64,000 nucleotides of DNA from positions 186,001 to 250,000 of the forward strand of contig CAIOTF010000023.1 of assembly GCA_903861125.1 (NCBI GenBank), read 5' to 3'. The notes under the pieces are model-generated. The model was given only the letters and a program-made list of their open reading frames with translations. It had not been told where the DNA came from and made no database searches. The position numbers and the translations under genes are program-made. This DNA is from an uncultured Ignavibacteriota bacterium (GTDB lineage: Bacteria > Bacteroidota > Ignavibacteria > UBA10030 > UBA8401). Of the stretch, positions 1 through 64,000 are shown piece by piece. Positions within the stretch are counted from its first letter, which is position 1, and the number at the start of each line of letters is the position of its first letter.

Positions 1-128
1 CGCTGGTAAGCATCGGCGGAACAGAGGGACGAACGGCAGTGGAAAACGCTATGAAAAAAGAAGAAACTGAAATCGTTACGGAATTTTACCGGTCCATCCT
101 GCACACTTCGGAAACTACTGAACAGTGA
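1..128 (+). CDS. 3' end of an unidentified gene (partial)
   Basis: The window opens inside a reading frame whose codons begin at position 3 and run to a TGA stop at 126-128, giving the last 41 residues of a protein. The tail is charged and soluble-looking (it includes VSIGGTEGRTAVENAM) with no membrane segment. I do not recognise the family from so short a piece. A strong hairpin follows 23 nt after the stop, which fits the end of a transcription unit. Confidence 0.55.
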   Translation, partial: LVSIGGTEGRTAVENAMKKEETEIVTEFYRSILHTSETTEQ

Positions 129-151
129 CATCTGAAAAATAATTTTTTATC

Positions 152-182
152 AACGGACCGTCCTGCGTACCGGCGGTCCGTT
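152..182. terminator. Bidirectional hairpin terminator
   Basis: A 9-bp perfect stem (AACGGACCG at 152-160 with CGGTCCGTT at 174-182) lies between two convergent genes. Rightward it runs into TTTCATTTC. Leftward it runs into a T-rich stretch (the complement of the A/T tract at 135-150). It probably ends both the partial gene at the left edge and the leftward glycosyl hydrolase gene, whose stop codon touches the stem. Confidence 0.65.
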
Positions 183-1922
183 TCATTTCATCTCCATTAT
201 TCTGGAGATGGTCGTTTCTCCCCCCTTCAAGCGGCATTCGACCGTTCCCGGCGGAAATTTCTTTGTATCAATTGCAACGATATGGATCCCCGCATCTTTT
301 TTTTGCTCCAGAATAACTGTTTCCCGCTGAGCTGTCGCAAATCTCAGCGTGAGCGTTACAAACATGCGCTGAGGCAGTTCAAATGAAATATATGTTCTTC
401 CGTTCGCAGGATTCTGAACGTGCTGCATCAACCGCAGCTGTTTTTCCGGCGCAGCATAACGGGAGAACAGTGTTTTTAATTCAGTCGGTCTTTTCCCCGC
501 TGAACTGCTTTCGTTTCCGGCGCGGTCAACGGCGGTAATGGTATAGTAATATTCTTTCCCGTTTGCTGCCTCGTCACGATATGTTAATCGAGAGGCGGGA
601 ATCACCGCCAGTATCTGTTCCGCTTTTCGTGTATCGATGTTCCCGGCGGAGGAACGATAGACAACATACCAAAACGGCTTCTCCGACGACGCATCCGGCG
701 CTTTCCATGTAATCGAAGGAATACCGTTAAGCATCGTAACAGTGACATCTTGCGGAGCGGGGGGAGGAATGGAATCCTTCCAGGGCATTGCAGGTACCAG
801 TGCGGGATAATTGTAGACTTCGCCCAACGAGCGCAAAATAGTGCTCAGATTTTCATACCGGAAAAATGCCTGTCCCTGCGCTCCTTCTATTCTTGTCATC
901 TTCACCTGTTCCCTGATCTCTCCCTGAATATTTTCGCGGTAGGCACCGATGCCGATGTACACATGACGCCGGTTGTTTTCCTGCACCCAGTCGTTGCTCA
1001 GCAGAAAAAAATCAGGGTCGTTCGGATTATTCTGTTCACCGATCGACCAATACACCTGAGGCGCAACATAATCGTGGATCCCTTCCCGCAGCCACCGCCG
1101 TGAATCCTGGAAGACACCCGAATATCCGTTGAACGTGGAGTGTCCGCCGTTGATGGACTGATAGATACCCAGCGGCGCCGAACCGACCTTGATCCACGGT
1201 TTTATTTTTTTTATGTCATCATAACAATTCCGTACAAAGGCTGTAATATTATTTCTTCTCCACTCGGCACGCTCCACTCCATCACTCCATTTTGAAAAAG
1301 ATCCCCAATCATCGAACGTAATAGAAGGATAGCGGAGATAGTCAAAATGAATTCCGTCGATGTCGTACGCCGAGACCAATTCCTTCACAAGATCTTCCGC
1401 GTACTCCCGTGCAGCCGGAATTCCCATATCAACCCACCATTCGTTCTCATACCGCCTCACCCATTCGCGGTGCGCACGGGTAATATGCTGCCGATGCTGC
1501 GGAAGAATATCCGTTCCCCAAACTTTTACAACATTGAACCAGGCGTGCAGTTCCAATCCGCGTTGATGCGCTTCTTCAACGGCAAATGCCAGCGGATCGT
1601 ATCCCGGATCCTTTCCCAGCTCGCCGGTCAACTGGGATGCCCACGGTTCAAGTGCCGAACGATACAAAACATTGCCGCGTGGACGAACCTGAAAGAATAC
1701 CGTGTTGAAATTATTTTTTTTCAGAACATCGAATATTTCGATAAGCGTACGCTTCTGTTCTGCAGCATCGGTCGATTTCGGCCAATCACCGCTTGCGGCG
1801 GAGATCCACACTGCGCGAAGTTCATATTTGGGAGATTGAGAATAGGTAAGAGAAGAAAGGAATAGCGTGAACACCAGTGCCGTGATACACAACTTCGTTT
1901 GCAGGATTAAAATATGCTTCAA
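183..1922 (-). CDS. Exported GHL10-family (DUF187) glycosyl hydrolase-like protein with FN3 domain
   Basis: The 579-residue product has an N-terminal signal peptide (about 1-28, ending near TYSQS). It is followed by a glycosyl-hydrolase-like 10 (YngK/DUF187-type) TIM barrel at about 33-345, recognisable from ELRAVWISAASGDWP near the start and GIHFDYLRYP in the middle. A fibronectin-III domain spans about 388-480. The last ~85 residues (NPANGRTYISFELP onward) resemble a type IX secretion sorting tail, although the usual YPNPFNP is degenerate. The family is thought to act on polysaccharide or peptidoglycan-like substrates; the actual substrate cannot be told here. No ATG is available: the frame opens after a stop and the first usable start is TTG at 1922, just before the hydrophobic segment. 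Confidence 0.85.
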   Translation of the reverse strand: MKHILILQTKLCITALVFTLFLSSLTYSQSPKYELRAVWISAASGDWPKSTDAAEQKRTLIEIFDVLKKNNFNTVFFQVRPRGNVLYRSALEPWASQLTGELGKDPGYDPLAFAVEEAHQRGLELHAWFNVVKVWGTDILPQHRQHITRAHREWVRRYENEWWVDMGIPAAREYAEDLVKELVSAYDIDGIHFDYLRYPSITFDDWGSFSKWSDGVERAEWRRNNITAFVRNCYDDIKKIKPWIKVGSAPLGIYQSINGGHSTFNGYSGVFQDSRRWLREGIHDYVAPQVYWSIGEQNNPNDPDFFLLSNDWVQENNRRHVYIGIGAYRENIQGEIREQVKMTRIEGAQGQAFFRYENLSTILRSLGEVYNYPALVPAMPWKDSIPPPAPQDVTVTMLNGIPSITWKAPDASSEKPFWYVVYRSSAGNIDTRKAEQILAVIPASRLTYRDEAANGKEYYYTITAVDRAGNESSSAGKRPTELKTLFSRYAAPEKQLRLMQHVQNPANGRTYISFELPQRMFVTLTLRFATAQRETVILEQKKDAGIHIVAIDTKKFPPGTVECRLKGGETTISRIMEMK

Positions 1923-2062
1923 CTCTTCACCGCTTTCGTTTCATACATTTCAACGGACGCTCCCTTGTCCTTCATGGCGAAGAGTAGAATGGTAATTTCG
2001 AGACGGTTTTTCAACAAAAGAACCATCGTAGACATGAGACCTCAACAGTACGGTAATCCGTG

Positions 2063-3664
2063 TTAGTGAACGTCTCTTTCCTGTTTCCACCAGCGATCAA
2101 CAACATCGCTGACATTGGTCGGTTTTTCTGTAGCCACCCATTTATCATAGAAGAGAATGTCCGAACTGTTCGGCGGCGGCTGCGGAAAATCAAGCATCAC
2201 GCGCGACGGCAGAGCCGTTGCATCGCCGACAAACAATGCCTCACCCGCACGCATCGATGGGAGCATGTCGAACATCCCCGCAAACGAATCGGGCACAAGT
2301 TTTTTTACGAACGCCTGGTCCGTCGGATTGGTCAGACGGAGAATCACAAAATTATTGCACTGCGACAGGATCGTTTCCGAAAGTTCGGCGGGACGCTGGC
2401 TGACGATCATACAGCCCACACCGTATTTCCTTCCTTCCTTGGCGATGCGTTCAACAATCTTGCGTGCCGCCCGGTTGGACGGTGTCGGGATCTGCGGAAG
2501 ATAATTATGCGCCTCTTCGAACAGCATCAGAATCGGAAATTCGGCTTTGCTCTTGTTCCAGAAATTGAAATCAAATACTGTCCGGGCCAGCAGCGCAACA
2601 ATCGTATTAACAATATCGAACGGCACGCCGCTCAGATCGATTACGGTAATCTGTTTCTTGTTTTCCAGGCCGAGCAGTTTGTTCAGAATATCTTTCAGCG
2701 CATTCGAATCTTTGAACTTCTTCGGCTTGAACATGAATCCATACCGCAGATCGGTCATTTTGCTGTCGAGACGGACCAGGAAACGGGAGAACTGTCCGAA
2801 GAACGGACCTTCGCGTACACCGGTACTGGTCGATACGCGTTCGGTATCATAAAATTGAAATTTCGCCCGGACTTCATTCAAGTCGTAGAAAACAGGCGAA
2901 TCAACCGTCAGAATTGCCTGCAGATCCGGATTGCGCGCCTTCTTCGCATTCAAGACAAGATCCTTCAGCATCATAATCTGGCTCTGCGACGATAACTCAT
3001 TATCGTCCACAAACATCTCGCGCATCTCTTCAAAATTCATGAACCAGTACGGCATCTCCAGTTCGGTGATGTTGATAAGGTTTCCGTAATCACGGAAAGC
3101 GGCAGCATATTCATTATGAATATCCAGAATAATCACATGCGTGTTCTCGAACATATGAACTTTTTGCAGAATGGAAGCGACCGTTGTCGATTTTCCCGAA
3201 CCGGATGAACCAAGCACGGCAATATGTTTTCCGAAAAATTTATTCGGATCGATGTATTGCCGTTCGCCGGGAAATCCGGAAATATCGCCGACGGCAAATC
3301 CGTATTGAGCGAACGAAGCAAAGATCGTTGCCACGGATTCTTCGTCCGTCATATACACATCGCACCCGAGTGTCGGAAAAACTGCAACACCTTTTTGGAA
3401 TTTCCCTCCGGCCACCGAGCCGATTACCTGTGCTTCAATTTCTCTGTTCAATTCCGACGCCTGATAGACTCGGTTAACAATTCCGACCACTTCAACATCT
3501 CCGATCGGCATCACAATAAATGAACCTATTTGTCCGATGCGGTACACTTTTCCGTTCACCGTCCGTTCCATGGTAAAGAGATTATCGTCCAGCGAAACAA
3601 CAAACATGGAACTGGTCATGCTTTTTATTCTGCCGATGTGCCGTTCTTTCAATAGTTGTGCCAT
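2063..3664 (-). CDS. HerA-like hexameric ATPase (DUF87), stand-alone
   Basis: The 533-residue protein has an N-terminal HAS-barrel-like region (about 1-100) and a HerA/FtsK-type P-loop ATPase. Walker A is GSSGSGKST at 152-160, and a Walker B-like strand with a following acidic pair is LMLFEEAHNYLP near 378-388. HerA proteins pump DNA, classically with the nuclease NurA in end resection, and several antiphage systems pair HerA with Sir2 or nuclease partners. No NurA, Sir2 or nuclease gene adjoins this copy: its neighbours are a glycosyl hydrolase and divergent tex. A housekeeping role or a distant partner is therefore as likely as defence. The family call is firm; the function is open. Confidence 0.9.
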   Translation of the reverse strand: MAQLLKERHIGRIKSMTSSMFVVSLDDNLFTMERTVNGKVYRIGQIGSFIVMPIGDVEVVGIVNRVYQASELNREIEAQVIGSVAGGKFQKGVAVFPTLGCDVYMTDEESVATIFASFAQYGFAVGDISGFPGERQYIDPNKFFGKHIAVLGSSGSGKSTTVASILQKVHMFENTHVIILDIHNEYAAAFRDYGNLINITELEMPYWFMNFEEMREMFVDDNELSSQSQIMMLKDLVLNAKKARNPDLQAILTVDSPVFYDLNEVRAKFQFYDTERVSTSTGVREGPFFGQFSRFLVRLDSKMTDLRYGFMFKPKKFKDSNALKDILNKLLGLENKKQITVIDLSGVPFDIVNTIVALLARTVFDFNFWNKSKAEFPILMLFEEAHNYLPQIPTPSNRAARKIVERIAKEGRKYGVGCMIVSQRPAELSETILSQCNNFVILRLTNPTDQAFVKKLVPDSFAGMFDMLPSMRAGEALFVGDATALPSRVMLDFPQPPPNSSDILFYDKWVATEKPTNVSDVVDRWWKQERDVH

Positions 3665-3789
3665 AGAGGTTCTATAAGGTTAGTGGGAGATTGATCAAGT
3701 GTAGCAAAATTTGAGTGGAGTGTCAATTGAAAGAACAAACAAGCGCTCCGGTATATTCATCATAGCTGTAAAAATATTCGATTTTTCTT

Positions 3790-3820
3790 TTTGTTCTTCG
3801 TGAATTCTCTTTTATCTTGG
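3790..3820 (+). promoter_or_regulatory. Bacteroidota-type promoter for tex
   Basis: TTTG at 3790-3793, a 19-nt spacer and TATCTTGG at 3813-3820 match the Bacteroidota pattern TTTG-N19-21-TAnnTTTG with one mismatch. Transcription would start near 3825-3827, exactly at the left arm of the hairpin described next, and about 135 nt before the tex start codon. Confidence 0.6.
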
Positions 3821-3823
3821 TAG

Positions 3824-3859
3824 AGCACCGCAGAAATGCCGGTTTATTTCTGCGGTGCT
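3824..3859 (+). other. Strong stem-loop at the predicted 5' end of the tex mRNA
   Basis: AGCACCGCAGAAAT (3824-3837) pairs perfectly with ATTTCTGCGGTGCT (3846-3859): 14 bp with an 8-nt loop, followed by TTATTTG. No gene ends here on either strand; the flanking genes diverge. It is therefore not an ordinary gene-end terminator. It could be a 5' stabilising cap hairpin, an early attenuator for tex, or the terminator of a very short RNA. Confidence 0.6.
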
Positions 3860-3960
3860 TTATTTGTACATTCGCGGATCCATCCCTCTTTGCACGCCGT
3901 ACGGCAGCCGGGCGGGTATGTTCCTCTTCTCAACCAACATACTCATTTATTCTTTGTTTT

Positions 3961-6243
3961 ATGCTTGATATTCCAAAATTGCTTTCGCAAGAACTTACAT
4001 TACGGCCGCAGCAGGTCACCAACGCGCTGGAACTCCGTGCAGACGGCGGTACGCTTCCTTTCATAGCCCGCTACCGGAAAGAACAGACGGGAGAAATGGA
4101 TGAAACACAACTGCACAATCTTTTCGACCGGTTCGATTACCTGCTGGAACTGGAAGAACGGAAAGAGACAATTCTGAAATCGATCGATGAGCAGAAAAAA
4201 CTGACGCCGAAATTGAAGAAGACGATACAAGAATGTCTTTCAAAGACGGAACTGGAGGATCTCTATCTTCCGTACAAACCAAAGAAGCGAACGCGTGCAA
4301 CAATTGCGAAAGAAAAAGGATTGGAACCTCTTGCCGAGTGGATCAAATCCAAGAATAATGCCGATGCAAAACGCGTGAACCTTGAAAAGGAAGCGGAAAA
4401 ATATCTTTCCAAAAAACTTGATGTGAAAACGGTTCAGGATGCACTCTCCGGCGCATCCGATATTCTTGCCGAAGAAGTATCGGAAAAAGCGGAATACCGG
4501 CAGCATATCCGCGAACACCTTCTGACGGAAGGAACATTTGTTTCCACCATCGACGAGAAGAAATATCCTGTCGGTTCCACAAAATACGAAATGTACCGCG
4601 ATTATAAATTCCGTGTGAAAGATATCCAGCCGCACAACATGCTGGCACTGCGCCGGGGCGAATCCGAAGAGGTCATTTCATTTTCGGTCCTATTCAGCGA
4701 GGAGTTTGTGCTGCAGTATCTTGAATCGCAGGAATGCTTATCGCAGATCGAAGCCGTACGTGCTTTCTATGTTGCAATGCTGAAAGATGCGTTCGAACGC
4801 CTGATGCGCACCACCATTATCAGCGAAGTGCGTTTTGCAAAAAAAGAGATCGCCGATCTCGAATCGATAAAAACGTTCGAATCGAATATCCGCGAAATGC
4901 TGCTCTCCTCTCCCGCCGGAATGAAACCGACACTCGGCGTCGATCCCGGATTCCGCTCGGGCTGCAAGGTTGCCGTGATGGATGAAACAGGAAAATTTTC
5001 CGAATACATCGCCGTCTTTCCGCATACCTCAGGCGAGGCCGAACGCGAGAAAGCAAAAAAGATTGTGCAGAAGATGATCGAAAAATATTCCATCGAGCTG
5101 ATCGCAATCGGAAACGGAACCGCCAGCCGCGAAACGGATGAATTTATTGCCGAAGCGCTGAAAGGAATTAAAAAGAAACCGATAAAAGTGGTCGTGAACG
5201 AATCAGGAGCATCCATCTATTCCGCCAGTGAAGTAGCGATCGACGAATTTCCCGATCTCGATATTACGGTTCGCGGCGCGATCTCCATCGGACGACGGCT
5301 GCAGGATCCGCTTGCCGAACTGGTGAAGATCGATCCGAAATCGATCGGTGTGGGACAGTATCAGCACGACGTTGATCAGAAATTACTGAAGAAAAAACTG
5401 GAGGAGACCGTTCAAAGCTGCGTGAACTTTGTCGGCGTTGATCTGAATATGGCTTCAAAAGAATTGCTGAGTTATGTTGCCGGCATTAATGCTCCGCTTG
5501 CCAAAAATATTGTTGAATACCGGAACGAGAACGGCGCATTTAAGAGCAGAAAAGAACTGAACAAGGTACCGAAGTTCGGACCGAAAGCGTTCGAACAGGC
5601 GGCCGGGTTCCTGCGGATCCGCAATGCAAAAAATCCGCTCGACAATTCCGGCGTTCATCCGGAAAGTTACTCGATCGTAGAAAAGATCCTCACCGATGTG
5701 AAACTGACGTTCGACGAAGTGATGAAGAATCCTTCCGCGGTAGACAAACTTGACATAAAAAAATATGTAACAAAATCCGTCGGCGAACCAACGCTGCGCG
5801 ACATTATTTCTGAGTTGAAAAAACCGGGACGCGATCCGCGCGCAGAGTTCAAATACGCTACATTCAAAGATGGGATCAAAGAACTTTCGGATCTGAGAAC
5901 AGGAATGGAACTTGAAGGAATTGTTACCAATGTTGCAAATTTCGGCGCTTTTGTGGATATCGGCGTTCATCAGGACGGACTTGTTCACATTTCCCAGCTG
6001 GCTGACCGGTACGTTGAGGATGCAAAAACGGTAGTCAAGGTCGGGCAGATCGTTAAAGTGCGGGTGATGGAAGTGAACGAACAATTGAAACGGATTGCTC
6101 TTTCTATGCGCTCGCAGCAAAGTATCGCCGCACCGCGCCAGACGAAGGAACCAATCCAGCCGTTCAAGGAACGCGCATACACGCTTGACGATCTTCGGTC
6201 TAAATTCGGAAAGAAAGAGGAAAAAAAGCCGGAAGGAAAATAA
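3961..6243 (+). CDS. tex: Tex-family S1 RNA-binding protein
   Basis: The product is 760 residues when started at the ATG at 3961 (MLDIPKLLSQELTL). The frame is open further upstream, but that extension overlaps the leader hairpin and is unlike the family. Regions in order: Tex N-terminal helical region (about 1-190, with YKPKKRTRATIAKEKGLEPL), a YqgF/RNase H-like domain near 320-450 (LGVDPGFRSGCKVAVMD), helix-hairpin-helix motifs near 500-560 (GPKAFEQAAGFLRI) and an S1 domain near 646-716 (GAFVDIGVHQDGLVHISQL). Length and domain order are normal for Tex (YhgF), a conserved nucleic-acid-binding protein linked to transcription and RNA turnover. It appears to be a single-gene unit with its own promoter. 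Confidence 0.95.
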   Translation: MLDIPKLLSQELTLRPQQVTNALELRADGGTLPFIARYRKEQTGEMDETQLHNLFDRFDYLLELEERKETILKSIDEQKKLTPKLKKTIQECLSKTELEDLYLPYKPKKRTRATIAKEKGLEPLAEWIKSKNNADAKRVNLEKEAEKYLSKKLDVKTVQDALSGASDILAEEVSEKAEYRQHIREHLLTEGTFVSTIDEKKYPVGSTKYEMYRDYKFRVKDIQPHNMLALRRGESEEVISFSVLFSEEFVLQYLESQECLSQIEAVRAFYVAMLKDAFERLMRTTIISEVRFAKKEIADLESIKTFESNIREMLLSSPAGMKPTLGVDPGFRSGCKVAVMDETGKFSEYIAVFPHTSGEAEREKAKKIVQKMIEKYSIELIAIGNGTASRETDEFIAEALKGIKKKPIKVVVNESGASIYSASEVAIDEFPDLDITVRGAISIGRRLQDPLAELVKIDPKSIGVGQYQHDVDQKLLKKKLEETVQSCVNFVGVDLNMASKELLSYVAGINAPLAKNIVEYRNENGAFKSRKELNKVPKFGPKAFEQAAGFLRIRNAKNPLDNSGVHPESYSIVEKILTDVKLTFDEVMKNPSAVDKLDIKKYVTKSVGEPTLRDIISELKKPGRDPRAEFKYATFKDGIKELSDLRTGMELEGIVTNVANFGAFVDIGVHQDGLVHISQLADRYVEDAKTVVKVGQIVKVRVMEVNEQLKRIALSMRSQQSIAAPRQTKEPIQPFKERAYTLDDLRSKFGKKEEKKPEGK

Positions 6244-6254
6244 CCGGTGTTCCG

Positions 6255-6282
6255 CCGGCCGAAAATATATTTTTCCGGCCGG
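6255..6282. terminator. Bidirectional terminator between tex and the NlpC/P60 gene
   Basis: CCGGCCG (6255-6261) pairs with CGGCCGG (6276-6282), extended by AAAA/TTTT pairing inside the stem with one bulged C. The hairpin sits between convergent genes that end at 6243 and 6294. The inner A/T pairs make it work for either direction. Confidence 0.65.
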
Positions 6283-6293
6283 TCACAGCAACT

Positions 6294-9017
6294 CTATTTT
6301 ATCATCGTCATCTTTTTTAATTCCACCCTGTTTCCCATTTGAAGCCGTGTAAAATATACGCCGCTGGCATAATGTGTGCCGTCAAATTTCACCGAATAAT
6401 TTCCCTCCGGCTGTTCACCGTTTACCAGGGTTGCAACAATCTGTCCTAAAGCATTGTACACCTTTAAAGAAATATTCTGACCAGATTCCGACGAGGGAAT
6501 TGCATACTCTATGGTGGTGACCGGATTAAATGGATTGGGATAATTTTGCATCAGGCGGAAATCATGTGCAAGGATATTTTTTGGCTGTGCGACCGCGGAC
6601 AAGGGATCAAAATATTCCATAGAGGCATCGATGACCGACATAAAACCGGAATCTGATGCTGTTGATTCCAATGAAAATGCAAGATAGATGATCTTGCCCG
6701 GAATAATCGACGCACCGAATTTTCCGCTGTAACAGATACCCGCCCCTTTCAAATTGTTATACCGAAAACACAATGTGCTGCCTCCGGCAGTATCAATCTC
6801 ATCGGGATAATCTTCTTCGAATTTTTGACCGATCGCAAATTCGCATTTGGAGAAGAGCGGACCGCTTCCCCCTTTCACCGACGATCCGTTCGCATCGTCG
6901 GATTTGTATAGCGCTTTCAGATACGATGTGTAGAATGTTTTATCGTCCGTGCTCCCTTTTGCAACAAGATCCCATCCGACTTCGCTTCCTGTAACAAAAA
7001 GTTTTCCGCCGTTTTCCAGATATTGTTTACAGTACGACTGTTCCGCAGTGCTGAATGTTTCCTGCTCCGTTGATTCATCCCCCAGCATCCAATAAAGCGC
7101 AAAATATTTCGATGCGGAAAAACGGGATTCGCTCAGTTGGGAATTACGTATGCTTTCAAACGAAATGCCTCTCCGTGCAAAAGCATTTTTGTACCGGGTT
7201 ACAAAAACATTTCCCGGTCCGCGCCAGCTGCCGGTCGTTTTTTCAAAACCGTCGATGATCAGCATCCTATAGCTGTTCGTAAAATTTCCGGCGCTTAATG
7301 CGTTCGACCAGTAGCTTTCCGTTGCAGTTGTTCCCCGCAGCACGCTCGATACTCGATACGACATGGAAGAGTTGCGCAATCCGGTAACAGCAAAAGTATC
7401 ACGCAGTACCGCTTCGTTCAGCAGAAGATTCCATTGTATCCCGTTAACAGAACTATACAAACGGTATCCCAAAACATTGGCCGTATCACATTTCCATACA
7501 AGCTGCACCGATGAATCGGATTTGATCGCTGCGGAAAGCAATTCCGGTCTTTGAAGTGAAAAGTCGTTTGCCATTCCGGTATAACACCGCGGAGTATAAA
7601 CACCATTCAGATCCGACGGCGCATACGACCAGTAGCTTGTTCCCCAATCCCTACCCGACGATTCAACAACGCGCAGACTTCCGTTCGACATCTTTTCCAC
7701 AAACAGCCGCACATGTCCCACTTTATGAATGGCGTCTCCCGGTTTCAAATTGTCCCACGATGCATATTGCGTCGTTATATTCGGCATATCTGAGGTGGAA
7801 GAATGATAGGTCAATCCCCAGCATCTGCTCACAAATCCGGAACAATCCACACCGACAGACGATGAGGAAACCCCTGCCGTGTGAATATCACCGGCAAATT
7901 TGCCGTTTTTCATTCCATCGTCGAACTGCGCTATTGTATTGAATCCGCCCCACTTGTATGCAACACGCGCATTTGTGCCGGCAATAAGCCACGAGGGCGT
8001 GCGGACGGTATCACCATCGGCAGCACGGACATTTGCCGGTGCAAGATTGGCATTCGTGCAAGCGTAGGTATGCTGAACATACTCTTCACCAAGCCGTAAC
8101 GCATATTGCCGGTCCCCTGCAGCTTCGGGGGAGAAAGTATGCTCTTCTGAAAATTCGGCGGCAGGAAGAAAAGAATTATAATGCTCCGTATACTGAAATT
8201 CTTCCGGATACGTAATGGTATCCTTCGCTGCGGCTGTTAAACCGTCCCACCGGATAATTTTAACCCCCTTGCTGGTTGTCATCATGTGATATAGTGCGCC
8301 GGAGGAATCAATCTGAAATTCTTTCACCGTCGTACAATATTTTATCAACGGCACTGTGAGGATGGAAAGAACTTCCGATGAAGGTGAGATCGTATAAATA
8401 TACCGTTGTACAACGAGTGGAATTTCGGAACGATAGCGCTCCACCAGCAAAAAACTGTTCCCTGTCCGGTCGATGCCGATAAGGTCGGCATATGCCAGGT
8501 CGTGCGGAAATGCAAAGACGATATTTTTTTGAAACTTCCTCCGCTCGAATGCAACTGTAAGATTGCTGCGGTTCGCGGCCATAACCGATATTCGCTCGCC
8601 GGAAGAACTCGTCAGCACTCCGCCGTTATCAGCGAACAATTGATGAACGCCGCCTTGAAATGATTTTTTTAATACCGTAACGCCCGTATAAGCGCCGGCG
8701 GATCCTTTCGGGATCACCGCGCCGGTTTCATCCGCAGAAAATCCGACGGCAAGATCATATCGCAATTCCGGATCTGTTTGCCGGCGTGAAATGATCCCGC
8801 GTTTGACCATTGTCAGCATTGGTGCATCGAAATCCTTAAGATAGATTGCATCATCCATTACATCAAATGAAGAAACAGCATAGATGCCGGAATTGGTGAC
8901 GCGCGGAAAAAATTCAAGTTCTCTGTAGGATGCATTGACAACACTGGTAAAACGTGCCTGCGGATGAGCAAACTGAACTGATATGATAAAAACAGCGGCT
9001 ATGATCGATCGATTCAT
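6294..9017 (-). CDS. Secreted NlpC/P60-type protein with FN3, amidotransferase-like domain and T9SS tail
   Basis: The product is 907 residues from the ATG at 9017, where a signal peptide begins (MNRSIIAAVFIISVQFAHPQ). An in-frame extension to 9140 is cysteine-rich and implausible. After a ~370-residue N-terminal region of unknown fold comes an NlpC/P60 or CHAP-like cysteine peptidase domain: VDCSGF places the likely catalytic Cys near 392, and VGHVRLFVE supplies a His. An FN3-like domain lies at about 490-580. A region at about 590-790 resembles the GATase/ThuA-like fold of xanthan-lyase-like proteins (ALYWMLGDES, GGKLFVTGSEVGWDL). The last ~90 residues form a type IX sorting tail (NYPNPFNPVTTIEYAIP, ending in KKMTMIK). 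It probably acts on cell wall or peptide substrates outside the cell. Confidence 0.85.
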   Translation of the reverse strand: MNRSIIAAVFIISVQFAHPQARFTSVVNASYRELEFFPRVTNSGIYAVSSFDVMDDAIYLKDFDAPMLTMVKRGIISRRQTDPELRYDLAVGFSADETGAVIPKGSAGAYTGVTVLKKSFQGGVHQLFADNGGVLTSSSGERISVMAANRSNLTVAFERRKFQKNIVFAFPHDLAYADLIGIDRTGNSFLLVERYRSEIPLVVQRYIYTISPSSEVLSILTVPLIKYCTTVKEFQIDSSGALYHMMTTSKGVKIIRWDGLTAAAKDTITYPEEFQYTEHYNSFLPAAEFSEEHTFSPEAAGDRQYALRLGEEYVQHTYACTNANLAPANVRAADGDTVRTPSWLIAGTNARVAYKWGGFNTIAQFDDGMKNGKFAGDIHTAGVSSSSVGVDCSGFVSRCWGLTYHSSTSDMPNITTQYASWDNLKPGDAIHKVGHVRLFVEKMSNGSLRVVESSGRDWGTSYWSYAPSDLNGVYTPRCYTGMANDFSLQRPELLSAAIKSDSSVQLVWKCDTANVLGYRLYSSVNGIQWNLLLNEAVLRDTFAVTGLRNSSMSYRVSSVLRGTTATESYWSNALSAGNFTNSYRMLIIDGFEKTTGSWRGPGNVFVTRYKNAFARRGISFESIRNSQLSESRFSASKYFALYWMLGDESTEQETFSTAEQSYCKQYLENGGKLFVTGSEVGWDLVAKGSTDDKTFYTSYLKALYKSDDANGSSVKGGSGPLFSKCEFAIGQKFEEDYPDEIDTAGGSTLCFRYNNLKGAGICYSGKFGASIIPGKIIYLAFSLESTASDSGFMSVIDASMEYFDPLSAVAQPKNILAHDFRLMQNYPNPFNPVTTIEYAIPSSESGQNISLKVYNALGQIVATLVNGEQPEGNYSVKFDGTHYASGVYFTRLQMGNRVELKKMTMIK

Positions 9018-9334
9018 GAGGAGACCTGTTGTTTTCAAGGGATAGATGAAAAACTGCAGCCGGCGCCGGAAATGGCAGCAGCCGCACAACACAACGTTAT
9101 ATTGTACCACAACATTGCTGTAATAGCAATCCGATCTCATCGGTCCGCGTGAATACGATCGTTGTCCTCACAATAAATATTGTGGTAAATGGCATTTGTT
9201 TTTTCCTTTCTCGTTTTGTATTTTCATTAAACCACAGATAACCAATCTGCCTTCTTCACTGTCGGTTTACTCATTTTTCAAAAACAAGCACTTATGATTC
9301 CCGGCGCACCCGGAATATTGTTTCTTTTGTGTTT

Positions 9335-10438
9335 ATGACCGAGACCGCATACGATGTAAAACGCTATAACAAGACAAAATTAATCGTTTCTTTTGTCGGC
9401 GGAACCGTCTCTTTTCTTTTCACCGCAACTTTGCTCGTTTCCGGATACACGCTTTCGGCGGAACAGTATGCGCTCACATTCACATCAAACCCGTATGCCG
9501 CACTGCTGATCTTTTCCGCACTTATCGGAATCGCTGGCGGCATCGTCTCTTTCCCGTTTAGTTTTTATTCAGGATTCATTCTTGAACACCAATACAATCT
9601 GTCAAATCAAACTTTCGGACAATGGATATGGGAAAGCGCTAAGGGAATGTTGATTTCGGTGCCACTGCTCACTCCGCTGGCACTGCTCGCCTATTTTTTT
9701 CTTCTCACGTTCGGTGCCGCATGGTGGCTTCCGGTTGCAATAACATTGTTTGTCTTTTCCATCGGACTGTCACGCATCGCTCCGATCGTGATCCTGCCGC
9801 TTTTTTATACATTAACGCCATTGGAAGATTCTCCGCTGAAAGAGAAGATACGCACCCTTACAAAATCAACAACAATGATCGTTGAAGGGATCTATTCGTT
9901 TAATCTGAGCAAGACTACAAAAAAGGCGAACGCTGCATTCACCGGTATTGGCAAATCAAAACGGATACTGCTCGGCGATACTTTGATGAAGAATTTTTCG
10001 GGTGATGAGATCGAAACAGTTTTTGCTCACGAACTGGGGCATTACTCTCACGGACACATCTGGAAAGGAATCGCTTCCGGAACCGCCAGTATTTTTCTTG
10101 GCTTATACCTTACGTCGCTTGCATACTCCGCATCACTGCCGTGGTTCGGGTTCACGGCAATTGCTCAGATCGCAGCTCTTCCGCTGCTTACCCTTTGGCT
10201 TGGATTGTATTCCCTAATTACTGCGCCGTTCCGCAATATCCTTTCCCGCAAACACGAATTTGAAGCAGACCGGTATGCCGTTGAACGGACAAAGAATAAA
10301 CCGGCGTTTGTCTCAACAATGAATAAACTGGCCGAAATGAATCTTGCCGACCGAACGCCTCATCCACTGGTTGAATTTTTATTTTACAGTCACCCGTCCA
10401 TCGAAAAACGTGTGCGGGCCGTGGAGGATATTGCATGA
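9335..10438 (+). CDS. M48 family (Ste24/CAAX-type) membrane metalloprotease
   Basis: The product is 367 residues from the ATG at 9335; a GTG two codons earlier is also possible. About five hydrophobic segments surround a zinc site: HELGH at 232-236 and the third ligand in EFEAD near 308-312. This arrangement is that of the Ste24 / CAAX prenyl protease 1-like branch of M48, inner-membrane proteases that clip membrane or misfolded proteins. In bacteria there is usually no prenylated substrate. It is the first gene of a rightward cluster and overlaps plsC by 4 nt (ATGA). No Shine-Dalgarno is visible, and a promoter-like TTCTTTTG lies at 9322-9329, so the message may be nearly leaderless. Confidence 0.9.
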   Translation: MTETAYDVKRYNKTKLIVSFVGGTVSFLFTATLLVSGYTLSAEQYALTFTSNPYAALLIFSALIGIAGGIVSFPFSFYSGFILEHQYNLSNQTFGQWIWESAKGMLISVPLLTPLALLAYFFLLTFGAAWWLPVAITLFVFSIGLSRIAPIVILPLFYTLTPLEDSPLKEKIRTLTKSTTMIVEGIYSFNLSKTTKKANAAFTGIGKSKRILLGDTLMKNFSGDEIETVFAHELGHYSHGHIWKGIASGTASIFLGLYLTSLAYSASLPWFGFTAIAQIAALPLLTLWLGLYSLITAPFRNILSRKHEFEADRYAVERTKNKPAFVSTMNKLAEMNLADRTPHPLVEFLFYSHPSIEKRVRAVEDIA

Positions 10439-11148
10439 GATGGAGTCTCACCATACTGCGGTTATTGATCATTGTTATTACAAACTTGCTCTTCTCTATC
10501 GCCGCACTTTTTACGATTCCGTTTGACCGTTCCGGCAAAACCTACTTCTGGTGCGGAAGAACGTGGACAAACTTTGCGCTTATTCTCTGCAGAATCAAAA
10601 TTACCGTTAAAGGATTGGAGAATGTTGATCGGTTTGGTAATTATATTTTAGTAAGCAATCACGCAAGCATGTTTGATGTACCGGTGATGATGAAAATTTT
10701 TCCGCACATCAGAATCATGTTTAAAAAAGAACTGTCGTATGTTCCGTTTTGGGGCTGGGCGCTTCGATGGGGTCACCATATTATGGTGGACCGCAGCAAA
10801 GGAACCGAAGCAATGAAGAGTCTTGAACGTGCGGCAAACGAGGTGCGGTCCGGCGGACAGGTGCTCTTGTTTGCAGAGGGAACCCGTACGCGCGACGGTA
10901 AATTGCTCCCGTTCAAACGCGGTGCGTTCTCGTTGGCGGCAAAATCGGGAGTGCCGCTCATTCCGGTAACGATCAGCGGAAGTTTCAAGATTCTGCCGAA
11001 AGGGTCGTTCGATATTCGTCCGTCTCGTATTGAAGTGATTATTGATCCGCCGATTGAAACAAAAGGGATCACCTCCCGCGAAGACGAGGTGCGGCTGATG
11101 AATACGGTAAAAGAAATCATTTCACAAAATTATAAAGAAGATATATAA
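10435..11148 (+). CDS. plsC: 1-acyl-sn-glycerol-3-phosphate acyltransferase
   Basis: The 237-residue protein carries the acyltransferase motifs in order: NHASMFD (about 75-81, the NHx4D catalytic motif), then FAEGTRTRDGKLLPFKRG near 146 and a following PLIPV block. An N-terminal hydrophobic segment anchors it to the inner membrane. It would acylate lysophosphatidic acid to phosphatidic acid in phospholipid synthesis. The start codon overlaps the stop of the M48 gene by 4 nt and the next gene begins 2 nt after its stop, so translation is probably coupled. Confidence 0.93.
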   Translation: MRWSLTILRLLIIVITNLLFSIAALFTIPFDRSGKTYFWCGRTWTNFALILCRIKITVKGLENVDRFGNYILVSNHASMFDVPVMMKIFPHIRIMFKKELSYVPFWGWALRWGHHIMVDRSKGTEAMKSLERAANEVRSGGQVLLFAEGTRTRDGKLLPFKRGAFSLAAKSGVPLIPVTISGSFKILPKGSFDIRPSRIEVIIDPPIETKGITSREDEVRLMNTVKEIISQNYKEDI

Positions 11149-11150
11149 CA

Positions 11151-11438
11151 ATGTCCGTTACGATAAAAGATGTGGAACATATTGCAAAACTGGCGAAGCT
11201 GGAATTTTCCGACGCGGAAAAAGAAAAGTTCACGCATCAGTTCAACGATATACTGAAATATATGGAGCAGTTGAATTCCGTTGATACAACAGGTGTCGAA
11301 CCGCTTGCTCAGGTGATAGAACTGAAAAATGTTTTTCGCGATGACACCGTGAAGCCTTCAACACCGACAGAGGAAGCATTGAAAAATGCACCGGCATCGT
11401 CGGATGTGCATTTCAAAGTACCGAAAGTGATAGGATAA
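11151..11438 (+). CDS. gatC: Asp-tRNA(Asn)/Glu-tRNA(Gln) amidotransferase subunit C
   Basis: The 95-residue protein matches GatC along its whole length: VTIKDVEHIAKLAKLEFSDAE at the start, a Phe/Gln-rich helix (FTHQFNDILKYMEQLN), VDTTGVEPLAQV, and the C-terminal A-P-x-S-x-D...FKVPKVIG ending. GatC supports the GatA amidase and GatB kinase of the complex that converts mischarged Glu-tRNA(Gln) or Asp-tRNA(Asn). gatA and gatB are not in the window, so the operon is split, as often happens in this phylum. Confidence 0.95.
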   Translation: MSVTIKDVEHIAKLAKLEFSDAEKEKFTHQFNDILKYMEQLNSVDTTGVEPLAQVIELKNVFRDDTVKPSTPTEEALKNAPASSDVHFKVPKVIG

Positions 11439-11475
11439 TCAGTTCTCTGATTCGCGAGAACCGGAAATAAACAAT

Positions 11476-12237
11476 ATGAAGATCATCGGCATCATACCAT
11501 CCCGTTACGCATCGACCAGGCTTCCGGCAAAACCGCTGGCGGATATTTGCGGCAAACCGATGATCCAGCGGGTCTATGAACAGGTGAAGCAATCAACATT
11601 GCTTACTTCGGTGGTTGTCGCAACGGATGATGAGCGGATAGCCTCTGCCGTACGGTCGTTCGGCGGAAACGTGCAGATGACACCGGTGGATATTCAGAGC
11701 GGAAGCGACAGGATCGCGCTTGTAGCAAAAAATAATCCCGCAGATATTGTTGTGAATATTCAGGGAGATGAACCGTTGATTGACCCTCAATTGATCGATC
11801 AGACAATCCGTCTCCTGATCGACGATACGCAGGCCGTTGTCGGAACCGCGGTGAAAAGGACTTCCTCACATCAGGATCTGTTCAACGCCAATATTGTGAA
11901 GGTCGTGCTGGACCGGAATAATTTCGCTTTATATTTCAGCCGTTCACCGGTGCCGTTTGTTCGTGATGCAAAAAAGGATGAAGAGTGGTTCAGCAGTACC
12001 ACATTCTACAAACATTTCGGCATCTACGTCTACCGTGCGGATTTTTTGCAGTACTATACGAGTTTGAAGCCGTCCGCTTTGGAAGAAGCGGAAAAACTGG
12101 AACAATTGCGGATACTGGAGAATGGTTTCCGAATTAAATGCGCTGTTACGGAATATGAGTCCCTTCCGGTTGATACGCCGGAGGATCTGCTGCGGGTCAT
12201 TGAAATAGTAACGGCTCAAAATAAGCATCACATGTAA
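11476..12237 (+). CDS. kdsB: 3-deoxy-manno-octulosonate cytidylyltransferase (CMP-KDO synthetase)
   Basis: The 253-residue enzyme activates KDO with CTP for lipopolysaccharide inner-core synthesis. It shows the family motifs: IIPSRYASTRLPAKPLADI with the GKPMIQRVYEQ block, VVVATDD, VNIQGDEPLI and the YFSRSPVPF region. Length is typical. It lies 45 nt upstream of pyrG, which makes the CTP it consumes. Its presence implies a Gram-negative outer membrane with KDO-containing LPS. Confidence 0.96.
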   Translation: MKIIGIIPSRYASTRLPAKPLADICGKPMIQRVYEQVKQSTLLTSVVVATDDERIASAVRSFGGNVQMTPVDIQSGSDRIALVAKNNPADIVVNIQGDEPLIDPQLIDQTIRLLIDDTQAVVGTAVKRTSSHQDLFNANIVKVVLDRNNFALYFSRSPVPFVRDAKKDEEWFSSTTFYKHFGIYVYRADFLQYYTSLKPSALEEAEKLEQLRILENGFRIKCAVTEYESLPVDTPEDLLRVIEIVTAQNKHHM

Positions 12238-12255
12238 TCTCAACGCTTTGGATAA

Positions 12256-13899
<1,644 letters not shown>

Positions 13900-13903
13900 T
13901 CCT

Positions 13904-13922
13904 TGCTGTTCAGCGCACAGCA
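13904..13922. terminator. Weak hairpin between convergent pyrG and the response-regulator gene
   Basis: TGCTGT (13904-13909) pairs with ACAGCA (13917-13922), loop 7 nt, in the 26-nt gap between convergent genes. The stem is short and has no clear T-run, so this is only a candidate. Confidence 0.25.
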
Positions 13923-13925
13923 CAC

Positions 13926-14573
13926 TTAAATCAATTTTTCCTTCAGAGCTTTTGAGGCCGCTTCGGCACGGCTGTGCACTTGCAGTTTCTCGTAAATTTT
14001 CCGCAGATGTGCATCAACCGTATGAACGCTTACAAGCATCTTCTCCGAAATCATGTTGTTGCTGAAACCACGGATGACAAGCTCCAGAATCTCTTTTTCG
14101 CGCGGAGAGAGGCTGTATTCCAGAGAGTCTTTCGGATTTTGCGAGAAGTATTCAACAACTTTCCGAGCAATGCTTGAATTCATCGGCGATCCGCCGGCTA
14201 TCACATCGCGTATGGAATCAACAATAATTTTTTCCGTCGATGATTTCAGCAAATAACCGGTTGCACCTGCACGGAGAGCATCAAAGATATGCTCATCATC
14301 GTCAAAAACGGTTACCATAATGATCTGCACCTTTGGACGCAATCCCTTTATCATTTCTACACTGGAAATTCCGTTCATGCCGGAAAAACCGATGTCATGC
14401 AATATAACATCCGGAGCAGCCGCATTTTGCACTGTTTCCACCGCCTCTTCGCATGTTGAAAATACACGGTCACACTTCATGTCTTTCTGATCGTTGATAA
14501 GCGACATTAGTGTTTTTTGGAACAAAGCATTATCCTCTACGACCCATGCAGAGATAGATATTTTTGTTTTCAA
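13926..14573 (-). CDS. NarL/LuxR-family response regulator
   Basis: The 215-residue protein has a receiver domain (about 6-125) followed by a LuxR-type helix-turn-helix (about 148-212: LSPREKEILELVIRGFSNNMISEKM, then SVHTVDAHLRKIYEKL). The acidic pocket is E13/D14 and the phosphoacceptor is Asp60 in VILHDIGFSGMNG; the conserved Thr and Lys follow (MVTVFDD, YLLKSS). Its gene lies 48 nt downstream of the propeller sensor kinase, so the two should form one two-component system. The frame has no ATG: TTG at 14573 is the first start after an upstream stop and has AAGGA about 12 nt ahead of it. Confidence 0.92.
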   Translation of the reverse strand: MKTKISISAWVVEDNALFQKTLMSLINDQKDMKCDRVFSTCEEAVETVQNAAAPDVILHDIGFSGMNGISSVEMIKGLRPKVQIIMVTVFDDDEHIFDALRAGATGYLLKSSTEKIIVDSIRDVIAGGSPMNSSIARKVVEYFSQNPKDSLEYSLSPREKEILELVIRGFSNNMISEKMLVSVHTVDAHLRKIYEKLQVHSRAEAASKALKEKLI

Positions 14574-14621
14574 ATGATTGTCATTCCTTTTTTTCCGTAA
14601 TTATACAATCGTTTACCGTTA

Positions 14622-17483
14622 TTATTTTGTCTTTGTTGTCTTCCCGAAAATAATGCTGACCTCTGTCCCTTTATGCAATTCCGTTTTTATTTCCAGCAAC
14701 GCGCCGATTTCTTCCGCCCGTTTTTTCAGGCTTTGTAATCCGTTCCCGTAATGTTCTGACTGCCGGTCAAATCCGATCCCGTTGTCACAGATCAATAATT
14801 GAAACTGTCCCTGTTTGCGGTCAAAATAAATATCCACATTCGTCGCTTTCGAGTGCTTCACGATATTGTGCAAAATCTCTTTAAACATCAGCAATATATT
14901 TCTGCGGATATCGGTCAGTGCATCGTCGTTTCCAACCGCATCGTTTATGTGAAATTGAATGTCCGCATCCCTTACCATTCTCGACGCAATTTCCCTCAGC
15001 CTTGTTTGTAAATTAACCACAGTATCATAGCGCGGATTTATATACCATACGATAGCACGCAAATATTCGGCGGTCTGCAGAGATGTCTCCGAAATGACCG
15101 ACAGTTCTTCCCGCATTTTTTTCGTCAACGATTTTTTCCGAACCATGCTCTGGCTGATAAGGGCGATACTTCCCAGATTGCTTCCGATCTCATCGTGCAG
15201 GTCGTTGGCTATGCGAATGCGCTGCCGTTCAATATTGATCTTATGCAATCGCCGTTCTGTTAAATAATTCCTGGCAAATATTCCAAGAGTTAATAGGAGA
15301 ATAAGAAATGGACCGAGAAAGACGGGACGCATATACACAGGAAAATTGACATGAAACACAGCGGCTGCGGGGGCTTCATATATGGTGCCATACGTATCTT
15401 TCGCCTGAACACTTATACTGTGATTGCCGCCGGATAGATTATTGAACGTTACATTTTTTACTATTGACCAATCAGACCATTGTCCGGAGTCTAATTTGTA
15501 TCTTGTTTCAATATTTTCAGATGCGATCTTATTCCAGAAAGAATTTGATTCCCAGGAACAATAAGCATCATTGTTTTCGTTGATTGTTGCTGATACAATG
15601 GTTTTAATACGAATGCTTGAACTATTTCGGTCGATACTAACAACTCCGATGCCGTGTCCGCCGACAAGTATTTTATCTCTCGCGGGAACGACAACCCGTA
15701 ATTCGCGCATTGTAACGCCGGGGTCAGCATTAAAATTAGACCACACGGAATTGGAATAACTAATCAGACCCGATGTCGTTGCCACCCATAATATTCCGAA
15801 TTCGTCCAGCGAAAGATCCCATACTTTTTTAGCGTATTCGTACGTTTCCTCTTTTCTCCAGACCCATTTCAAAGAATCGTTGGGCAAAATAGTTCCCAGA
15901 TCGGTAGAAAAAGTGGAAAACCATACCAGATCGCTATCATCAACGGCAAGAGTATATATTTTTGCATTTTCCCCAAGTACTTCACGCCCCCAATATGTTG
16001 CCTGATTATTTTTGATCCTTACCAATCCCTTTAGCGTACCTATCCAAATGGTGCCCTGTCGGTTTTCTGCAAATGAATAAACTCTCTTGCTCGGCAAATG
16101 GTACAGCGAATCTATCCGTAAAAATGATTGTTGACGCAGCACATATCCGGCCGGATCAGTGGAGTCGCGTCCTAATCCCAGAAACCAAAGGTTGCCGGAT
16201 CGATCCTTCCGTATTTTGTGAAAGTTGATACCATGCGGAAAGTAGTGATGCCATTGCTTTCCATTCCATTCAAACATTCCTTTTGCAGCATCGCCGGATA
16301 CTACCCAGATATGATTATCGTTGTCTTGGTTGATGCCCGTAACAAGGCCAAGCGGTGTACCGTTAATACTTGATATAAACTGTTTCGTTCCGTTCTTCAT
16401 ATGCACTTCAAGACCGGCATTGCTGCCGATCCAGACATCTCCTTCCCGGGACTTAAATATTTCGAATACAATATTCCTCGGGTCTGAAAAAGAATGATTG
16501 TTGCGGTTCCAAGCAGTCTTTTGACGGTTCAGCAAATAGAGGCCGTTGTCCGTTGCAAACCATACATCATTATTGCTGCGGTATTTTACGCATATGGTAT
16601 TGACCATTTGCGAAGGGACCGGTTCAATGTTCTGCCATTTCCCTGTATTGTTGCGCACATGAACATCGCCGGTTTCATACACAACCATGATCTCACCGGT
16701 ATTTGAAATATCTAAGGTTCGTATTGGTTGATTACGTTCCGTAACTGAATAGACAAAATTTCTGTTGTTGTAAAACCATAATCCTATCTTGTCTTTCGGT
16801 GAATCCAGCGCAAATAGTGCTGCACCCAATGAGTTTTCCGCTATATTTCGTATAGCCCAATTCAATCCAAAATTATTGATTACTTTGGTCCAGCGTCCAT
16901 TCACATATTGAAACATTCCTGATTCAGCATGGCCGAAGAACCAAATGGTTTCCGAGGGTTTATAGAGTGTGCCATCCTTATCGGGAAAAATCTTCTTCAC
17001 TTCATTTTTTTGTATCAGCAGAACTTTTGTTTTTTTATCATTTCCTATAACGCAAAGGTATGATTCTGAATCAATGGCGCTTGGCGATGTCGCTATTCCG
17101 GGATAGCTGTCTCCAGCCCAGGCGGCTTTTGAAAAACCATTTTTATCTCCTATGTAGATAACGCCTAACAGAACTGCAAATATTTTACTGTGATGATACC
17201 TATGAATACTTCTCACCCGTTGTTGGGGGAACAAACTGTCGACGATAACAGGATTCCATCTGAATCCGTCATACCACGCTATTCCTTTCGGCGTTGATAC
17301 CCAAACGGTGCTGTCGTCCGCTTCAAGAACATTTTCTACAACATTCGAAGGCAATCCTGCCTCGGTGGTAAAGTGAGCCCAGCGCCAGTTTTCGTACAAC
17401 ATCTCGTATTGGGAGTTCGCGTGCTGAAAAAACAACACTCCCAGTGCGGTCCATAAAAATATTCTTTTAACGTTATACTTCAT
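14622..17483 (-). CDS. Two-component sensor kinase with reg_prop beta-propeller and Y_Y_Y domain
   Basis: The 953-residue membrane kinase has a signal peptide (about 1-24), then repeated propeller blades (about 30-640, e.g. TVWVSTPKGIAWYDG and IWIGTLKGLVRIKNN), then a Y_Y_Y domain (about 655-715) and one transmembrane helix near 720-745. The cytoplasmic HisKA_3 domain has NDLHDEIGSNLGS with the phosphorylated His near 763, and the HATPase domain includes DNGIGFD. This layout matches the periplasmic-sensing part of the Bacteroidota hybrid systems that often sense polysaccharide fragments. Here the regulator is a separate protein encoded just downstream, not fused. No neighbour reveals the ligand. 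Confidence 0.93.
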   Translation of the reverse strand: MKYNVKRIFLWTALGVLFFQHANSQYEMLYENWRWAHFTTEAGLPSNVVENVLEADDSTVWVSTPKGIAWYDGFRWNPVIVDSLFPQQRVRSIHRYHHSKIFAVLLGVIYIGDKNGFSKAAWAGDSYPGIATSPSAIDSESYLCVIGNDKKTKVLLIQKNEVKKIFPDKDGTLYKPSETIWFFGHAESGMFQYVNGRWTKVINNFGLNWAIRNIAENSLGAALFALDSPKDKIGLWFYNNRNFVYSVTERNQPIRTLDISNTGEIMVVYETGDVHVRNNTGKWQNIEPVPSQMVNTICVKYRSNNDVWFATDNGLYLLNRQKTAWNRNNHSFSDPRNIVFEIFKSREGDVWIGSNAGLEVHMKNGTKQFISSINGTPLGLVTGINQDNDNHIWVVSGDAAKGMFEWNGKQWHHYFPHGINFHKIRKDRSGNLWFLGLGRDSTDPAGYVLRQQSFLRIDSLYHLPSKRVYSFAENRQGTIWIGTLKGLVRIKNNQATYWGREVLGENAKIYTLAVDDSDLVWFSTFSTDLGTILPNDSLKWVWRKEETYEYAKKVWDLSLDEFGILWVATTSGLISYSNSVWSNFNADPGVTMRELRVVVPARDKILVGGHGIGVVSIDRNSSSIRIKTIVSATINENNDAYCSWESNSFWNKIASENIETRYKLDSGQWSDWSIVKNVTFNNLSGGNHSISVQAKDTYGTIYEAPAAAVFHVNFPVYMRPVFLGPFLILLLTLGIFARNYLTERRLHKINIERQRIRIANDLHDEIGSNLGSIALISQSMVRKKSLTKKMREELSVISETSLQTAEYLRAIVWYINPRYDTVVNLQTRLREIASRMVRDADIQFHINDAVGNDDALTDIRRNILLMFKEILHNIVKHSKATNVDIYFDRKQGQFQLLICDNGIGFDRQSEHYGNGLQSLKKRAEEIGALLEIKTELHKGTEVSIIFGKTTKTK

Positions 17484-17486
17484 AGA

Positions 17487-17645
17487 ATGTTGTCATTTAC
17501 AGAAATACGTAAAGCTGCCGACTTCTTTCGCTCATTTGAAGTTCCTTCTATACCGATAAAACGAGTCATCACCCGCGAAGGAAATCCAAACACCATTGTG
17601 CAAAAAAACGAGATGCAAATAATTCTGGACGTTGCAGTAAAATAA
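17487..17645 (+). CDS. Possible 52-residue small protein, head-to-head with the kinase gene
   Basis: An ATG at 17487 opens 52 codons to TAA at 17643-17645. The composition looks like a real polypeptide (begins MLSFTEIRKAADFF, later PSIPIKRVITREGNPN, ends QIILDVAVK) rather than a random frame. Its start codon lies only 3 nt from the divergent kinase start at 17483, and it ends 11 nt before the end of the leftward GalT-like gene. That leaves little room for a promoter or ribosome site, so it may instead be a remnant of an older gene. I do not recognise the family. Confidence 0.35.
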   Translation: MLSFTEIRKAADFFRSFEVPSIPIKRVITREGNPNTIVQKNEMQIILDVAVK

Positions 17646-17656
17646 TTGAAGAATAT

Positions 17657-18982
17657 CTATTTCAGGTAGTATTTCAGCGGATTCGGCGTTATAGCGCACT
17701 CTTCTGCAAGAGACATTGTGGCTATCTTCCCCTCGTTCCGCAACTGGTATAATTTGGGAACGATCTTGTCGCGCAGATCGACCGGCGTCATCGGATTGAT
17801 ATAGATGCTTGTCCCTCCTTCAAAACCGGCGGTCACATTCACGCGCAGTTTCAGCAATATGTGCCAGGGCATTTTATAGACAGCATCAATCGGCGTATAA
17901 TACCACTCTTCGTTGCAGGATAATTGCGATCCGAGGGCGGCGTGACACGCATGCACCAGGTTACTGACACCCCGAATTTCTTCGTCTGTTTGCTCGTAGG
18001 GCCTGGCGAAGTACGACTTTGAATAGATCTCGATCGTCGGGAAACGGTGACCGATGCCGACACAGGCAACCGCGGTATCGTTCTCCGCAAACACAAGATT
18101 ATACTGCGCCGCAAGATTCACACCGAGCTCGTTAAAGACATTCGGTTCCTGACGCACCAGTTGTATTTGTTCGCTGATGGAGGCGCCCCATTCGTCCAGT
18201 CCGCAGATCTGCTTATGAAGATGATCGAACGATGCGCCGGCAGATTTCAGCCAATTCTGGAATATGGAAATGTAGCGGATGTATCTGTTGTACCCCATCA
18301 TATTCTTCATTGCGTCGATCGTGAACTTGAAGTATTGAAAGTGTTCTTCGGTCGACAGTTCCCCGGAGGACTTCAGCTGCGAATCGTTCTCTGCATAGTC
18401 AGTATAATGCGACTTCGCAATAATCAGTTCATGACATCCTCCGAAGAAAGCATCAAGTATACGAAGTTTATCGAACGCCTCTTTTTTCAGGATCTCGTCG
18501 TGTGTCTTTCCCGATTGAACAAGTTTATAATGGATGATATCGTTGATATGCATGGCGCCGTGGGGATGGGTGATATAGGAATCACGCCACGAGGTCAGTT
18601 CGGCATTGAGTTTGTAGCCGTAATTTTTTTTCCAATAATCGATCGTCACAATCTCAAAAAGATTTCCCGTCCGCCGGAATTCTGCTACCGTGCTGCCGTA
18701 TTGATCGGGCGGAAGATGAAAGAGTGTTTCGTAACGGTTGTTGATCTTTACAAGGCGAGCTTTTTCCGGAGGCACTTCAAAGTAACGAGTTCTGCAAAAA
18801 CTGCAGATGTCTTCACTCTCTTTTCGCTGAATCGGATTGGGTGTTTCCTGATGTGTGTTGGCAAGAGGTTTGTTGCCCCGACCGGGTACAGCCCATACTT
18901 CGGTGCCGGTGAACGGATTGATCTGCTTTACCGTTCCGTCGGGCATTACATTGTAGTAGGCGTTGTAATTGCGCGGAAACAT
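17657..18982 (-). CDS. Galactose-1-phosphate uridylyltransferase-like protein (HIT superfamily, DUF4921-like)
   Basis: The 441-residue protein resembles the GalT / DUF4921 group. It has a CSFC pair near residue 60 (possible metal ligands), a THPHGAMHINDI segment, and SAGASFDHLHKQICGLDEWG containing the His-x-His nucleotidylyl-transfer motif. Such enzymes move a nucleotide between sugar phosphates or nucleoside phosphates. The gene lies directly downstream of a phosphohexomutase on the same strand, which fits sugar-phosphate activation, but a 113-nt gap with a strong hairpin separates them. AGGAA lies upstream of the start. Whether the substrate is galactose-1-phosphate cannot be told from sequence alone. 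Confidence 0.75.
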   Translation of the reverse strand: MFPRNYNAYYNVMPDGTVKQINPFTGTEVWAVPGRGNKPLANTHQETPNPIQRKESEDICSFCRTRYFEVPPEKARLVKINNRYETLFHLPPDQYGSTVAEFRRTGNLFEIVTIDYWKKNYGYKLNAELTSWRDSYITHPHGAMHINDIIHYKLVQSGKTHDEILKKEAFDKLRILDAFFGGCHELIIAKSHYTDYAENDSQLKSSGELSTEEHFQYFKFTIDAMKNMMGYNRYIRYISIFQNWLKSAGASFDHLHKQICGLDEWGASISEQIQLVRQEPNVFNELGVNLAAQYNLVFAENDTAVACVGIGHRFPTIEIYSKSYFARPYEQTDEEIRGVSNLVHACHAALGSQLSCNEEWYYTPIDAVYKMPWHILLKLRVNVTAGFEGGTSIYINPMTPVDLRDKIVPKLYQLRNEGKIATMSLAEECAITPNPLKYYLK

Positions 18983-19056
18983 ACCGGTATTCCTTCTGCC
19001 GTTTCAGAATGAGTTCGTTCAAAGACCGATCACATTCAATAACATTCAATCGCTGT

Positions 19057-19085
19057 ACACTGCCCGAAAAGATTCCGGGCAGTGT
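19057..19085 (-). terminator. Hairpin between phosphohexomutase and GalT-like genes
   Basis: ACACTGCCCG (19057-19066) pairs perfectly with CGGGCAGTGT (19076-19085), loop 9 nt. It lies 10 nt after the end of the phosphohexomutase gene and before the GalT-like gene on the same strand. There is no T-run on either side, so it may be an RNA-processing or stability element or a weak terminator that lets some reading continue. Two direct copies of ACATTCAAT lie beside it at 19032-19050. Confidence 0.5.
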
Positions 19086-19095
19086 GCGCGTTCGA

Positions 19096-20496
19096 TCAAA
19101 CCTTGGTTGCAACTTTCAGCATCTGCTGAACTTTCTGCGGCGTATTTGCTTCGGCATAAAAACGGATGATCGGCTCGGTCCCCGATGCGCGCACAAGAAT
19201 CCAGCCGTCTTTCGTGACCAGTTTGACACCGTCGGTCATATCGTATTTCGAAATTGCAAACGGACCGACCTTCTTGGGTTTGCTCTGGTAGAATTTCATG
19301 ACCTTTTCTTTTTGAGCCGCAGTCAAATGAGCATCGATCCGGCCGAAGTGATGTTCGCCGAATTCATCGAATAATTCTTTTACCAACTGACTCAGCTTCA
19401 TTCTCCGCACTGCCATCACCTCGGCAAGCAGAAATCCGATAAAGATCCCGTCGCGTTCCGGCAGATGTCCTTTTACGGCAATGCCGCCGCTCTCCTCGCC
19501 GGCAATGATGATGTCTTTTTCCGTCATCAAGCGGCAGAGATGTTTGAATCCTACGGCGGTTTCATACAAACGGACATTATAATGGTCGCACATTTTTGTG
19601 ATAAGATCCGTCACCGAAAGTGATTTTGCAACAGCGCCCCGGTAATGTTTCCGCTCCATCAGATATTTCAGCAGAATCGCAAAGATTCTGTGCGAATCAA
19701 CAAAATTTCCTTTTTCATCAACGGCACCGATGCGGTCGGCATCACCATCTGTGGCAAATCCGAAATGATATTTCCCTGCGCGAACTTCCATGCTCAATTC
19801 TTCGGTATTCTGCGGCAGCGGTTCGGGATTGGTCGTTCCGAACGACGGATTGTAATCACTGCGTATCGTCCCGATCTTCGGAAGCAACAATTCCGGAATT
19901 CCCATTCCCGCACCATGCATTGCATCGTGCATAATTTTCAGCTTCACCGATCTGATAAGATCGAATTCGATCTTCGTTTGCAGATCGGCAACATACATTT
20001 TTGTCAGATCGATGTATTGAATATTTTTACTTTTCACAAGATCTTCGAAGGGCTTAATCTCAAGAGGCAGAATGGCGACATCCTGCAATGGCTCCAATTC
20101 CTTTTCAACTTCGGCGATCATTTCCGGGTGGGCCGGACCGCCAAAATCACCTTTTATCTTAAATCCATTATACTTTGCCGGATTGTGGCTCGCCGTAATA
20201 ACGATACCGCCCGAAGCTTTTTTCTTCACAACACCAAGTGAGACCATTTGTGTGGGGGAAATCTTATCCGCCAATAGTACCTTCACCCCCAAAGAAGCGA
20301 TAACCTGCGCCGCGCAATGGGCAAATTCTTTCGATAAAAAACGTGCATCATATCCGATCACTATGCCGTTTTTAACTTGTTTATGTTTTGAAAAATATCG
20401 TCCTGTTGCAAGGGCAACTTTTTGAACGCCTGCAAAAGTAAAATCATCTGCCATCACTCCGCGCCAACCATCGGTTCCGAATTTAATATGTGCCAT
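19096..20496 (-). CDS. Phosphoglucomutase / phosphomannomutase (alpha-D-phosphohexomutase)
   Basis: The 466-residue, four-domain enzyme has the catalytic phosphoserine loop TASHNPAKYNG (Ser103), the metal loop DGDADRIG near 250, a sugar-binding GEESGG loop and a C-terminal phosphate-binding RASGTEPIIRFY segment. It opens with IKFGTDGWRGVM. It interconverts hexose-1- and hexose-6-phosphates. The GEESGG loop favours glucose/mannose over glucosamine, but the choice between PGM and PMM is not decidable here. It diverges from the exported protein gene at 20588. Confidence 0.93.
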   Translation of the reverse strand: MAHIKFGTDGWRGVMADDFTFAGVQKVALATGRYFSKHKQVKNGIVIGYDARFLSKEFAHCAAQVIASLGVKVLLADKISPTQMVSLGVVKKKASGGIVITASHNPAKYNGFKIKGDFGGPAHPEMIAEVEKELEPLQDVAILPLEIKPFEDLVKSKNIQYIDLTKMYVADLQTKIEFDLIRSVKLKIMHDAMHGAGMGIPELLLPKIGTIRSDYNPSFGTTNPEPLPQNTEELSMEVRAGKYHFGFATDGDADRIGAVDEKGNFVDSHRIFAILLKYLMERKHYRGAVAKSLSVTDLITKMCDHYNVRLYETAVGFKHLCRLMTEKDIIIAGEESGGIAVKGHLPERDGIFIGFLLAEVMAVRRMKLSQLVKELFDEFGEHHFGRIDAHLTAAQKEKVMKFYQSKPKKVGPFAISKYDMTDGVKLVTKDGWILVRASGTEPIIRFYAEANTPQKVQQMLKVATKV

Positions 20497-20587
20497 AGTT
20501 GTAAGAAAGGTTATTGGGTGGTAGTTATATTGTTCTTTTTCGTGTAAAAATTCTTTTTATATTGGTCAAATATACGAAAAATTGAAT

Positions 20588-21724
20588 ATGGAAAAAAGAA
20601 CGAAAATAACTCAATTCTACCGCTTAATCTTGATTCTTTTCCTCTGCACGTTCCTTTTTTCTCATGACGGAATTGCTCAGGATTCCACGCAAAAAAGATT
20701 CTACTTTTTCCGTCCGGAAAACACGTTCGGCTCGGAGTCTCAGGTCAATCCGGTAAGTGTTTTTCTCAACGGAGGATACGATATGACAAGGAACGGAGGT
20801 CATAGCAAGAACATTTTTGCATGGGACTATAAAGGGGACGGCGCACACGTGTGGAAAAATCTGAAAGATCCGATCGGCAATATCCGGAAATTCGGATGGA
20901 ATGAATTCGTACATCAGGAGATCTTCAATTTTACGATCGGCGTAAAAAATGCGGAGTTCCTTCCGAACATCGCCGGTCACACAATCGGGAACGGAATGCA
21001 GTATGCAAAACTTGCCGAATATTTTGAATATCACGATGTCCCGCTTCCCTATCTCTGGTCCGGGTTGACAACAACAGCGTACCAGGTGATGAACGAGATC
21101 GTTGAGGCAGAGGGCTACCGGGGAATCAATGTCGACCTTGTAGCCGATATTTACATGTTCAATATTGCCGGACTGGCAATATTCAGCACCGATTGGGGCA
21201 AACGTTTTTTTTCGGAGACACTTCCGGTTAACGAGTGGTCGCCTCAGCCAATCATAGAGCCGATGACGGGAAATTTACAGAACGCCGGTCAGCAGTACTA
21301 TGTGCGCAAAAACTTTTCGTTTACGGGAAAATGGTCTCCCTTTTTCTATTATGGCGTCTATTCCGTTTTAGGGGCAAGTTATGCGTATGATTCTCAAAAT
21401 TCGTTAACTCTCGGCGCCGGGAATGTTATTAACAAATTGCGGGAAGGACGTTCGCGCGGTTTCCGCAAGATCGATCCGAAGATTGACGGATCTGTCGGAT
21501 TCTTCTGGGATAGGAACAGTTCGCTGATGACGTCCGTGTTGTTCACCGGACCGGGTCTGTATAACATGCAAGTGAATATATATCCCGGTGTAATTTCCTG
21601 GGGATCGTTCTCTCCCGGTTTCTATCTTGCCGTTGGTGAATGGGACGGGTTTATACTCGGAATAACTTTCTCCGAATTTCCGTTCGGTCTTGGATACGGT
21701 AAAAATAACAATGCCACACTTTGA
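20588..21724 (+). CDS. Exported protein of unknown function
   Basis: The product is 378 residues from the ATG at 20588 (a TTG two codons earlier is less likely). A signal peptide covers about 1-30 (LILILFLCTFLFSHDGIAQ). The mature part is rich in aromatic residues and glycine, with alternating strands such as WSPFFYYGVYSVLGASYAYD and GSFSPGFYLAVGEWDGF toward the end. This suggests a membrane-associated or outer-membrane beta structure, but I cannot name a family. TATATTGG at 20558-20565 resembles the local -7 element, though its -33 partner is not well spaced. Single gene, divergent from the phosphohexomutase. Confidence 0.8.
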   Translation: MEKRTKITQFYRLILILFLCTFLFSHDGIAQDSTQKRFYFFRPENTFGSESQVNPVSVFLNGGYDMTRNGGHSKNIFAWDYKGDGAHVWKNLKDPIGNIRKFGWNEFVHQEIFNFTIGVKNAEFLPNIAGHTIGNGMQYAKLAEYFEYHDVPLPYLWSGLTTTAYQVMNEIVEAEGYRGINVDLVADIYMFNIAGLAIFSTDWGKRFFSETLPVNEWSPQPIIEPMTGNLQNAGQQYYVRKNFSFTGKWSPFFYYGVYSVLGASYAYDSQNSLTLGAGNVINKLREGRSRGFRKIDPKIDGSVGFFWDRNSSLMTSVLFTGPGLYNMQVNIYPGVISWGSFSPGFYLAVGEWDGFILGITFSEFPFGLGYGKNNNATL

Positions 21725-21744
21725 TTTCTCTCAGTATGGCATTG
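21709..21744. terminator. Hairpin between convergent exported-protein and enolase genes
   Basis: CAATGCCACACT (21709-21720) pairs with AGTATGGCATTG (21733-21744) with a single mismatch. It straddles the stop codon of the rightward gene and ends 22 nt before the end of eno. No strong T-run, but its position between convergent genes supports a terminator role. Confidence 0.5.
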
Positions 21745-21765
21745 CGTGAACTTGCTAAAAATATT

Positions 21766-23094
<1,329 letters not shown>

Positions 23095-23148
23095 TTAACG
23101 ATTAATGAATTTCGGCAAAAATTGATAGAAAGGAAAGCTAATTATTCC

Positions 23149-23179
23149 TTGAAAGTCATTACGGGAAAGCGTAGGTTTG
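23149..23179 (+). promoter_or_regulatory. Consensus Bacteroidota promoter
   Basis: TTG at 23149-23151, a 20-nt spacer and a perfect TAGGTTTG at 23172-23179. Transcription would begin near 23184-23186, about 20 nt before the ATG at 23204, leaving room for the ribosome site AAAGGGGGA. Confidence 0.75.
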
Positions 23180-23203
23180 CACAACATCATAAAAGGGGGA
23201 ACC

Positions 23204-23794
23204 ATGAAACAATTTCTGTTCTGCGTTATACTGGTGTGCTGCTCGATAATAACAAGATCGCAAACACCGGCACAAATAAAATTGATCCATTTTAAGGAAC
23301 TGCAAAAGATCCTTCCTGTAAAACCACCGGAAGGCTTTACACGGGAAAAACCGAAAGGACAAACTGTTTCAAGTTCCGGAATCTCATCGTCGAGCGCATC
23401 GGTAGAATTCACAGCAGCAAAAAAAGAGAAGCAACTGCAAACGACGGATGATGGAAAACAGGATTCCGTTGAGGTTGATGTGCAGTGGGCCATCAACGTA
23501 GAGATTATTGACTATGCAGGAATGGGAGAAGGAATGGCCGCCGCATTTCAGATGATTACCGGCATGCAATATGAAAATGAAACGGAAGATGGTTACGAAA
23601 AGTCGACGGTCTTTAACGGATATAAAGGAATAGAAAAGTCGCGCGTTCAGGAATCTTCCAGATCATGCGAACTGCAGTTGGTGGTCGGCGGCCGTTTTCT
23701 TGTGACTGCCGGCGGAAACGGTTTTTCCGATGCGACTGTTTTACGCTCGCTATTGAATTCAATGGAGCTTAAAAAACTTGAGAGCATGAAATAA
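23204..23794 (+). CDS. Small exported protein of unknown function
   Basis: The product is 196 residues from the ATG at 23204, chosen because it begins the signal peptide (MKQFLFCVILVCCSIITRSQ) and has GGGGGA just upstream. The upstream in-frame TTG lies inside the promoter. The mature protein has a Ser-rich linker, then a domain with short hydrophobic strands (VDVQWAINVEIIDYAG, CELQLVVGGRFLVTAGGNG) and a central segment containing GYKGIEKSRVQES. The pattern suggests a compact periplasmic alpha/beta domain. Family not recognised. Confidence 0.8.
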   Translation: MKQFLFCVILVCCSIITRSQTPAQIKLIHFKELQKILPVKPPEGFTREKPKGQTVSSSGISSSSASVEFTAAKKEKQLQTTDDGKQDSVEVDVQWAINVEIIDYAGMGEGMAAAFQMITGMQYENETEDGYEKSTVFNGYKGIEKSRVQESSRSCELQLVVGGRFLVTAGGNGFSDATVLRSLLNSMELKKLESMK

Positions 23795-23887
23795 CAGCTT
23801 ACGATGAGATCAATGATATTACCGCCGTCGTAATTTTTTCTCTCTACCAATCAAATAATATTTTCTTTAACCGTAATAGGAGGTTTC

Positions 23888-24319
23888 GTGAATAGCAAAA
23901 TCAATTACACCGCCGTCGGTTTGGCAGCAATCGCCATGTGGGTGCTGGGCGCAGTATGGTATAATGTTTTCTCCGCACAATGGATGGCGTATGCGGGTAT
24001 CACTGAAGATATGAGAAAAAATTTGAACGGAATGGACAATGCAATCATGTATGGCGGTTCCATCGTAGCTTTTTTTATCACATTCTATGTTCAGTCTCAC
24101 ATCCATCGTGCGTTTATGGTGCAAGACGTTAAAGGGGCATTACAGGCGGCCGTGTGGAGCTGGCTGGGATTTGCCGTTACGGTAATGTATGTCAATAATT
24201 CATATCAAGGGAAATCGGTTCTCTTAACTCTTATCGATTCAGGATATTGGCTGATCGGAATGGCGATCGGCGGGGTGATTCTGGTAAAGATGCAAAAGAA
24301 AGAAACTGCGGCGGCGTGA
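23888..24319 (+). CDS. DUF1761-family membrane protein
   Basis: The 143-residue protein has four predicted membrane helices (about 8-28, 52-72, 84-105, 116-135) and the DUF1761 pattern VLGAVWYNVFSAQWMAYAG near the N-terminus. It starts at GTG 23888, supported by a strong AGGAGG at 23878-23883 with 4-nt spacing. The family is widespread and uncharacterised. It may share a transcript with the exported protein 93 nt upstream. Confidence 0.88.
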   Translation: MNSKINYTAVGLAAIAMWVLGAVWYNVFSAQWMAYAGITEDMRKNLNGMDNAIMYGGSIVAFFITFYVQSHIHRAFMVQDVKGALQAAVWSWLGFAVTVMYVNNSYQGKSVLLTLIDSGYWLIGMAIGGVILVKMQKKETAAA

Positions 24320-24380
24320 AGTTCACTGAGTAATGACACCATCAATGTTTTCCGGATGCGGAGTGAAAGATTGCGCATGG

Positions 24381-25595
24381 TCAGAACGAGCCTTCCTTGA
24401 TCCAGGAATACAGCGATGTAATTGCCGCAGTACCAAGCACTCCAATCGAAATAGAAAAATATCTGTTTGTTGTGTTGGTTCTTTCTCGGAAATATAAGGC
24501 CCGTTCCGTTGTTTTTGCGGAGACATAGGATTGATAATGTCCGTTCACCCGATAATTTAAATAGGCTGATGTACCCGCGGCAAAAAGACCAACACCAGCA
24601 CTGATCCATTTAGAACGTTTCCAGTTGTTGATGCTCCTTCTTCGTGATTCTTCGACCGTGATCAAATCAAATTTTACTTTTGTATGTTCGTTCTCACGCA
24701 CTGTTATCTCCTGCAGTTCGCTGAGATATGCATTTTTACTCACGTGAACGGTGTAGTCGCCAATAAGGGACTGCATGACCAACGGCGCTTTCCCTTTCAG
24801 TTCGTCACTCACCGATACATCGGCATCGCTTGCATTATGCGGCTCAACAATCACCGAAAGGCTTCCGTAGCGGGGCTTCGGATTCAGTTCGAGAAGGCGG
24901 GTTGTGCTGACTTCAATATCAACCAACTGTTCAACCGGACTGTACTGGAATGAACGCTCGGCGCGTACAAGATGCTTCCCCGAATCAAGTTGTATGGTGC
25001 ATTCATCTTTACCGGCCGGCTTTCCGTCAATCAAAATATTGCTCTTCGTGGACCGGACATTCAGTGTGCCGAAATTAACCGGTAGTGCTATCACCTGCGT
25101 GTTGATCGCTCCTTTCTCCAGTATTAAATTCAGGCTGACCGTTTTATACATTTTTTTTTCGACCCGGAACGAATATTGACCGGAGATCATGCGTTGGCTT
25201 ACATACGGAGTGATTCCGACAAAAACATTGTTGAGAAAAACTTCGGCTCCCTGCACGGGCGTGGTTTGAATTTCTGCCACTCCGTAGTTTGCCTTCAGAT
25301 CGAATTGCTTAACTTTTGTTGAACCGTTGGGAATGAACATATCGACCGAATCAGCCAAATACATTTCTTTCTTCACAACAATGCGATGATTGCCCGGTAC
25401 AATCTGTTCCTGAAAAGGTGTGACGCCGGCAAACGCACCATCAATATAGATCTGTGCATCCGGTGGTTCTGAATTTAACTGAATTATTGACGGCAGCACG
25501 ATCGACGCTGTATCGGTCTTCTGCGCATAAAGCGGAAAAGACAGAAACAGAATACTTACCATGAGGCAAACGGAGAGCAACTGATTCTTTTTCAT
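24381..25595 (-). CDS. PEGA-repeat membrane protein
   Basis: The product is 404 residues from the ATG at 25595, which overlaps the stop of the WD40 lipoprotein gene by 4 nt; an upstream in-frame ATG at 25607 lies inside that gene. A signal peptide (about 1-25) is followed by four PEGA-like surface repeats, e.g. PPDAQIYIDGAFAGVTPF and VQGAEVFLNNVFVGITPY, each ending in a basic K-x-M-Y turn. Two hydrophobic segments lie near the C-terminus (WISAGVGLFAAGTSAYLNY and SISIGVLGTAAITSLY). PEGA domains are found in surface and cell-envelope proteins and probably bind partners or glycans. It is the third gene of a tightly coupled operon. Confidence 0.88.
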   Translation of the reverse strand: MKKNQLLSVCLMVSILFLSFPLYAQKTDTASIVLPSIIQLNSEPPDAQIYIDGAFAGVTPFQEQIVPGNHRIVVKKEMYLADSVDMFIPNGSTKVKQFDLKANYGVAEIQTTPVQGAEVFLNNVFVGITPYVSQRMISGQYSFRVEKKMYKTVSLNLILEKGAINTQVIALPVNFGTLNVRSTKSNILIDGKPAGKDECTIQLDSGKHLVRAERSFQYSPVEQLVDIEVSTTRLLELNPKPRYGSLSVIVEPHNASDADVSVSDELKGKAPLVMQSLIGDYTVHVSKNAYLSELQEITVRENEHTKVKFDLITVEESRRRSINNWKRSKWISAGVGLFAAGTSAYLNYRVNGHYQSYVSAKTTERALYFRERTNTTNRYFSISIGVLGTAAITSLYSWIKEGSF

Positions 25596-27433
25596 CGCTG
25601 CACCCATTCATTGTTTACGCGCCAATATTTTACCAAGGCATCACCGCCACCGGAAACAATCATGAGAGCATCGGCGCCGACAGTCACGGCATTAACGTTG
25701 TCCGTATGCGCATAGTTTGTCTGCACAACGGAATAATCCCACAGACTCCACACCGTTTGGTTTTCCTGAGTATTCCCGGTAATCAGCATTCTTCCGTCGA
25801 CACTCACCGCAAGAGAACTTACCTCGCTGGACCCATTTTGAATTGTGCGGATAGTTGTACCATCAGTACCATTCCAAATTTTTATTGTGCGGTCCATTGA
25901 GCCACTGTATACTATCGAACCGTCCGCAGAAATCGAGATTGCATTAACAGCACCGGTATGGCCAACCAGACTACGTACAAAACTGCCGTCCGATGTTTTC
26001 CATATTTTAATTGTATTGTCCCCGCCGCCGCTGGCAATGGACGATCCATCGAATGAAAATGCCAATGCGTAAATACTTTGTGTATGACCCGAAAGGGTTT
26101 GCAGCAGCGAACCGTCGCTCATATTCCACACTCGTATGGTTTTGTCGTACCCTGCGCTTGCAACATATCTGCCGTCACCGCTGATGGCAACAGCATATAC
26201 GGCGCTAGTATGACCGATCAGTGTGCGGATCAATGATCCATCGGCAACATTCCATATCTTTACCGTTTTATCCAAGCTGCCGCTAACAATTCTATTTCCG
26301 TCAGGACTGAAGACAACACTATACACCTGACCGTCGTGTGCATTGATTGTTCGCACCAATTGACCATCAATCGCTGACCATACTTTCACTGTTTTATCAC
26401 CGCCGGCGCTTGCGCACAACAATCCGCTATTTTGGAGAGCAACAGAAAAAACTGTTCCGATGTGCCCGGGCAATGTTTTGAACAGAGTAACCCCTTTTAC
26501 AGAATACCGGACAACGAGAGATTTGGACGGATCACTTTGATTGTTTTTTGTTGTGGCAAGAATTCGGTATTCGTATTGCTTGGACGGATCGAGTGTATTG
26601 TCCGTATACGAAGTGGTGTTTGAGGGAAGTGTTCCAATACGCACGAAAGCACCTTCTCCGCTCCGCCGTTCGATGAGAAAGGATGTTTCGTATACTGTAT
26701 TGTCTTTCCATTGAAGCTCAACGGCATTTGCGGCATAATGATTTATCTTCGGATCGGAAGGGGGCTGAATGGCGAACGTAGTCGCTGTTAATGGTGAATA
26801 TAAGGTTGAATTTAATTTTGAACGGCCGAGTACTCGATATGAATATGTTGCATTATTTTTCAATGCCTCACGGAGACGGATGGATGTGGTATCTTTGCCA
26901 ACGGTGATACGCTGAACAAACAGTGACCCGTTGATACTTTGTTCTACAATAAATTCCGATATAAAGGGATTGGTGTTGGTCCATTGCAGGTACGTTGCAG
27001 TATCCTGTTCGCACAATACCTGCAACTGTTCCGGCGCCGTAAATGCTAATGCCGTTGATATGACCGGAGAAAACGGTGAGGCATTGCTTTGAGCTACGAT
27101 ACGCAGACGAAAATAATATGTCCGCTCGGGCGAATATATTCCTGGGATGACAACACTGTTTGAGTCTGCGCTGACCGTTGCTGCGACCGCAAATTTTACA
27201 CTATCCGGGCTTTGTTGTATTTCGACAACAACATTTTTTTTCTGATTTGCCGAATAATTGTTCAGATCCTGCCACGAAATTTTCGCCGTCGTTTCCGTCA
27301 GTACAACTATGGCCGCCGTTTTGGGTGCCTGGATCGTAAAGGAAGAATCTACCGGATTCTGAAAATCAAATCGCTGGCATCCGGAAATGATGATCAATGC
27401 CAGGAATACACTATAATGTGTTCGCCTCGTCAT
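25592..27433 (-). CDS. WD40 beta-propeller lipoprotein with FN3 domains
   Basis: The 613-residue protein has a lipoprotein signal (LIISGC, acylated Cys near 19). Three fibronectin-III-like domains span about 35-315. A seven-bladed WD40 propeller follows at about 320-610, with clear repeats such as GHIGTVFSVAL...GGDKTVKVW, DGQVYSVVFSPDGNRIVSGSLDKTVKIW and GHTGAVNAISISADGSIVYSGSMDRTIKIW. It is most likely anchored in the outer or inner membrane facing the periplasm or exterior, as a scaffold. The start overlaps the stop of the giant FN3 gene by 4 nt, and its own stop overlaps the PEGA gene by 4 nt, so the three are translated together. Confidence 0.92.
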   Translation of the reverse strand: MTRRTHYSVFLALIIISGCQRFDFQNPVDSSFTIQAPKTAAIVVLTETTAKISWQDLNNYSANQKKNVVVEIQQSPDSVKFAVAATVSADSNSVVIPGIYSPERTYYFRLRIVAQSNASPFSPVISTALAFTAPEQLQVLCEQDTATYLQWTNTNPFISEFIVEQSINGSLFVQRITVGKDTTSIRLREALKNNATYSYRVLGRSKLNSTLYSPLTATTFAIQPPSDPKINHYAANAVELQWKDNTVYETSFLIERRSGEGAFVRIGTLPSNTTSYTDNTLDPSKQYEYRILATTKNNQSDPSKSLVVRYSVKGVTLFKTLPGHIGTVFSVALQNSGLLCASAGGDKTVKVWSAIDGQLVRTINAHDGQVYSVVFSPDGNRIVSGSLDKTVKIWNVADGSLIRTLIGHTSAVYAVAISGDGRYVASAGYDKTIRVWNMSDGSLLQTLSGHTQSIYALAFSFDGSSIASGGGDNTIKIWKTSDGSFVRSLVGHTGAVNAISISADGSIVYSGSMDRTIKIWNGTDGTTIRTIQNGSSEVSSLAVSVDGRMLITGNTQENQTVWSLWDYSVVQTNYAHTDNVNAVTVGADALMIVSGGGDALVKYWRVNNEWVQR

Positions 27434-30400
27434 TGTATCAGCAGCATTTTTTTCAGCTGCGTAAATATTTTGCCGGATTTCTCTCGTGCAACGATCCTGT
27501 ACAAATAGACTCCGGATGAAAAGTTATATCCATTCCACCGTACGCGGTAATTTCCCGGCAAGAGCTGTTCATTCACCAGCGTTGCAACACTTCGGCCCAG
27601 AATATCATAGATAACAACCATAACTTCAGATTCATCTTTCACAGCAAAGGATATCGTTGTAGAAGGATTGAACGGATTGGGATAATTTTGAAGAAGAGCA
27701 AAAGCCTTCGGAATATTGTCATTCTCCCGCTGAACACCAAGGGCATTGGCGGTTTTGAAATTCCATATTTCGGTGAAGAGACTTTTTCCGCCGTCATTGA
27801 CTGCACGAACACGCCAATAATACTTCGTCCCTAACCGTAACGGTGCAATGGTGAACGAAGTATCCGTACAGGTGGAATCTTCGAACATCGTAACATTGAA
27901 CGGAGTATCATCCGAAACTTGAACATGATATACTTTCGCCGATGTGATTGATCGCCATTTTAAGATGACGCTCATTGGTTCGGCACCCGAGGCATTGATT
28001 GGAGAAACCAGAGCGGGCATTTGCGGAGGCGCAATGATCGTCGTAAAACTCCAAATAGTGGAGAACGGTCCGTAGCCACTGTTATTTTTTGCACGCACCC
28101 GCCAAAAATATTTTGTAAAATGGTTCAATTGCGGAATGGTGATGGACGTATCGGTATACATGGAATCTTCGAAGACCGTTGTACCGAAAGGAGAATCAAG
28201 CGCCAATTGAACGTGATAGCCTTTTGCACCCTGTGCGGCATTCCACTGCAGATTCGGCGCTAACGGCTGTTTCTCCGACGCACTCAATGGCGCACGCAAA
28301 TTCGGAATTGCCGGGGCATTTTCGGTTGTTATAAAACCCCAGATTTCGCCAAACTGACTGCTCCCGCTGATATTTTTTGCCGAAACTCTCCAAAAATATT
28401 GTGTGTTCTCCTGTAGATTCGATATCTGGTACATTGTATCCGTTAACGTTGAATCGTCCACAATCTTTGTGCTGAATGGTGTTTGCGTGGCCAATTGCAG
28501 ACGGTACGAACTTGCTATGGTATCTCTCTTCCATCGGAAGGTGATTTTTTGAGGGAACTGACTCGACGCGTTTTGTGGAACACTTAATAACGGTATTGCC
28601 GGTGCATCGATCCGCGTAAAGAAATTCCATACGTTCGAATAGGCACTGGAACCGGCAGCATTAATGGACTGCACTCTCCAATAGTACCTCTTGCCGAATT
28701 GCAGCGCCCCCACCTGCCGTACCGTATCGGCAATCGTAGAATCCTCGTACACAACGGTGCCGAACGGGGAATCGGTCGACACTTGCAAGCGGTACGACGA
28801 TGCACTTTGAACAGAATTCCACCGCAGCGATACCGGCACCGGATGATCGATTGAAGCGCTGACCGGAAGAACCTGAATCGGTATATTCGGAATTTGAAGC
28901 GCCGTCTTAAAACTCCACACATCCGAAAATCCTTTTGTGCCGCTGCTGTTTCGCGCACTGATTCGCCAGTAATAGATTGTATTGTATTGCAGCGGACCCA
29001 CATTTTTCACGGTATCAATAATCGTAGAATCATCATATGCAACCGTTTTAAACGGCGTATCGGTAGAAATCTGTAACCGGAAATTGGTCGCTCCCGAAAC
29101 ATTCGTCCACTTCAACGTCACCGTCGGCGGAATATTGGTAACACCGCTTTGCGGATACAGCAGAGCCGGCGTTTCGGGCTGCACTGCAATCGTCGAGAAA
29201 TTCCATGAAGATGAAAACGGACTTTGGTTTGCTGCCGACAAAGCTTTTACGCGCCAATAATATGTTGTGGTATTCTGCAATCCTGAAAATTGCCACGACG
29301 TAAGCATCAGCGTAGAATCATTAAAAACTAATTGCGAAAATCCCGCATCCTTCGCCAGTTGAAGATGATATAATATTGCGGTTGTAACCGGTTTCCAGCG
29401 GACGACGGGAGTGACTGATTGCGAGACTGCGTTGTGAAGCGGTACGAGCTGATCGGGCGGCCCCAGTTCTGTTGTGAACTGCTGCCGGCTTGAGTTGTCG
29501 CTTGTCCCTTTTATATTTCTTGCGTTGATCCTCCAATAATAGACCGTATTAGTGTATGGCAGACCAACGGTAACGGCGGGTGATGATAGCAACGAATCGT
29601 TAATAACCAGAACAGAAAATAACGTATCGTACGAAACCTGCAATCGGTAATATTCTGCTCCCGGTGTAGCATTCCAACGGAACTGCACTGTTGTCGGTAA
29701 TTGAGTCTGCAGATGTGACGGAGCAATTGGTTTAGGATCCAACGGTTTGGTCAAGCCCAGCGTAAAAGTACGATACTGCGAAAAATCACTCCATCCCCCG
29801 TTATTTTTTGCCGCAACTCTCCAACTGTAGGATAGATTTGGTGATAACGTACTGATTTGTTTTGATACAGACGTTATGGTTGTATCGTCAAATGAAATGT
29901 TTGTAAATGAAGTGTCGGCGGCGATCTGCAGCCGGTATTGCATTGCTGTCAGCGACGCCAGCCAACTTAGAACACATGGCTGTGCCACCTCCGTTGCACC
30001 GGCAACGGGGAGCGAAAGTGCGGGAACCGGCGGCGTCGGATTTATTGTGGTAAAACTATAGACCTGTGAAAAACCGCTTGTGCCGGCTGAATACCGCGCT
30101 CCGACCCGCCAATAATAGAGCGTATTGTTGTCGAGCGGACCGATCGTTTTCAACGTATCGGTTATCGTCGAATCATTCACTACATATGTGCCGAAGTACG
30201 ATGTGACAGAAACTTGCAGATGATACTGGGTCGCCTTTAGCGATGAACTCCATTTTAATATAGGCGTCGCGGGCTGGTTTAACGCATTTAATGCCGGCAT
30301 GATCGGATTTGGTTTTGAAATACCGGTAACAAAATTTGAGGATGCCGAAAAACTGCTTGTTCCCGCACTGTTTTTTGCACTTACGCGCCAATAATATTTG

Positions 30401-32694
30401 TTAACATTCACAAGAGTTGACAAAGTTTTATTCGTGAGTGCAATGGTCGAATCGTTGTATACGATTGTCGTAAAAAATGAATCTGTCGATATCTGCAGCC
30501 GGTATGTTGCGGCTCCGGTCGACGGATTCCATTGGAACACTACTGGCTGAACAATGCCCGTTCCACCATTTACCGGAGACACAATTGTAGGAACAGGCGG
30601 AGCAACAACAAGCGTCGTAAATGCCGACGATGCACTCAATCCGCTGGAGCCATTCACGCTGAATGCGGCAATTCTCCAGTAATATTTTGTGGAGCTCGAC
30701 AGATTTTGAACTGTTACCGTTGTATCGGTAATAGTGGTGTCGTTATACACAACTGCATCAAACAAACTGGTGGTGGAGACTTGCAGTTGATATTTTGCCG
30801 CACCTGCTACTGAATTCCATGAACAGAATATGGAGAGCGCCTGATTGACCGCATTGTTAATGGGAGCGATCATTTTGGGGATTGCAATTATGGTTGTAAA
30901 CTCTCTTTTCACCGAAAAATTGGACCATCCCGCTGCATTTTTAGCACTCACCCTCCAATAATATTTTTGGAAGTTTTTCAGTGTCGGCACTGTTTTCGAC
31001 GAAACGGCAAGCGACGAGTCGTTCACTACTGTGGTGGTAAACAGTGAGTCGATGGAAACTTGCAGGCGGTAATTCACCGCCCCGGAAACCGACGACCACG
31101 TTAGCGTTGGCGTTATGCTTTGGTTGAATTCGCGGTCCTGCGGAGTCAGCATTACCGGCACAGAAGGAATGGTGACGATCGTTGTAAAATTTGACGTGAC
31201 GGAGTATTGACCCCATCCGTCCAAACTATATGCGCGTACGCGGGAATAATATTTCACATTGTTTTGAAATGCGCTGTACAATTTAACGGTGTCGGCAATC
31301 GTTGAATCATTCATAACAAGAACGGAAAAATTGGAAAGTTGCGACATCTGTAGGTGATACACTGTCGCCCCGTCAACAGAGTTCCACTTAATCGGTCCGG
31401 CAACGGGTATATTCACCGCCGAAGCAGTCGGAAACGAAATGGACGGTGATGCAATAATTGTCTTTAACGACCAGACGGGTGAATAACTGCTTGTTGCCGC
31501 AACATTTTTTGCACTGACTCTCCAATAATATTGTTTGTTGGCCGATGACAGTGTTATTAGTTTGGACGTAACCGATAATGTTGAATCGTTAAACACTAAG
31601 ATTGAAAACGTGCTGTCGGTAGATACCTGTAAACGGTATGTCGCCGCATAGGGAACCGAATTCCAGGAGAAGGTTGTTGCCACCGGTTGCTGAATGGTGC
31701 CGTTGACCGGCGAAAGAAGTACGGGCGCTTGGGGAGGCGATACGATCGTCGTAAATGAATTGCGTATGGAATACAAACTAGTACTGATGTCGTTTTGCGC
31801 ATAGATGCGCCAAAAATATTTTGTTGCATTCAAAAGATCTGTGAGTGCAATTGTTTGAGTATCAATTCCATACACCTGCAGTACGTCTCCGTCAAGAACA
31901 AACGAGTCAAGGAAAAGAGAGTCCGTTGATACCTGCACATGATATTGCGCGGCAAAGGGAACTGCTTTCCATTGCAGAAGTACCGAGGTTGATGTGTTTG
32001 CGGAATTATTTGCCGGCGAGATCAGTGCGGGAGAAGAAATGATTGTTGTAAAACTCCACTCCGTCGAGTTCGCGCTGATTCCGGCAACATTGGAGGAATA
32101 GACACGCCAATAATATGTTGTGCTGTTCACCAGATTTGAAAGGGTCCGCGATGTTCCGATAATTGTTGTGTCAACGACTAGAACGGCAAACGAAGGGTCG
32201 TTGGATATTTGCAGCCGGTACGAAGTTGCTCCAACCGCGGCGCTCCATGACAGCACCGGTGATGTGGAAATATTTCCCGAACCGTCGCCCGGCGACAGTA
32301 GCACGGGAATCGACGGAAGGCTTGTCATCGTCATAAAATTCCAAACAGATGAATAGTTTCCCCATCCTTCAACATTTTTTGCTGACACTCTCCAGTAGTA
32401 TTTGGTATTGTTGATCAGTCCGCTGGCTTGTTTCGTCTGAATCCCTTGTCCTGCAACACTAACAATTGTCGAATCGTCAAATACCGTCAGACTAAAAAGC
32501 GAATCGGTTGATATCTGTAGCCGGTAACTATCAGCAAATGATACGGCGTTCCAACTGATGAACGGTGATGTGGATTGGTTAACGGCGCCTTTGATCGGGG
32601 TTGTTAATACCGGAGGCAATGGTGCTGCCGCGTAAGCGAGAGCTATGGGCAACAAAAACACTGCTGTAATGTATGTTTTTTTGATGAATTTCAC
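27430..32694 (-). CDS. Giant secreted protein: 17 FN3-like repeats and a T9SS sorting tail
   Basis: The 1754-residue protein starts at GTG 32694 with a signal peptide (FIKKTYITAVFLLPIALAYA). It consists of 17 consecutive fibronectin-III-like domains of about 93-97 residues and a ~90-residue C-terminal sorting tail (NYPNPFNPSTTISFAV, then GVYLYRIVA, ending KKMLLIQ). Each domain shows the same anchors: W-x-x-V, YRLQVSTDS-F, ND/DDST and KYYWRVSAKN-x-G-x-S-x-FS. It should be exported through the type IX system and displayed as a long rod-like adhesin or scaffold. It is the first gene of the FN3-WD40-PEGA operon. No catalytic domain is visible. Confidence 0.93.
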   Translation of the reverse strand: MKFIKKTYITAVFLLPIALAYAAAPLPPVLTTPIKGAVNQSTSPFISWNAVSFADSYRLQISTDSLFSLTVFDDSTIVSVAGQGIQTKQASGLINNTKYYWRVSAKNVEGWGNYSSVWNFMTMTSLPSIPVLLSPGDGSGNISTSPVLSWSAAVGATSYRLQISNDPSFAVLVVDTTIIGTSRTLSNLVNSTTYYWRVYSSNVAGISANSTEWSFTTIISSPALISPANNSANTSTSVLLQWKAVPFAAQYHVQVSTDSLFLDSFVLDGDVLQVYGIDTQTIALTDLLNATKYFWRIYAQNDISTSLYSIRNSFTTIVSPPQAPVLLSPVNGTIQQPVATTFSWNSVPYAATYRLQVSTDSTFSILVFNDSTLSVTSKLITLSSANKQYYWRVSAKNVAATSSYSPVWSLKTIIASPSISFPTASAVNIPVAGPIKWNSVDGATVYHLQMSQLSNFSVLVMNDSTIADTVKLYSAFQNNVKYYSRVRAYSLDGWGQYSVTSNFTTIVTIPSVPVMLTPQDREFNQSITPTLTWSSVSGAVNYRLQVSIDSLFTTTVVNDSSLAVSSKTVPTLKNFQKYYWRVSAKNAAGWSNFSVKREFTTIIAIPKMIAPINNAVNQALSIFCSWNSVAGAAKYQLQVSTTSLFDAVVYNDTTITDTTVTVQNLSSSTKYYWRIAAFSVNGSSGLSASSAFTTLVVAPPVPTIVSPVNGGTGIVQPVVFQWNPSTGAATYRLQISTDSFFTTIVYNDSTIALTNKTLSTLVNVNKYYWRVSAKNSAGTSSFSASSNFVTGISKPNPIMPALNALNQPATPILKWSSSLKATQYHLQVSVTSYFGTYVVNDSTITDTLKTIGPLDNNTLYYWRVGARYSAGTSGFSQVYSFTTINPTPPVPALSLPVAGATEVAQPCVLSWLASLTAMQYRLQIAADTSFTNISFDDTTITSVSKQISTLSPNLSYSWRVAAKNNGGWSDFSQYRTFTLGLTKPLDPKPIAPSHLQTQLPTTVQFRWNATPGAEYYRLQVSYDTLFSVLVINDSLLSSPAVTVGLPYTNTVYYWRINARNIKGTSDNSSRQQFTTELGPPDQLVPLHNAVSQSVTPVVRWKPVTTAILYHLQLAKDAGFSQLVFNDSTLMLTSWQFSGLQNTTTYYWRVKALSAANQSPFSSSWNFSTIAVQPETPALLYPQSGVTNIPPTVTLKWTNVSGATNFRLQISTDTPFKTVAYDDSTIIDTVKNVGPLQYNTIYYWRISARNSSGTKGFSDVWSFKTALQIPNIPIQVLPVSASIDHPVPVSLRWNSVQSASSYRLQVSTDSPFGTVVYEDSTIADTVRQVGALQFGKRYYWRVQSINAAGSSAYSNVWNFFTRIDAPAIPLLSVPQNASSQFPQKITFRWKRDTIASSYRLQLATQTPFSTKIVDDSTLTDTMYQISNLQENTQYFWRVSAKNISGSSQFGEIWGFITTENAPAIPNLRAPLSASEKQPLAPNLQWNAAQGAKGYHVQLALDSPFGTTVFEDSMYTDTSITIPQLNHFTKYFWRVRAKNNSGYGPFSTIWSFTTIIAPPQMPALVSPINASGAEPMSVILKWRSITSAKVYHVQVSDDTPFNVTMFEDSTCTDTSFTIAPLRLGTKYYWRVRAVNDGGKSLFTEIWNFKTANALGVQRENDNIPKAFALLQNYPNPFNPSTTISFAVKDESEVMVVIYDILGRSVATLVNEQLLPGNYRVRWNGYNFSSGVYLYRIVAREKSGKIFTQLKKMLLIQ
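27745..32622 (-). repeat. 17 tandem FN3-encoding units (about 285 nt each)
   Basis: In-frame repeat units of about 280-290 nt encode the FN3 array. The units are diverged at the DNA level but share short conserved patches, for example the segment encoding YYWRV-x-AKN and the one encoding RLQVSTDS-F. This is a protein-domain expansion and not a CRISPR or satellite array. Confidence 0.85.
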
Positions 32695-32744
32695 GGTTTT
32701 TGGGTGTCATGGACTATTGTCTATACTTATTATCGGCAGAAAAG

Positions 32745-32776
32745 CCAATATCTTCAGTTAATTAAATGGGTTACAA
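32745..32776 (-). promoter_or_regulatory. Candidate promoter of the FN3-WD40-PEGA operon
   Basis: Read leftward: TTG (32776-32774), a 21-nt spacer, and GATATTGG (32752-32745). This resembles the TATCTTGG and TATATTGG elements before tex and the gene at 20588. Transcription would start near 32738, about 45 nt before the GTG start. Two mismatches to the TAnnTTTG consensus keep this tentative. Confidence 0.35.
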
Positions 32777-32833
32777 GCATTGCTGTCCCCGGGATTCTAT
32801 AACGGTTCATCGTAAAAATATTTGGGTCGAAAA

Positions 32834-32898
32834 AACGGACTGCGAATTTTCCACTCTCATGTCCGTTAACAAAAGGGTGCCGCACAAACGGCGCTTTT
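32834..32898 (+). other. Paired hairpins ending in a T-run in the divergent gap 32695-33005
   Basis: AACGGAC (32834-32840) pairs with GTCCGTT (32861-32867). Immediately after, GTGCCG (32877-32882) pairs with CGGCGC (32889-32894), followed by TTTT. The second looks like an intrinsic terminator, yet no rightward gene lies upstream: the gap separates divergent genes. It could end a short untranslated RNA, or insulate glycerate kinase from stray transcription. The rest of the 311-nt gap holds the two promoters and no convincing coding frame. Confidence 0.4.
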
Positions 32899-32970
32899 CA
32901 CGGAGAAACATCCGGAGGTTACTTCATTTCGGTTGGAAATATTTTTATCCCCGTGTGAATTTTATCAATC

Positions 32971-33001
32971 TTGTTCCCGCCTGAAAAAATATCTACCTTT
33001 T
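32971..33001 (+). promoter_or_regulatory. Promoter of the glycerate kinase gene (near-leaderless)
   Basis: TTG at 32971-32973, a 20-nt spacer and TACCTTTT at 32994-33001 (one mismatch to TAnnTTTG). The ATG at 33006 is only 12 nt from the first base of the -7 element, so the mRNA would begin at or within a few bases of the start codon. No Shine-Dalgarno could fit. Confidence 0.6.
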
Positions 33002-33005
33002 ACGT

Positions 33006-34142
33006 ATGAACTTTCTGATTGCACCCAATGCCATGAAAGGGGCGCTGACTGCCCAAAAGATCGCCGCAATTCTTGTCAAGACGATCCGAAGAAAATTTCC
33101 CGACGCAAAGATAGTATCCTCGCCGGTTGCCGACGGAGGAAATGGAACGCTGGAATGTTTAATGCAGGCGCTCGGAGGAACGGTCTATGAAAAAGAGGTC
33201 ACCGGTCCAATTCCGTCTCTTACAGTAAAAGCACGGTACGGCATCACCGATAAGCGTATTGCTATTATCGAATCGGCTGAGGTGATCGGACTCCACCATC
33301 TTACCCCTTCGCCCGAAACGATCGCACATTCAACATCTCGCGGGATCGGAGAACTGATGCTTGCCGCGGTGGAACAGTCATGTAACGAACTATGGATCGG
33401 TCTTGGCGGAACGGCAACTAATGACGGCGGCGCGGGGATGGCCCGGGCGTTGGGTATCGAATTTCTTGATCAACATCATGATCATGTGCGCGAAGGAAGC
33501 ATTGCGCTGCTTCAGCTGCAAAATATTCTTCTTCATAAAACAAAAACTGCACACTGCACAATCAAGATCCTATCCGATGTTCAGAATACCCTGCTCGGTG
33601 TAAACGGAGCAACATATACGTTCGCAAAACAAAAAGGGGCATCCGAAGATCAGCTTTCCTATCTGGAAGCTGCCATGAAGAATTTTTCTGAAATTGTACA
33701 GCGTGATCTCAACAGCAATTGCTCCGACGCTCCCGGCAGCGGTGCGGCCGGCGGATTGGCATACGGATTGATGACCTTCTGCAATGCCGGTGTTGTTTCA
33801 GGGATCGATCATATTCTGGATACGATCGGCTTTGATGATACACTTGCTGCATGCGATTGCGTTATCACAACCGAAGGAATGCTCGATGAACAGACACTGT
33901 TTGGAAAAGGAATTGCAGGAATTGCCCTGCGTGCAAAAAAATTCGGAAAGCCGGTTCACGCCTTTGCGGGAAGAGTGAACGGAGATGCGGACAGACTGAA
34001 ATCGCTGCTCGGTCTGGCATCACTCACACAAATTTCACCCGAAGAACTTGATACGCAGCAGGCCATGCGTGATGCCAGTTGGCTTTTGGCGGATGCTGTT
34101 TTTCATCACTCATTCCCGGCCACACAGACCGGAGGGAAATAA
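33006..34142 (+). CDS. Glycerate kinase (GarK/GlxK family)
   Basis: The 378-residue soluble enzyme phosphorylates D-glycerate. It is collinear with the type-1 glycerate kinase family: IAPNAMKGALTAQKIA at the start, SSPVADGGNGTLECL, the GLGGTATNDGGAGMARALG loop, APGSGAAGGLAYGL, and ITTEGMLDEQTLFGKG. In many bacteria the product is 2-phosphoglycerate, the substrate of enolase, which is also encoded in this window. Its TAA stop is followed immediately by the ATG of the debranching-enzyme gene, with the ribosome site GGAGGG inside its own 3' end, so the two genes are coupled. Confidence 0.92.
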   Translation: MNFLIAPNAMKGALTAQKIAAILVKTIRRKFPDAKIVSSPVADGGNGTLECLMQALGGTVYEKEVTGPIPSLTVKARYGITDKRIAIIESAEVIGLHHLTPSPETIAHSTSRGIGELMLAAVEQSCNELWIGLGGTATNDGGAGMARALGIEFLDQHHDHVREGSIALLQLQNILLHKTKTAHCTIKILSDVQNTLLGVNGATYTFAKQKGASEDQLSYLEAAMKNFSEIVQRDLNSNCSDAPGSGAAGGLAYGLMTFCNAGVVSGIDHILDTIGFDDTLAACDCVITTEGMLDEQTLFGKGIAGIALRAKKFGKPVHAFAGRVNGDADRLKSLLGLASLTQISPEELDTQQAMRDASWLLADAVFHHSFPATQTGGK

Positions 34143-37085
34143 ATGAAACTAATATTCGTATTGCTTCCGCTTCTCATCACTCTCAGTGAATCACAAAACA
34201 TTGATGACATCGGTATTACCGTAACAACAACGGACAGACAATACGTTTTTACGAACAAAGAAGCCGGAACATATCACGGCGAAGTGAACGCGCCGAATTC
34301 CGGCGGATGGCAGGGATGGTACATTAATGCGGAAAAGATCTTTCATGATTATTCGCTGCTGATCAATGGTAAGGAACTTGACCGGACCGCTGCACGGTCC
34401 ATCGTGTTTCCTCATCACTTGATACGCATATATCCCGACGGTACCAAAGAAACGGTGACCTTGTTGGATAGTATAGACGTACTTTTAGTCGAAGTGAATA
34501 ATTCCGCCGCCAAAATTTCCATTCAGCCAACAGACAATTTCCGCTATGATTCATCCGCTGTTTCTTCCCTGCAGCATTGGCAGAGAACTACTGCGGTCTC
34601 CGAAATAGTGCCGACGGAAATCATCGTTGCCCGGCAGATGAAGCGAAACACTGTTGCATTTGTGATCGCTGCGGGAAGAAATTTCAGTCATTTACGGGAA
34701 ACTGCAGACATTGTATTAAATCAGACCGGGAAATTCACCGCACAGCGAAAACAACGGATGCAGAATCTGCTTTCCCGTTCGCCGATGATAACGAACGACA
34801 AGGAACTTACAACGGCCATTGCATGGGCAAAACTTCAGATTGACGCATTAATCATGAACCAATCCACTGGCGGAGCACGTACCAAAGGGATTTTTGCCGG
34901 TTTGCCGTGGTTTAATAATTACTGGGGGCGCGATTCATTCATCTCGCTTCCCGGAGCTACATACATCATCGGCAATTTTTCTGATGCACGCGATGTTCTT
35001 CGGTCATACGCAGCGTTTCAGGAACTCGATACCGCTAATTCCAACTACGGACGAATCCCAAACCTTGCAACACCGCAATCAGTCATCTATAATACCGCCG
35101 ACGGTGCTCCCTGGTTTGTGAAATCATTGTATGAATATGTAAAATACTCCGGTGATGTCGAATTCATAAAAGAAATGTATCCTGTAATTGTCCGTTCCAT
35201 CGAGGGAACGCTAAAATTTCATAGCGACTCGCTCCGGTTTCTTACGCACGCCGATGCGGAAAGCTGGATGGATGCCGTCGGCCCAAACGGACCATGGTCG
35301 CCCCGCGGAAACCGTGCATGCGATGTTCAGTCGCTCTGGCATCAGCAATTAATGGTCGGCGTATTCTGCGCCGAATATTTCAATGATTTTCACGCTGCTG
35401 CCCGATGGAAGAATGCTGCCGATACTTTGGAAATGAATTTCAGAAAATATTTCGTCGACACATCAGCTTCGTTGATCTATGATCATTTAAATTCAAACGG
35501 TTCGCCTTCCGCCGAACTTCGGCCCAATCAGCTATTCGCTCTTGATATGACGGTTCCGGAAGGTGTACGTCAAAATATCGTTCGAACGGTTCTGCATGAA
35601 CTGGTGTACGAACACGGAACCGCTACGCTTGCACAGTCGGATTCAAACTTTCATCCGTTCCACGAGTACTCGCCGTTTTACGTGAAGGATGCCGCATACC
35701 ACACGGGAACAGTCTGGACATGGCTGAACGGAATCACAACATACGCCGCAACCCGGTATGATCTGCAGGATGTTGTTTTTCCTGTAACAAAAAACAATGT
35801 TCACCAAATGCTTCATCGTGGAACGGTCGGCGCGTTATCGGAATTGCTCGACGCGTATCCGAGATTATCTGCCGCAACGGAACAATCCACTCGGTTAAAC
35901 GAGCCAAAACTTTCCGGAACATATTCCCAGGCGTGGAGCCTGGCCGAATTTATCCGGTCGGTCTACCAGGACTATTGTGGCGTGAGTGTTGATGTACCAT
36001 CAAAAATCATTCGTCTTCAGCCTAAACTTCCCAAAGAGATCAATTCCGTGCAGTTCGAACAACGGGTCGGAAAAGGTTCGATAGCAATTTCATACCGGCG
36101 AATACAAGAAAAGATTTCGGTAACCGTTACCCCAAAGAATCTTCACGACCGTTACGGAATTAATTACCTGTGGGTGTACGAGAACGGAGATGCCGTTGCT
36201 GCACCGGTTGACCTGCTTCCCGGACAATCTCTGAAGATAGAACATTCTTCGTCTGCACTGGCAGTATTTCACGGTAAGAAAATAATATTCGAGGCAAAAC
36301 AAGATCCGAAAATTTTTATGAAGAATTTCTCCGACAAAAAACATTTTGCCGGCATTGCATTGGCAACACCGGATTTGAACCGGCAATTTCCTGTTCTGCG
36401 CGGACCTTCGCATCCGCTCTTAACACATGAACAGATCAAAAGCGCCAACGCTGCTTCAGCGTTATTGTTCCGGCAAACCGATCCTACGGGTGATGATGGC
36501 GGTGTAAGCGGAACGTATCAATATCCGGCAAGCCAGCATTTCAAAAAGGGGATCCTCGATATCACCGGTGCATCGTTCCGTTATGACGATAAGAATTTGT
36601 ACTGCACATTGACTTTTGCAAATCTGTATGATCCCGGCTGGCATCCCGAATACGGTTTTCAACTAACGTTAGCGGCTATTGCTATCAACACCGGCAGCGG
36701 AAAACAAAGGGCCGTGGGGATAAATTCAGGTTACATGCTTGATTCTTTGCGAGCGTTTGACAAAATGATCCTGGTCGGCGGTGGGGTGAGGATGTATGAT
36801 AGTGAAGGGAAAATACTCTGCGAATACATTCCAAAACAAGAGGATTTTAAGGATCCGATCGGCAGAGTCCGGGAGAAGTCGATTGAGTTTACCGTACCGC
36901 TTGAGTATCTTGGTACGCCCAATGCCGGGTGGAAGATTACTGTTCTGTGCGGTGCACAGGACGACCATGGCGGTGCCGGAATCGGTGAGTTCCGCACAGT
37001 AGAAAAAGATGTAAGCGAATGGCTCGGCGGAGGAAAAAATAATTCGAACGATTCAAACGTTTACGATGTTATGATAGTACACTAA
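34143..37085 (+). CDS. Exported amylo-alpha-1,6-glucosidase-like enzyme with glucodextranase-type C-terminal domain
   Basis: The 980-residue protein has a short signal peptide (about 1-18). An N-terminal beta domain comes next. An (alpha/alpha)6 barrel at about 215-640 resembles the glycogen-debranching / GDE_C family (GIFAGLPWFNNYWGRDSFISLPGA, AESWMDAVGPNGPWSPRG, LRPNQLFALD, GTVWTWLNG). A C-terminal module at about 700-980 resembles the glucodextranase C-terminal domain (DPTGDDGGVSGTYQYPAS, then the closing WLGGGKNN). Export plus this C-terminal module point to extracellular or periplasmic breakdown of alpha-glucans, not intracellular glycogen turnover. The link to glycerate kinase is positional only. 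Confidence 0.88.
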   Translation: MKLIFVLLPLLITLSESQNIDDIGITVTTTDRQYVFTNKEAGTYHGEVNAPNSGGWQGWYINAEKIFHDYSLLINGKELDRTAARSIVFPHHLIRIYPDGTKETVTLLDSIDVLLVEVNNSAAKISIQPTDNFRYDSSAVSSLQHWQRTTAVSEIVPTEIIVARQMKRNTVAFVIAAGRNFSHLRETADIVLNQTGKFTAQRKQRMQNLLSRSPMITNDKELTTAIAWAKLQIDALIMNQSTGGARTKGIFAGLPWFNNYWGRDSFISLPGATYIIGNFSDARDVLRSYAAFQELDTANSNYGRIPNLATPQSVIYNTADGAPWFVKSLYEYVKYSGDVEFIKEMYPVIVRSIEGTLKFHSDSLRFLTHADAESWMDAVGPNGPWSPRGNRACDVQSLWHQQLMVGVFCAEYFNDFHAAARWKNAADTLEMNFRKYFVDTSASLIYDHLNSNGSPSAELRPNQLFALDMTVPEGVRQNIVRTVLHELVYEHGTATLAQSDSNFHPFHEYSPFYVKDAAYHTGTVWTWLNGITTYAATRYDLQDVVFPVTKNNVHQMLHRGTVGALSELLDAYPRLSAATEQSTRLNEPKLSGTYSQAWSLAEFIRSVYQDYCGVSVDVPSKIIRLQPKLPKEINSVQFEQRVGKGSIAISYRRIQEKISVTVTPKNLHDRYGINYLWVYENGDAVAAPVDLLPGQSLKIEHSSSALAVFHGKKIIFEAKQDPKIFMKNFSDKKHFAGIALATPDLNRQFPVLRGPSHPLLTHEQIKSANAASALLFRQTDPTGDDGGVSGTYQYPASQHFKKGILDITGASFRYDDKNLYCTLTFANLYDPGWHPEYGFQLTLAAIAINTGSGKQRAVGINSGYMLDSLRAFDKMILVGGGVRMYDSEGKILCEYIPKQEDFKDPIGRVREKSIEFTVPLEYLGTPNAGWKITVLCGAQDDHGGAGIGEFRTVEKDVSEWLGGGKNNSNDSNVYDVMIVH

Positions 37086-37105
37086 TTTCTTACAATGGAG
37101 GTTTT

Positions 37106-37978
37106 ATGTTTTTCTTGATTTTTATTATCGCTGCAGTGGCGGCATTTGTTTCATGGCAAACAATGCGTATCAATCCTAATACAAAGGGATCGGCGAATAT
37201 CTCGTTAATGGTGTCGCTGGGCGCCTTCGTTGCCGCATTATCAAATTGTTTCACCGTCATTCCGGCCGGCAGTGTCGGTGTTGTTGACTTCTTCGGAACG
37301 GTATCCGACAATACTCTGAAATCAGGAATCAATTTCGTTAACCCGCTGGCACGCATTGTAAAGATGTCTATTAAAACGCAGGAATTGAAAGAAGTGATGG
37401 ATGTTCCTTCCAAAGAAGGTTTGACGGTACAATTAGAAGTAAGCGTTCTCTACCATTTGAATCCCGAAAAAGCAGCCGATGTGTATAAGACTGTCGGCGA
37501 AGAATACGAAGGAATCATTATTGAACCGCAATTCCGTTCGGTAACTCGCGGCGTAACGGCAAGTTTTGAAGCGAAAGCTCTTTATACATCGGAACGCGAG
37601 CATCTTTCCAAAATTATTCTGCAAGAGATCACTGCGGCTACAGCGGCACGCGGTATCACCGTCGAGTCTGCACCGCTTCGGCGCGTTACGCTTCCGGGAG
37701 GATTGTCGGCGTCCATCGAACAGAAATTGCAGTCCGAACAGGAAAGCCAGCGAATGCAGTTCGTATTGACAAAAGAAAAACAGGAGGCCGACCGCAAACG
37801 GATCGAAGCGCAGGGTATTTCCGATTTCCAAAAGATTGTGAACCAGGGATTGAACCAGCAATTGCTGACGTGGAAAGGAATTGAAGCAACGGAGAAACTT
37901 GCCAATTCCCCGAATTCAAAGATCGTCGTCATCGGTGGAGGAAAGACAGGATTACCATTGATCTTCGACGCAAAATAA
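37106..37978 (+). CDS. Prohibitin-like SPFH/band 7 protein
   Basis: The 290-residue protein has two N-terminal hydrophobic stretches (about 2-17 and 30-52). An SPFH/band 7 domain follows (about 48-215: VIPAGSVGVVDFFGTVSDNTLKSGIN, EGLTVQLEVSVLYHLNP), then a charged coiled-coil (EQKLQSEQESQRMQFVLTKEKQEADRKR). The order matches eukaryotic prohibitins more closely than stomatin or FtsH regulators HflK/C. Such proteins form large rings or membrane scaffolds and often regulate membrane proteases. GGAGG precedes the ATG at good spacing. A strong terminator follows. Confidence 0.93.
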   Translation: MFFLIFIIAAVAAFVSWQTMRINPNTKGSANISLMVSLGAFVAALSNCFTVIPAGSVGVVDFFGTVSDNTLKSGINFVNPLARIVKMSIKTQELKEVMDVPSKEGLTVQLEVSVLYHLNPEKAADVYKTVGEEYEGIIIEPQFRSVTRGVTASFEAKALYTSEREHLSKIILQEITAATAARGITVESAPLRRVTLPGGLSASIEQKLQSEQESQRMQFVLTKEKQEADRKRIEAQGISDFQKIVNQGLNQQLLTWKGIEATEKLANSPNSKIVVIGGGKTGLPLIFDAK

Positions 37979-38004
37979 TTTTGCGTGACTCAACGAAAAA
38001 CATG

Positions 38005-38032
38005 AAGCAGGGGTTCTTTCCCCTGCTTTTTT
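38005..38032 (+). terminator. Intrinsic terminator after the prohibitin-like gene
   Basis: AAGCAGGGG (38005-38013) pairs with CCCCTGCTT (38020-38028), loop 6 nt, followed by TTTTTTATTTT. It is a textbook rightward terminator. It also sits beyond the end of the leftward thiamine operon and could serve both. Confidence 0.85.
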
Positions 38033-38097
38033 ATTTTACGAACGACTGGGACTTGATACTGAGATGACCGATAGATGTAAACAGATTCGATCTGCGT

Positions 38098-38706
38098 TCA
38101 GGAAGGCTCGGCTGTTGCCGGCAATACTTCAACGCTGTTTCCGCCGGGCGCGGATGTGAGAGATTTTTTCCATTCAACGTAACCGAATATTGCCAATCCG
38201 AAATAGACCGCAAAGAGGAACATCGTAAAGTACAATCCCTTAAAACCATACATACCAATCGAGCCGATGTTCACAACGATCCACAGAATCCAATTCTCGA
38301 TATATTTTTTTGCCATCATCCATTGTGCAGCCATGCTCAGCACGGCAAGGAATGAGTCAACATAGGGCAGCGATGCATCGGTAAGTTTGTGAAGCACAAA
38401 TCCCAAGAGCGCCGTTGCAACAATCACAAAGAATGTGGTCACACCATACACGGTGCGCGGTGCCCACGAGACATTCAGAACAGTGTGGCCTTTACCGCCG
38501 TACAACCATTCATACCAGCCGTATGCCTGCAGCACGATGAAAAACAACTGTAGTCCCATGTCGGCATACAGCTTCACTTCGCGGAAGATAAAAATGTAGA
38601 TAAAAACGGAGACGATACCGAGCGGATAGCACCATACATTCTGACGCGTTACAAGATAGACCGAAAGTAATCCGAAAATAACCGCGATAATCTCTGCTAA
38701 TGCCAT
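38098..38706 (-). CDS. pnuT: PnuC-family transporter, probable thiamine transporter PnuT
   Basis: The 202-residue inner-membrane protein has about seven helices and the PnuC patterns TRQNVWCYPLGIVSV, QLFFIVLQAYGWYEW and AKKYIENWILWIVVN. PnuC proteins carry nicotinamide riboside, riboflavin or thiamine by facilitated diffusion with metabolic trapping. Here it follows thiamine pyrophosphokinase by 3 nt under a TPP riboswitch, which assigns it to the PnuT (thiamine) group by context. The trapping step would be the kinase encoded just upstream. Confidence 0.88.
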   Translation of the reverse strand: MALAEIIAVIFGLLSVYLVTRQNVWCYPLGIVSVFIYIFIFREVKLYADMGLQLFFIVLQAYGWYEWLYGGKGHTVLNVSWAPRTVYGVTTFFVIVATALLGFVLHKLTDASLPYVDSFLAVLSMAAQWMMAKKYIENWILWIVVNIGSIGMYGFKGLYFTMFLFAVYFGLAIFGYVEWKKSLTSAPGGNSVEVLPATAEPS

Positions 38707-38709
38707 ATA

Positions 38710-39360
38710 TCAGTGTTTAATGTGAGGATGAATTTTGAAGAGCAGCAATGAACCGCTTTTCACTGTAATATCAACGGTGGATGCGGACGCCTCGTTGCTT
38801 GAACCTTCACGTACGCCTAATTCCAGCGATTCGTTTTTAAGAAAATATTTCAATCCCCTGGTGGTGATCCCGGAGCATTTTCCCATCGGCACAAGCGATA
38901 TCTGCTGACCCGGACTTGCGGCAAAACGGATTTTCTTTTGCACAATCTCGATGGTGCACCGTTCGTCGAAGAACCGCAGCGCGATTTTTTTATGATACTT
39001 CAGGAGGATGCTGAAGTTTGCCATGGTATGGTCGGGCCGCTCACCGGTTGCACCGACTATCGTTGCCGAGGTGAAGCGATTGGCAAGCAGATAGTCCAGA
39101 ACTTTTTCAAGATCCGTACTCTCCTGATCCGAATTATGAATGATCGGAACGAACGAAAAATAATGGCGTGTCTTCTGCGTAATGGAATCAAGATCGCCGA
39201 TGATACAATCCGGAACAATGCGGTACGCTCGCACTTTATTTGCGCCGCCGTCCGCGCAAACTATAAACGGTTTTGTTTTTAATAACGGGAGAAGCAGTTG
39301 TGACGACGGCATTTCTCCGTTGCAGATAATAAGTGCGTGCGTGTGTTTTTTTTGTTTCAT
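38710..39360 (-). CDS. thiN: Thiamine pyrophosphokinase
   Basis: The 216-residue enzyme converts thiamine to thiamine pyrophosphate using ATP. Family motifs are plain: CADGGANKV, IGDLDSITQ, NSDQESTDLEKVLDYL and VGATGERPDHTMANF, followed by the C-terminal beta domain (TTRGLKYFLKNESLELG). It is the middle gene of the thiamine-salvage operon, 4 nt after the TonB receptor and 3 nt before pnuT. Confidence 0.94.
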   Translation of the reverse strand: MKQKKHTHALIICNGEMPSSQLLLPLLKTKPFIVCADGGANKVRAYRIVPDCIIGDLDSITQKTRHYFSFVPIIHNSDQESTDLEKVLDYLLANRFTSATIVGATGERPDHTMANFSILLKYHKKIALRFFDERCTIEIVQKKIRFAASPGQQISLVPMGKCSGITTRGLKYFLKNESLELGVREGSSNEASASTVDITVKSGSLLLFKIHPHIKH

Positions 39361-39364
39361 TCGT

Positions 39365-41644
39365 TTATAGTTGCACAGATATTCCGGTAAGATAATTCCG
39401 TTCGGCAGCAGGGAAAAAAGAATTTCCCTCGCCGTTTTGCATATATAACGTATTCATAAGATTGCGAACTTCTGCCCGCAGCGAGATAACGGCATCTCCA
39501 ATCTTTGGCAGCACATACAACACTTCGGCATTCATTACGGTATAGGCGTCGTTTCTGTTTTCGCTGTTTCTGAAATTGTCCGTATAGAACGAACCAACAT
39601 ATTTCGCAACAAATGACGCCGTCAATGCTTCGCTTTGGTATGTCAGACGCATGTTTGCCGTAACATCCGGAAAACCGGCTATCGGATTATCGGCAAGGCT
39701 TGTCGTATAGACCCTGCTGCCCGAGACGCTGTCGATCGTTGAAAACGTAACTATATAATTCGACGAAAGCGAGGCATTTCCGCTGATCAGAAAATGATCC
39801 CACGGCTGAATAGTGCCGTCAAGTTCTATTCCTGTGTGACGCGTGCGCGGTGCATTTCCATAAACGGGGTTTCCGAATATATCAACCTGTCCTGATTTGA
39901 TCAATTCATCGGTAAACTCCATCCAATACACGTTGCCGCTTATTTGTACCGTCGTAGTTTTATAACCGGCCCCTAATTCAAGATTCAATAATTGCTCCGG
40001 TTTAGCGATTGGGGCATTAAAATCATAAACGGTTTTTCCGCCCGTTGTGTCCGCCTTGAACGCAGGAAGTGCGCCGAAATAGGAATCTTCCGCCGCATAG
40101 AGATTTCTCAAACGCGGTTCACGCGATGTGTATCCGAAAGAAACATACGTGTTCCACTCTTCCGTTACATTGTAGTTCAGCCCTAAACGGGGATTCACAA
40201 AATAATACGGTGCGTTGAACGAAGTATTCAGAAATTTTTCGTTCCGTATGCTGTATTCGTTGTACGCAAACTGCACGTTCGCCATCAGCGTCATTTCGTC
40301 CTGTACTTTATAATTTTCAGTTACGTACAGCGATGCCATTTGTTTTATACCGTCGTATTGATAGAACCGGTAATCAGAATCGAAACCGGCGGGCAATCCT
40401 TCCGCATATTGAAGTTTTCCCCAATGCGATCCGTGATGGTGCCGGTACTCGCCGCCGATGGTGAGTTCACCCCGGTCGTGGAGCCATTCGTAACGCGGCA
40501 GCCATCCCCACTGCACAAGATCGACCCCTCCGCGGATAATCGCGCTTTGAATATTCGGCGTCGGCACAAAACCATGCACACTATCCACTCTCAGCATTGA
40601 TGCATCCGCCCACGACCCGTCATAGTCAAAATATCCGTGACTGTCATAATAGAATACCGTGTTATGCAGTTTTTGTGTTTCCGATATCTTCCATTCATTT
40701 AATATCTCATAATGCGGCTGGTTGAAACCTTCGATTTCCTGCGGACGGCGTATTATTGTATACCCGAAATTCTTTCCGGTGGAATCAAGATTCCAATATG
40801 ATAAATTCATCCGGCGCAATTTTTTGTTTCCGTTCGTCCATTTGGGCAGTCCCGTGTATACAAGCTGGTCGTTCAGCGGACCGCCGAAGAGATGAACGCG
40901 CGTGGTCACGTTCTCATCAAAACGGAGCATGCCTAAAAAGTATGAACCGGATTCGATCGCAGAATGGATCCGGTATCCGTTCGACCTGATCTTCCCAATC
41001 CGGCCGTAGAACATGTAGTGATCATCAATCAATCCCGAATTGAACGAAGCGGAAAGTTTTTTTGTCGTCATCGGCAGCGACTGAGAGCTGTCTCCGTACT
41101 CCTGAAAGCCGAACATCGCCTCGAATTTTGCATACGGACGGAGCGTGAACGGATTCGTCGTAATATTTACCGAACCGCCGATTGCCGGCGGACCGTAGAA
41201 CGCACTTCCGGCGCCGCGCTGCACCTGCACATTGGATGAACTTGCAAGCAGATCGGGAAAATCGATCCAATACACATTATGGTCTTCCGGATCATTCTGC
41301 GGAACACCGTTGACCATTATGGAAAGACGCCGCTGATCGAATCCGCGCAGGAAAACATAATTATATCCAACACCGTTGCCGCCATCGGAATACGAGATCA
41401 TCGACGGAAGTTCGGAGAGCAACACGGGAACATCCTGCATGGAATAGCGCTGCTCGATCAATCCTTTATTCAGATTGGAGAATGTCACCGGTGTTTCCCG
41501 TTCCTTTGCCGTCGTTCCTGTTACCAGTACGGGATCGAATATATATTTTACCGTGTCGGAATCCTTTTGCGAAAAAAGCGGAGAACACAACACCGTGATG
41601 GCAACCATCAATGCGAGTGCGTTCTGCTGTGTATGATATGACAT
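39365..41644 (-). CDS. TonB-dependent outer-membrane receptor, predicted thiamine uptake (Omr1-like)
   Basis: The 759-residue receptor has a signal peptide (about 1-25). A plug domain lies at about 35-150 (FDPVLVTGTTAKERETPVTFSNLN, DGGNGVGYNYVFLRGFDQRRLSIMVNGVPQNDP, RGAGSAFYGPPAIGGSVNI). A 22-strand-type barrel ends with the aromatic-rich ERNYLTGISVQL. There is no SusC-type N-terminal extension and no SusD partner, so it is a classical small-ligand receptor. Position under a TPP riboswitch and next to thiN and pnuT gives the predicted substrate, thiamine or its phosphates, matching the Omr1 receptors described in Bacteroidota. Confidence 0.9.
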   Translation of the reverse strand: MSYHTQQNALALMVAITVLCSPLFSQKDSDTVKYIFDPVLVTGTTAKERETPVTFSNLNKGLIEQRYSMQDVPVLLSELPSMISYSDGGNGVGYNYVFLRGFDQRRLSIMVNGVPQNDPEDHNVYWIDFPDLLASSSNVQVQRGAGSAFYGPPAIGGSVNITTNPFTLRPYAKFEAMFGFQEYGDSSQSLPMTTKKLSASFNSGLIDDHYMFYGRIGKIRSNGYRIHSAIESGSYFLGMLRFDENVTTRVHLFGGPLNDQLVYTGLPKWTNGNKKLRRMNLSYWNLDSTGKNFGYTIIRRPQEIEGFNQPHYEILNEWKISETQKLHNTVFYYDSHGYFDYDGSWADASMLRVDSVHGFVPTPNIQSAIIRGGVDLVQWGWLPRYEWLHDRGELTIGGEYRHHHGSHWGKLQYAEGLPAGFDSDYRFYQYDGIKQMASLYVTENYKVQDEMTLMANVQFAYNEYSIRNEKFLNTSFNAPYYFVNPRLGLNYNVTEEWNTYVSFGYTSREPRLRNLYAAEDSYFGALPAFKADTTGGKTVYDFNAPIAKPEQLLNLELGAGYKTTTVQISGNVYWMEFTDELIKSGQVDIFGNPVYGNAPRTRHTGIELDGTIQPWDHFLISGNASLSSNYIVTFSTIDSVSGSRVYTTSLADNPIAGFPDVTANMRLTYQSEALTASFVAKYVGSFYTDNFRNSENRNDAYTVMNAEVLYVLPKIGDAVISLRAEVRNLMNTLYMQNGEGNSFFPAAERNYLTGISVQL

Positions 41645-41696
41645 TTTTCTGCCTCTCTGTACCTTGACAAATTATATTTTTAAAACTATTTCTCGC

Positions 41697-41720
41697 CTTT
41701 TCTTGACAGGGCAAGAAAAG
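41697..41720. repeat. Perfect 9-bp inverted repeat in the receptor leader
   Basis: CTTTTCTTG (41697-41705) pairs with CAAGAAAAG (41712-41720), loop ACAGGG. It lies about 55 nt before the receptor start codon. It could be an operator or an mRNA hairpin. The remaining leader from 41721 to 41847 shows no other obvious element and no convincing coding frame. Confidence 0.4.
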
Positions 41721-41847
41721 AAGCAAAAGAACCCCTTGCACTTTTTTATATCGCATAATGTTACAGTGCGGGCTTACTACGGTTTATTAAAAATTATCGC
41801 CAATTTAAGACACTATGACCATTGTACGTTCAATTCCAATTTGTTTT

Positions 41848-41944
41848 GGACGGCGTTAATTTTAAAAACAAAAACGCCGTCCTGAACAAAAAAGCATCAG
41901 AAACGGCGAATAAAATAGTGTTACAATAATTTTATTGTCGTTTC
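41848..41944 (-). promoter_or_regulatory. Riboswitch expression platform: antiterminator and terminator
   Basis: Reading leftward, the 3' arm of riboswitch stem P1 contains GAAACG, which can pair with CGTTTC 34 nt later. This is extended by AATAAAAT/ATTTTATT, giving an antiterminator over 41900-41944. The same downstream segment also contains CGCCGT, which can instead pair with ACGGCG (with CTGA/TCAG extension) over 41875-41908, directly followed by TTTTTGTTTTT (complement of 41864-41874): an intrinsic terminator. A third perfect 10-bp hairpin (41848-41857 with 41873-41882) competes for the same ACGGCG. With TPP bound, P1 forms and the terminator wins; without it, transcription continues. Confidence 0.75.
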
Positions 41945-42086
41945 CCTACGCTGGTATTATCCAGATCAGGTGGTTCCGGCGCTGATAGCGCCATCAAGGG
42001 TATGTTCTCAGTTTTCCATCTTCCCAACCCGGCCAGGCATCTAAATCCTGACATCGATCAGCAAGAGGAATAACACCCCTAACGAT
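41938..42086 (-). promoter_or_regulatory. TPP (THI-element) riboswitch
   Basis: The leftward RNA carries the conserved THI core in order: AGGGGTGTT (complement of 42072-42080), CTGAGA (42006-42011), ACCCTTG, and CTGATCTGGATAATACCAG then CGTAGGGAA (ending near 41943). P1 closes with TCGTT (42085-42081) and AACGA (41942-41938). The arm between the first two blocks is longer than the minimal consensus and contains an extra CAGG...CCTG hairpin, a common optional P3 extension. It governs the TonB receptor, thiN and pnuT. Confidence 0.93.
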
Positions 42087-42147
42087 TTCATAGACTTCTT
42101 AAAGAACAAATTACTGCATCAATATACGGATGTAATCCGAATGTTAA

Positions 42148-42161
42148 AAGAGTATTCTCTT
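42148..42161 (-). terminator. Weak hairpin after the hut-cluster genes
   Basis: AAGAG (42148-42152) pairs with CTCTT (42157-42161), loop 4 nt; leftward it runs into TTAAC. It lies between the end of the small zinc-binding protein gene (42185) and the TPP riboswitch. Short and low-stability, so reading through into the riboswitch region remains possible. The whole gap 41645-42184 otherwise holds only the riboswitch and leader described above. Confidence 0.25.
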
Positions 42162-42184
42162 CAGGTTTTTCCTGGTGTGCTGCG

Positions 42185-42379
42185 TCAATCGTTATGAGGT
42201 GACGGCTTCATTCCTTCTGCGCCGGGGAGTTTCCCGACCAGCATTTGCGGTTTGTGAATCAGCATGGGAAGATGCTGCGGACAGATCCACAGATCGTGAT
42301 CCTGATACTTCAGATTGATGAGCGGAATGGTTTGATACGATTGTTCGCATACAAGACACTGCGGATTATTTTTTTCCAT
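42185..42379 (-). CDS. Small zinc-ribbon-like protein
   Basis: The 64-residue protein has a CxxC pair (Cys8, Cys11: PQCLVCEQ) and a second CPQH pair (Cys33, His36), a spacing that suggests one bound zinc. The C-terminus is a polar tail. No signal peptide or membrane segment. It starts 23 nt after hutI and so is probably cotranscribed with it. Function not known to me; the metal site is inferred from the residues only. Confidence 0.7.
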   Translation of the reverse strand: MEKNNPQCLVCEQSYQTIPLINLKYQDHDLWICPQHLPMLIHKPQMLVGKLPGAEGMKPSPHND

Positions 42380-42402
42380 ATTGATCCTTTACAATTATTT
42401 TT

Positions 42403-43638
42403 TTAGAAATCCAGCAGGACGCCGCTCTTCACCACTTTCCAAACATGATTCGTGCCGTAGTGATATGGAATGAAACGGTAATCATGAACACTATAGAGAA
42501 CAACATCTGCCTGTTTGCCGATCTCGATGCTGCCGATATCGTTGGACAAGCCAAGCGCGGCGGCTCCGTTAAGCGTTGCAGCGGTAATCGACTCCTCGGG
42601 AGTCATCTGCATCTGCGTGCACGCAAGGGTCAGCATCATCTGCATGGATGAGCACATCTGCGAACCGGGATTGAAATCGGTTGCGATCGCCAGAGGGATT
42701 CCTTCGTCGATCATCTTTCGTGCCGGCGCGTACGGATGATTTAAAAAAAGTGAACACCCCGGAAGAACTGTTGCAATAGTTTGGGAATTCTTCAACGCAG
42801 CAATTCCCTCTCCGTTCGTTTTTTCCAAATGATCGACGGAGATGGCGTTGTGTCTGGCACCGAGTTCCACCGCTCCGATCGCATTCAATTGATCGGCATG
42901 AATTTTCGGTATCAATCCGCGGCGTTTTGCTTCAAGAATGATCTGCTCTGTCATTTTCAGATCGAAATACCCTGTTTCACAAAAGACATCGATAAATGTT
43001 GCCAACTTTTTCTCTGCAACATAGGGGAGCATATAATCACAAATACGGTCAACATATCCTTGCTTGTCGTCTTTATATTCCGGAGGAAATGCATGGGCGC
43101 CAAGAAATGTTGCAACGACCGTAACATAATGATCGCGTTTCAGTTCGGATATCACCTCAAGTATTTTCATTTCTGATTCCGGTGAAAGTCCGTACCCGCT
43201 TTTAATCTCGACGGTCGTTGTTCCGTTCCGGAGCATCGTGTTCAGACGGCGTTCGGCGAGCCGGTACAGATCGCGCTTGCCGGCCTCGCGTGTTGCACGC
43301 ATGGTGGAAAGGATTCCTCCTCCAGCTTCCGCAATTTCCTGATAGGTTTTCCCTTCCGAGCGCATGGCAAATTCATTTTCCCTGCTGCCGGCAAAGACGG
43401 TGTGTGTATGAGAATCGACAAAACCGGGAAGAACAACTTTCCCCTCGGCATCGATCACATCAATATCCTCCGGATAAAGAAGCTCCGGTCCGCCGATCGC
43501 CGTGATGATGCCGTTTTCTATCAGCAGTGATGCATTAGTATGGATGTGTAACTCTCTCATGTCGGAACCGGTTTTCACTCTTTTCCCAAGTGATGCTACC
43601 GTGACCAACTGGCCGATATTTTTTATAAACAGATTCAT
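42403..43638 (-). CDS. hutI: Imidazolonepropionase
   Basis: The 411-residue amidohydrolase hydrolyses imidazolone-5-propionate to formiminoglutamate, the third step of histidine breakdown. Metal and substrate motifs: GFVDSHTHTVFAGSRENEF with the metal His pair, EIKSGYGLS, FLGAHAFP, PKIHADQLNAIGA and IATDFNPGS. Length is normal. It lies downstream of a sensor kinase and hutU on the same strand; the 99-nt gap before it is A/T-rich and could hold an internal promoter. hutH and the final hut genes are not in the window. Confidence 0.96.
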   Translation of the reverse strand: MNLFIKNIGQLVTVASLGKRVKTGSDMRELHIHTNASLLIENGIITAIGGPELLYPEDIDVIDAEGKVVLPGFVDSHTHTVFAGSRENEFAMRSEGKTYQEIAEAGGGILSTMRATREAGKRDLYRLAERRLNTMLRNGTTTVEIKSGYGLSPESEMKILEVISELKRDHYVTVVATFLGAHAFPPEYKDDKQGYVDRICDYMLPYVAEKKLATFIDVFCETGYFDLKMTEQIILEAKRRGLIPKIHADQLNAIGAVELGARHNAISVDHLEKTNGEGIAALKNSQTIATVLPGCSLFLNHPYAPARKMIDEGIPLAIATDFNPGSQMCSSMQMMLTLACTQMQMTPEESITAATLNGAAALGLSNDIGSIEIGKQADVVLYSVHDYRFIPYHYGTNHVWKVVKSGVLLDF

Positions 43639-43737
43639 TTATTTTCTATCCGAAAAAACAGAAATATTTATTGACAGTATTATGAATAAAAATTTTATTG
43701 TAACAAAAACATTCCGGCTACACGTTCCGACATTAAA

Positions 43738-46700
43738 TCATGCAATCCCTAATTTTGAGATCGTGGACGATAGAATTTCGTATGAACGGGTCAGCGCCTG
43801 AGCAATGTTGTCGATAGACTGATCCGTAATGGTATCGGGATCTTTTTCCCCGCCGAATTCCACGAACTTGCAGTATTCGGCCAACGTATCGGCGCCGAAG
43901 CTCAAGGCAAGTCCGCGAAGTTTATGAGTGGCAAAAATTAATTCCTTAAAGTCCTTATTACTCCATGCTGTCTGCAATTGTTGCAGTGTCTCTTCGGACT
44001 GCTTCGGATAGGTTTGAACAAATTCGTTCATGAACTCCATATCGGTCTGTTCCAGCAGTTCTTTTAACCGCAGGTACATGATCGTATTGGCGATGGAATG
44101 GTGGTTTAGTTTTTTTTGTTCGACGATCATTTCACCGTAATATCTCAGAATTTCTCGCAGACCGTCCAGCCGGACCGGCTTGCTGATGTAATCATCCATA
44201 CCGGCATCGATGCATTTTTCCCTGTCTCCGCTCATGGCATCGGCGGTCATGGCAATAATCTTCGGCCGCAGAGCCGCATCCAGAGAATGTACAACCGTTC
44301 TGGTAGCTTCCAACCCGTCCATTTCCGGCATATGAAGGTCCATAAACACTATATCATAACGGTTCTCTATAATTAGGTTCACCGCATCTTTTCCATTCGT
44401 GACGATATCGGCGGTATACCCCAGCTGCTGCAGCAACCGCAGCGCAAGTTTTTGATTGATAAGATTATCCTCTGCAACGAGAATCTTGAGCGGAATATTT
44501 TTTGATAACAGTTCTATCTTTTTCGAAGTGTGACTCTTCCGCAGTGTTGCGTCGCCGCCGCTTTTCGCCACCACATCGATCATTGTTGAGTACAAATGCG
44601 ACTGTTTCAACGGCTTCAGAATCACAGCGGCAAAAAGTGCATTTTCTGTTTCCGAGAATTCGCTCCTTCCGGACGATGAGAACAGGACGACCGGAAGAGA
44701 TTGTTCGCTGCGGAGAGCTCTGATTGCACGCGCCAATTCTACGCCGTCCATATCAGGCATGTGAAAATCGATGATCGCCACATCGAACGGATCATTTTCC
44801 TTCAGCCATTGCAGCGCTTCCTGCTGCGATGTTGTTGCCCGCGGATGCATGCCCCAATTGGTGCTTTGGATGCTCAGAATATTCAGATTCGTTTTGTTGT
44901 CATCGACAAGCAGCACCCTCTTACCCTGCAGTTCCGGAATATTTCCGCGCACATATTTTTTCGCCGGCATGTCGGCCATTGTCGTTGTCGGCACTTTTAT
45001 GGTAAAATAAAATGTTGAACCTTTTTTCTCTTCACTTTCTATCCACACTTCTCCGTACATCAATTCAACAAGCCGTTTCGTGATTGCCAAACCGAGACCT
45101 GTTCCGCCGTACTTCCGCGTGGTGGAAGCATCGACCTGCGAAAAGGCCTGGAACAATTTGCTTGCTTTGTCTTTGTGAATTCCGATACCGGTATCCTTCA
45201 CCGAGAACTGCAGCGTTGTAGTTTCTTTCGCCTGCGCTGTCTGTTTCACCGCAACGAATACTTCCCCTTTTTCGGTAAATTTGATTGCGTTGTTGATCAA
45301 ATTAAGCAGGATCTGCCGCAGCCGGATGGGATCGCCGATGATATACGACGGCGTGGACGGATCGACAAGATAGACAAGGTCGAGACCTTTGTCGACGGCA
45401 CGCCGCGCAACAAGGTCGAATGTTTCTTCTATAAGATTCTGTATTTCGATCGGCCGTTCTTCCATATCAAGTTTGCCGGATTCGATCTTCGAAAAATCAA
45501 GAATGTCGTTGATTAATGTCAATAATGTTTCGCCGCTGGTCCTGATGATATCGGTATATTCGCGCTGCACGCCGGTCAGTTCCGTCTGCATCAGCAGATC
45601 GGTCATCCCGATTACTCCGTTCATCGGCGTGCGGATCTCGTGACTCATGGTGGCAAGGAAGAGTGATTTTGCAACCGTTGCGGACTCTGCAGAATCTTTT
45701 GCTTTCTTCAGCTCCTCTTCAAACTGTTTTCGCGACGTGATATCCCTGTAAGCGCTCAGGAACATGACCTTCTCTTTTACATGAACGATCCGCGTCGAAA
45801 TCAGTAATGTCTTTTCCCGGCCGGACTTAGTAGTGATCGTTGATTCAAAGTCCTGAATGTATCCTTTGGCGATCACTTCGCCGAGCCGGTCCAATCCTTT
45901 TTGCTGATCGTCAGGATCGGGATAGAGCAGCTTGATGAACTCACCGGTGTTTGCCTCCTCTTTGGAATATCCGGTCAGATCTTCCATCTTGGCGTTAAAG
46001 ATCTCAAAATGTCCGGCTTCGTCGCTCAAGGTGATCCCTTCATCAACCGTCATAATAACGGTATCCAGCTGCTGCTGCCGCCGGGTGATTTCCTCTTCCA
46101 CAATTTTTTGCGCCGTAATATTGCGTGCAATGGCGAGGAATCCGACGATCTTATTCTTCTCAAACAACAACTCCACACTTTGACCCAGGATCAACTCTTC
46201 GCCATTCTTCTTCACGGCAGTGACTTCGTAATAACTTGAAACTTTTTTACTGAGCACCTGCCGGAAATATTTCCGCACAACCGCCGGTCTCTCCTTTTGT
46301 TTTATGAACATGGTAAAATGCATTCCCAGCACTTCGGAGATCTCATACCCAAGCATCTTCAGTCCGGTGGGATTTACGTAGGAAAATTTTCCCTGCTGAT
46401 CGGTGCGATAGATGACATCGCTTGCATTTTCAATAATCTGCCGGAACCGTTTTTCGCTTTCCGCGAGCTGCATCTGTGCCTGCTTCAGTTCCGAAATGTC
46501 GGCGAATGCCGCCATGGCATACCGGAGATTTCCGTCGCTGTCGTAGATGGGGGCACCGGTAACATACAGCGGAGTGACGGCATCGGGTTTCCAGATTTCA
46601 ATATCAGAAATGGTCGACCGTTCCCCTTTCAGAGCCCGGGTAATCGGCACCAATTCTGAAGGATACGGCATATCCGTTCCCTGAATATAGGCTTGATATG

Positions 46701-47553
46701 TTTCGGTAAAATTTTCTGCACTGTCTTTCTGAATGATGCCGGCGCCGAGTATCTTTTTTGCCTCTTCGTTTGCGTAGAATGGTTTTCCATCGGCCGTAAG
46801 GATATAGATACCGGCAGGAACAGCTTCCAGAAAACCGATAAAACGTTTTTCGCTGTCCCGGATTTCCTTCTCGGCCTTGGTCCTCTGCAGAATTTCCGCA
46901 TTAAGATAGAGAAAGACGACCAATAACAGCAGCACGCTTACAATTCCGCCGATGGCGATCACAACCAGTGTCCGGTTCGATTGATTCGTGGTATGCAGTT
47001 TTCTTTCCGATAGCAATTGTTTTTCTACGGCCTCGATCGAATGCACCACCTCCTCGATCCTGCGGACCATATTCTGACTTTGCTTAACGGTGAACTCCCG
47101 GTCCGCAGATTCCGGTCCGCTGCGCAGAAACAAACTAAGTTTCTGATCATTGAAATGAATCTGCACCGCTATTAAGCTATCCAGCAGAGCGATCCGGCGC
47201 AATTGTTCACGATCATTGTTCAACGCATTCCGAATGATGGAAAGATTGCGGTACATAATTTCGATCTTGCTGCGGTATGTCTGGAGATAGAGTGAGTCCG
47301 AAGTGAGATAAAATGCACGAAGTTCCGTCTGACCGAACGAGACGTTCGTGATCGCCTGGTCAAACTCTTTGATCATTTCATAGGTGTGCGAAACGGTATT
47401 GTAATCATCGGTTAACTGCAGAACGGTTTGAAATGCAAACAGGCCGACAACAGCAAGCGATATCAATGCAATGGAAAAGGCAATGACTAACCGATAGTTG
47501 CTTATTGCTTGAACAGCGGGATAAGATTTTATTTTCAATAACGCGTTGAACAT
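43738..47553 (-). CDS. BarA-type hybrid sensor kinase (CHASE3, PAS x3, HisKA, HATPase, REC x2, HPt)
   Basis: The 1271-residue kinase carries a complete phosphorelay. Two membrane helices (about 22-45 and 196-220) flank a CHASE3-like sensory region. Three PAS domains lie at about 230-350, 358-480 and 490-605. HisKA follows with ATMSHEIRTPMNGVIGM (His near 637), then HATPase (GGTGLGLAITKRLVELM), REC1 (Asp near 928 in IIDFHMPDMDG), REC2 (Asp near 1071 in FMDLHMPEMDG) and an HPt domain (His near 1207 in ATHKLRGLALSFGA). No separate output regulator adjoins it. It lies 21 nt after hutU and 99 nt before hutI on the same strand, so histidine use may be linked to its signal, but this is positional evidence only. 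Confidence 0.95.
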   Translation of the reverse strand: MFNALLKIKSYPAVQAISNYRLVIAFSIALISLAVVGLFAFQTVLQLTDDYNTVSHTYEMIKEFDQAITNVSFGQTELRAFYLTSDSLYLQTYRSKIEIMYRNLSIIRNALNNDREQLRRIALLDSLIAVQIHFNDQKLSLFLRSGPESADREFTVKQSQNMVRRIEEVVHSIEAVEKQLLSERKLHTTNQSNRTLVVIAIGGIVSVLLLLVVFLYLNAEILQRTKAEKEIRDSEKRFIGFLEAVPAGIYILTADGKPFYANEEAKKILGAGIIQKDSAENFTETYQAYIQGTDMPYPSELVPITRALKGERSTISDIEIWKPDAVTPLYVTGAPIYDSDGNLRYAMAAFADISELKQAQMQLAESEKRFRQIIENASDVIYRTDQQGKFSYVNPTGLKMLGYEISEVLGMHFTMFIKQKERPAVVRKYFRQVLSKKVSSYYEVTAVKKNGEELILGQSVELLFEKNKIVGFLAIARNITAQKIVEEEITRRQQQLDTVIMTVDEGITLSDEAGHFEIFNAKMEDLTGYSKEEANTGEFIKLLYPDPDDQQKGLDRLGEVIAKGYIQDFESTITTKSGREKTLLISTRIVHVKEKVMFLSAYRDITSRKQFEEELKKAKDSAESATVAKSLFLATMSHEIRTPMNGVIGMTDLLMQTELTGVQREYTDIIRTSGETLLTLINDILDFSKIESGKLDMEERPIEIQNLIEETFDLVARRAVDKGLDLVYLVDPSTPSYIIGDPIRLRQILLNLINNAIKFTEKGEVFVAVKQTAQAKETTTLQFSVKDTGIGIHKDKASKLFQAFSQVDASTTRKYGGTGLGLAITKRLVELMYGEVWIESEEKKGSTFYFTIKVPTTTMADMPAKKYVRGNIPELQGKRVLLVDDNKTNLNILSIQSTNWGMHPRATTSQQEALQWLKENDPFDVAIIDFHMPDMDGVELARAIRALRSEQSLPVVLFSSSGRSEFSETENALFAAVILKPLKQSHLYSTMIDVVAKSGGDATLRKSHTSKKIELLSKNIPLKILVAEDNLINQKLALRLLQQLGYTADIVTNGKDAVNLIIENRYDIVFMDLHMPEMDGLEATRTVVHSLDAALRPKIIAMTADAMSGDREKCIDAGMDDYISKPVRLDGLREILRYYGEMIVEQKKLNHHSIANTIMYLRLKELLEQTDMEFMNEFVQTYPKQSEETLQQLQTAWSNKDFKELIFATHKLRGLALSFGADTLAEYCKFVEFGGEKDPDTITDQSIDNIAQALTRSYEILSSTISKLGIA

Positions 47554-47574
47554 AGTGGAAATCCGAAAAAAGCA

Positions 47575-49230
47575 CTATTTCATCATGGGAATCTTTATCG
47601 TGAATTTTTTTGCATTTTTCCGGGCGCGGTCGTATCCCGCATCAGCGTGGCGGATAATTCCCATGCCCGGATCGTAGTTCAGCACCCGTTCCAGACGTTC
47701 ATCCGCTTCGTGCGTGCCGTCGCAGACGATCACCATTCCGTTGTGAATGGAATTTCCGATCCCCACGCCGCCGCCGTGATGAACACTTACCCAACTTGCA
47801 CCGCCGAGGGAATTCAGCATCGCTCCAAGAATCGGCCAGTCGGCAATCGCATCGCTGCCATCCTTCATCTTCTCCGTTTCACGATTTGGCGATGCAACGC
47901 TTCCGCAATCGAGATGATCGCGTCCGATCACAATGGGTGCTTTCACTTCACCGCGGCGGACGAGATTGTTGAAAATTTTTCCCATCGTTGCACGCTCGCC
48001 ATATCCAAGCCAGCAAATGCGCGCCGGCAGACCTTGAAACGCAACCTGCTTTTGCGCTTTTTCGATCCAGTTCTTTAACTGCCTGTTTTCAGGAAATGTT
48101 TCAAGCACGGCACGATCGGTCCGGTAGATATCTTCCGGGTCGCCGGAAAGTGCAACCCAGCGGAACGGACCTTTACCGTCGCAGAATAACGGACGAATAT
48201 ATTCGGGTACAAATCCCGGAATATCGAATGCATTCTTCACTCCGCCCTGCAACGCTTCACCGCGGATGTTGTTGCCGTAATCGAACACTATTTTCCCTTT
48301 TTTTCTTAGGGCAAGCAGTCCCTGTACATGCGCAACGATGGATGCGCGTGACAATTCAATATATTTTTTTGGATTCTTCTTCCGAAGATCGAGCGCTTTT
48401 TCATACGGCATTCCGGCAAGAACATAACCGTTGAGCGGATCGTGTGCGGATGTCTGGTCGGTGACTATATCGGGAAGGAATTTTCCGCGCGCAATTTTCG
48501 GAACGATCTCGGCGGCATTGCCGAGCAGTCCGACGGAAAGCGGCTGTTTTTTTTCTTTCGCATCGCGGATCATCGCAATCGCTTCATCAAAATCATCGGT
48601 CATTCTGTCCAGATATTTTGTTGCGAGGCGTTTTTCAATCCTGGTCCGGTCAACTTCAACGGCAAGGCATGCGGCGCCGTTCATTGTTGCGGCAAGCGTT
48701 TGTGCGCCCCCCATTCCGCCGAGACCGGCAGTGAGCAAAAATTTTCCGGCAAGCGTGCCGCCGAAATGCTGACGCGCTGCTTCGGCAAATGTTTCATACG
48801 TTCCCTGCAAAATTCCCTGCGAGCCGATGTAGATCCAGCTCCCCGCCGTCATTTGTCCGTACATAGTCAGCCCGAGTGCTTCCAGCCGGCGGAACTCATC
48901 CCACGTTGCCCATTTTGGAACGAGCATCGAGTTGGAAATCAATACGCGCGGAGCGTTGCTGTGTGTGCGGAAGATCCCGACCGGTTTGCCGGACTGCACC
49001 AGCAGTGTTTCATCATTTTCCAAATTTTTTAATGCATGAACAATTGAATCAAAACACTTCCAGTTGCGCGCTGCTTTTCCGGTGCCGCCGTATACAATCA
49101 ATTCCTGCGGACGTTCGGCCACATCGGGATCGAGATTATTCATCAGCATACGGAGCGCGGCTTCCTGTATCCATCCTTTTGCAGAGATGTTTACTCCGCG
49201 CGGGGCACGGATGATGCGGGATTGTGACAT
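47575..49230 (-). CDS. hutU: Urocanate hydratase
   Basis: The 551-residue enzyme converts urocanate to imidazolone-5-propionate using NAD+ as an electrophile. Motifs: [10 protein letters not shown] near the start, the NAD loop [19 protein letters not shown], and the C-terminal [19 protein letters not shown] with the family Cys, then [19 protein letters not shown]. The ATG at 49230 is chosen because GGAG lies 6 nt upstream; nine more in-frame codons to 49257 are not needed. It is the first gene of the hutU-kinase-hutI-zinc protein run. Confidence 0.97.
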
Positions 49231-49254
49231 GAAAGTCTCCAAATATTTTATGAA

Positions 49255-49262
49255 CAAATATA
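49255..49262 (-). promoter_or_regulatory. Candidate -7 element of the hut cluster
   Basis: Read leftward this is TATATTTG, a perfect TAnnTTTG, located 24 nt before the hutU ATG and leaving room for the GGAG ribosome site. A TTG at the usual 19-21 nt distance is not present, so the promoter is weak or regulated, or this match is by chance. Confidence 0.35.
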
Positions 49263-49323
49263 AACAAAAAACCGGAAACAGAGATGAAGATATTGCATCA
49301 ATCTGAAGCGATTCTGACGCTTA

Positions 49324-49354
49324 TTGCTCTCTGCACCTAAAAATATTACCTTTG
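49324..49354 (+). promoter_or_regulatory. Consensus Bacteroidota promoter for the SRAP gene
   Basis: TTG at 49324-49326, a 20-nt spacer and a perfect TACCTTTG at 49347-49354. Transcription would start near 49359, about 70 nt upstream of the true ATG at 49432. It also shows that the longer open frame beginning at 49324 cannot be the coding start. Confidence 0.75.
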
Positions 49355-49431
49355 TCCAACAATACACTGATAAAACAAAACGAAATTGCTCTCCGGCGCT
49401 ATTTTCCGGTGAACGGAATGAAAGAACACGC

Positions 49432-50202
49432 ATGTGCGGCCGTTACGTCCTTATTGATGGAAAAATACTCTTTGCCGTTTCTGCACAACTGCAGTCGTGG
49501 CGCAATGAAGGACGGGATTTTGACATTCTGCCCAAATATGATGCGCGTCCTTCCGATCTGATGCCGGTCGTGGCGCAGCGTGAGAACAAGTACCGGGTGC
49601 AGATGATGCGCTGGGGACTGGTGCCCCATTGGAGCAAAGACGGGAAAACGGAATTCACTACATTCAACGCCCGATCCGAAACGCTTCGTACTAGCGCACT
49701 GTTTGCTCCATACTTTAAAAGCGCGCGGTGTCTTATCCCCGCGGACGGATTTTTTGAGTGGATGCGCTATACCACGGAAACAGAAGTTCGCGGAAAGAAA
49801 AAAACTTTAGAGAAAAAACAGAAGATGTTCATCAGTATGAAAGACCGTTCGCCGTTCATGATGGCGGGGTTGTTTTCTATCTGGAAGAAAGAGAATGGCG
49901 AGGAATATCCCACGTACACCATCATCACAACTTCGTCGAACGAGCTGCTGAAAGGAATCCATGACCGCATGCCGGTGATCCTGGACCAAAAGAATTACGA
50001 GGTGTGGTTGAACAGAGAAATAAATGATGTCGATATTCTTACAACGCTTCTTGTTCCGTATCCCGCTCAAAAAATGACGGCCTTTCCTGTCGTAAACAAA
50101 AGCGAAGAGTCGCCGGCAATGATCGAGAGAATAGAGTTTGAAGTTCCCGCAGCGCACGATCTGATGAATGTTACGAAACCGATTACCGTTCTGAAAAAAT
50201 AA
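49432..50202 (+). CDS. SRAP-domain protein (HMCES/YedK family)
   Basis: The 256-residue protein starts at ATG 49432, so that Met is followed directly by the catalytic Cys2 (MCGRYVL), which is essential for this family. Other conserved blocks: MRWGLVPHWSK, NARSETLRTSALF, RCLIPADGFFEWM, and IHDRMPVILD near the C-terminus. SRAP proteins form a thiazolidine link to abasic sites in single-stranded DNA and protect them during replication. It is a single gene with its own promoter and a strong terminator. Confidence 0.95.
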   Translation: MCGRYVLIDGKILFAVSAQLQSWRNEGRDFDILPKYDARPSDLMPVVAQRENKYRVQMMRWGLVPHWSKDGKTEFTTFNARSETLRTSALFAPYFKSARCLIPADGFFEWMRYTTETEVRGKKKTLEKKQKMFISMKDRSPFMMAGLFSIWKKENGEEYPTYTIITTSSNELLKGIHDRMPVILDQKNYEVWLNREINDVDILTTLLVPYPAQKMTAFPVVNKSEESPAMIERIEFEVPAAHDLMNVTKPITVLKK

Positions 50203-50224
50203 ATCTTGCATCTCCGCGTACAGT

Positions 50225-50254
50225 AAAAAAGGAAGCGCTGCCGCTTCCTTTTTT
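50225..50254. terminator. Strong bidirectional terminator
   Basis: AAAAAAGGAAGCG (50225-50237) pairs perfectly with CGCTTCCTTTTTT (50242-50254), loop CTGC. The A-run and T-run serve both strands. It separates the convergent SRAP gene (ends 50202) and REC-domain gene (ends 50277). Confidence 0.92.
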
Positions 50255-50276
50255 TTGTGCAAACCGATAAAATATT

Positions 50277-51098
50277 CTACCGGGCAAGATATTTTTTGAT
50301 CGTAGCGATCAGATGGTCCTCGTCGACCGGTTTCGTAATGTAATCGTTGATACCGATCCTTTTTGCCTGATCTCTGAATTCGCGCTGAAAGAATGCCGAA
50401 ACAAGTATGAACGGAACAGGAATATTCTTGCTTCGCAGATACGTGAACACATCCATACCGGTCGGCTTCCCGATGCCGAAGTTGACGTCACAGAATACCA
50501 TTGCCGGTTGTTTCTCCGTTACCATGCGTATCGCCGTTTCGGAAGTATCGGCTGTGATGCATGTGTAGCCGTACCCTTCAATGATCTTCTTCATCAGAAA
50601 TAACTGCGTCTCATTATCATCGACAACCAGAATGACCGGCGGTTCTCCGGATGTCTGTTTGGATTGTGCCGCAACTTTCAGAATATCTTGCTGCTTCAGC
50701 CACTCCAATCGCTTCTTGACCTCGGCTTCGATGTCGTCCGATACTACGCTTTTTCGCGGCCTTTCGGGAGTGGGTTCACGTTGCGGTGGAACTTCCGGCG
50801 TTTTGTCCGGATGCGGTGTTACCGGTTCGGACATCATTTTTTCCTGGATCATGGTCTTATCATCATCTGTAATCTTATACTGTTTCCGAAGATCGCCCAT
50901 GTAGGTGATTCCCTTTTTTTCACGTTCTTGTACTTTGCGGACATACGCTTCCAGGCGGATCTCATTTTCTATCTGCTGATATTCTGCTTCCGGCATTTCG
51001 ATCTTTTTTTTGATCGCATCGATCTGTGATTGGATCGTACTTGTAATAAATCCGGATTCAAACGCCTGTTTCAATATTACAATCAGTTCTTCGCGCAT
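50277..51098 (-). CDS. Response-regulator protein with N-terminal helical region and C-terminal REC domain
   Basis: The 273-residue soluble protein has a charged, helical N-terminal part (about 1-90, with MGDLRKQYKITDDDKTMIQEKMM), a Pro-rich linker (about 91-115), a short helix, and a C-terminal receiver domain (about 150-273). The phosphorylation pocket is VVDDNETQLFL and Asp near 203 in MVFCDVNFGIGKPTG; a conserved Lys lies in ITKPVDE. There is no DNA-binding output, so it probably acts by protein contact. It follows a roadblock-like gene by 59 nt, and such pairs are known from motility and polarity modules. Confidence 0.85.
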   Translation of the reverse strand: MREELIVILKQAFESGFITSTIQSQIDAIKKKIEMPEAEYQQIENEIRLEAYVRKVQEREKKGITYMGDLRKQYKITDDDKTMIQEKMMSEPVTPHPDKTPEVPPQREPTPERPRKSVVSDDIEAEVKKRLEWLKQQDILKVAAQSKQTSGEPPVILVVDDNETQLFLMKKIIEGYGYTCITADTSETAIRMVTEKQPAMVFCDVNFGIGKPTGMDVFTYLRSKNIPVPFILVSAFFQREFRDQAKRIGINDYITKPVDEDHLIATIKKYLAR

Positions 51099-51157
51099 AT
51101 GTTTCCTGTTCGGTTGTTATTCGCCACGGAAAAATAACCGGCGTTGATTACGTTCCT

Positions 51158-51532
51158 CTAAATTCCTTTTGCGTATTTCCGGATCACAGAACGCATAATG
51201 CTGAGGTTCGCCCCCTGCGATTCTGCCACAATATAGAACAATGCCTTGCCCCCTTTGGAGAGGGTTAAAAAATGGACCTGTGAGTCGAGTGTGATGAAAA
51301 TATCCTTGATCGAATCGTTCAGCTGCAATGCCTTAATCGTCTGCTGCAGCGCCCTGACCATTTCCATCATGTTCGCACTGGCCACATCGGGATCTATCTC
51401 TTTCCGGGTACTGAATGTATCCATGGAGAGTCCCGCCGTGATCTCAACAACCCCAACGGCGATTGTACCGTCCAGTTCCGACATAACTCCTTCAATAAAA
51501 TCTCCGGCCAATGTACCTTTGCTGTATCCCAT
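51158..51532 (-). CDS. Roadblock/LC7-like small protein
   Basis: The 124-residue protein has the size and alternating helix/strand pattern of a roadblock/LC7 domain (opening GTLAGDFIEGVMSELDGTIAVGVVEI, then a central helix AAxMMEMVRALQQTIKAL-like segment, then DIFITLDSQVHFLTLSKGGKALFYIV). Bacterial members include MglB, the GTPase-activating partner of MglA, but no MglA-type GTPase is adjacent. The REC-domain protein downstream is its likely functional neighbour. The family call rests on pattern and length. Confidence 0.6.
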   Translation of the reverse strand: MGYSKGTLAGDFIEGVMSELDGTIAVGVVEITAGLSMDTFSTRKEIDPDVASANMMEMVRALQQTIKALQLNDSIKDIFITLDSQVHFLTLSKGGKALFYIVAESQGANLSIMRSVIRKYAKGI

Positions 51533-51630
51533 GCGCGATTGTCCTGGTTGTGTTCCGTTATTAATATTACTATCTGATGCTGTGCTCTACGAGCCGCAGG
51601 CAAAATAAATAATCTGGTCATAGTGAGCAA

Positions 51631-51653
51631 GTCCCGATTCTTTTTATCGGGAC
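51631..51653. other. Hairpin in the divergent gap 51533-51876
   Basis: GTCCCGAT (51631-51638) pairs perfectly with ATCGGGAC (51646-51653), loop TCTTTTT. It lies upstream of the leftward roadblock-like gene and far from the rightward haem protein gene, so it terminates nothing evident. It may be an operator, a relic of a repeat, or part of a short RNA. Apart from this hairpin and the promoter at 51842-51872 I see nothing in the 344-nt gap. Confidence 0.35.
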
Positions 51654-51841
51654 GGGCGGCACCATTGAACAAATAGATCTATTAATGCATAACGTCAGTT
51701 GTTATTAATAATGTACGACAATTTCACCCGAGATTCATTCTCTTAAGAATCATCCTATCTTGTTTGGCTTTACAATAGTTTTAACGTGCTGTAGCCTTGT
51801 TATAGTATATTCCCCGTAGTACGGCGGGATAAATAATTAGA

Positions 51842-51872
51842 TTGATATTTCCTGTAAAACTTCTTACCCTTT
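51842..51872 (+). promoter_or_regulatory. Promoter of the haem-binding protein gene (near-leaderless)
   Basis: TTG at 51842-51844, a 20-nt spacer and TACCCTTT at 51865-51872. The ATG at 51877 is 12 nt from the first base of the -7 element, exactly as at the glycerate kinase gene, so the message probably begins at or next to the start codon. Confidence 0.5.
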
Positions 51873-51876
51873 CAGC

Positions 51877-52344
51877 ATGATAAAACAACAATACAGGCAA
51901 TATCTTAAGATTGTTCTGGCCGTTCTCTTCGCCGGTTTCGTAGCAATTCAATTGATTCCCTCATCTTTTTCTCGCAGCAGCCAACCTGCAAGCGGCGAAC
52001 CGAAGTGGGATTCTCCGGAAACGCGGGCAATATTTTTTAAAGCATGCGCCGATTGCCACAGCAACGAAACAAAATTTCCATGGTATGCCGGCGTAGCACC
52101 TGTTTCGTGGCTGGTTGAAAATGATGTGGGCGATGGAAAAAAACATTTCAACATATCAGAATGGGACCGGTCGCAGCGGGGAGGCGAAAAAGCTGCGGAA
52201 GAAGTTCGAAAAGGGTCTATGCCGATCGGACTGTATCTGTTGATGCATCCTGCCGCAAATTTAAATGCTCAGGAAAAAAAAGCGTTTGTTCAAGGTCTTT
52301 TAAAAACCTTCGGCACAGATGAAAATAAAGAAGAAAAAGAATGA
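51877..52344 (+). CDS. Haem-binding domain (Haem_bd) protein
   Basis: The 155-residue protein has an N-terminal membrane anchor (about 10-28: KIVLAVLFAGFVAIQLI). A periplasmic domain contains a single c-type haem site CADCH (Cys57, Cys60, His61), followed by SNETKFPWYAGVAPVSW, which is characteristic of the Haem_bd family. The axial Met could come from the PIGLYLLMHP region. Such proteins carry or sense haem in the periplasm. It overlaps the following lipoprotein gene by 4 nt (ATGA). Confidence 0.9.
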   Translation: MIKQQYRQYLKIVLAVLFAGFVAIQLIPSSFSRSSQPASGEPKWDSPETRAIFFKACADCHSNETKFPWYAGVAPVSWLVENDVGDGKKHFNISEWDRSQRGGEKAAEEVRKGSMPIGLYLLMHPAANLNAQEKKAFVQGLLKTFGTDENKEEKE

Positions 52345-53039
52345 AGTTCATTCCTTTCTATATCATTCTTGTTTTTTTGATCGCTTGCGATAAAGAATCC
52401 GATACGATCACCCAGGAAAAGATTATCGCAAAAGATTCTGTCATCGCCATCCCTTTCCCGGTCAAATTCGTTGCGTTTGATTACATTGAGCTGGACAAGA
52501 TCGAGCGGATATCAAAATTCCGCTCCGGATTCGGACATGACTACCGGGACGGTGCGGAATCGTGCCGAAGTATGAAGCATTATTATCAGCCGCTGAATAA
52601 TATCAATTGGGGAACCATCAGAATATTTTCTCCGGTCAGCGGCGTTGTTGTCCGGACATTTGAAGAGTGGGCAGGCACTCAGTTATGGATTCAGCCGTTT
52701 GCTCAGCAGTCCTTCACAATCATCATCTTCCATATTGCGCTGCTGAAACCACTTGGCGTTGGAGATTCGGTAACGGCTGGAGCGCAGATTGGATACCACA
52801 TCGGCTCACAGACAATGTCCGATATTGCTGTGGGATGGTCGCAGCAAAATACATGGAGACTGTTTTCATACTTTGATGTGATGACGGATTCTCTGTTCGG
52901 GCATTATCAATCCCGCGGTGTTGTCGCACGCAGCGATCTGATCATCACTAAACAGGCACGTGACTCCGATCCGTTGAATTGCAGCGGTGAAACATTCGGC
53001 ACATCCGGCACTTTGGAAAACTGGGTAATCTTAAAATAG
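52341..53039 (+). CDS. Lipoprotein with M23/LytM-like beta domain
   Basis: The 232-residue protein begins with a lipoprotein signal (FLIAC, Cys near 16). The body resembles the M23 (LytM) fold: FRSGFGHDYRDG could supply His/Asp ligands, SPVSGVVV and VGDSVTAGAQIGYH fit the flanking strands, and IIIFHIAL carries a further His. The full HxGxD and HxH zinc set is not clearly complete, so it may be an inactive or divergent member. Its start overlaps the haem-binding gene by 4 nt, so the two products are made together. Confidence 0.6.
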   Translation: MKFIPFYIILVFLIACDKESDTITQEKIIAKDSVIAIPFPVKFVAFDYIELDKIERISKFRSGFGHDYRDGAESCRSMKHYYQPLNNINWGTIRIFSPVSGVVVRTFEEWAGTQLWIQPFAQQSFTIIIFHIALLKPLGVGDSVTAGAQIGYHIGSQTMSDIAVGWSQQNTWRLFSYFDVMTDSLFGHYQSRGVVARSDLIITKQARDSDPLNCSGETFGTSGTLENWVILK

Positions 53040-53126
53040 CGCTTGTTAATACCCATTCTGTGCTACCATGTTGTTGTTACCTTCTCTATATTAATACATA
53101 TTTTTTCCACTAATCAATTAAAAACC

Positions 53127-55547
53127 ATGAAAAAACTTCTGTTTACCTTTTTCCTTCTTGTCTCATCCGCATTCCCGCAAGTATTCACCAAGGCCGCTGA
53201 AACAAACGGCGAAGCGAGAGATAAAACAATCGACGTGCTGCATTATAAGATCGAACTCTCGTTCGACGAAGCTAAAAAAATGGTGATCGGAAAAACGACT
53301 GCGACATTCGTTCCATACCGCTCGAACATCACTTCGGTGGAATTTGATGCGGAGGATATGAATTTCAAATCGGTGACCATGGGAAAACAATCGCTGAAAT
53401 TTGATTCCCTTTCTTCTACGATAAAAATATATCTCGGCAAACCGTATTCGTACCAAGACACGGTCACGGTTTCCATTGAATATACGAGTATTCCAAAACG
53501 CGGTGCATATTTTATCCAACCGGACTCAGCATATCCGGACAAACCATGGCAGATCTGGACACAGGGTGAAGATATGGACAACCATCACTGGTTCCCCTGC
53601 TGGGATTTTCCGAACGACAGAGCAACAAGCGAGATCATCGCCACCGTGAAAAGCAGCTACACATTTCTTTCCAACGGAAAACTTGTCAGTGAAAAAGAAA
53701 ATAAAAAAGCCGGAACAAAAACATTCCATTGGGTGCAGTCAAAACCTCACGTGACGTATCTGGTAATGTTTGCGGCCGGAGAGTATGCCGTGCTGAAAGG
53801 TGCATCGGACGGCATCCCGCTGGAATATTATGTGTATAAGAACAATGTCGATGACGCAAAAATAAACTATACCCACACAGCACCGATCATGAAGTTCTTC
53901 AATGATAAGATCGGTTTCCGTTACCCATGGGACAAGTACGCACAAGTAATCGTGGCGGATTTTGTTGCCGGCGGTATGGAAAATACTTCCGCAACCACGT
54001 TAATGGACAGAATTACTGTGTACAACGCCCGCGCCCGCGTCGACGAATCTGCTGTAAGCCTTATTGCCCACGAAATGGCGCATCAATGGTGGGGCGATGT
54101 GGTCACGTGCAAAGACTGGCGGCATCTCTGGTTGAACGAAAGTTTTGCCAGCTATTTCGATCCACTTTACTTTGAATTTGCGTTCGGCAGGGATGAATTC
54201 ACTAATATTATGTACAGCGCTCAGCAAGCCGGCATCAATACGGATAAGACGCTTGGCCGAAAGCCGATCGTCAGTGTCGGTTCATACGGTACAAATATCT
54301 ACCCGCGCGGAGCATCGGTTCTTCATATGCTGCGGTTCGTCCTCGGCGATGATCTGTTCTGGAAATCGCTCAATCATTATATCACGAAGAATCAATATCG
54401 GTGCGTTGAAACAAATGATCTGAAGGTTGCCGTTGAAGAAGCAACGGGACAAAATCTATACTGGTTCTTCGATCAGTGGGTGTACAAAGCGGGATATCCA
54501 AAATTCGATGTTTCGTATATCTATAATGATTCTTCCAAATCAATTGCTCTCACGGTTAAGCAGACGCAGACAATCGATAGTTTAACGGGTATATTCAACA
54601 CTCCGGTCGATATTGAGATCGTCAGCGGAAAGAGCGCCGCAACGCAGCGCATCACCATTTCACAAAAAGAATCTACATACACGTTCACGGTGTCGGAAAA
54701 GCCGTTATTGGTTCTGTTCGATAAAAATGACTGGATCCTGAAAGAAGTAAAATATTCCAACAGAACAATGAGTGAATGGGCGTTCCAGGCAGAGTTCGGG
54801 AATGATGTTGTGGCCCGAAAAACGGCCGTGGCGGAACTGGCAAAACTTGATTCAACGGGAACATATCTATCTCTTCTTTCAAAGATTTCTCACACCGATC
54901 CGTTCTGGGCTGTCCGACAATCAGCTGTGAATGCTCTTGGAACAATGAAAATACAGAACGATGAAAAGAAGCAGGCGTTGATCGCAGCATTGAACGATAA
55001 AAAATCACAAGTGCGCGCTTCGGCGGCATCACAGTTGGGAAACATCAAGTCCGGTGATGTTGCGGCAGCGCTTCGCTCGGCGTTGAACGATTCCAGTTAT
55101 TCAACAGAAGCCAATGCCTTAACTGCTCTTTCAAAGGTCGATTCGACGAACGCACTGCCGTATATCAAATCACGATTGAATCTCTGGTCGTACGGCAATC
55201 AGGTCGCCAACGCAGCTCTGAATGCCTTTGCGCGTATCGATTCTGTTGAATGCGTCACCGCCGCTTTGCAAAAAGTAAGATACGGTGCGGATGTTTTGGG
55301 GAGAAATACGGCGATGAATATCCTGAAAAAATTCGGAAAAACGCGCGATGATGTAAAGACAATGTGCGTTTCTCTGCTGACCGATAAATCGACATCAATC
55401 AGATTCAATGCGGCGGACTTCCTTGGTGAGAACGGGAATGAAGCTCACCTTGCGGCATTGGATATTCTTGCGAACAAAAAAGATGATGCGGCAAATGGAG
55501 TTGCAAAAAAAGCCATCGAAAAAATTAAAGAGCGAAATAAAAAATAA
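53127..55547 (+). CDS. M1 family aminopeptidase with C-terminal HEAT repeats
   Basis: The product is 806 residues from the ATG at 53127, where the signal peptide MKKLLFTFFLLVSSAFPQ begins; the longer frame from 53043 is unnecessary. It has the M1 beta domain, substrate motif GGMENTSA near 282-289, zinc motif HEMAH at 315-319 and the third ligand in NESF (Glu near 338). From about 610 on, short helical repeats (SAVNALGTMK, SAASQLGN, ALTALSKVD) form a HEAT-like solenoid in place of the usual ERAP1-type C-terminus. It is exported and probably trims peptides in the periplasm or outside. The M64 peptidase gene follows 8 nt later. Confidence 0.93.
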   Translation: MKKLLFTFFLLVSSAFPQVFTKAAETNGEARDKTIDVLHYKIELSFDEAKKMVIGKTTATFVPYRSNITSVEFDAEDMNFKSVTMGKQSLKFDSLSSTIKIYLGKPYSYQDTVTVSIEYTSIPKRGAYFIQPDSAYPDKPWQIWTQGEDMDNHHWFPCWDFPNDRATSEIIATVKSSYTFLSNGKLVSEKENKKAGTKTFHWVQSKPHVTYLVMFAAGEYAVLKGASDGIPLEYYVYKNNVDDAKINYTHTAPIMKFFNDKIGFRYPWDKYAQVIVADFVAGGMENTSATTLMDRITVYNARARVDESAVSLIAHEMAHQWWGDVVTCKDWRHLWLNESFASYFDPLYFEFAFGRDEFTNIMYSAQQAGINTDKTLGRKPIVSVGSYGTNIYPRGASVLHMLRFVLGDDLFWKSLNHYITKNQYRCVETNDLKVAVEEATGQNLYWFFDQWVYKAGYPKFDVSYIYNDSSKSIALTVKQTQTIDSLTGIFNTPVDIEIVSGKSAATQRITISQKESTYTFTVSEKPLLVLFDKNDWILKEVKYSNRTMSEWAFQAEFGNDVVARKTAVAELAKLDSTGTYLSLLSKISHTDPFWAVRQSAVNALGTMKIQNDEKKQALIAALNDKKSQVRASAASQLGNIKSGDVAAALRSALNDSSYSTEANALTALSKVDSTNALPYIKSRLNLWSYGNQVANAALNAFARIDSVECVTAALQKVRYGADVLGRNTAMNILKKFGKTRDDVKTMCVSLLTDKSTSIRFNAADFLGENGNEAHLAALDILANKKDDAANGVAKKAIEKIKERNKK

Positions 55548-55555
55548 GAGGACGT

Positions 55556-56965
55556 ATGAAACATTTACTGATGCAATGTATTTTCACTGCCGTACTATTT
55601 TCTCAATCCTTCAATCAGTTCTTCCTTGATAAAACAATGAGGGTTGACTATTACCACACCGGCACAAAAGGAACCGAGATCTTTGCGTTGGATAAGGTCT
55701 ACGACGAAGGGATCTGGTCCGGCAGCAAATCACAGCTGCTGGATAATCTGAACTACGGCGAGTATATGCTGCGCGTGTTCGACGTGCAGAGCGGCGCACC
55801 GGTCTATTCGCACGGATACTCTTCCATGTTCAACGAATGGCATTCCACGGATGAGGCGCTTGCCGGCACAATGAAAACATTTCACGAAACTGTCCGTATT
55901 CCCTTTCCCAAAAATAAAGTGCAGATGACAATTTCACGCCGCGATAAACAGATGATCTTCCATGAGTTGTTCTCCGCGGTCATCGATCCGAATAATTCTT
56001 CCGTTGTGAACACTCAAAAACGGACCTCGCAATTCAAATCTTCCAAGATCTTGGATAACGGTGCACCCGACAAGAAAGTTGACCTGCTAATACTTGGCGA
56101 CGGATACGCAAAAGCGGATATGCAGAAGTTCCGAGACGATGCTAAACATTATACTGAGGTTTTTTTCGGTACATCGCCGTACAAAGAACGGAAAAAGGAT
56201 TTCAATGTATGGACCATCGAAGTAGAATCCAAAGAGAGCGGCATAGACAAACCGGGAAAAAATGAATGGAAAGAGAATGCGCTCGGAACCATGTACGACA
56301 CATTCGGCAGCGCGCGGTATGTGCTGACAGAAGAGAACCGTACTCTTCGTGATATAGCCGGACAGGTGCCGTATGACGCGATTGCTATTTTAGTCAATGA
56401 TAACCGGTACGGCGGCGGCGGTATCTATAATCTTTATACGACCTGTTTCACTCAGTCGGATGCAAAAGGAAAAGAATGGCAGATGGATTACGTGTTTGTG
56501 CACGAGCTTGGTCATTCATTTGCGGGACTCGGAGACGAATATTATACATCGTCGGTCTCCTATAACGATTTCTATCAGGCCGGTGTTGAACCTTGGGAGC
56601 CCAATTTGACCGCATCAAAGAGCAGGGAAAACTTAAAATGGCGATCGCTCGTTGATGCATCGACCTCCATTCCCACGCCGTGGAAAAAAGCAGAATACGA
56701 TTCCATCGAAGCGTTGCGCGGAAAACTTGACCGTCTTGCCGCGGACTATTATGAAAAACGGGAGCCGCTGTATCAGGCAGAACAGGCTATCATCAAAGAC
56801 CCGGCATACAAGAATATGGTTGGCGCATTTGAAGGGGCCGGATATGTATCAAAAGGTATTTTTCGTCCCTCCATTGATTGCCGTATGTTCTCGCTCAGCC
56901 TGGTCGGATTCGATCCCGTTTGCTCGGCAGCGATTGAAAAGGTGATTGATTCGTACGTGAAATAA
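55556..56965 (+). CDS. M64 (IgA peptidase-type) metallopeptidase
   Basis: The 469-residue exported protein has a short signal peptide (about 1-20) and an N-terminal M64_N-like beta domain (about 25-150). The M64 catalytic domain starts at VDLLILGDGYAKADMQKF and has its zinc motif in VFVHELGHSFAGLGDEYY (first His near 316). GGGGIYNLYTTCF precedes it. The family was first known from an IgA-cleaving enzyme, but most members in free-living Bacteroidota have no known substrate. GAGG precedes the start 8 nt after the M1 gene, so the two peptidases are likely coexpressed. Confidence 0.93.
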   Translation: MKHLLMQCIFTAVLFSQSFNQFFLDKTMRVDYYHTGTKGTEIFALDKVYDEGIWSGSKSQLLDNLNYGEYMLRVFDVQSGAPVYSHGYSSMFNEWHSTDEALAGTMKTFHETVRIPFPKNKVQMTISRRDKQMIFHELFSAVIDPNNSSVVNTQKRTSQFKSSKILDNGAPDKKVDLLILGDGYAKADMQKFRDDAKHYTEVFFGTSPYKERKKDFNVWTIEVESKESGIDKPGKNEWKENALGTMYDTFGSARYVLTEENRTLRDIAGQVPYDAIAILVNDNRYGGGGIYNLYTTCFTQSDAKGKEWQMDYVFVHELGHSFAGLGDEYYTSSVSYNDFYQAGVEPWEPNLTASKSRENLKWRSLVDASTSIPTPWKKAEYDSIEALRGKLDRLAADYYEKREPLYQAEQAIIKDPAYKNMVGAFEGAGYVSKGIFRPSIDCRMFSLSLVGFDPVCSAAIEKVIDSYVK

Positions 56966-57050
56966 AAAAGACAACGCGTATCCTAAGTTTTTTTTGTATT
57001 GCGCCGGCGCTTTGTCAGTTTAAATAAATCGAAAATAATAATTGTCGGAT

Positions 57051-57839
57051 ATGGAAACCGGTTTCCATCTTGCCAAATGGTATTTCGACTGTATCACCGA
57101 TGGCGGTGAAGTGTGCATCGGGTACGTTGCTGTTATCCGTATAAAAAAATTCACTCTCCATTACACATCCGTGTTATGCGGTGATGCCCGGAACACCATC
57201 ACTTCATCCACATCTCTTCGTTCTTCTGTCCCCCCCGAGCTGAATAACGATACTGTTAAATGGTCGTGCAATGATCTTCATGCAAGCGGATCATGGAAAC
57301 GGAAATTCGATCCGGTTGAACGGACGTTGCTGGAGAACGAGCAGGGATCGATCCGCTGGTCTTGCATCATGCCGGGTGCAGAAGCGGAAATGCAGGTCGG
57401 AAACATCCGGCTTCACGGTTTAGGATACGTTGAATTTCTTGAGATGACGATTCCGCCGTGGAAATTGCCGATTGAAGAATTGCGCTGGGGACGGTTCGTC
57501 AGTACTACAGATGCGGTTGTGTGGATCGACTGGCGGGGCGATCACCCCCTCCGGTTCGTTACTCATAATGGAACGGAGATCGACTGCAGTGTGCTCGATG
57601 ATACCGTCGTTTCATCACGCGATAATCTTCTGCAACTTCAACTGGACCGATCGATGGTGATCCGCAGCGGCCCGATCATCAACACGGCGTTGAAAAAAAT
57701 TCCCGGCATCGAACTGGTCGTTCCTGCTAATATTCTGCACACCGATGAATGCAAGTGGGTAAGCCGCGGCACATTGCTTAACGGCGGTCATCATCCGTCA
57801 ACCGGATTTGCTGTTCACGAAATAGTGAGATTCTCATGA
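57051..57839 (+). CDS. CrtC/AttH-like (lipocalin-type) protein
   Basis: The product is 262 residues from the ATG at 57051; a TTG three codons earlier is possible. It has no signal peptide. It resembles the carotenoid 1,2-hydratase / AttH-like beta-barrel proteins: WYFDCITDGGEVCIGY near the start, LHGLGYVEFLEMTIPPW in the middle, IEELRWGRF, WIDWRGDHPLRFV, and the end KWVSRGTLLNGGHH. Members bind or hydrate hydrophobic, often isoprenoid, ligands. Its stop overlaps the start of the membrane fusion gene by 4 nt, so they probably act on the same lipid. Activity is unproven; the annotated hydratases are a distant model. Confidence 0.65.
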   Translation: METGFHLAKWYFDCITDGGEVCIGYVAVIRIKKFTLHYTSVLCGDARNTITSSTSLRSSVPPELNNDTVKWSCNDLHASGSWKRKFDPVERTLLENEQGSIRWSCIMPGAEAEMQVGNIRLHGLGYVEFLEMTIPPWKLPIEELRWGRFVSTTDAVVWIDWRGDHPLRFVTHNGTEIDCSVLDDTVVSSRDNLLQLQLDRSMVIRSGPIINTALKKIPGIELVVPANILHTDECKWVSRGTLLNGGHHPSTGFAVHEIVRFS

Positions 57840-59761
57840 ACTCTTCTTCTGTTACCGGTAAGATCGTGTACGGTTCCATTTTTATTCTCTTCATTCCGGC
57901 CCTTCTCGTTCTCTGGGCAAAACAAACGGAAGCATTCATCCTTCTGCCGGCGGAAATTCCGGCAGGAATAGGAATTGCCGCGCTGATCACCGGTATTCTC
58001 TTTCTTGGTTCCGGAATGCTTTCGCTGATCATTCACGGAAAAGGGCTGCCGATGAACGCATATCCGCCCCCTTTGTTCGTGCGGCAGGGTGTCTACCGGT
58101 ACTTTTCACACCCGATCTATATCGGATTCTGTCTGATCTGTTTTGGAATTTCTGCGGTATTCGGATCAGCAAGCGGCATTTGGCTCATCACACCGACGGT
58201 GATCGTGGGATGTACTGCTCTTGTGTACGGATTTGAGCGGCAGGATCTTGAAGAACGATTCGGTGTTCTGCCGAAACCGCTTATTGTACTTCCGGCAAAT
58301 GAAGAGCGTGTTCCGTTCACTCGGGAACGGATTTCCGTATTCATTCTATTATTTGTTCCGTGGATCATCCTGTATGAAGCGCTTACATTCATCGGAATAC
58401 CCAAAGATGCCGTTGAAGGATATTTTTCTTTTGAACAGAAAATTCCTGTGATGGAGTGGACCGAACTGTTTTATGTGAGCACATATTTTTTTGTTGTTGC
58501 CGTTCCGTTCATTACTCGCTCTTCATCGGTGCTGCGCACATTTACACAACGGGGATTGATTGCCACAGCATTCATCATGTTTTGTTTTCTGACAATTCCG
58601 GTCATAGCAACGCCGCGTCCATTTGTTTCTGCAACTGTGTTGGGTGACCTGCTTCAGCTTGAACGGTCATATGATTTTTCCGGTGCTGCATTTCCTTCGT
58701 TCCATGTTGTCTGGGCGCTCCTTGCGGCTTCTGCCGTATCCAAATCTTTTCCGCGGCTGATTGTTTTATGGAGGATGCTTGCATTGGCGATCATCATCAG
58801 CTGCATTACTACGGGAATGCATTCGCTTTTTGATGTTGCGGGAGGCATCATCGCCGCAGGCATTGTTATGAGAATCGATGCTGTGTGGCAGATCCTTCGG
58901 AAAGTATCGGAATACATTGCAAACTCCTGGAAGGAATGGCACATCAACGGCATACGCATCATTAATCACGGCGCGTATGCCGGTGCAGGAACATTTGCAG
59001 GATTGAGTATGATCGGAATATTGCTCGGTCCCGGTGCGGCTCTTGCAACACTGATCGTGGCGTTCTGCTCGCTCATCGCCGCAGGATTGTGGGCTCAGTT
59101 TATTGAAGGTTCGCCGGCTCTTCTTCGTCCTTACGGATATTATGGCGGATTGATCGGAGGAATTTTCGGTTGTGTTGTAGCGCAATTTGCCGGAACAAAT
59201 ATCTGGCTGCTCTTCGCCGCTTTTGCAGTGGCAGGACCATGCATTCAGGCGTTCGGACGCCTGCGGTGTCTGGTTCAAGGCTGCTGCCACGGACACGCTG
59301 CAAATGAATCGCTCGGGATCCGCTATATACATCCGCGCAGCCGCGTCTGTCGCCTGGCAGGATTAAAAAATATTCCGATCCATCCAACACCTCTCTATTC
59401 CATCCTGTGGAATATCGTCACCGGCATTATTCTGGCCCGGTTCTGGTCGCTCGCTCTTCCGCCGACATTTATTGCCGGAATGTATCTTGTCTTAAACGGA
59501 ATGGGAAGATTTGTAGAGGAATCGTTCCGCGGGGAACCGCAAACTCCGATACTCGGTAAACTTCGTTTATATCAATTGATGGCCATACTCAGCGTTGTAA
59601 CAGGCATCCTCTTCTCGATGATCAGAACTGATACCGTTCTGCCGAATGCTGAATTCAACTGGATTTCGATCATTGCGGCTTGTATCTTTGGTCTGTTCAC
59701 TTGGTTTGCGCTCGGTGTCGATTTCCCAAATTCCAATAAACGTTTTGCCCGGCTTGTATAG
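57836..59761 (+). CDS. Three-domain membrane fusion: ICMT-like methyltransferase, PAP2 phosphatase, Lgt-like transferase
   Basis: The 641-residue polytopic protein joins three enzyme-like parts. About 1-155 resembles isoprenylcysteine carboxyl methyltransferase / DUF1295-type methyltransferases (YRYFSHPIYIGF at 87-98 and FERQDLEERFG at 133-143). About 200-350 resembles PAP2 lipid phosphatases (TPRPF 259-263, FPSFH 286-290, GMHSLFDVAGG 327-337; the usual PSGH is PSFH). About 385-600 resembles prolipoprotein diacylglyceryl transferase (GRLRCLVQGCCHG 474-486, IHPTPLY 515-521, GRFVEESFRGEP 557-568). Together with the overlapping CrtC/AttH-like gene it looks like a lipid- or lipoprotein-modifying unit. 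I know of no characterised protein with this domain order. Confidence 0.85.
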   Translation: MNSSSVTGKIVYGSIFILFIPALLVLWAKQTEAFILLPAEIPAGIGIAALITGILFLGSGMLSLIIHGKGLPMNAYPPPLFVRQGVYRYFSHPIYIGFCLICFGISAVFGSASGIWLITPTVIVGCTALVYGFERQDLEERFGVLPKPLIVLPANEERVPFTRERISVFILLFVPWIILYEALTFIGIPKDAVEGYFSFEQKIPVMEWTELFYVSTYFFVVAVPFITRSSSVLRTFTQRGLIATAFIMFCFLTIPVIATPRPFVSATVLGDLLQLERSYDFSGAAFPSFHVVWALLAASAVSKSFPRLIVLWRMLALAIIISCITTGMHSLFDVAGGIIAAGIVMRIDAVWQILRKVSEYIANSWKEWHINGIRIINHGAYAGAGTFAGLSMIGILLGPGAALATLIVAFCSLIAAGLWAQFIEGSPALLRPYGYYGGLIGGIFGCVVAQFAGTNIWLLFAAFAVAGPCIQAFGRLRCLVQGCCHGHAANESLGIRYIHPRSRVCRLAGLKNIPIHPTPLYSILWNIVTGIILARFWSLALPPTFIAGMYLVLNGMGRFVEESFRGEPQTPILGKLRLYQLMAILSVVTGILFSMIRTDTVLPNAEFNWISIIAACIFGLFTWFALGVDFPNSNKRFARLV

Positions 59762-59824
59762 TTTTAAAAACGTTATGCTTTGCCGAATCGTGTATCTTTT
59801 CATTCATCATCGGGGTTAACATTT

Positions 59825-62485
59825 ATGAAACGTGTTCTTCTTTCACTTCTATTTCTTTCAACTCTTTGCCTGCCGCTTTTTGCACAGAAAAAAACTGCAG
59901 CCGCTCCCGAAAAAATGTCGCTCCTAAATCCGCTGCTGAATTCAATGAAGGGACGCAGCATTGGTCCTGCAGTGATGGGCGGACGTGTTTCGGATATTGC
60001 ATTCGATCCTAAAACACCCGGAGTATTCTATCTGACGCTCGGTACGGGGGGCGTAATGAAATCGGAAGACAATGGTGCGTCGTTCTCTGCGGTGTTTGAA
60101 AAAGAATCCGTTGCTGCGGTCGGTGCAATTGCTGTCTCGTCAATGAAGAATAATTTCGTTTGGGTCGGCACCGGCGAAGCGAATGACCGGAACAGCTCCG
60201 GCTGGGGTGATGGCGTGTATCTTTCATCCGACGGCGGAGGAAGCTGGAAAAATGTAGGGCTAAAAGAAAGCAAAACCATTGCACGCATTGTGCTGAATCC
60301 GAAAGATACCAACACTGCGTACGTTGCAGCCATGGGAGATCTTTGGAATCTTGGCGGCGAGCGCGGTCTATATAAAACAACCGATGCCGGAAAATCATGG
60401 CAGTTGATTCTCGCATCACCTTCGCCCAACAATACCAAGATCGGATGCGGCGATGTGGTAATCGATACGGTTAATCCCAATATTCTGTATGCTGCATTAT
60501 ATGCGCGTCAGCGTACACCATGGTCGTTTACGTACGGACCATCGTTAACAGACGGAAAAGATGCCGGCGGTATTTTCAAATCGACCGATGCGGGAGCAAC
60601 ATGGAAAAAATTAGAGAATGGGCTACCGAAGCAGACCGGACGGATTGGATTAACAATCTATAAAAAGAATCCGGCCATTCTTTTTGCTGTTGTTCAGAGC
60701 GACGAAGGTGGCACAAGCAACATCGATGAAGTGAAAAGTAAAACCGGAGGTGTCTTCCGTTCCTCCGATGCCGGAGAAACGTGGACGAGAGTCAACGCTC
60801 TCAATCCCCGTCCATTTTACTTCAGCCAGATCCGAGTTGATCCGTCGGATTCTTCCCGCGTTTATATCCTCGGATTTATGCTTCACGTTTCGCTCGACGG
60901 CGGAAAAACGTTCCGTGAAGATTATTTTAAAGGCGTGCACTCCGACTGTCATGCACTCGACTTCGACCCGGCAAATCCGAAACACATACTGCTGGGAACT
61001 GACGGCGGTATCTATTCAAGCTATGCGGGCGGTAAGGGTTGGGACCATCTCAACCGGATCGCTGCGGGGGAATTTTACCGTATTGCCGTAGATATGAGCA
61101 CGCCGTACCGTATCGCCGGAGGTCTGCAGGATAATTTGAATTGGGTCGGTCCGAGCAGAACGTACACCAAAGAAGGAATTCTGAATTACGATTGGACAAA
61201 TCTCGACGGCGGCGACGGTTTTTATATTGTCTTTGATCCCGATTCTTCGAACATCATCTATGCAGAATCGCAGGAGGGATTTGTTCACCGCATGAATCTT
61301 TCCAACGGCGAAGTGAAAGGTCTTCGTCCGCAGCCGGCCGAAGGACAGATGGCATTCCGGTTCCATTGGAACTCGCCGCTAATTCCGAGCACGCACACAA
61401 AAGGAGTTATGTATCTTGGGGGCAATCGCGTTTTCAAATTCTGGGATCGCGGCGAAAAATGGAAAGTGATCAGTCCCGATCTTTCCAATCAGGATCCGAA
61501 AAAGATCCTCACCACCGGCAGCGGTGCGGAAAATCACGCCGTTGTGTATACGCTTGCAGAATCTCCTTTGAAACCGGGAATGCTGTGGGCCGGCACCGAC
61601 GACGGAAAATTATGGATCACGGAAAACGACGGCGACACATGGACCGATCTCACCGAAAATCTTCCAAAAAATGTGAAAGGATTCTGGATCAGCCGCGTTG
61701 AACCTTCCCATTTCGATCAGAAAGTTGCATACCTCGCCATTGATGCACACCGCTCCAATAATTTTTCTCCGCTTGCCTTCCGCACATCGGACGGCGGCAA
61801 GACATGGAATTCCATTGCGGGAAATCTGCCGGTCGATGGTCCGGTAAAAGTTGTGCGGGAAGATCTTGTAAATCCGAATGTATTGTTTGCCGGAACCGAA
61901 TTTCATCTGTATGTCAGCACCGATCGCGGTGAACGGTGGAGCGTGTTCGGTGAACTTCCGACCGTAGCCGTTGATGATATTGTCATTCATCCCCGCGAAA
62001 ACGATCTTGTCGTTGCAACGCACGGACGAAGCATCTATGTTGTGGACGATATTCATCCTCTTCAGGAATTTGCAGACAGCATACGCAGTAAGGATGTTTA
62101 TGTATTCAAACCGCGCCGCGCATTCGGCCGGAATCTTCTTCCCGGATTCGTTGATATGAACGGAACAACCGTGTTCCGCGGTGCTAATCCTCCCGATGGG
62201 GCGGTGATAACATATTATCTGAAAGAGTTCAAAGGTGAAAGTGTGGCAATTTCGATCGCCGACTCTGCAGGACGCGCAGTGGCAAATCTGACCGGAACAA
62301 ATACGCCGGGGTTCAACCGCGTTGTGTGGGATCTGAAAATGTCGAAAGATCTGCTGATGGAGTACGGCAGTCAGGGACAAACATTTGTAAAACCCGGGGA
62401 ATATACGATCACGCTCTCTTCCGGGAAACTAAAACATACTCAAAAGATCACGGTTGATATTGCACCGGGACTTGAAACAAGATAA
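59825..62485 (+). CDS. Exported VPS10/sortilin-type (BNR/Asp-box) beta-propeller protein
   Basis: The product is 886 residues from the ATG at 59825, which opens a signal peptide (MKRVLLSLLFLSTLCLPLFAQ); the longer frame from 59780 overlaps promoter-like sequence. The mature protein is a large propeller with repeated Asp-box turns (e.g. SEDNGASF, SSDGGGSW, STDAGATW, SSDAGETW, TSDGGKTW, STDRGERW), as in VPS10/sortilin-like glycosyl-hydrolase-annotated proteins of Bacteroidota. The tail contains FKGESVAISIADSAGRAV, an extra beta domain. Many relatives are 100-200 residues longer at the C-terminus; no frameshifted remainder follows here. Enzyme activity is not established for the family. Confidence 0.9.
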   Translation: MKRVLLSLLFLSTLCLPLFAQKKTAAAPEKMSLLNPLLNSMKGRSIGPAVMGGRVSDIAFDPKTPGVFYLTLGTGGVMKSEDNGASFSAVFEKESVAAVGAIAVSSMKNNFVWVGTGEANDRNSSGWGDGVYLSSDGGGSWKNVGLKESKTIARIVLNPKDTNTAYVAAMGDLWNLGGERGLYKTTDAGKSWQLILASPSPNNTKIGCGDVVIDTVNPNILYAALYARQRTPWSFTYGPSLTDGKDAGGIFKSTDAGATWKKLENGLPKQTGRIGLTIYKKNPAILFAVVQSDEGGTSNIDEVKSKTGGVFRSSDAGETWTRVNALNPRPFYFSQIRVDPSDSSRVYILGFMLHVSLDGGKTFREDYFKGVHSDCHALDFDPANPKHILLGTDGGIYSSYAGGKGWDHLNRIAAGEFYRIAVDMSTPYRIAGGLQDNLNWVGPSRTYTKEGILNYDWTNLDGGDGFYIVFDPDSSNIIYAESQEGFVHRMNLSNGEVKGLRPQPAEGQMAFRFHWNSPLIPSTHTKGVMYLGGNRVFKFWDRGEKWKVISPDLSNQDPKKILTTGSGAENHAVVYTLAESPLKPGMLWAGTDDGKLWITENDGDTWTDLTENLPKNVKGFWISRVEPSHFDQKVAYLAIDAHRSNNFSPLAFRTSDGGKTWNSIAGNLPVDGPVKVVREDLVNPNVLFAGTEFHLYVSTDRGERWSVFGELPTVAVDDIVIHPRENDLVVATHGRSIYVVDDIHPLQEFADSIRSKDVYVFKPRRAFGRNLLPGFVDMNGTTVFRGANPPDGAVITYYLKEFKGESVAISIADSAGRAVANLTGTNTPGFNRVVWDLKMSKDLLMEYGSQGQTFVKPGEYTITLSSGKLKHTQKITVDIAPGLETR

Positions 62486-62536
62486 ATAAGATCACCGGAG
62501 GTCATGTTTGAAAAAGAGTATTCAAATCTGTGCCGT

Positions 62537-62935
62537 ATGAAAACATTTGTTCTGATATTGTTTTCTCTCTCACTCTTTTCACCGGCGTTCTCCCAAACAC
62601 CGCAGCGGTCCGGACCGCACGACACCACGCTCGGATTGCTGCGCCCGGCAGGTCCGTCAACAGCATTGGAGAGACCGATCGTTATTCTTCCCCTCACGTT
62701 TGCTCTTACAGCAACGAATGACGAACCGGTGCTGTCGTTATACCAAACATTTGCCGGCACGCCCCGGTCATTCGCTTGGCAGCGAAATCAAACGATTGAT
62801 CTTACCGCTCCGTTGAATCTTCAGCTGAAGAATGCCGAAAAGGAACTTCCGTGGCGCATCTCGCTGGAGGCAGCCGGAACGGCCGGCGCATTGTACATTG
62901 CATACAAACACATAAAAAAATACGGACTTAAATAA
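62537..62935 (+). CDS. Small exported protein of unknown function
   Basis: The product is 132 residues from ATG 62537, where a classic signal peptide starts (MKTFVLILFSLSLFSPAFSQ). An upstream ATG at 62504 has GGAGG only 2 nt ahead of it, too close to work well, so the longer form is second choice. The mature part has a Pro-rich stretch, a strand-like segment PIVILPLTFALTATND and a hydrophobic helix near the C-terminus (SLEAAGTAGALYIAYKHI) that may anchor it. Family not recognised. It follows the VPS10-like gene by about 50 nt and may be its partner. Confidence 0.7.
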   Translation: MKTFVLILFSLSLFSPAFSQTPQRSGPHDTTLGLLRPAGPSTALERPIVILPLTFALTATNDEPVLSLYQTFAGTPRSFAWQRNQTIDLTAPLNLQLKNAEKELPWRISLEAAGTAGALYIAYKHIKKYGLK

Positions 62936-63078
62936 TACTTCCGACTGTCAATATTTCCGGTGGGTGACGAAAAAATTCAAAATTCCACTGATTCTGTTTT
63001 ATACAGTTTTCCTCAATGAATATCTGTTGTTCCGGTCGCACGGGATTGTAGAACACCGGCATCAATAACTATCCCCTC

Positions 63079-63109
63079 TTGCTATTTTCCGCAAAGAGAG
63101 CTAATTTAA
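63079..63109 (+). promoter_or_regulatory. Candidate promoter of the structured leader
   Basis: TTG at 63079-63081, a 20-nt spacer and TAATTTAA at 63102-63109 (two mismatches to TAnnTTTG). Transcription would start near 63114, about 160 nt upstream of the YbaK-type gene, so the RNA would carry all the hairpins described below. The part of this gap before 63079 shows nothing else. Confidence 0.4.
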
Positions 63110-63139
63110 AAGTGTAGTGTAACATACATAGTGATCGGA

Positions 63140-63241
63140 GAAAGCATATGAACAAGCTTTCACGGTATTATCAAGGGACCTCATGATTTCCGCACAGGAA
63201 TGAACGAGGTTTTTCTGTTTTAAACAGACTGTGCGGGTTTT
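63140..63241 (+). promoter_or_regulatory. Structured leader with mutually exclusive hairpins upstream of the YbaK-type gene
   Basis: Three hairpins can be read. GAAAGC/GCTTTC (63140-63145 with 63156-63161). ACCTC/GAGGT (63178-63182 with 63206-63210, followed by TTTTCTGTTT). CCGCACAG/CTGTGCGG (63190-63197 with 63229-63236, followed by GTTTTAT). The second and third interleave and cannot form together, and both end in T-runs. This looks like a transcription attenuator or a small terminated RNA. It resembles none of the riboswitch classes I can recall. Confidence 0.55.
63148..63186 (+). CDS. Possible 12-codon leader peptide (MNKLSRYYQGTS)
   Basis: A well-placed GGAG (63137-63140) lies 7 nt before ATG 63148, which opens 12 codons and stops at TGA 63184-63186, inside the left arms of the two exclusive hairpins. 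This geometry is that of attenuator leader peptides, where a stalled ribosome chooses the RNA fold. Only two adjacent Tyr codons hint at an amino-acid cue. It may be a chance micro-ORF. Confidence 0.35.
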   Translation: MNKLSRYYQGTS

Positions 63242-63275
63242 ATAGCATTATTCACCAATACGAAAGGGGATTGTT

Positions 63276-63779
63276 ATGATACTGCAACGGTTAAAAGTAT
63301 TTTTAGACAGCCATCAGGTGAAATATGTTGTGCTCACTCATTCGCCGGCATATACATCGCTTGAAATTGCCGCACTGGCCCGCATTCCGGGCAAGGAGAT
63401 CGCAAAAACCGTTATTGTGAATGCCGACGGTAAACGGTTGATGGTGGTTGTGCCGGCATCTCACATGGTGGATTTTGGTTCACTGCAGACATTCATCGGA
63501 GCGGAGCACATTGCCCTTGCGGATGAGCAGGAATTCAAAAACCTCTTCCCCGAATGCGAAGTGGGAGCAATGCCTCCGTTCGGCAACCTTTTCAATATGA
63601 ATGTTCTCGTTTCGGATAGTCTTGCCGAAGATGAAATGATCGCGTTCAATGCCGGCTCACACAAAGAGCTGGTAAAAATGACATACAGGGATTTTGCGCA
63701 TCTTGTGCAGCCGAAGGTCGGCAAACTTTCGATTCCAAAACGCTATTCATTCTCGCGCGAAATGTGGGACATTCCATAG
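63276..63779 (+). CDS. YbaK/EbsC-family aminoacyl-tRNA deacylase
   Basis: The 167-residue protein is a single YbaK/ProX-type editing domain: THSPAYTSLEIAALARIPGKEIAKTVIV near the start with the conserved Lys, VVVPASHMVDF, and the catalytic-loop region VGAMPPFGNLF, then FNAGSHKELVKMTYRDF. These enzymes hydrolyse mischarged tRNA, such as Cys-tRNA(Pro) or Ala-tRNA(Pro). Stand-alone members vary, and the amino-acid preference cannot be assigned. AAAGGGG precedes the ATG at good spacing, and a structured leader lies upstream. Confidence 0.92.
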   Translation: MILQRLKVFLDSHQVKYVVLTHSPAYTSLEIAALARIPGKEIAKTVIVNADGKRLMVVVPASHMVDFGSLQTFIGAEHIALADEQEFKNLFPECEVGAMPPFGNLFNMNVLVSDSLAEDEMIAFNAGSHKELVKMTYRDFAHLVQPKVGKLSIPKRYSFSREMWDIP

Positions 63780-63795
63780 CCGTTAGAATTACAAT

Positions 63796-63827
63796 GTGAA
63801 GCCATGACTCGCCGGTTATGGCTTCAC
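63796..63827 (+). terminator. Hairpin terminator after the YbaK-type gene
   Basis: GTGAAGCCAT (63796-63805) pairs perfectly with ATGGCTTCAC (63818-63827), loop 12 nt, 16 nt after the stop. No T-run follows, but position and stem strength support a gene-end structure. Confidence 0.6.
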
Positions 63828-63936
63828 TGATGGCGATAAATCACTGCGCGAATTTTTATCTTCGTGTTGAGATCACTCTGTCCGCATGCAACGAAACCAT
63901 TCTTACGTAACATAAAAAATACAACAAGAAAATACG

Positions 63937-64000
63937 ATGAATTACTTTTTTACTTCCAAAGAATCAATTCTCTCCGTTTCAATAACATCCGTAAAAAATA
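63937..64000 (+). CDS. 5' end of a gene running off the window (partial)
   Basis: An ATG at 63937 opens a frame that stays open to the window edge (21 codons, beginning MNYFFTSKESILSV). It follows a terminator by about 110 nt. TATCTTCG, one mismatch from the local -7 consensus, lies about 70 nt upstream. Too short to identify; it could also be a chance frame. Confidence 0.35.
   Translation, partial: MNYFFTSKESILSVSITSVKN

Follow-up and report, generated by a model that had tools for sequence, protein, structure and literature searches.

A PEMT-PAP2-LGT fusion paired with a CrtC/AttH-fold protein: a candidate lipid-tailoring module in many unrelated bacteria

What might a bacterium make with three lipid-enzyme domains joined in a single membrane protein, and with a small soluble barrel protein encoded immediately before it? 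The gene pair that raises this question lies on the forward strand of a 64,000-nt stretch of DNA (the window) from an uncultured Ignavibacteriota bacterium: in the list of open reading frames, the soluble partner (57051..57839) runs to 262 aa from its ATG, and the fusion (57836..59761) to 641 aa with 18 hydrophobic membrane helices predicted. As an earlier note on this DNA had described, partner stop and fusion start share 4 nt in an ATGA (57836..57839); of 75 adjacent pairs elsewhere, 34 show an overlap of precisely 4 nt. The three lipid-enzyme domains that the note saw in series are also there, PEMT, PAP2 and LGT each scoring over its Pfam cut-off. The M64, M1 and sortilin-like neighbours in the window were rejected as members of the system because the flanks differ in G009, G012 and G017; a genome of the same genus (G004) does retain the M64 and sortilin-like genes. 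We read the two genes as a lipid-tailoring module, perhaps isoprenoid-linked, and not as a second lipoprotein enzyme.

The pair is far from a local curiosity. A scan of public genomes that took two PEMT-part peptides as anchors, and would therefore miss relatives without that part, found relatives of the fusion encoded in 172 candidate stretches. At the best 80 of these, from about ten phyla, the barrel gene lies upstream of the fusion in 78, so the CrtC-like neighbour, for which the earlier note had proposed a survey, is conserved; one fusion (L103) has no barrel gene within 8 kb upstream. Chitinophaga hostae and Minicystis rosea are among the cultured carriers. Within the phylum, 395 genomes were searched, each scored on its best first-look candidates only, and both genes turned up in the same 8; they also share the same 5 of 60 relatives, where 20 of the 25 genomes matching the fusion at E 0.001 gave weak one-part matches and were left uncounted. 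The identities within the pairing are correlated (0.81). Deep alignments joined the window proteins to 48 of the 80 fusions and to 44 of the 78 partners, in each case picked for completeness and spread, and of the 49 fusions scanned, all matched both LGT and PEMT and 42 matched PAP2_3. A one-off or an assembly artefact is ruled out by the same architecture at the 80 kept loci, and a search of plasmid records with the fusion returned no match. The PEMT-PAP2-LGT order, noted beforehand as unfamiliar from characterised systems, is thus an old and widespread architecture across genomes. Searches of open-licence papers for the two genes together, for the fusion protein and for paralogs of Lgt listed nothing recognisable as the fusion or as an inverted Lgt, and the gene pair, common to many unrelated bacteria, is apparently undescribed so far.

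The partner is confidently modelled (AlphaFold pLDDT 95.9) as a CrtC/AttH double barrel: structure comparison matched proteins of this fold at Z 17-22 over the whole model (pericyclases 21-22, 25-phosphosteroid lyase 19, AttH 18.3, kievitone hydratase 17), with the next row at 8.3. The note's 'CrtC/AttH type' label therefore agrees with the predicted fold, but no sequence profile backs it: the window partner matches no Pfam family, and the CrtC/AttH families (PF07143, PF09410 and kin) are absent from its Pfam results at E up to 1 and from those of 45 partner relatives at E up to 0.1. Against solved structures, phmmer gave nothing believable for the partner at E up to 1, and a profile one stray match at E 0.5. 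Invariant in the partner alignment are D13, Y25, W103, G125, Y126, E128, L144, W146, G147, W158 and E257; the catalytic residues given for Rubrivivax gelatinosus CrtC in PMC4717167 are H239, W241, Y266 and D268. Judged by eye, the partner has no signal peptide, which would place it in the cytosol, on the same side as the predicted LGT site described below.

Other genes occasionally join the pair. Among 84 loci we found UbiA at six, a squalene/phytoene-synthase-like gene at three, an ABC exporter pair at five and a P450 at one, counts that include the loci where guests were first seen, since the queries were drawn from them and they match by construction; five further loci with a weak ABC-ATPase match (23-29% identity, no matching permease) were left uncounted. 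The synthase-like label is weak, one of the three genes reaching 20 bits where the cut-off is 26 and the other two giving no match. AttH relatives, too, adjoin ABC transporters, according to section 3.4 of PMC2954199.

Two enzyme parts precede the LGT part in the fusion. The methyltransferase part (residues 6-142, 57851..58261, four membrane helices) carries an HPIYxG motif and E134, and matches PEMT (PF04191, residues 46-142) at 32.6 bits over a cut-off of 25, while ICMT (PF04140, residues 81-117) just misses its own (23.7 bits, cut-off 24); of the ICMT, PAP2 and LGT families expected at the outset, the latter two matched and PEMT took the place of the first. Structure comparison with the entire fusion listed no methyltransferase, which says nothing either way about this part, and searches of solved structures with the fusion gave nothing believable by phmmer at E up to 1 and no profile match at E 0.01. 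The PAP2 part scores 41.5 bits for PAP2_3 (PF14378, residues 205-345, cut-off 27) and is widened by fold to about residues 149-347 (58280..58876; IPC synthase and Aur1, Z about 13). Its His/His/Asp set (H290, H329, D333) is present here and kept in 74 of 83 sequences; the catalytic residues are lost in eight, with the part dead in one clade and absent altogether from G416, which retains LGT. The comparison behind this clade, and behind the identity correlation given above, covered the 78 of the 83 sequences longer than 560 aa, with seven of the eight PAP2-lost rows labelled (L080, with one changed residue, was unlabelled) and the ABC label given solely to carriers outside the PAP2-lost group. 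A second candidate for a PAP2-less PEMT-LGT protein, in G452, was rejected by eye, its match being PEMT joined to an acyltransferase-like part.

It is conceivable, if on the unlikely side, that these parts remodel glycerolipids without any isoprenoid, PAP2 making diacylglycerol or moving a phosphate head group, PEMT methylating an amine-bearing head group, LGT joining diacylglycerol to that head group and the barrel serving as a lipid carrier. The nearest folds to the PAP2 part are indeed enzymes that transfer head groups (IPC synthase, Aur1 and a protein related to sphingomyelin synthase), the methyltransferase passes the cut-off for PEMT and not that for ICMT, and the majority of the 84 loci showed no isoprenoid gene beside the pair. 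However, such a scheme sits poorly with the loss of PAP2 catalytic residues in eight of 83 sequences and of the whole part in G416, with a partner whose fold is shared by enzymes that work on terpenoids and steroids, and with the UbiA and synthase-like guests.

What is new lies in the LGT part and its predicted orientation in the membrane. Pfam places LGT (PF01790) at residues 435-594 with 80.7 bits (cut-off 24.9), and the fold of E. coli Lgt (5azb, Z 16.1) widens it to residues 352-600 (58889..59635); the NCBIfam Lgt equivalog scores 68.8 bits on the fusion, below its cut-off of 334. The signature GRLRCLVQGCCHG (residues 474-486, 59255..59293) follows a pattern, GRxRCxxxGCCHG, present in 82 of 82 sequences covering it. 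By alignment, R143, R239, E243 and R246 of E. coli Lgt correspond to R475, R558, E562 and R565, each invariant where covered, whereas the positions of H103, N146, E151, E202 and Y235 are changed and that of G145 is Arg in 82 of 82 sequences. PMC4728403 describes His103 of the HGGL motif as essential in E. coli Lgt. Its position is Y436 in the fusion, and we rejected this change as proof against Lgt activity because Tyr also stands there in this genome's separate Lgt, and Tyr or Phe in seven stand-alone LGT proteins. Beyond the LGT part, residues 601-641 (59636..59758) add an extra helix (609-627) and a basic, K/R-rich tail.

Lgt is known as a periplasm-facing enzyme for lipoproteins. In the fusion, because of the helix count and the distribution of K and R, the LGT-type site is instead predicted to face the cytosol, inverted relative to E. 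coli Lgt. Specifically, all 49 fusions have K/R residues on the LGT catalytic face, and in 17 of them (every third) these number 11.4 on that face against 0.6 on the other, a bias that persists once conserved K/R columns are removed. The balance is the opposite in stand-alone LGT proteins, at 5.4 against 7.1 in 27 of them. The 27 are this genome's Lgt and 26 that matched the fusion profile, three PAP2-only loci having been set aside; the 26 need not be their hosts' working Lgt, as some of those genomes hold further LGT genes. E. coli Lgt shows this opposite lean, as do 20 of the 27, the other seven lacking it individually and the orientation of all 27 not being experimentally fixed. On the cytosolic side, too, are predicted to lie the site of the methyltransferase and the partner, which has no signal peptide.

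This topology weakens the lipoprotein reading offered in the earlier note, since the Cys of an exported lipobox would not be found on the cytosolic side. That reading, in which LGT diacylglycerylates a Cys of dedicated proteins, methyltransferase and PAP2 finish the anchor and the barrel acts as a chaperone, draws on LGT family membership, on the E. coli Lgt fold with its retained Arg and Glu equivalents, and on G151, where the fusion is the sole LGT match. Yet a further LGT gene is present in nine of the ten carrier genomes looked at. The fusion is not the only lgt here either: the second gene that the note had thought worth looking for is at G000:C42:161608-162381. The five changed positions also count against lipoprotein work, although the separate Lgt likewise lacks H103 and N146, and we regard such a role as improbable. 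A non-catalytic LGT part, binding lipid or holding a complex while methyltransferase and barrel do the chemistry, would explain the changes at several positions important in E. coli Lgt but is very doubtful given a signature stricter than the PAP2 set and the retention of LGT without PAP2 in G416.

Because its LGT-related part appears upside-down in the membrane, the pair probably makes an undescribed lipid. The explanation we favour, at roughly even confidence, is that the two genes form a module for making or tailoring a membrane lipid, with cytosolic PEMT and inverted Lgt sites, a periplasmic PAP2 site and the barrel partner. Domains, folds, pairing, invariant residues and PAP2 loss were computed, and the topology is a prediction; we infer the donor, the acceptor, the order of steps and the isoprenoid link as follows. 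The cytosolic partner would bind, present or chemically alter a hydrophobic acceptor that may derive from an isoprenoid; at the Lgt-type site, diacylglyceryl would pass to this acceptor from inner-leaflet phosphatidylglycerol; the acceptor would also be methylated by the SAM-dependent PEMT-type site at the cytosolic face; and the IPC-synthase-like PAP2 site, a phosphatase or phosphotransferase, would act at the periplasmic face in an accessory role, since some lineages have it inactive or lack it. This explanation is favoured by the pairing, the folds, the universal LGT signature, the topology, the signal-less partner and the occasional guests. Against it stand an isoprenoid link seen at few loci and with a weak synthase label, the lone LGT match in G151, where a role in lipoprotein work would be consistent with it, the seven stand-alone LGT proteins without the E. 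coli charge lean, the lack of a solved methyltransferase relative in the structure list, and the missing barrel gene at L103.

A bolder version, which we put forward tentatively and hold to be less likely, is that an evolutionarily inverted Lgt, a methyltransferase and an AttH-fold partner take the diacylglycerol of phosphatidylglycerol and join it to a small hydrophobic acceptor, an isoprenoid or another, giving an undescribed lipid class in about ten phyla. If this widespread, strictly paired Lgt does face the cytosol, the alkyl transfer typical of Lgt would prove to have been turned to other lipids as well. In Acidobacteriota, Bacteroidota, Planctomycetota, Verrucomicrobiota, Myxococcota and others, the pair would offer a gene handle on an undescribed membrane lipid, and the family of the barrel partner, which has no Pfam model, would gain a role.

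How, then, does the module compare with known systems? It shares with E. coli Lgt the fold of residues 352-600, the four Arg and Glu equivalents and a PF01790 match over cut-off, but adds PEMT, PAP2 and a C-terminal helix and has a catalytic face predicted to be cytosolic. Similarly, the HPxYxG motif, the invariant Glu downstream of it and the PF04191 match are those of PEMT and ICMT methyltransferases, although here the domain is fused to PAP2 and LGT and falls just under the ICMT cut-off. With PAP2 phosphotransferases such as inositol phosphorylceramide synthase and Aur1 it has in common the fold of residues 149-347 and the His/His/Asp set, but the part is here joined to others, has gone dead in one clade and is missing from G416. 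Finally, the partner resembles CrtC/AttH-fold proteins (AttH NE1406, fungal pericyclases, kievitone hydratase, 25-phosphosteroid lyase) in a double barrel along its whole length, but it is only about 8-13% identical to them in the fold matches, has no profile match, is shorter, and is strictly paired with a membrane enzyme.

The earlier note's reading frames were borne out at 57051-57839 (262 aa) and 57836-59761 (641 aa), both on the + strand and with an ATGA common to the two. The 641-aa fusion passes the Pfam cut-offs for PEMT, PAP2_3 and LGT, lies 0.3 bits under that for ICMT, and falls far short of the NCBIfam Lgt equivalog model (68.8 bits, cut-off 334). Its structural model (pLDDT 92.9, pTM 0.92) resembles E. 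coli Lgt over residues 352-600 (Z 16.1) and, over residues 149-347, IPC synthase, Aur1 and a sphingomyelin-synthase-related protein (Z about 13), with other PAP2 enzymes next; no row listed in this comparison identified the methyltransferase part. The 262-aa partner gave no NCBIfam match and a Pfam match at chance level only, and among 45 such small proteins scanned none matched the CrtC/AttH sequence family, two unrelated families being hit by one protein each (E 0.01-0.03). The best full-length solved relatives of its model (pLDDT 95.9) are fungal pericyclases (Z 21-22) and 25-phosphosteroid lyase (19), followed by AttH NE1406 (18.3) and kievitone hydratase (17); the next row drops to 8.3. 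The CrtC/AttH label first given to this protein thus holds for its fold and not for its sequence family. Section 3.4 of PMC2954199 places AttH relatives beside ABC transporters also. Directly 5' of the pair (53127-56965) lie genes for an M1 aminopeptidase with HEAT repeats and then an M64 (IgA) peptidase.

The two genes tend to occur together. Fusion and partner occur in the same five of 60 relatives (the window's genome included), adjacent in every one, although one fusion copy is divided between two contig ends; the 4-nt overlap is also retained in genomes G009, G012 and G017. An even draw of 395 genomes from the phylum placed both in an identical set of eight, one of which (G416) has a fusion without PAP2. 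Scanning GTDB species genomes yielded 205 pattern matches, 172 of them encoding relatives; the best 80 of these 172 come, by their titles, from Ignavibacteriota, Bacteroidota, Acidobacteriota, Planctomycetota, Verrucomicrobiota, Myxococcota, Pseudomonadota (including Neisseria wadsworthii and Actibacterium), Calditrichota, Gemmatimonadetes and Zixibacteria. The partner gene lies upstream of the fusion at 78 of these 80 loci; the others are L060, whose sequence starts some 75 bases ahead of the fusion match, and L103, where an ABC ATPase-permease pair occupies its place. Three of the 78 pairs are non-adjacent by the measure used: an ABC pair separates the genes at L068 and L116, and at L118 the match is confined to the fusion's second part. 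The overlap is exactly 4 nt in 34 of the remaining 75 and 1 nt in one; a further 17 have their nearest in-frame start 10 or 13 nt within the upstream gene. At 75 loci the pairwise identities of fusion and partner rise together (correlation 0.81, against a mean of 0.00 and a maximum of 0.13 in 200 shuffles). Phyla intermingle in places in the fusion tree, which suggests that the pair may have been transferred between lineages. A myxobacterial locus (L086) has two barrel-protein matches (1130-1909 and a second) near a single fusion.

The fusion model contains 18 hydrophobic helices (PEMT four, PAP2 six, LGT seven plus one) and two non-hydrophobic ones (268-279 and 347-362). If the N-terminus is inside, the PEMT site would lie on the SAM-containing cytosolic side and the PAP2 site on the periplasmic side, the usual arrangement for both families; the same helix count would have the LGT part begin on the cytosolic side, opposite to E. 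coli Lgt. In all 49 fusions compared, Lys and Arg are richer on the LGT catalytic-face loops and C-terminus than on the remaining loops (on average 11.8 and 1.2; 11.4 versus 0.6 in 17 fusions), whereas E. coli Lgt, the one LGT protein in this charge comparison with an experimentally based orientation, leans the opposite way (5 versus 8), as do 27 stand-alone LGT proteins (5.4 versus 7.1; individually, 20 of 27). The contrast remains when the conserved Lys/Arg columns of each set are dropped (stand-alone 3.5 versus 6.2, fusions 6.5 versus 0.6). The PAP2-less G416 protein has the same parity and a balance of 12 versus 1 over loops chosen by eye. The E. coli Lgt crystal paper describes a positive cytoplasmic and a negative periplasmic side. 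The charge distribution agrees with an LGT part inverted relative to that enzyme. Since the first strand of the partner model starts at residue 5 and no signal peptide was seen by eye, the partner would share the cytosolic side with the predicted LGT face.

We give about even odds to the general reading that the module tailors a lipid, and hold an isoprenoid acceptor with less confidence. In this scheme, whose donor, acceptor and step order we infer from the protein families, the barrel protein would hold or transform a hydrophobic acceptor, a diacylglyceryl group from phosphatidylglycerol would be attached to it at the inverted LGT site, and the PEMT site would methylate. The PAP2 step is dispensable in some lineages, as among 83 sequences its His/His/Asp set is intact in 74, reads His/His/Glu in one and is gone from eight, and G416 fuses PEMT straight to LGT. 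Six of the losses form one tree group with support 100 (L103, L111, L113, L115, L116, L140); L057 lies outside it and L080 is unlabelled in the tree. Guest genes were sought at 84 loci (the 80 plus the window's genome, G009, L140 and L142) with queries derived from the guest-bearing loci themselves. UbiA prenyltransferase lies directly upstream at six, all Acidobacteriota; a squalene/phytoene-synthase-like gene occurs at three (L113, at 20 bits against a Pfam cut-off of 26, and L116 and L140, grouped by BLAST similarity with no such Pfam match); a small ABC ATPase-permease pair at five, in three phyla (L068, L085, L103, L116, L142); and a P450 at one (L142). All three synthase-like loci belong to the PAP2-lost group, whose other members are L103, with the ABC pair, L115, with neither kind of guest, and L111, with just 285 bases of upstream contig. 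The G416 row (L142:7417-12550) reads barrel protein, cytochrome P450, PEMT-LGT, ABC ATPase and ABC-2-like permease. Although most of the 84 loci carry none of these guests, the small number that do point to a product that is isoprenoid or otherwise hydrophobic and may be exported.

Protein lipidation is a rival reading; a second rival is glycerolipid remodelling without an isoprenoid, and a third a non-catalytic LGT part. Searches of open-licence literature turned up no recognisable description of the fusion or of an inverted Lgt, nor did the portions consulted of the lipocone paper (PMC12419801) contain one. The myxosortase paper (PMC11980579) postulates an Lgt-like acyltransferase, not yet identified, that would act on MYXO-CTERM proteins; no evidence was seen that links this enzyme to the present module. 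An open frame at L202:2-1702 (G452:C199), with a PEMT-type part and, by eye, a PlsC-acyltransferase-like part, looks like another methyltransferase-lipid enzyme fusion.

The LGT signature GRxRCxxxGCCHG occurs in all 82 sequences covering that stretch (83 examined). Nine of the ten carrier genomes examined have one or more further LGT matches; in G151, rated 100% complete, the fusion (L138:8277-10310) is the only match at E 1e-5. The window's genome (4.19 Mb, 54 contigs, rated 100% complete) has one other LGT gene, covering the full length of the profile (L001:1501-2274, that is G000:C42:161608-162381). Aligned with E. coli Lgt, the fusion retains R143, R239, E243 and R246 and differs at H103, N146, E151, E202 and Y235; in E. 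coli the H103 substitutions A, N, Q, R and Y all fail (PMC4728403). The separate Lgt has Tyr at 103, Cys at 146 and the signature GDGDYG, so its group, too, departs from the E. coli active site. Seven of the stand-alone LGT proteins read FYGG, FYGS or FFGS around 103, six of them with GCC(H/Y)G. As these proteins depart likewise, H103/N146-type changes mark a wider LGT subtype, and it is Arg for G145 (R477), present in 82 of 82 fusions, that sets the fusion apart from the seven.
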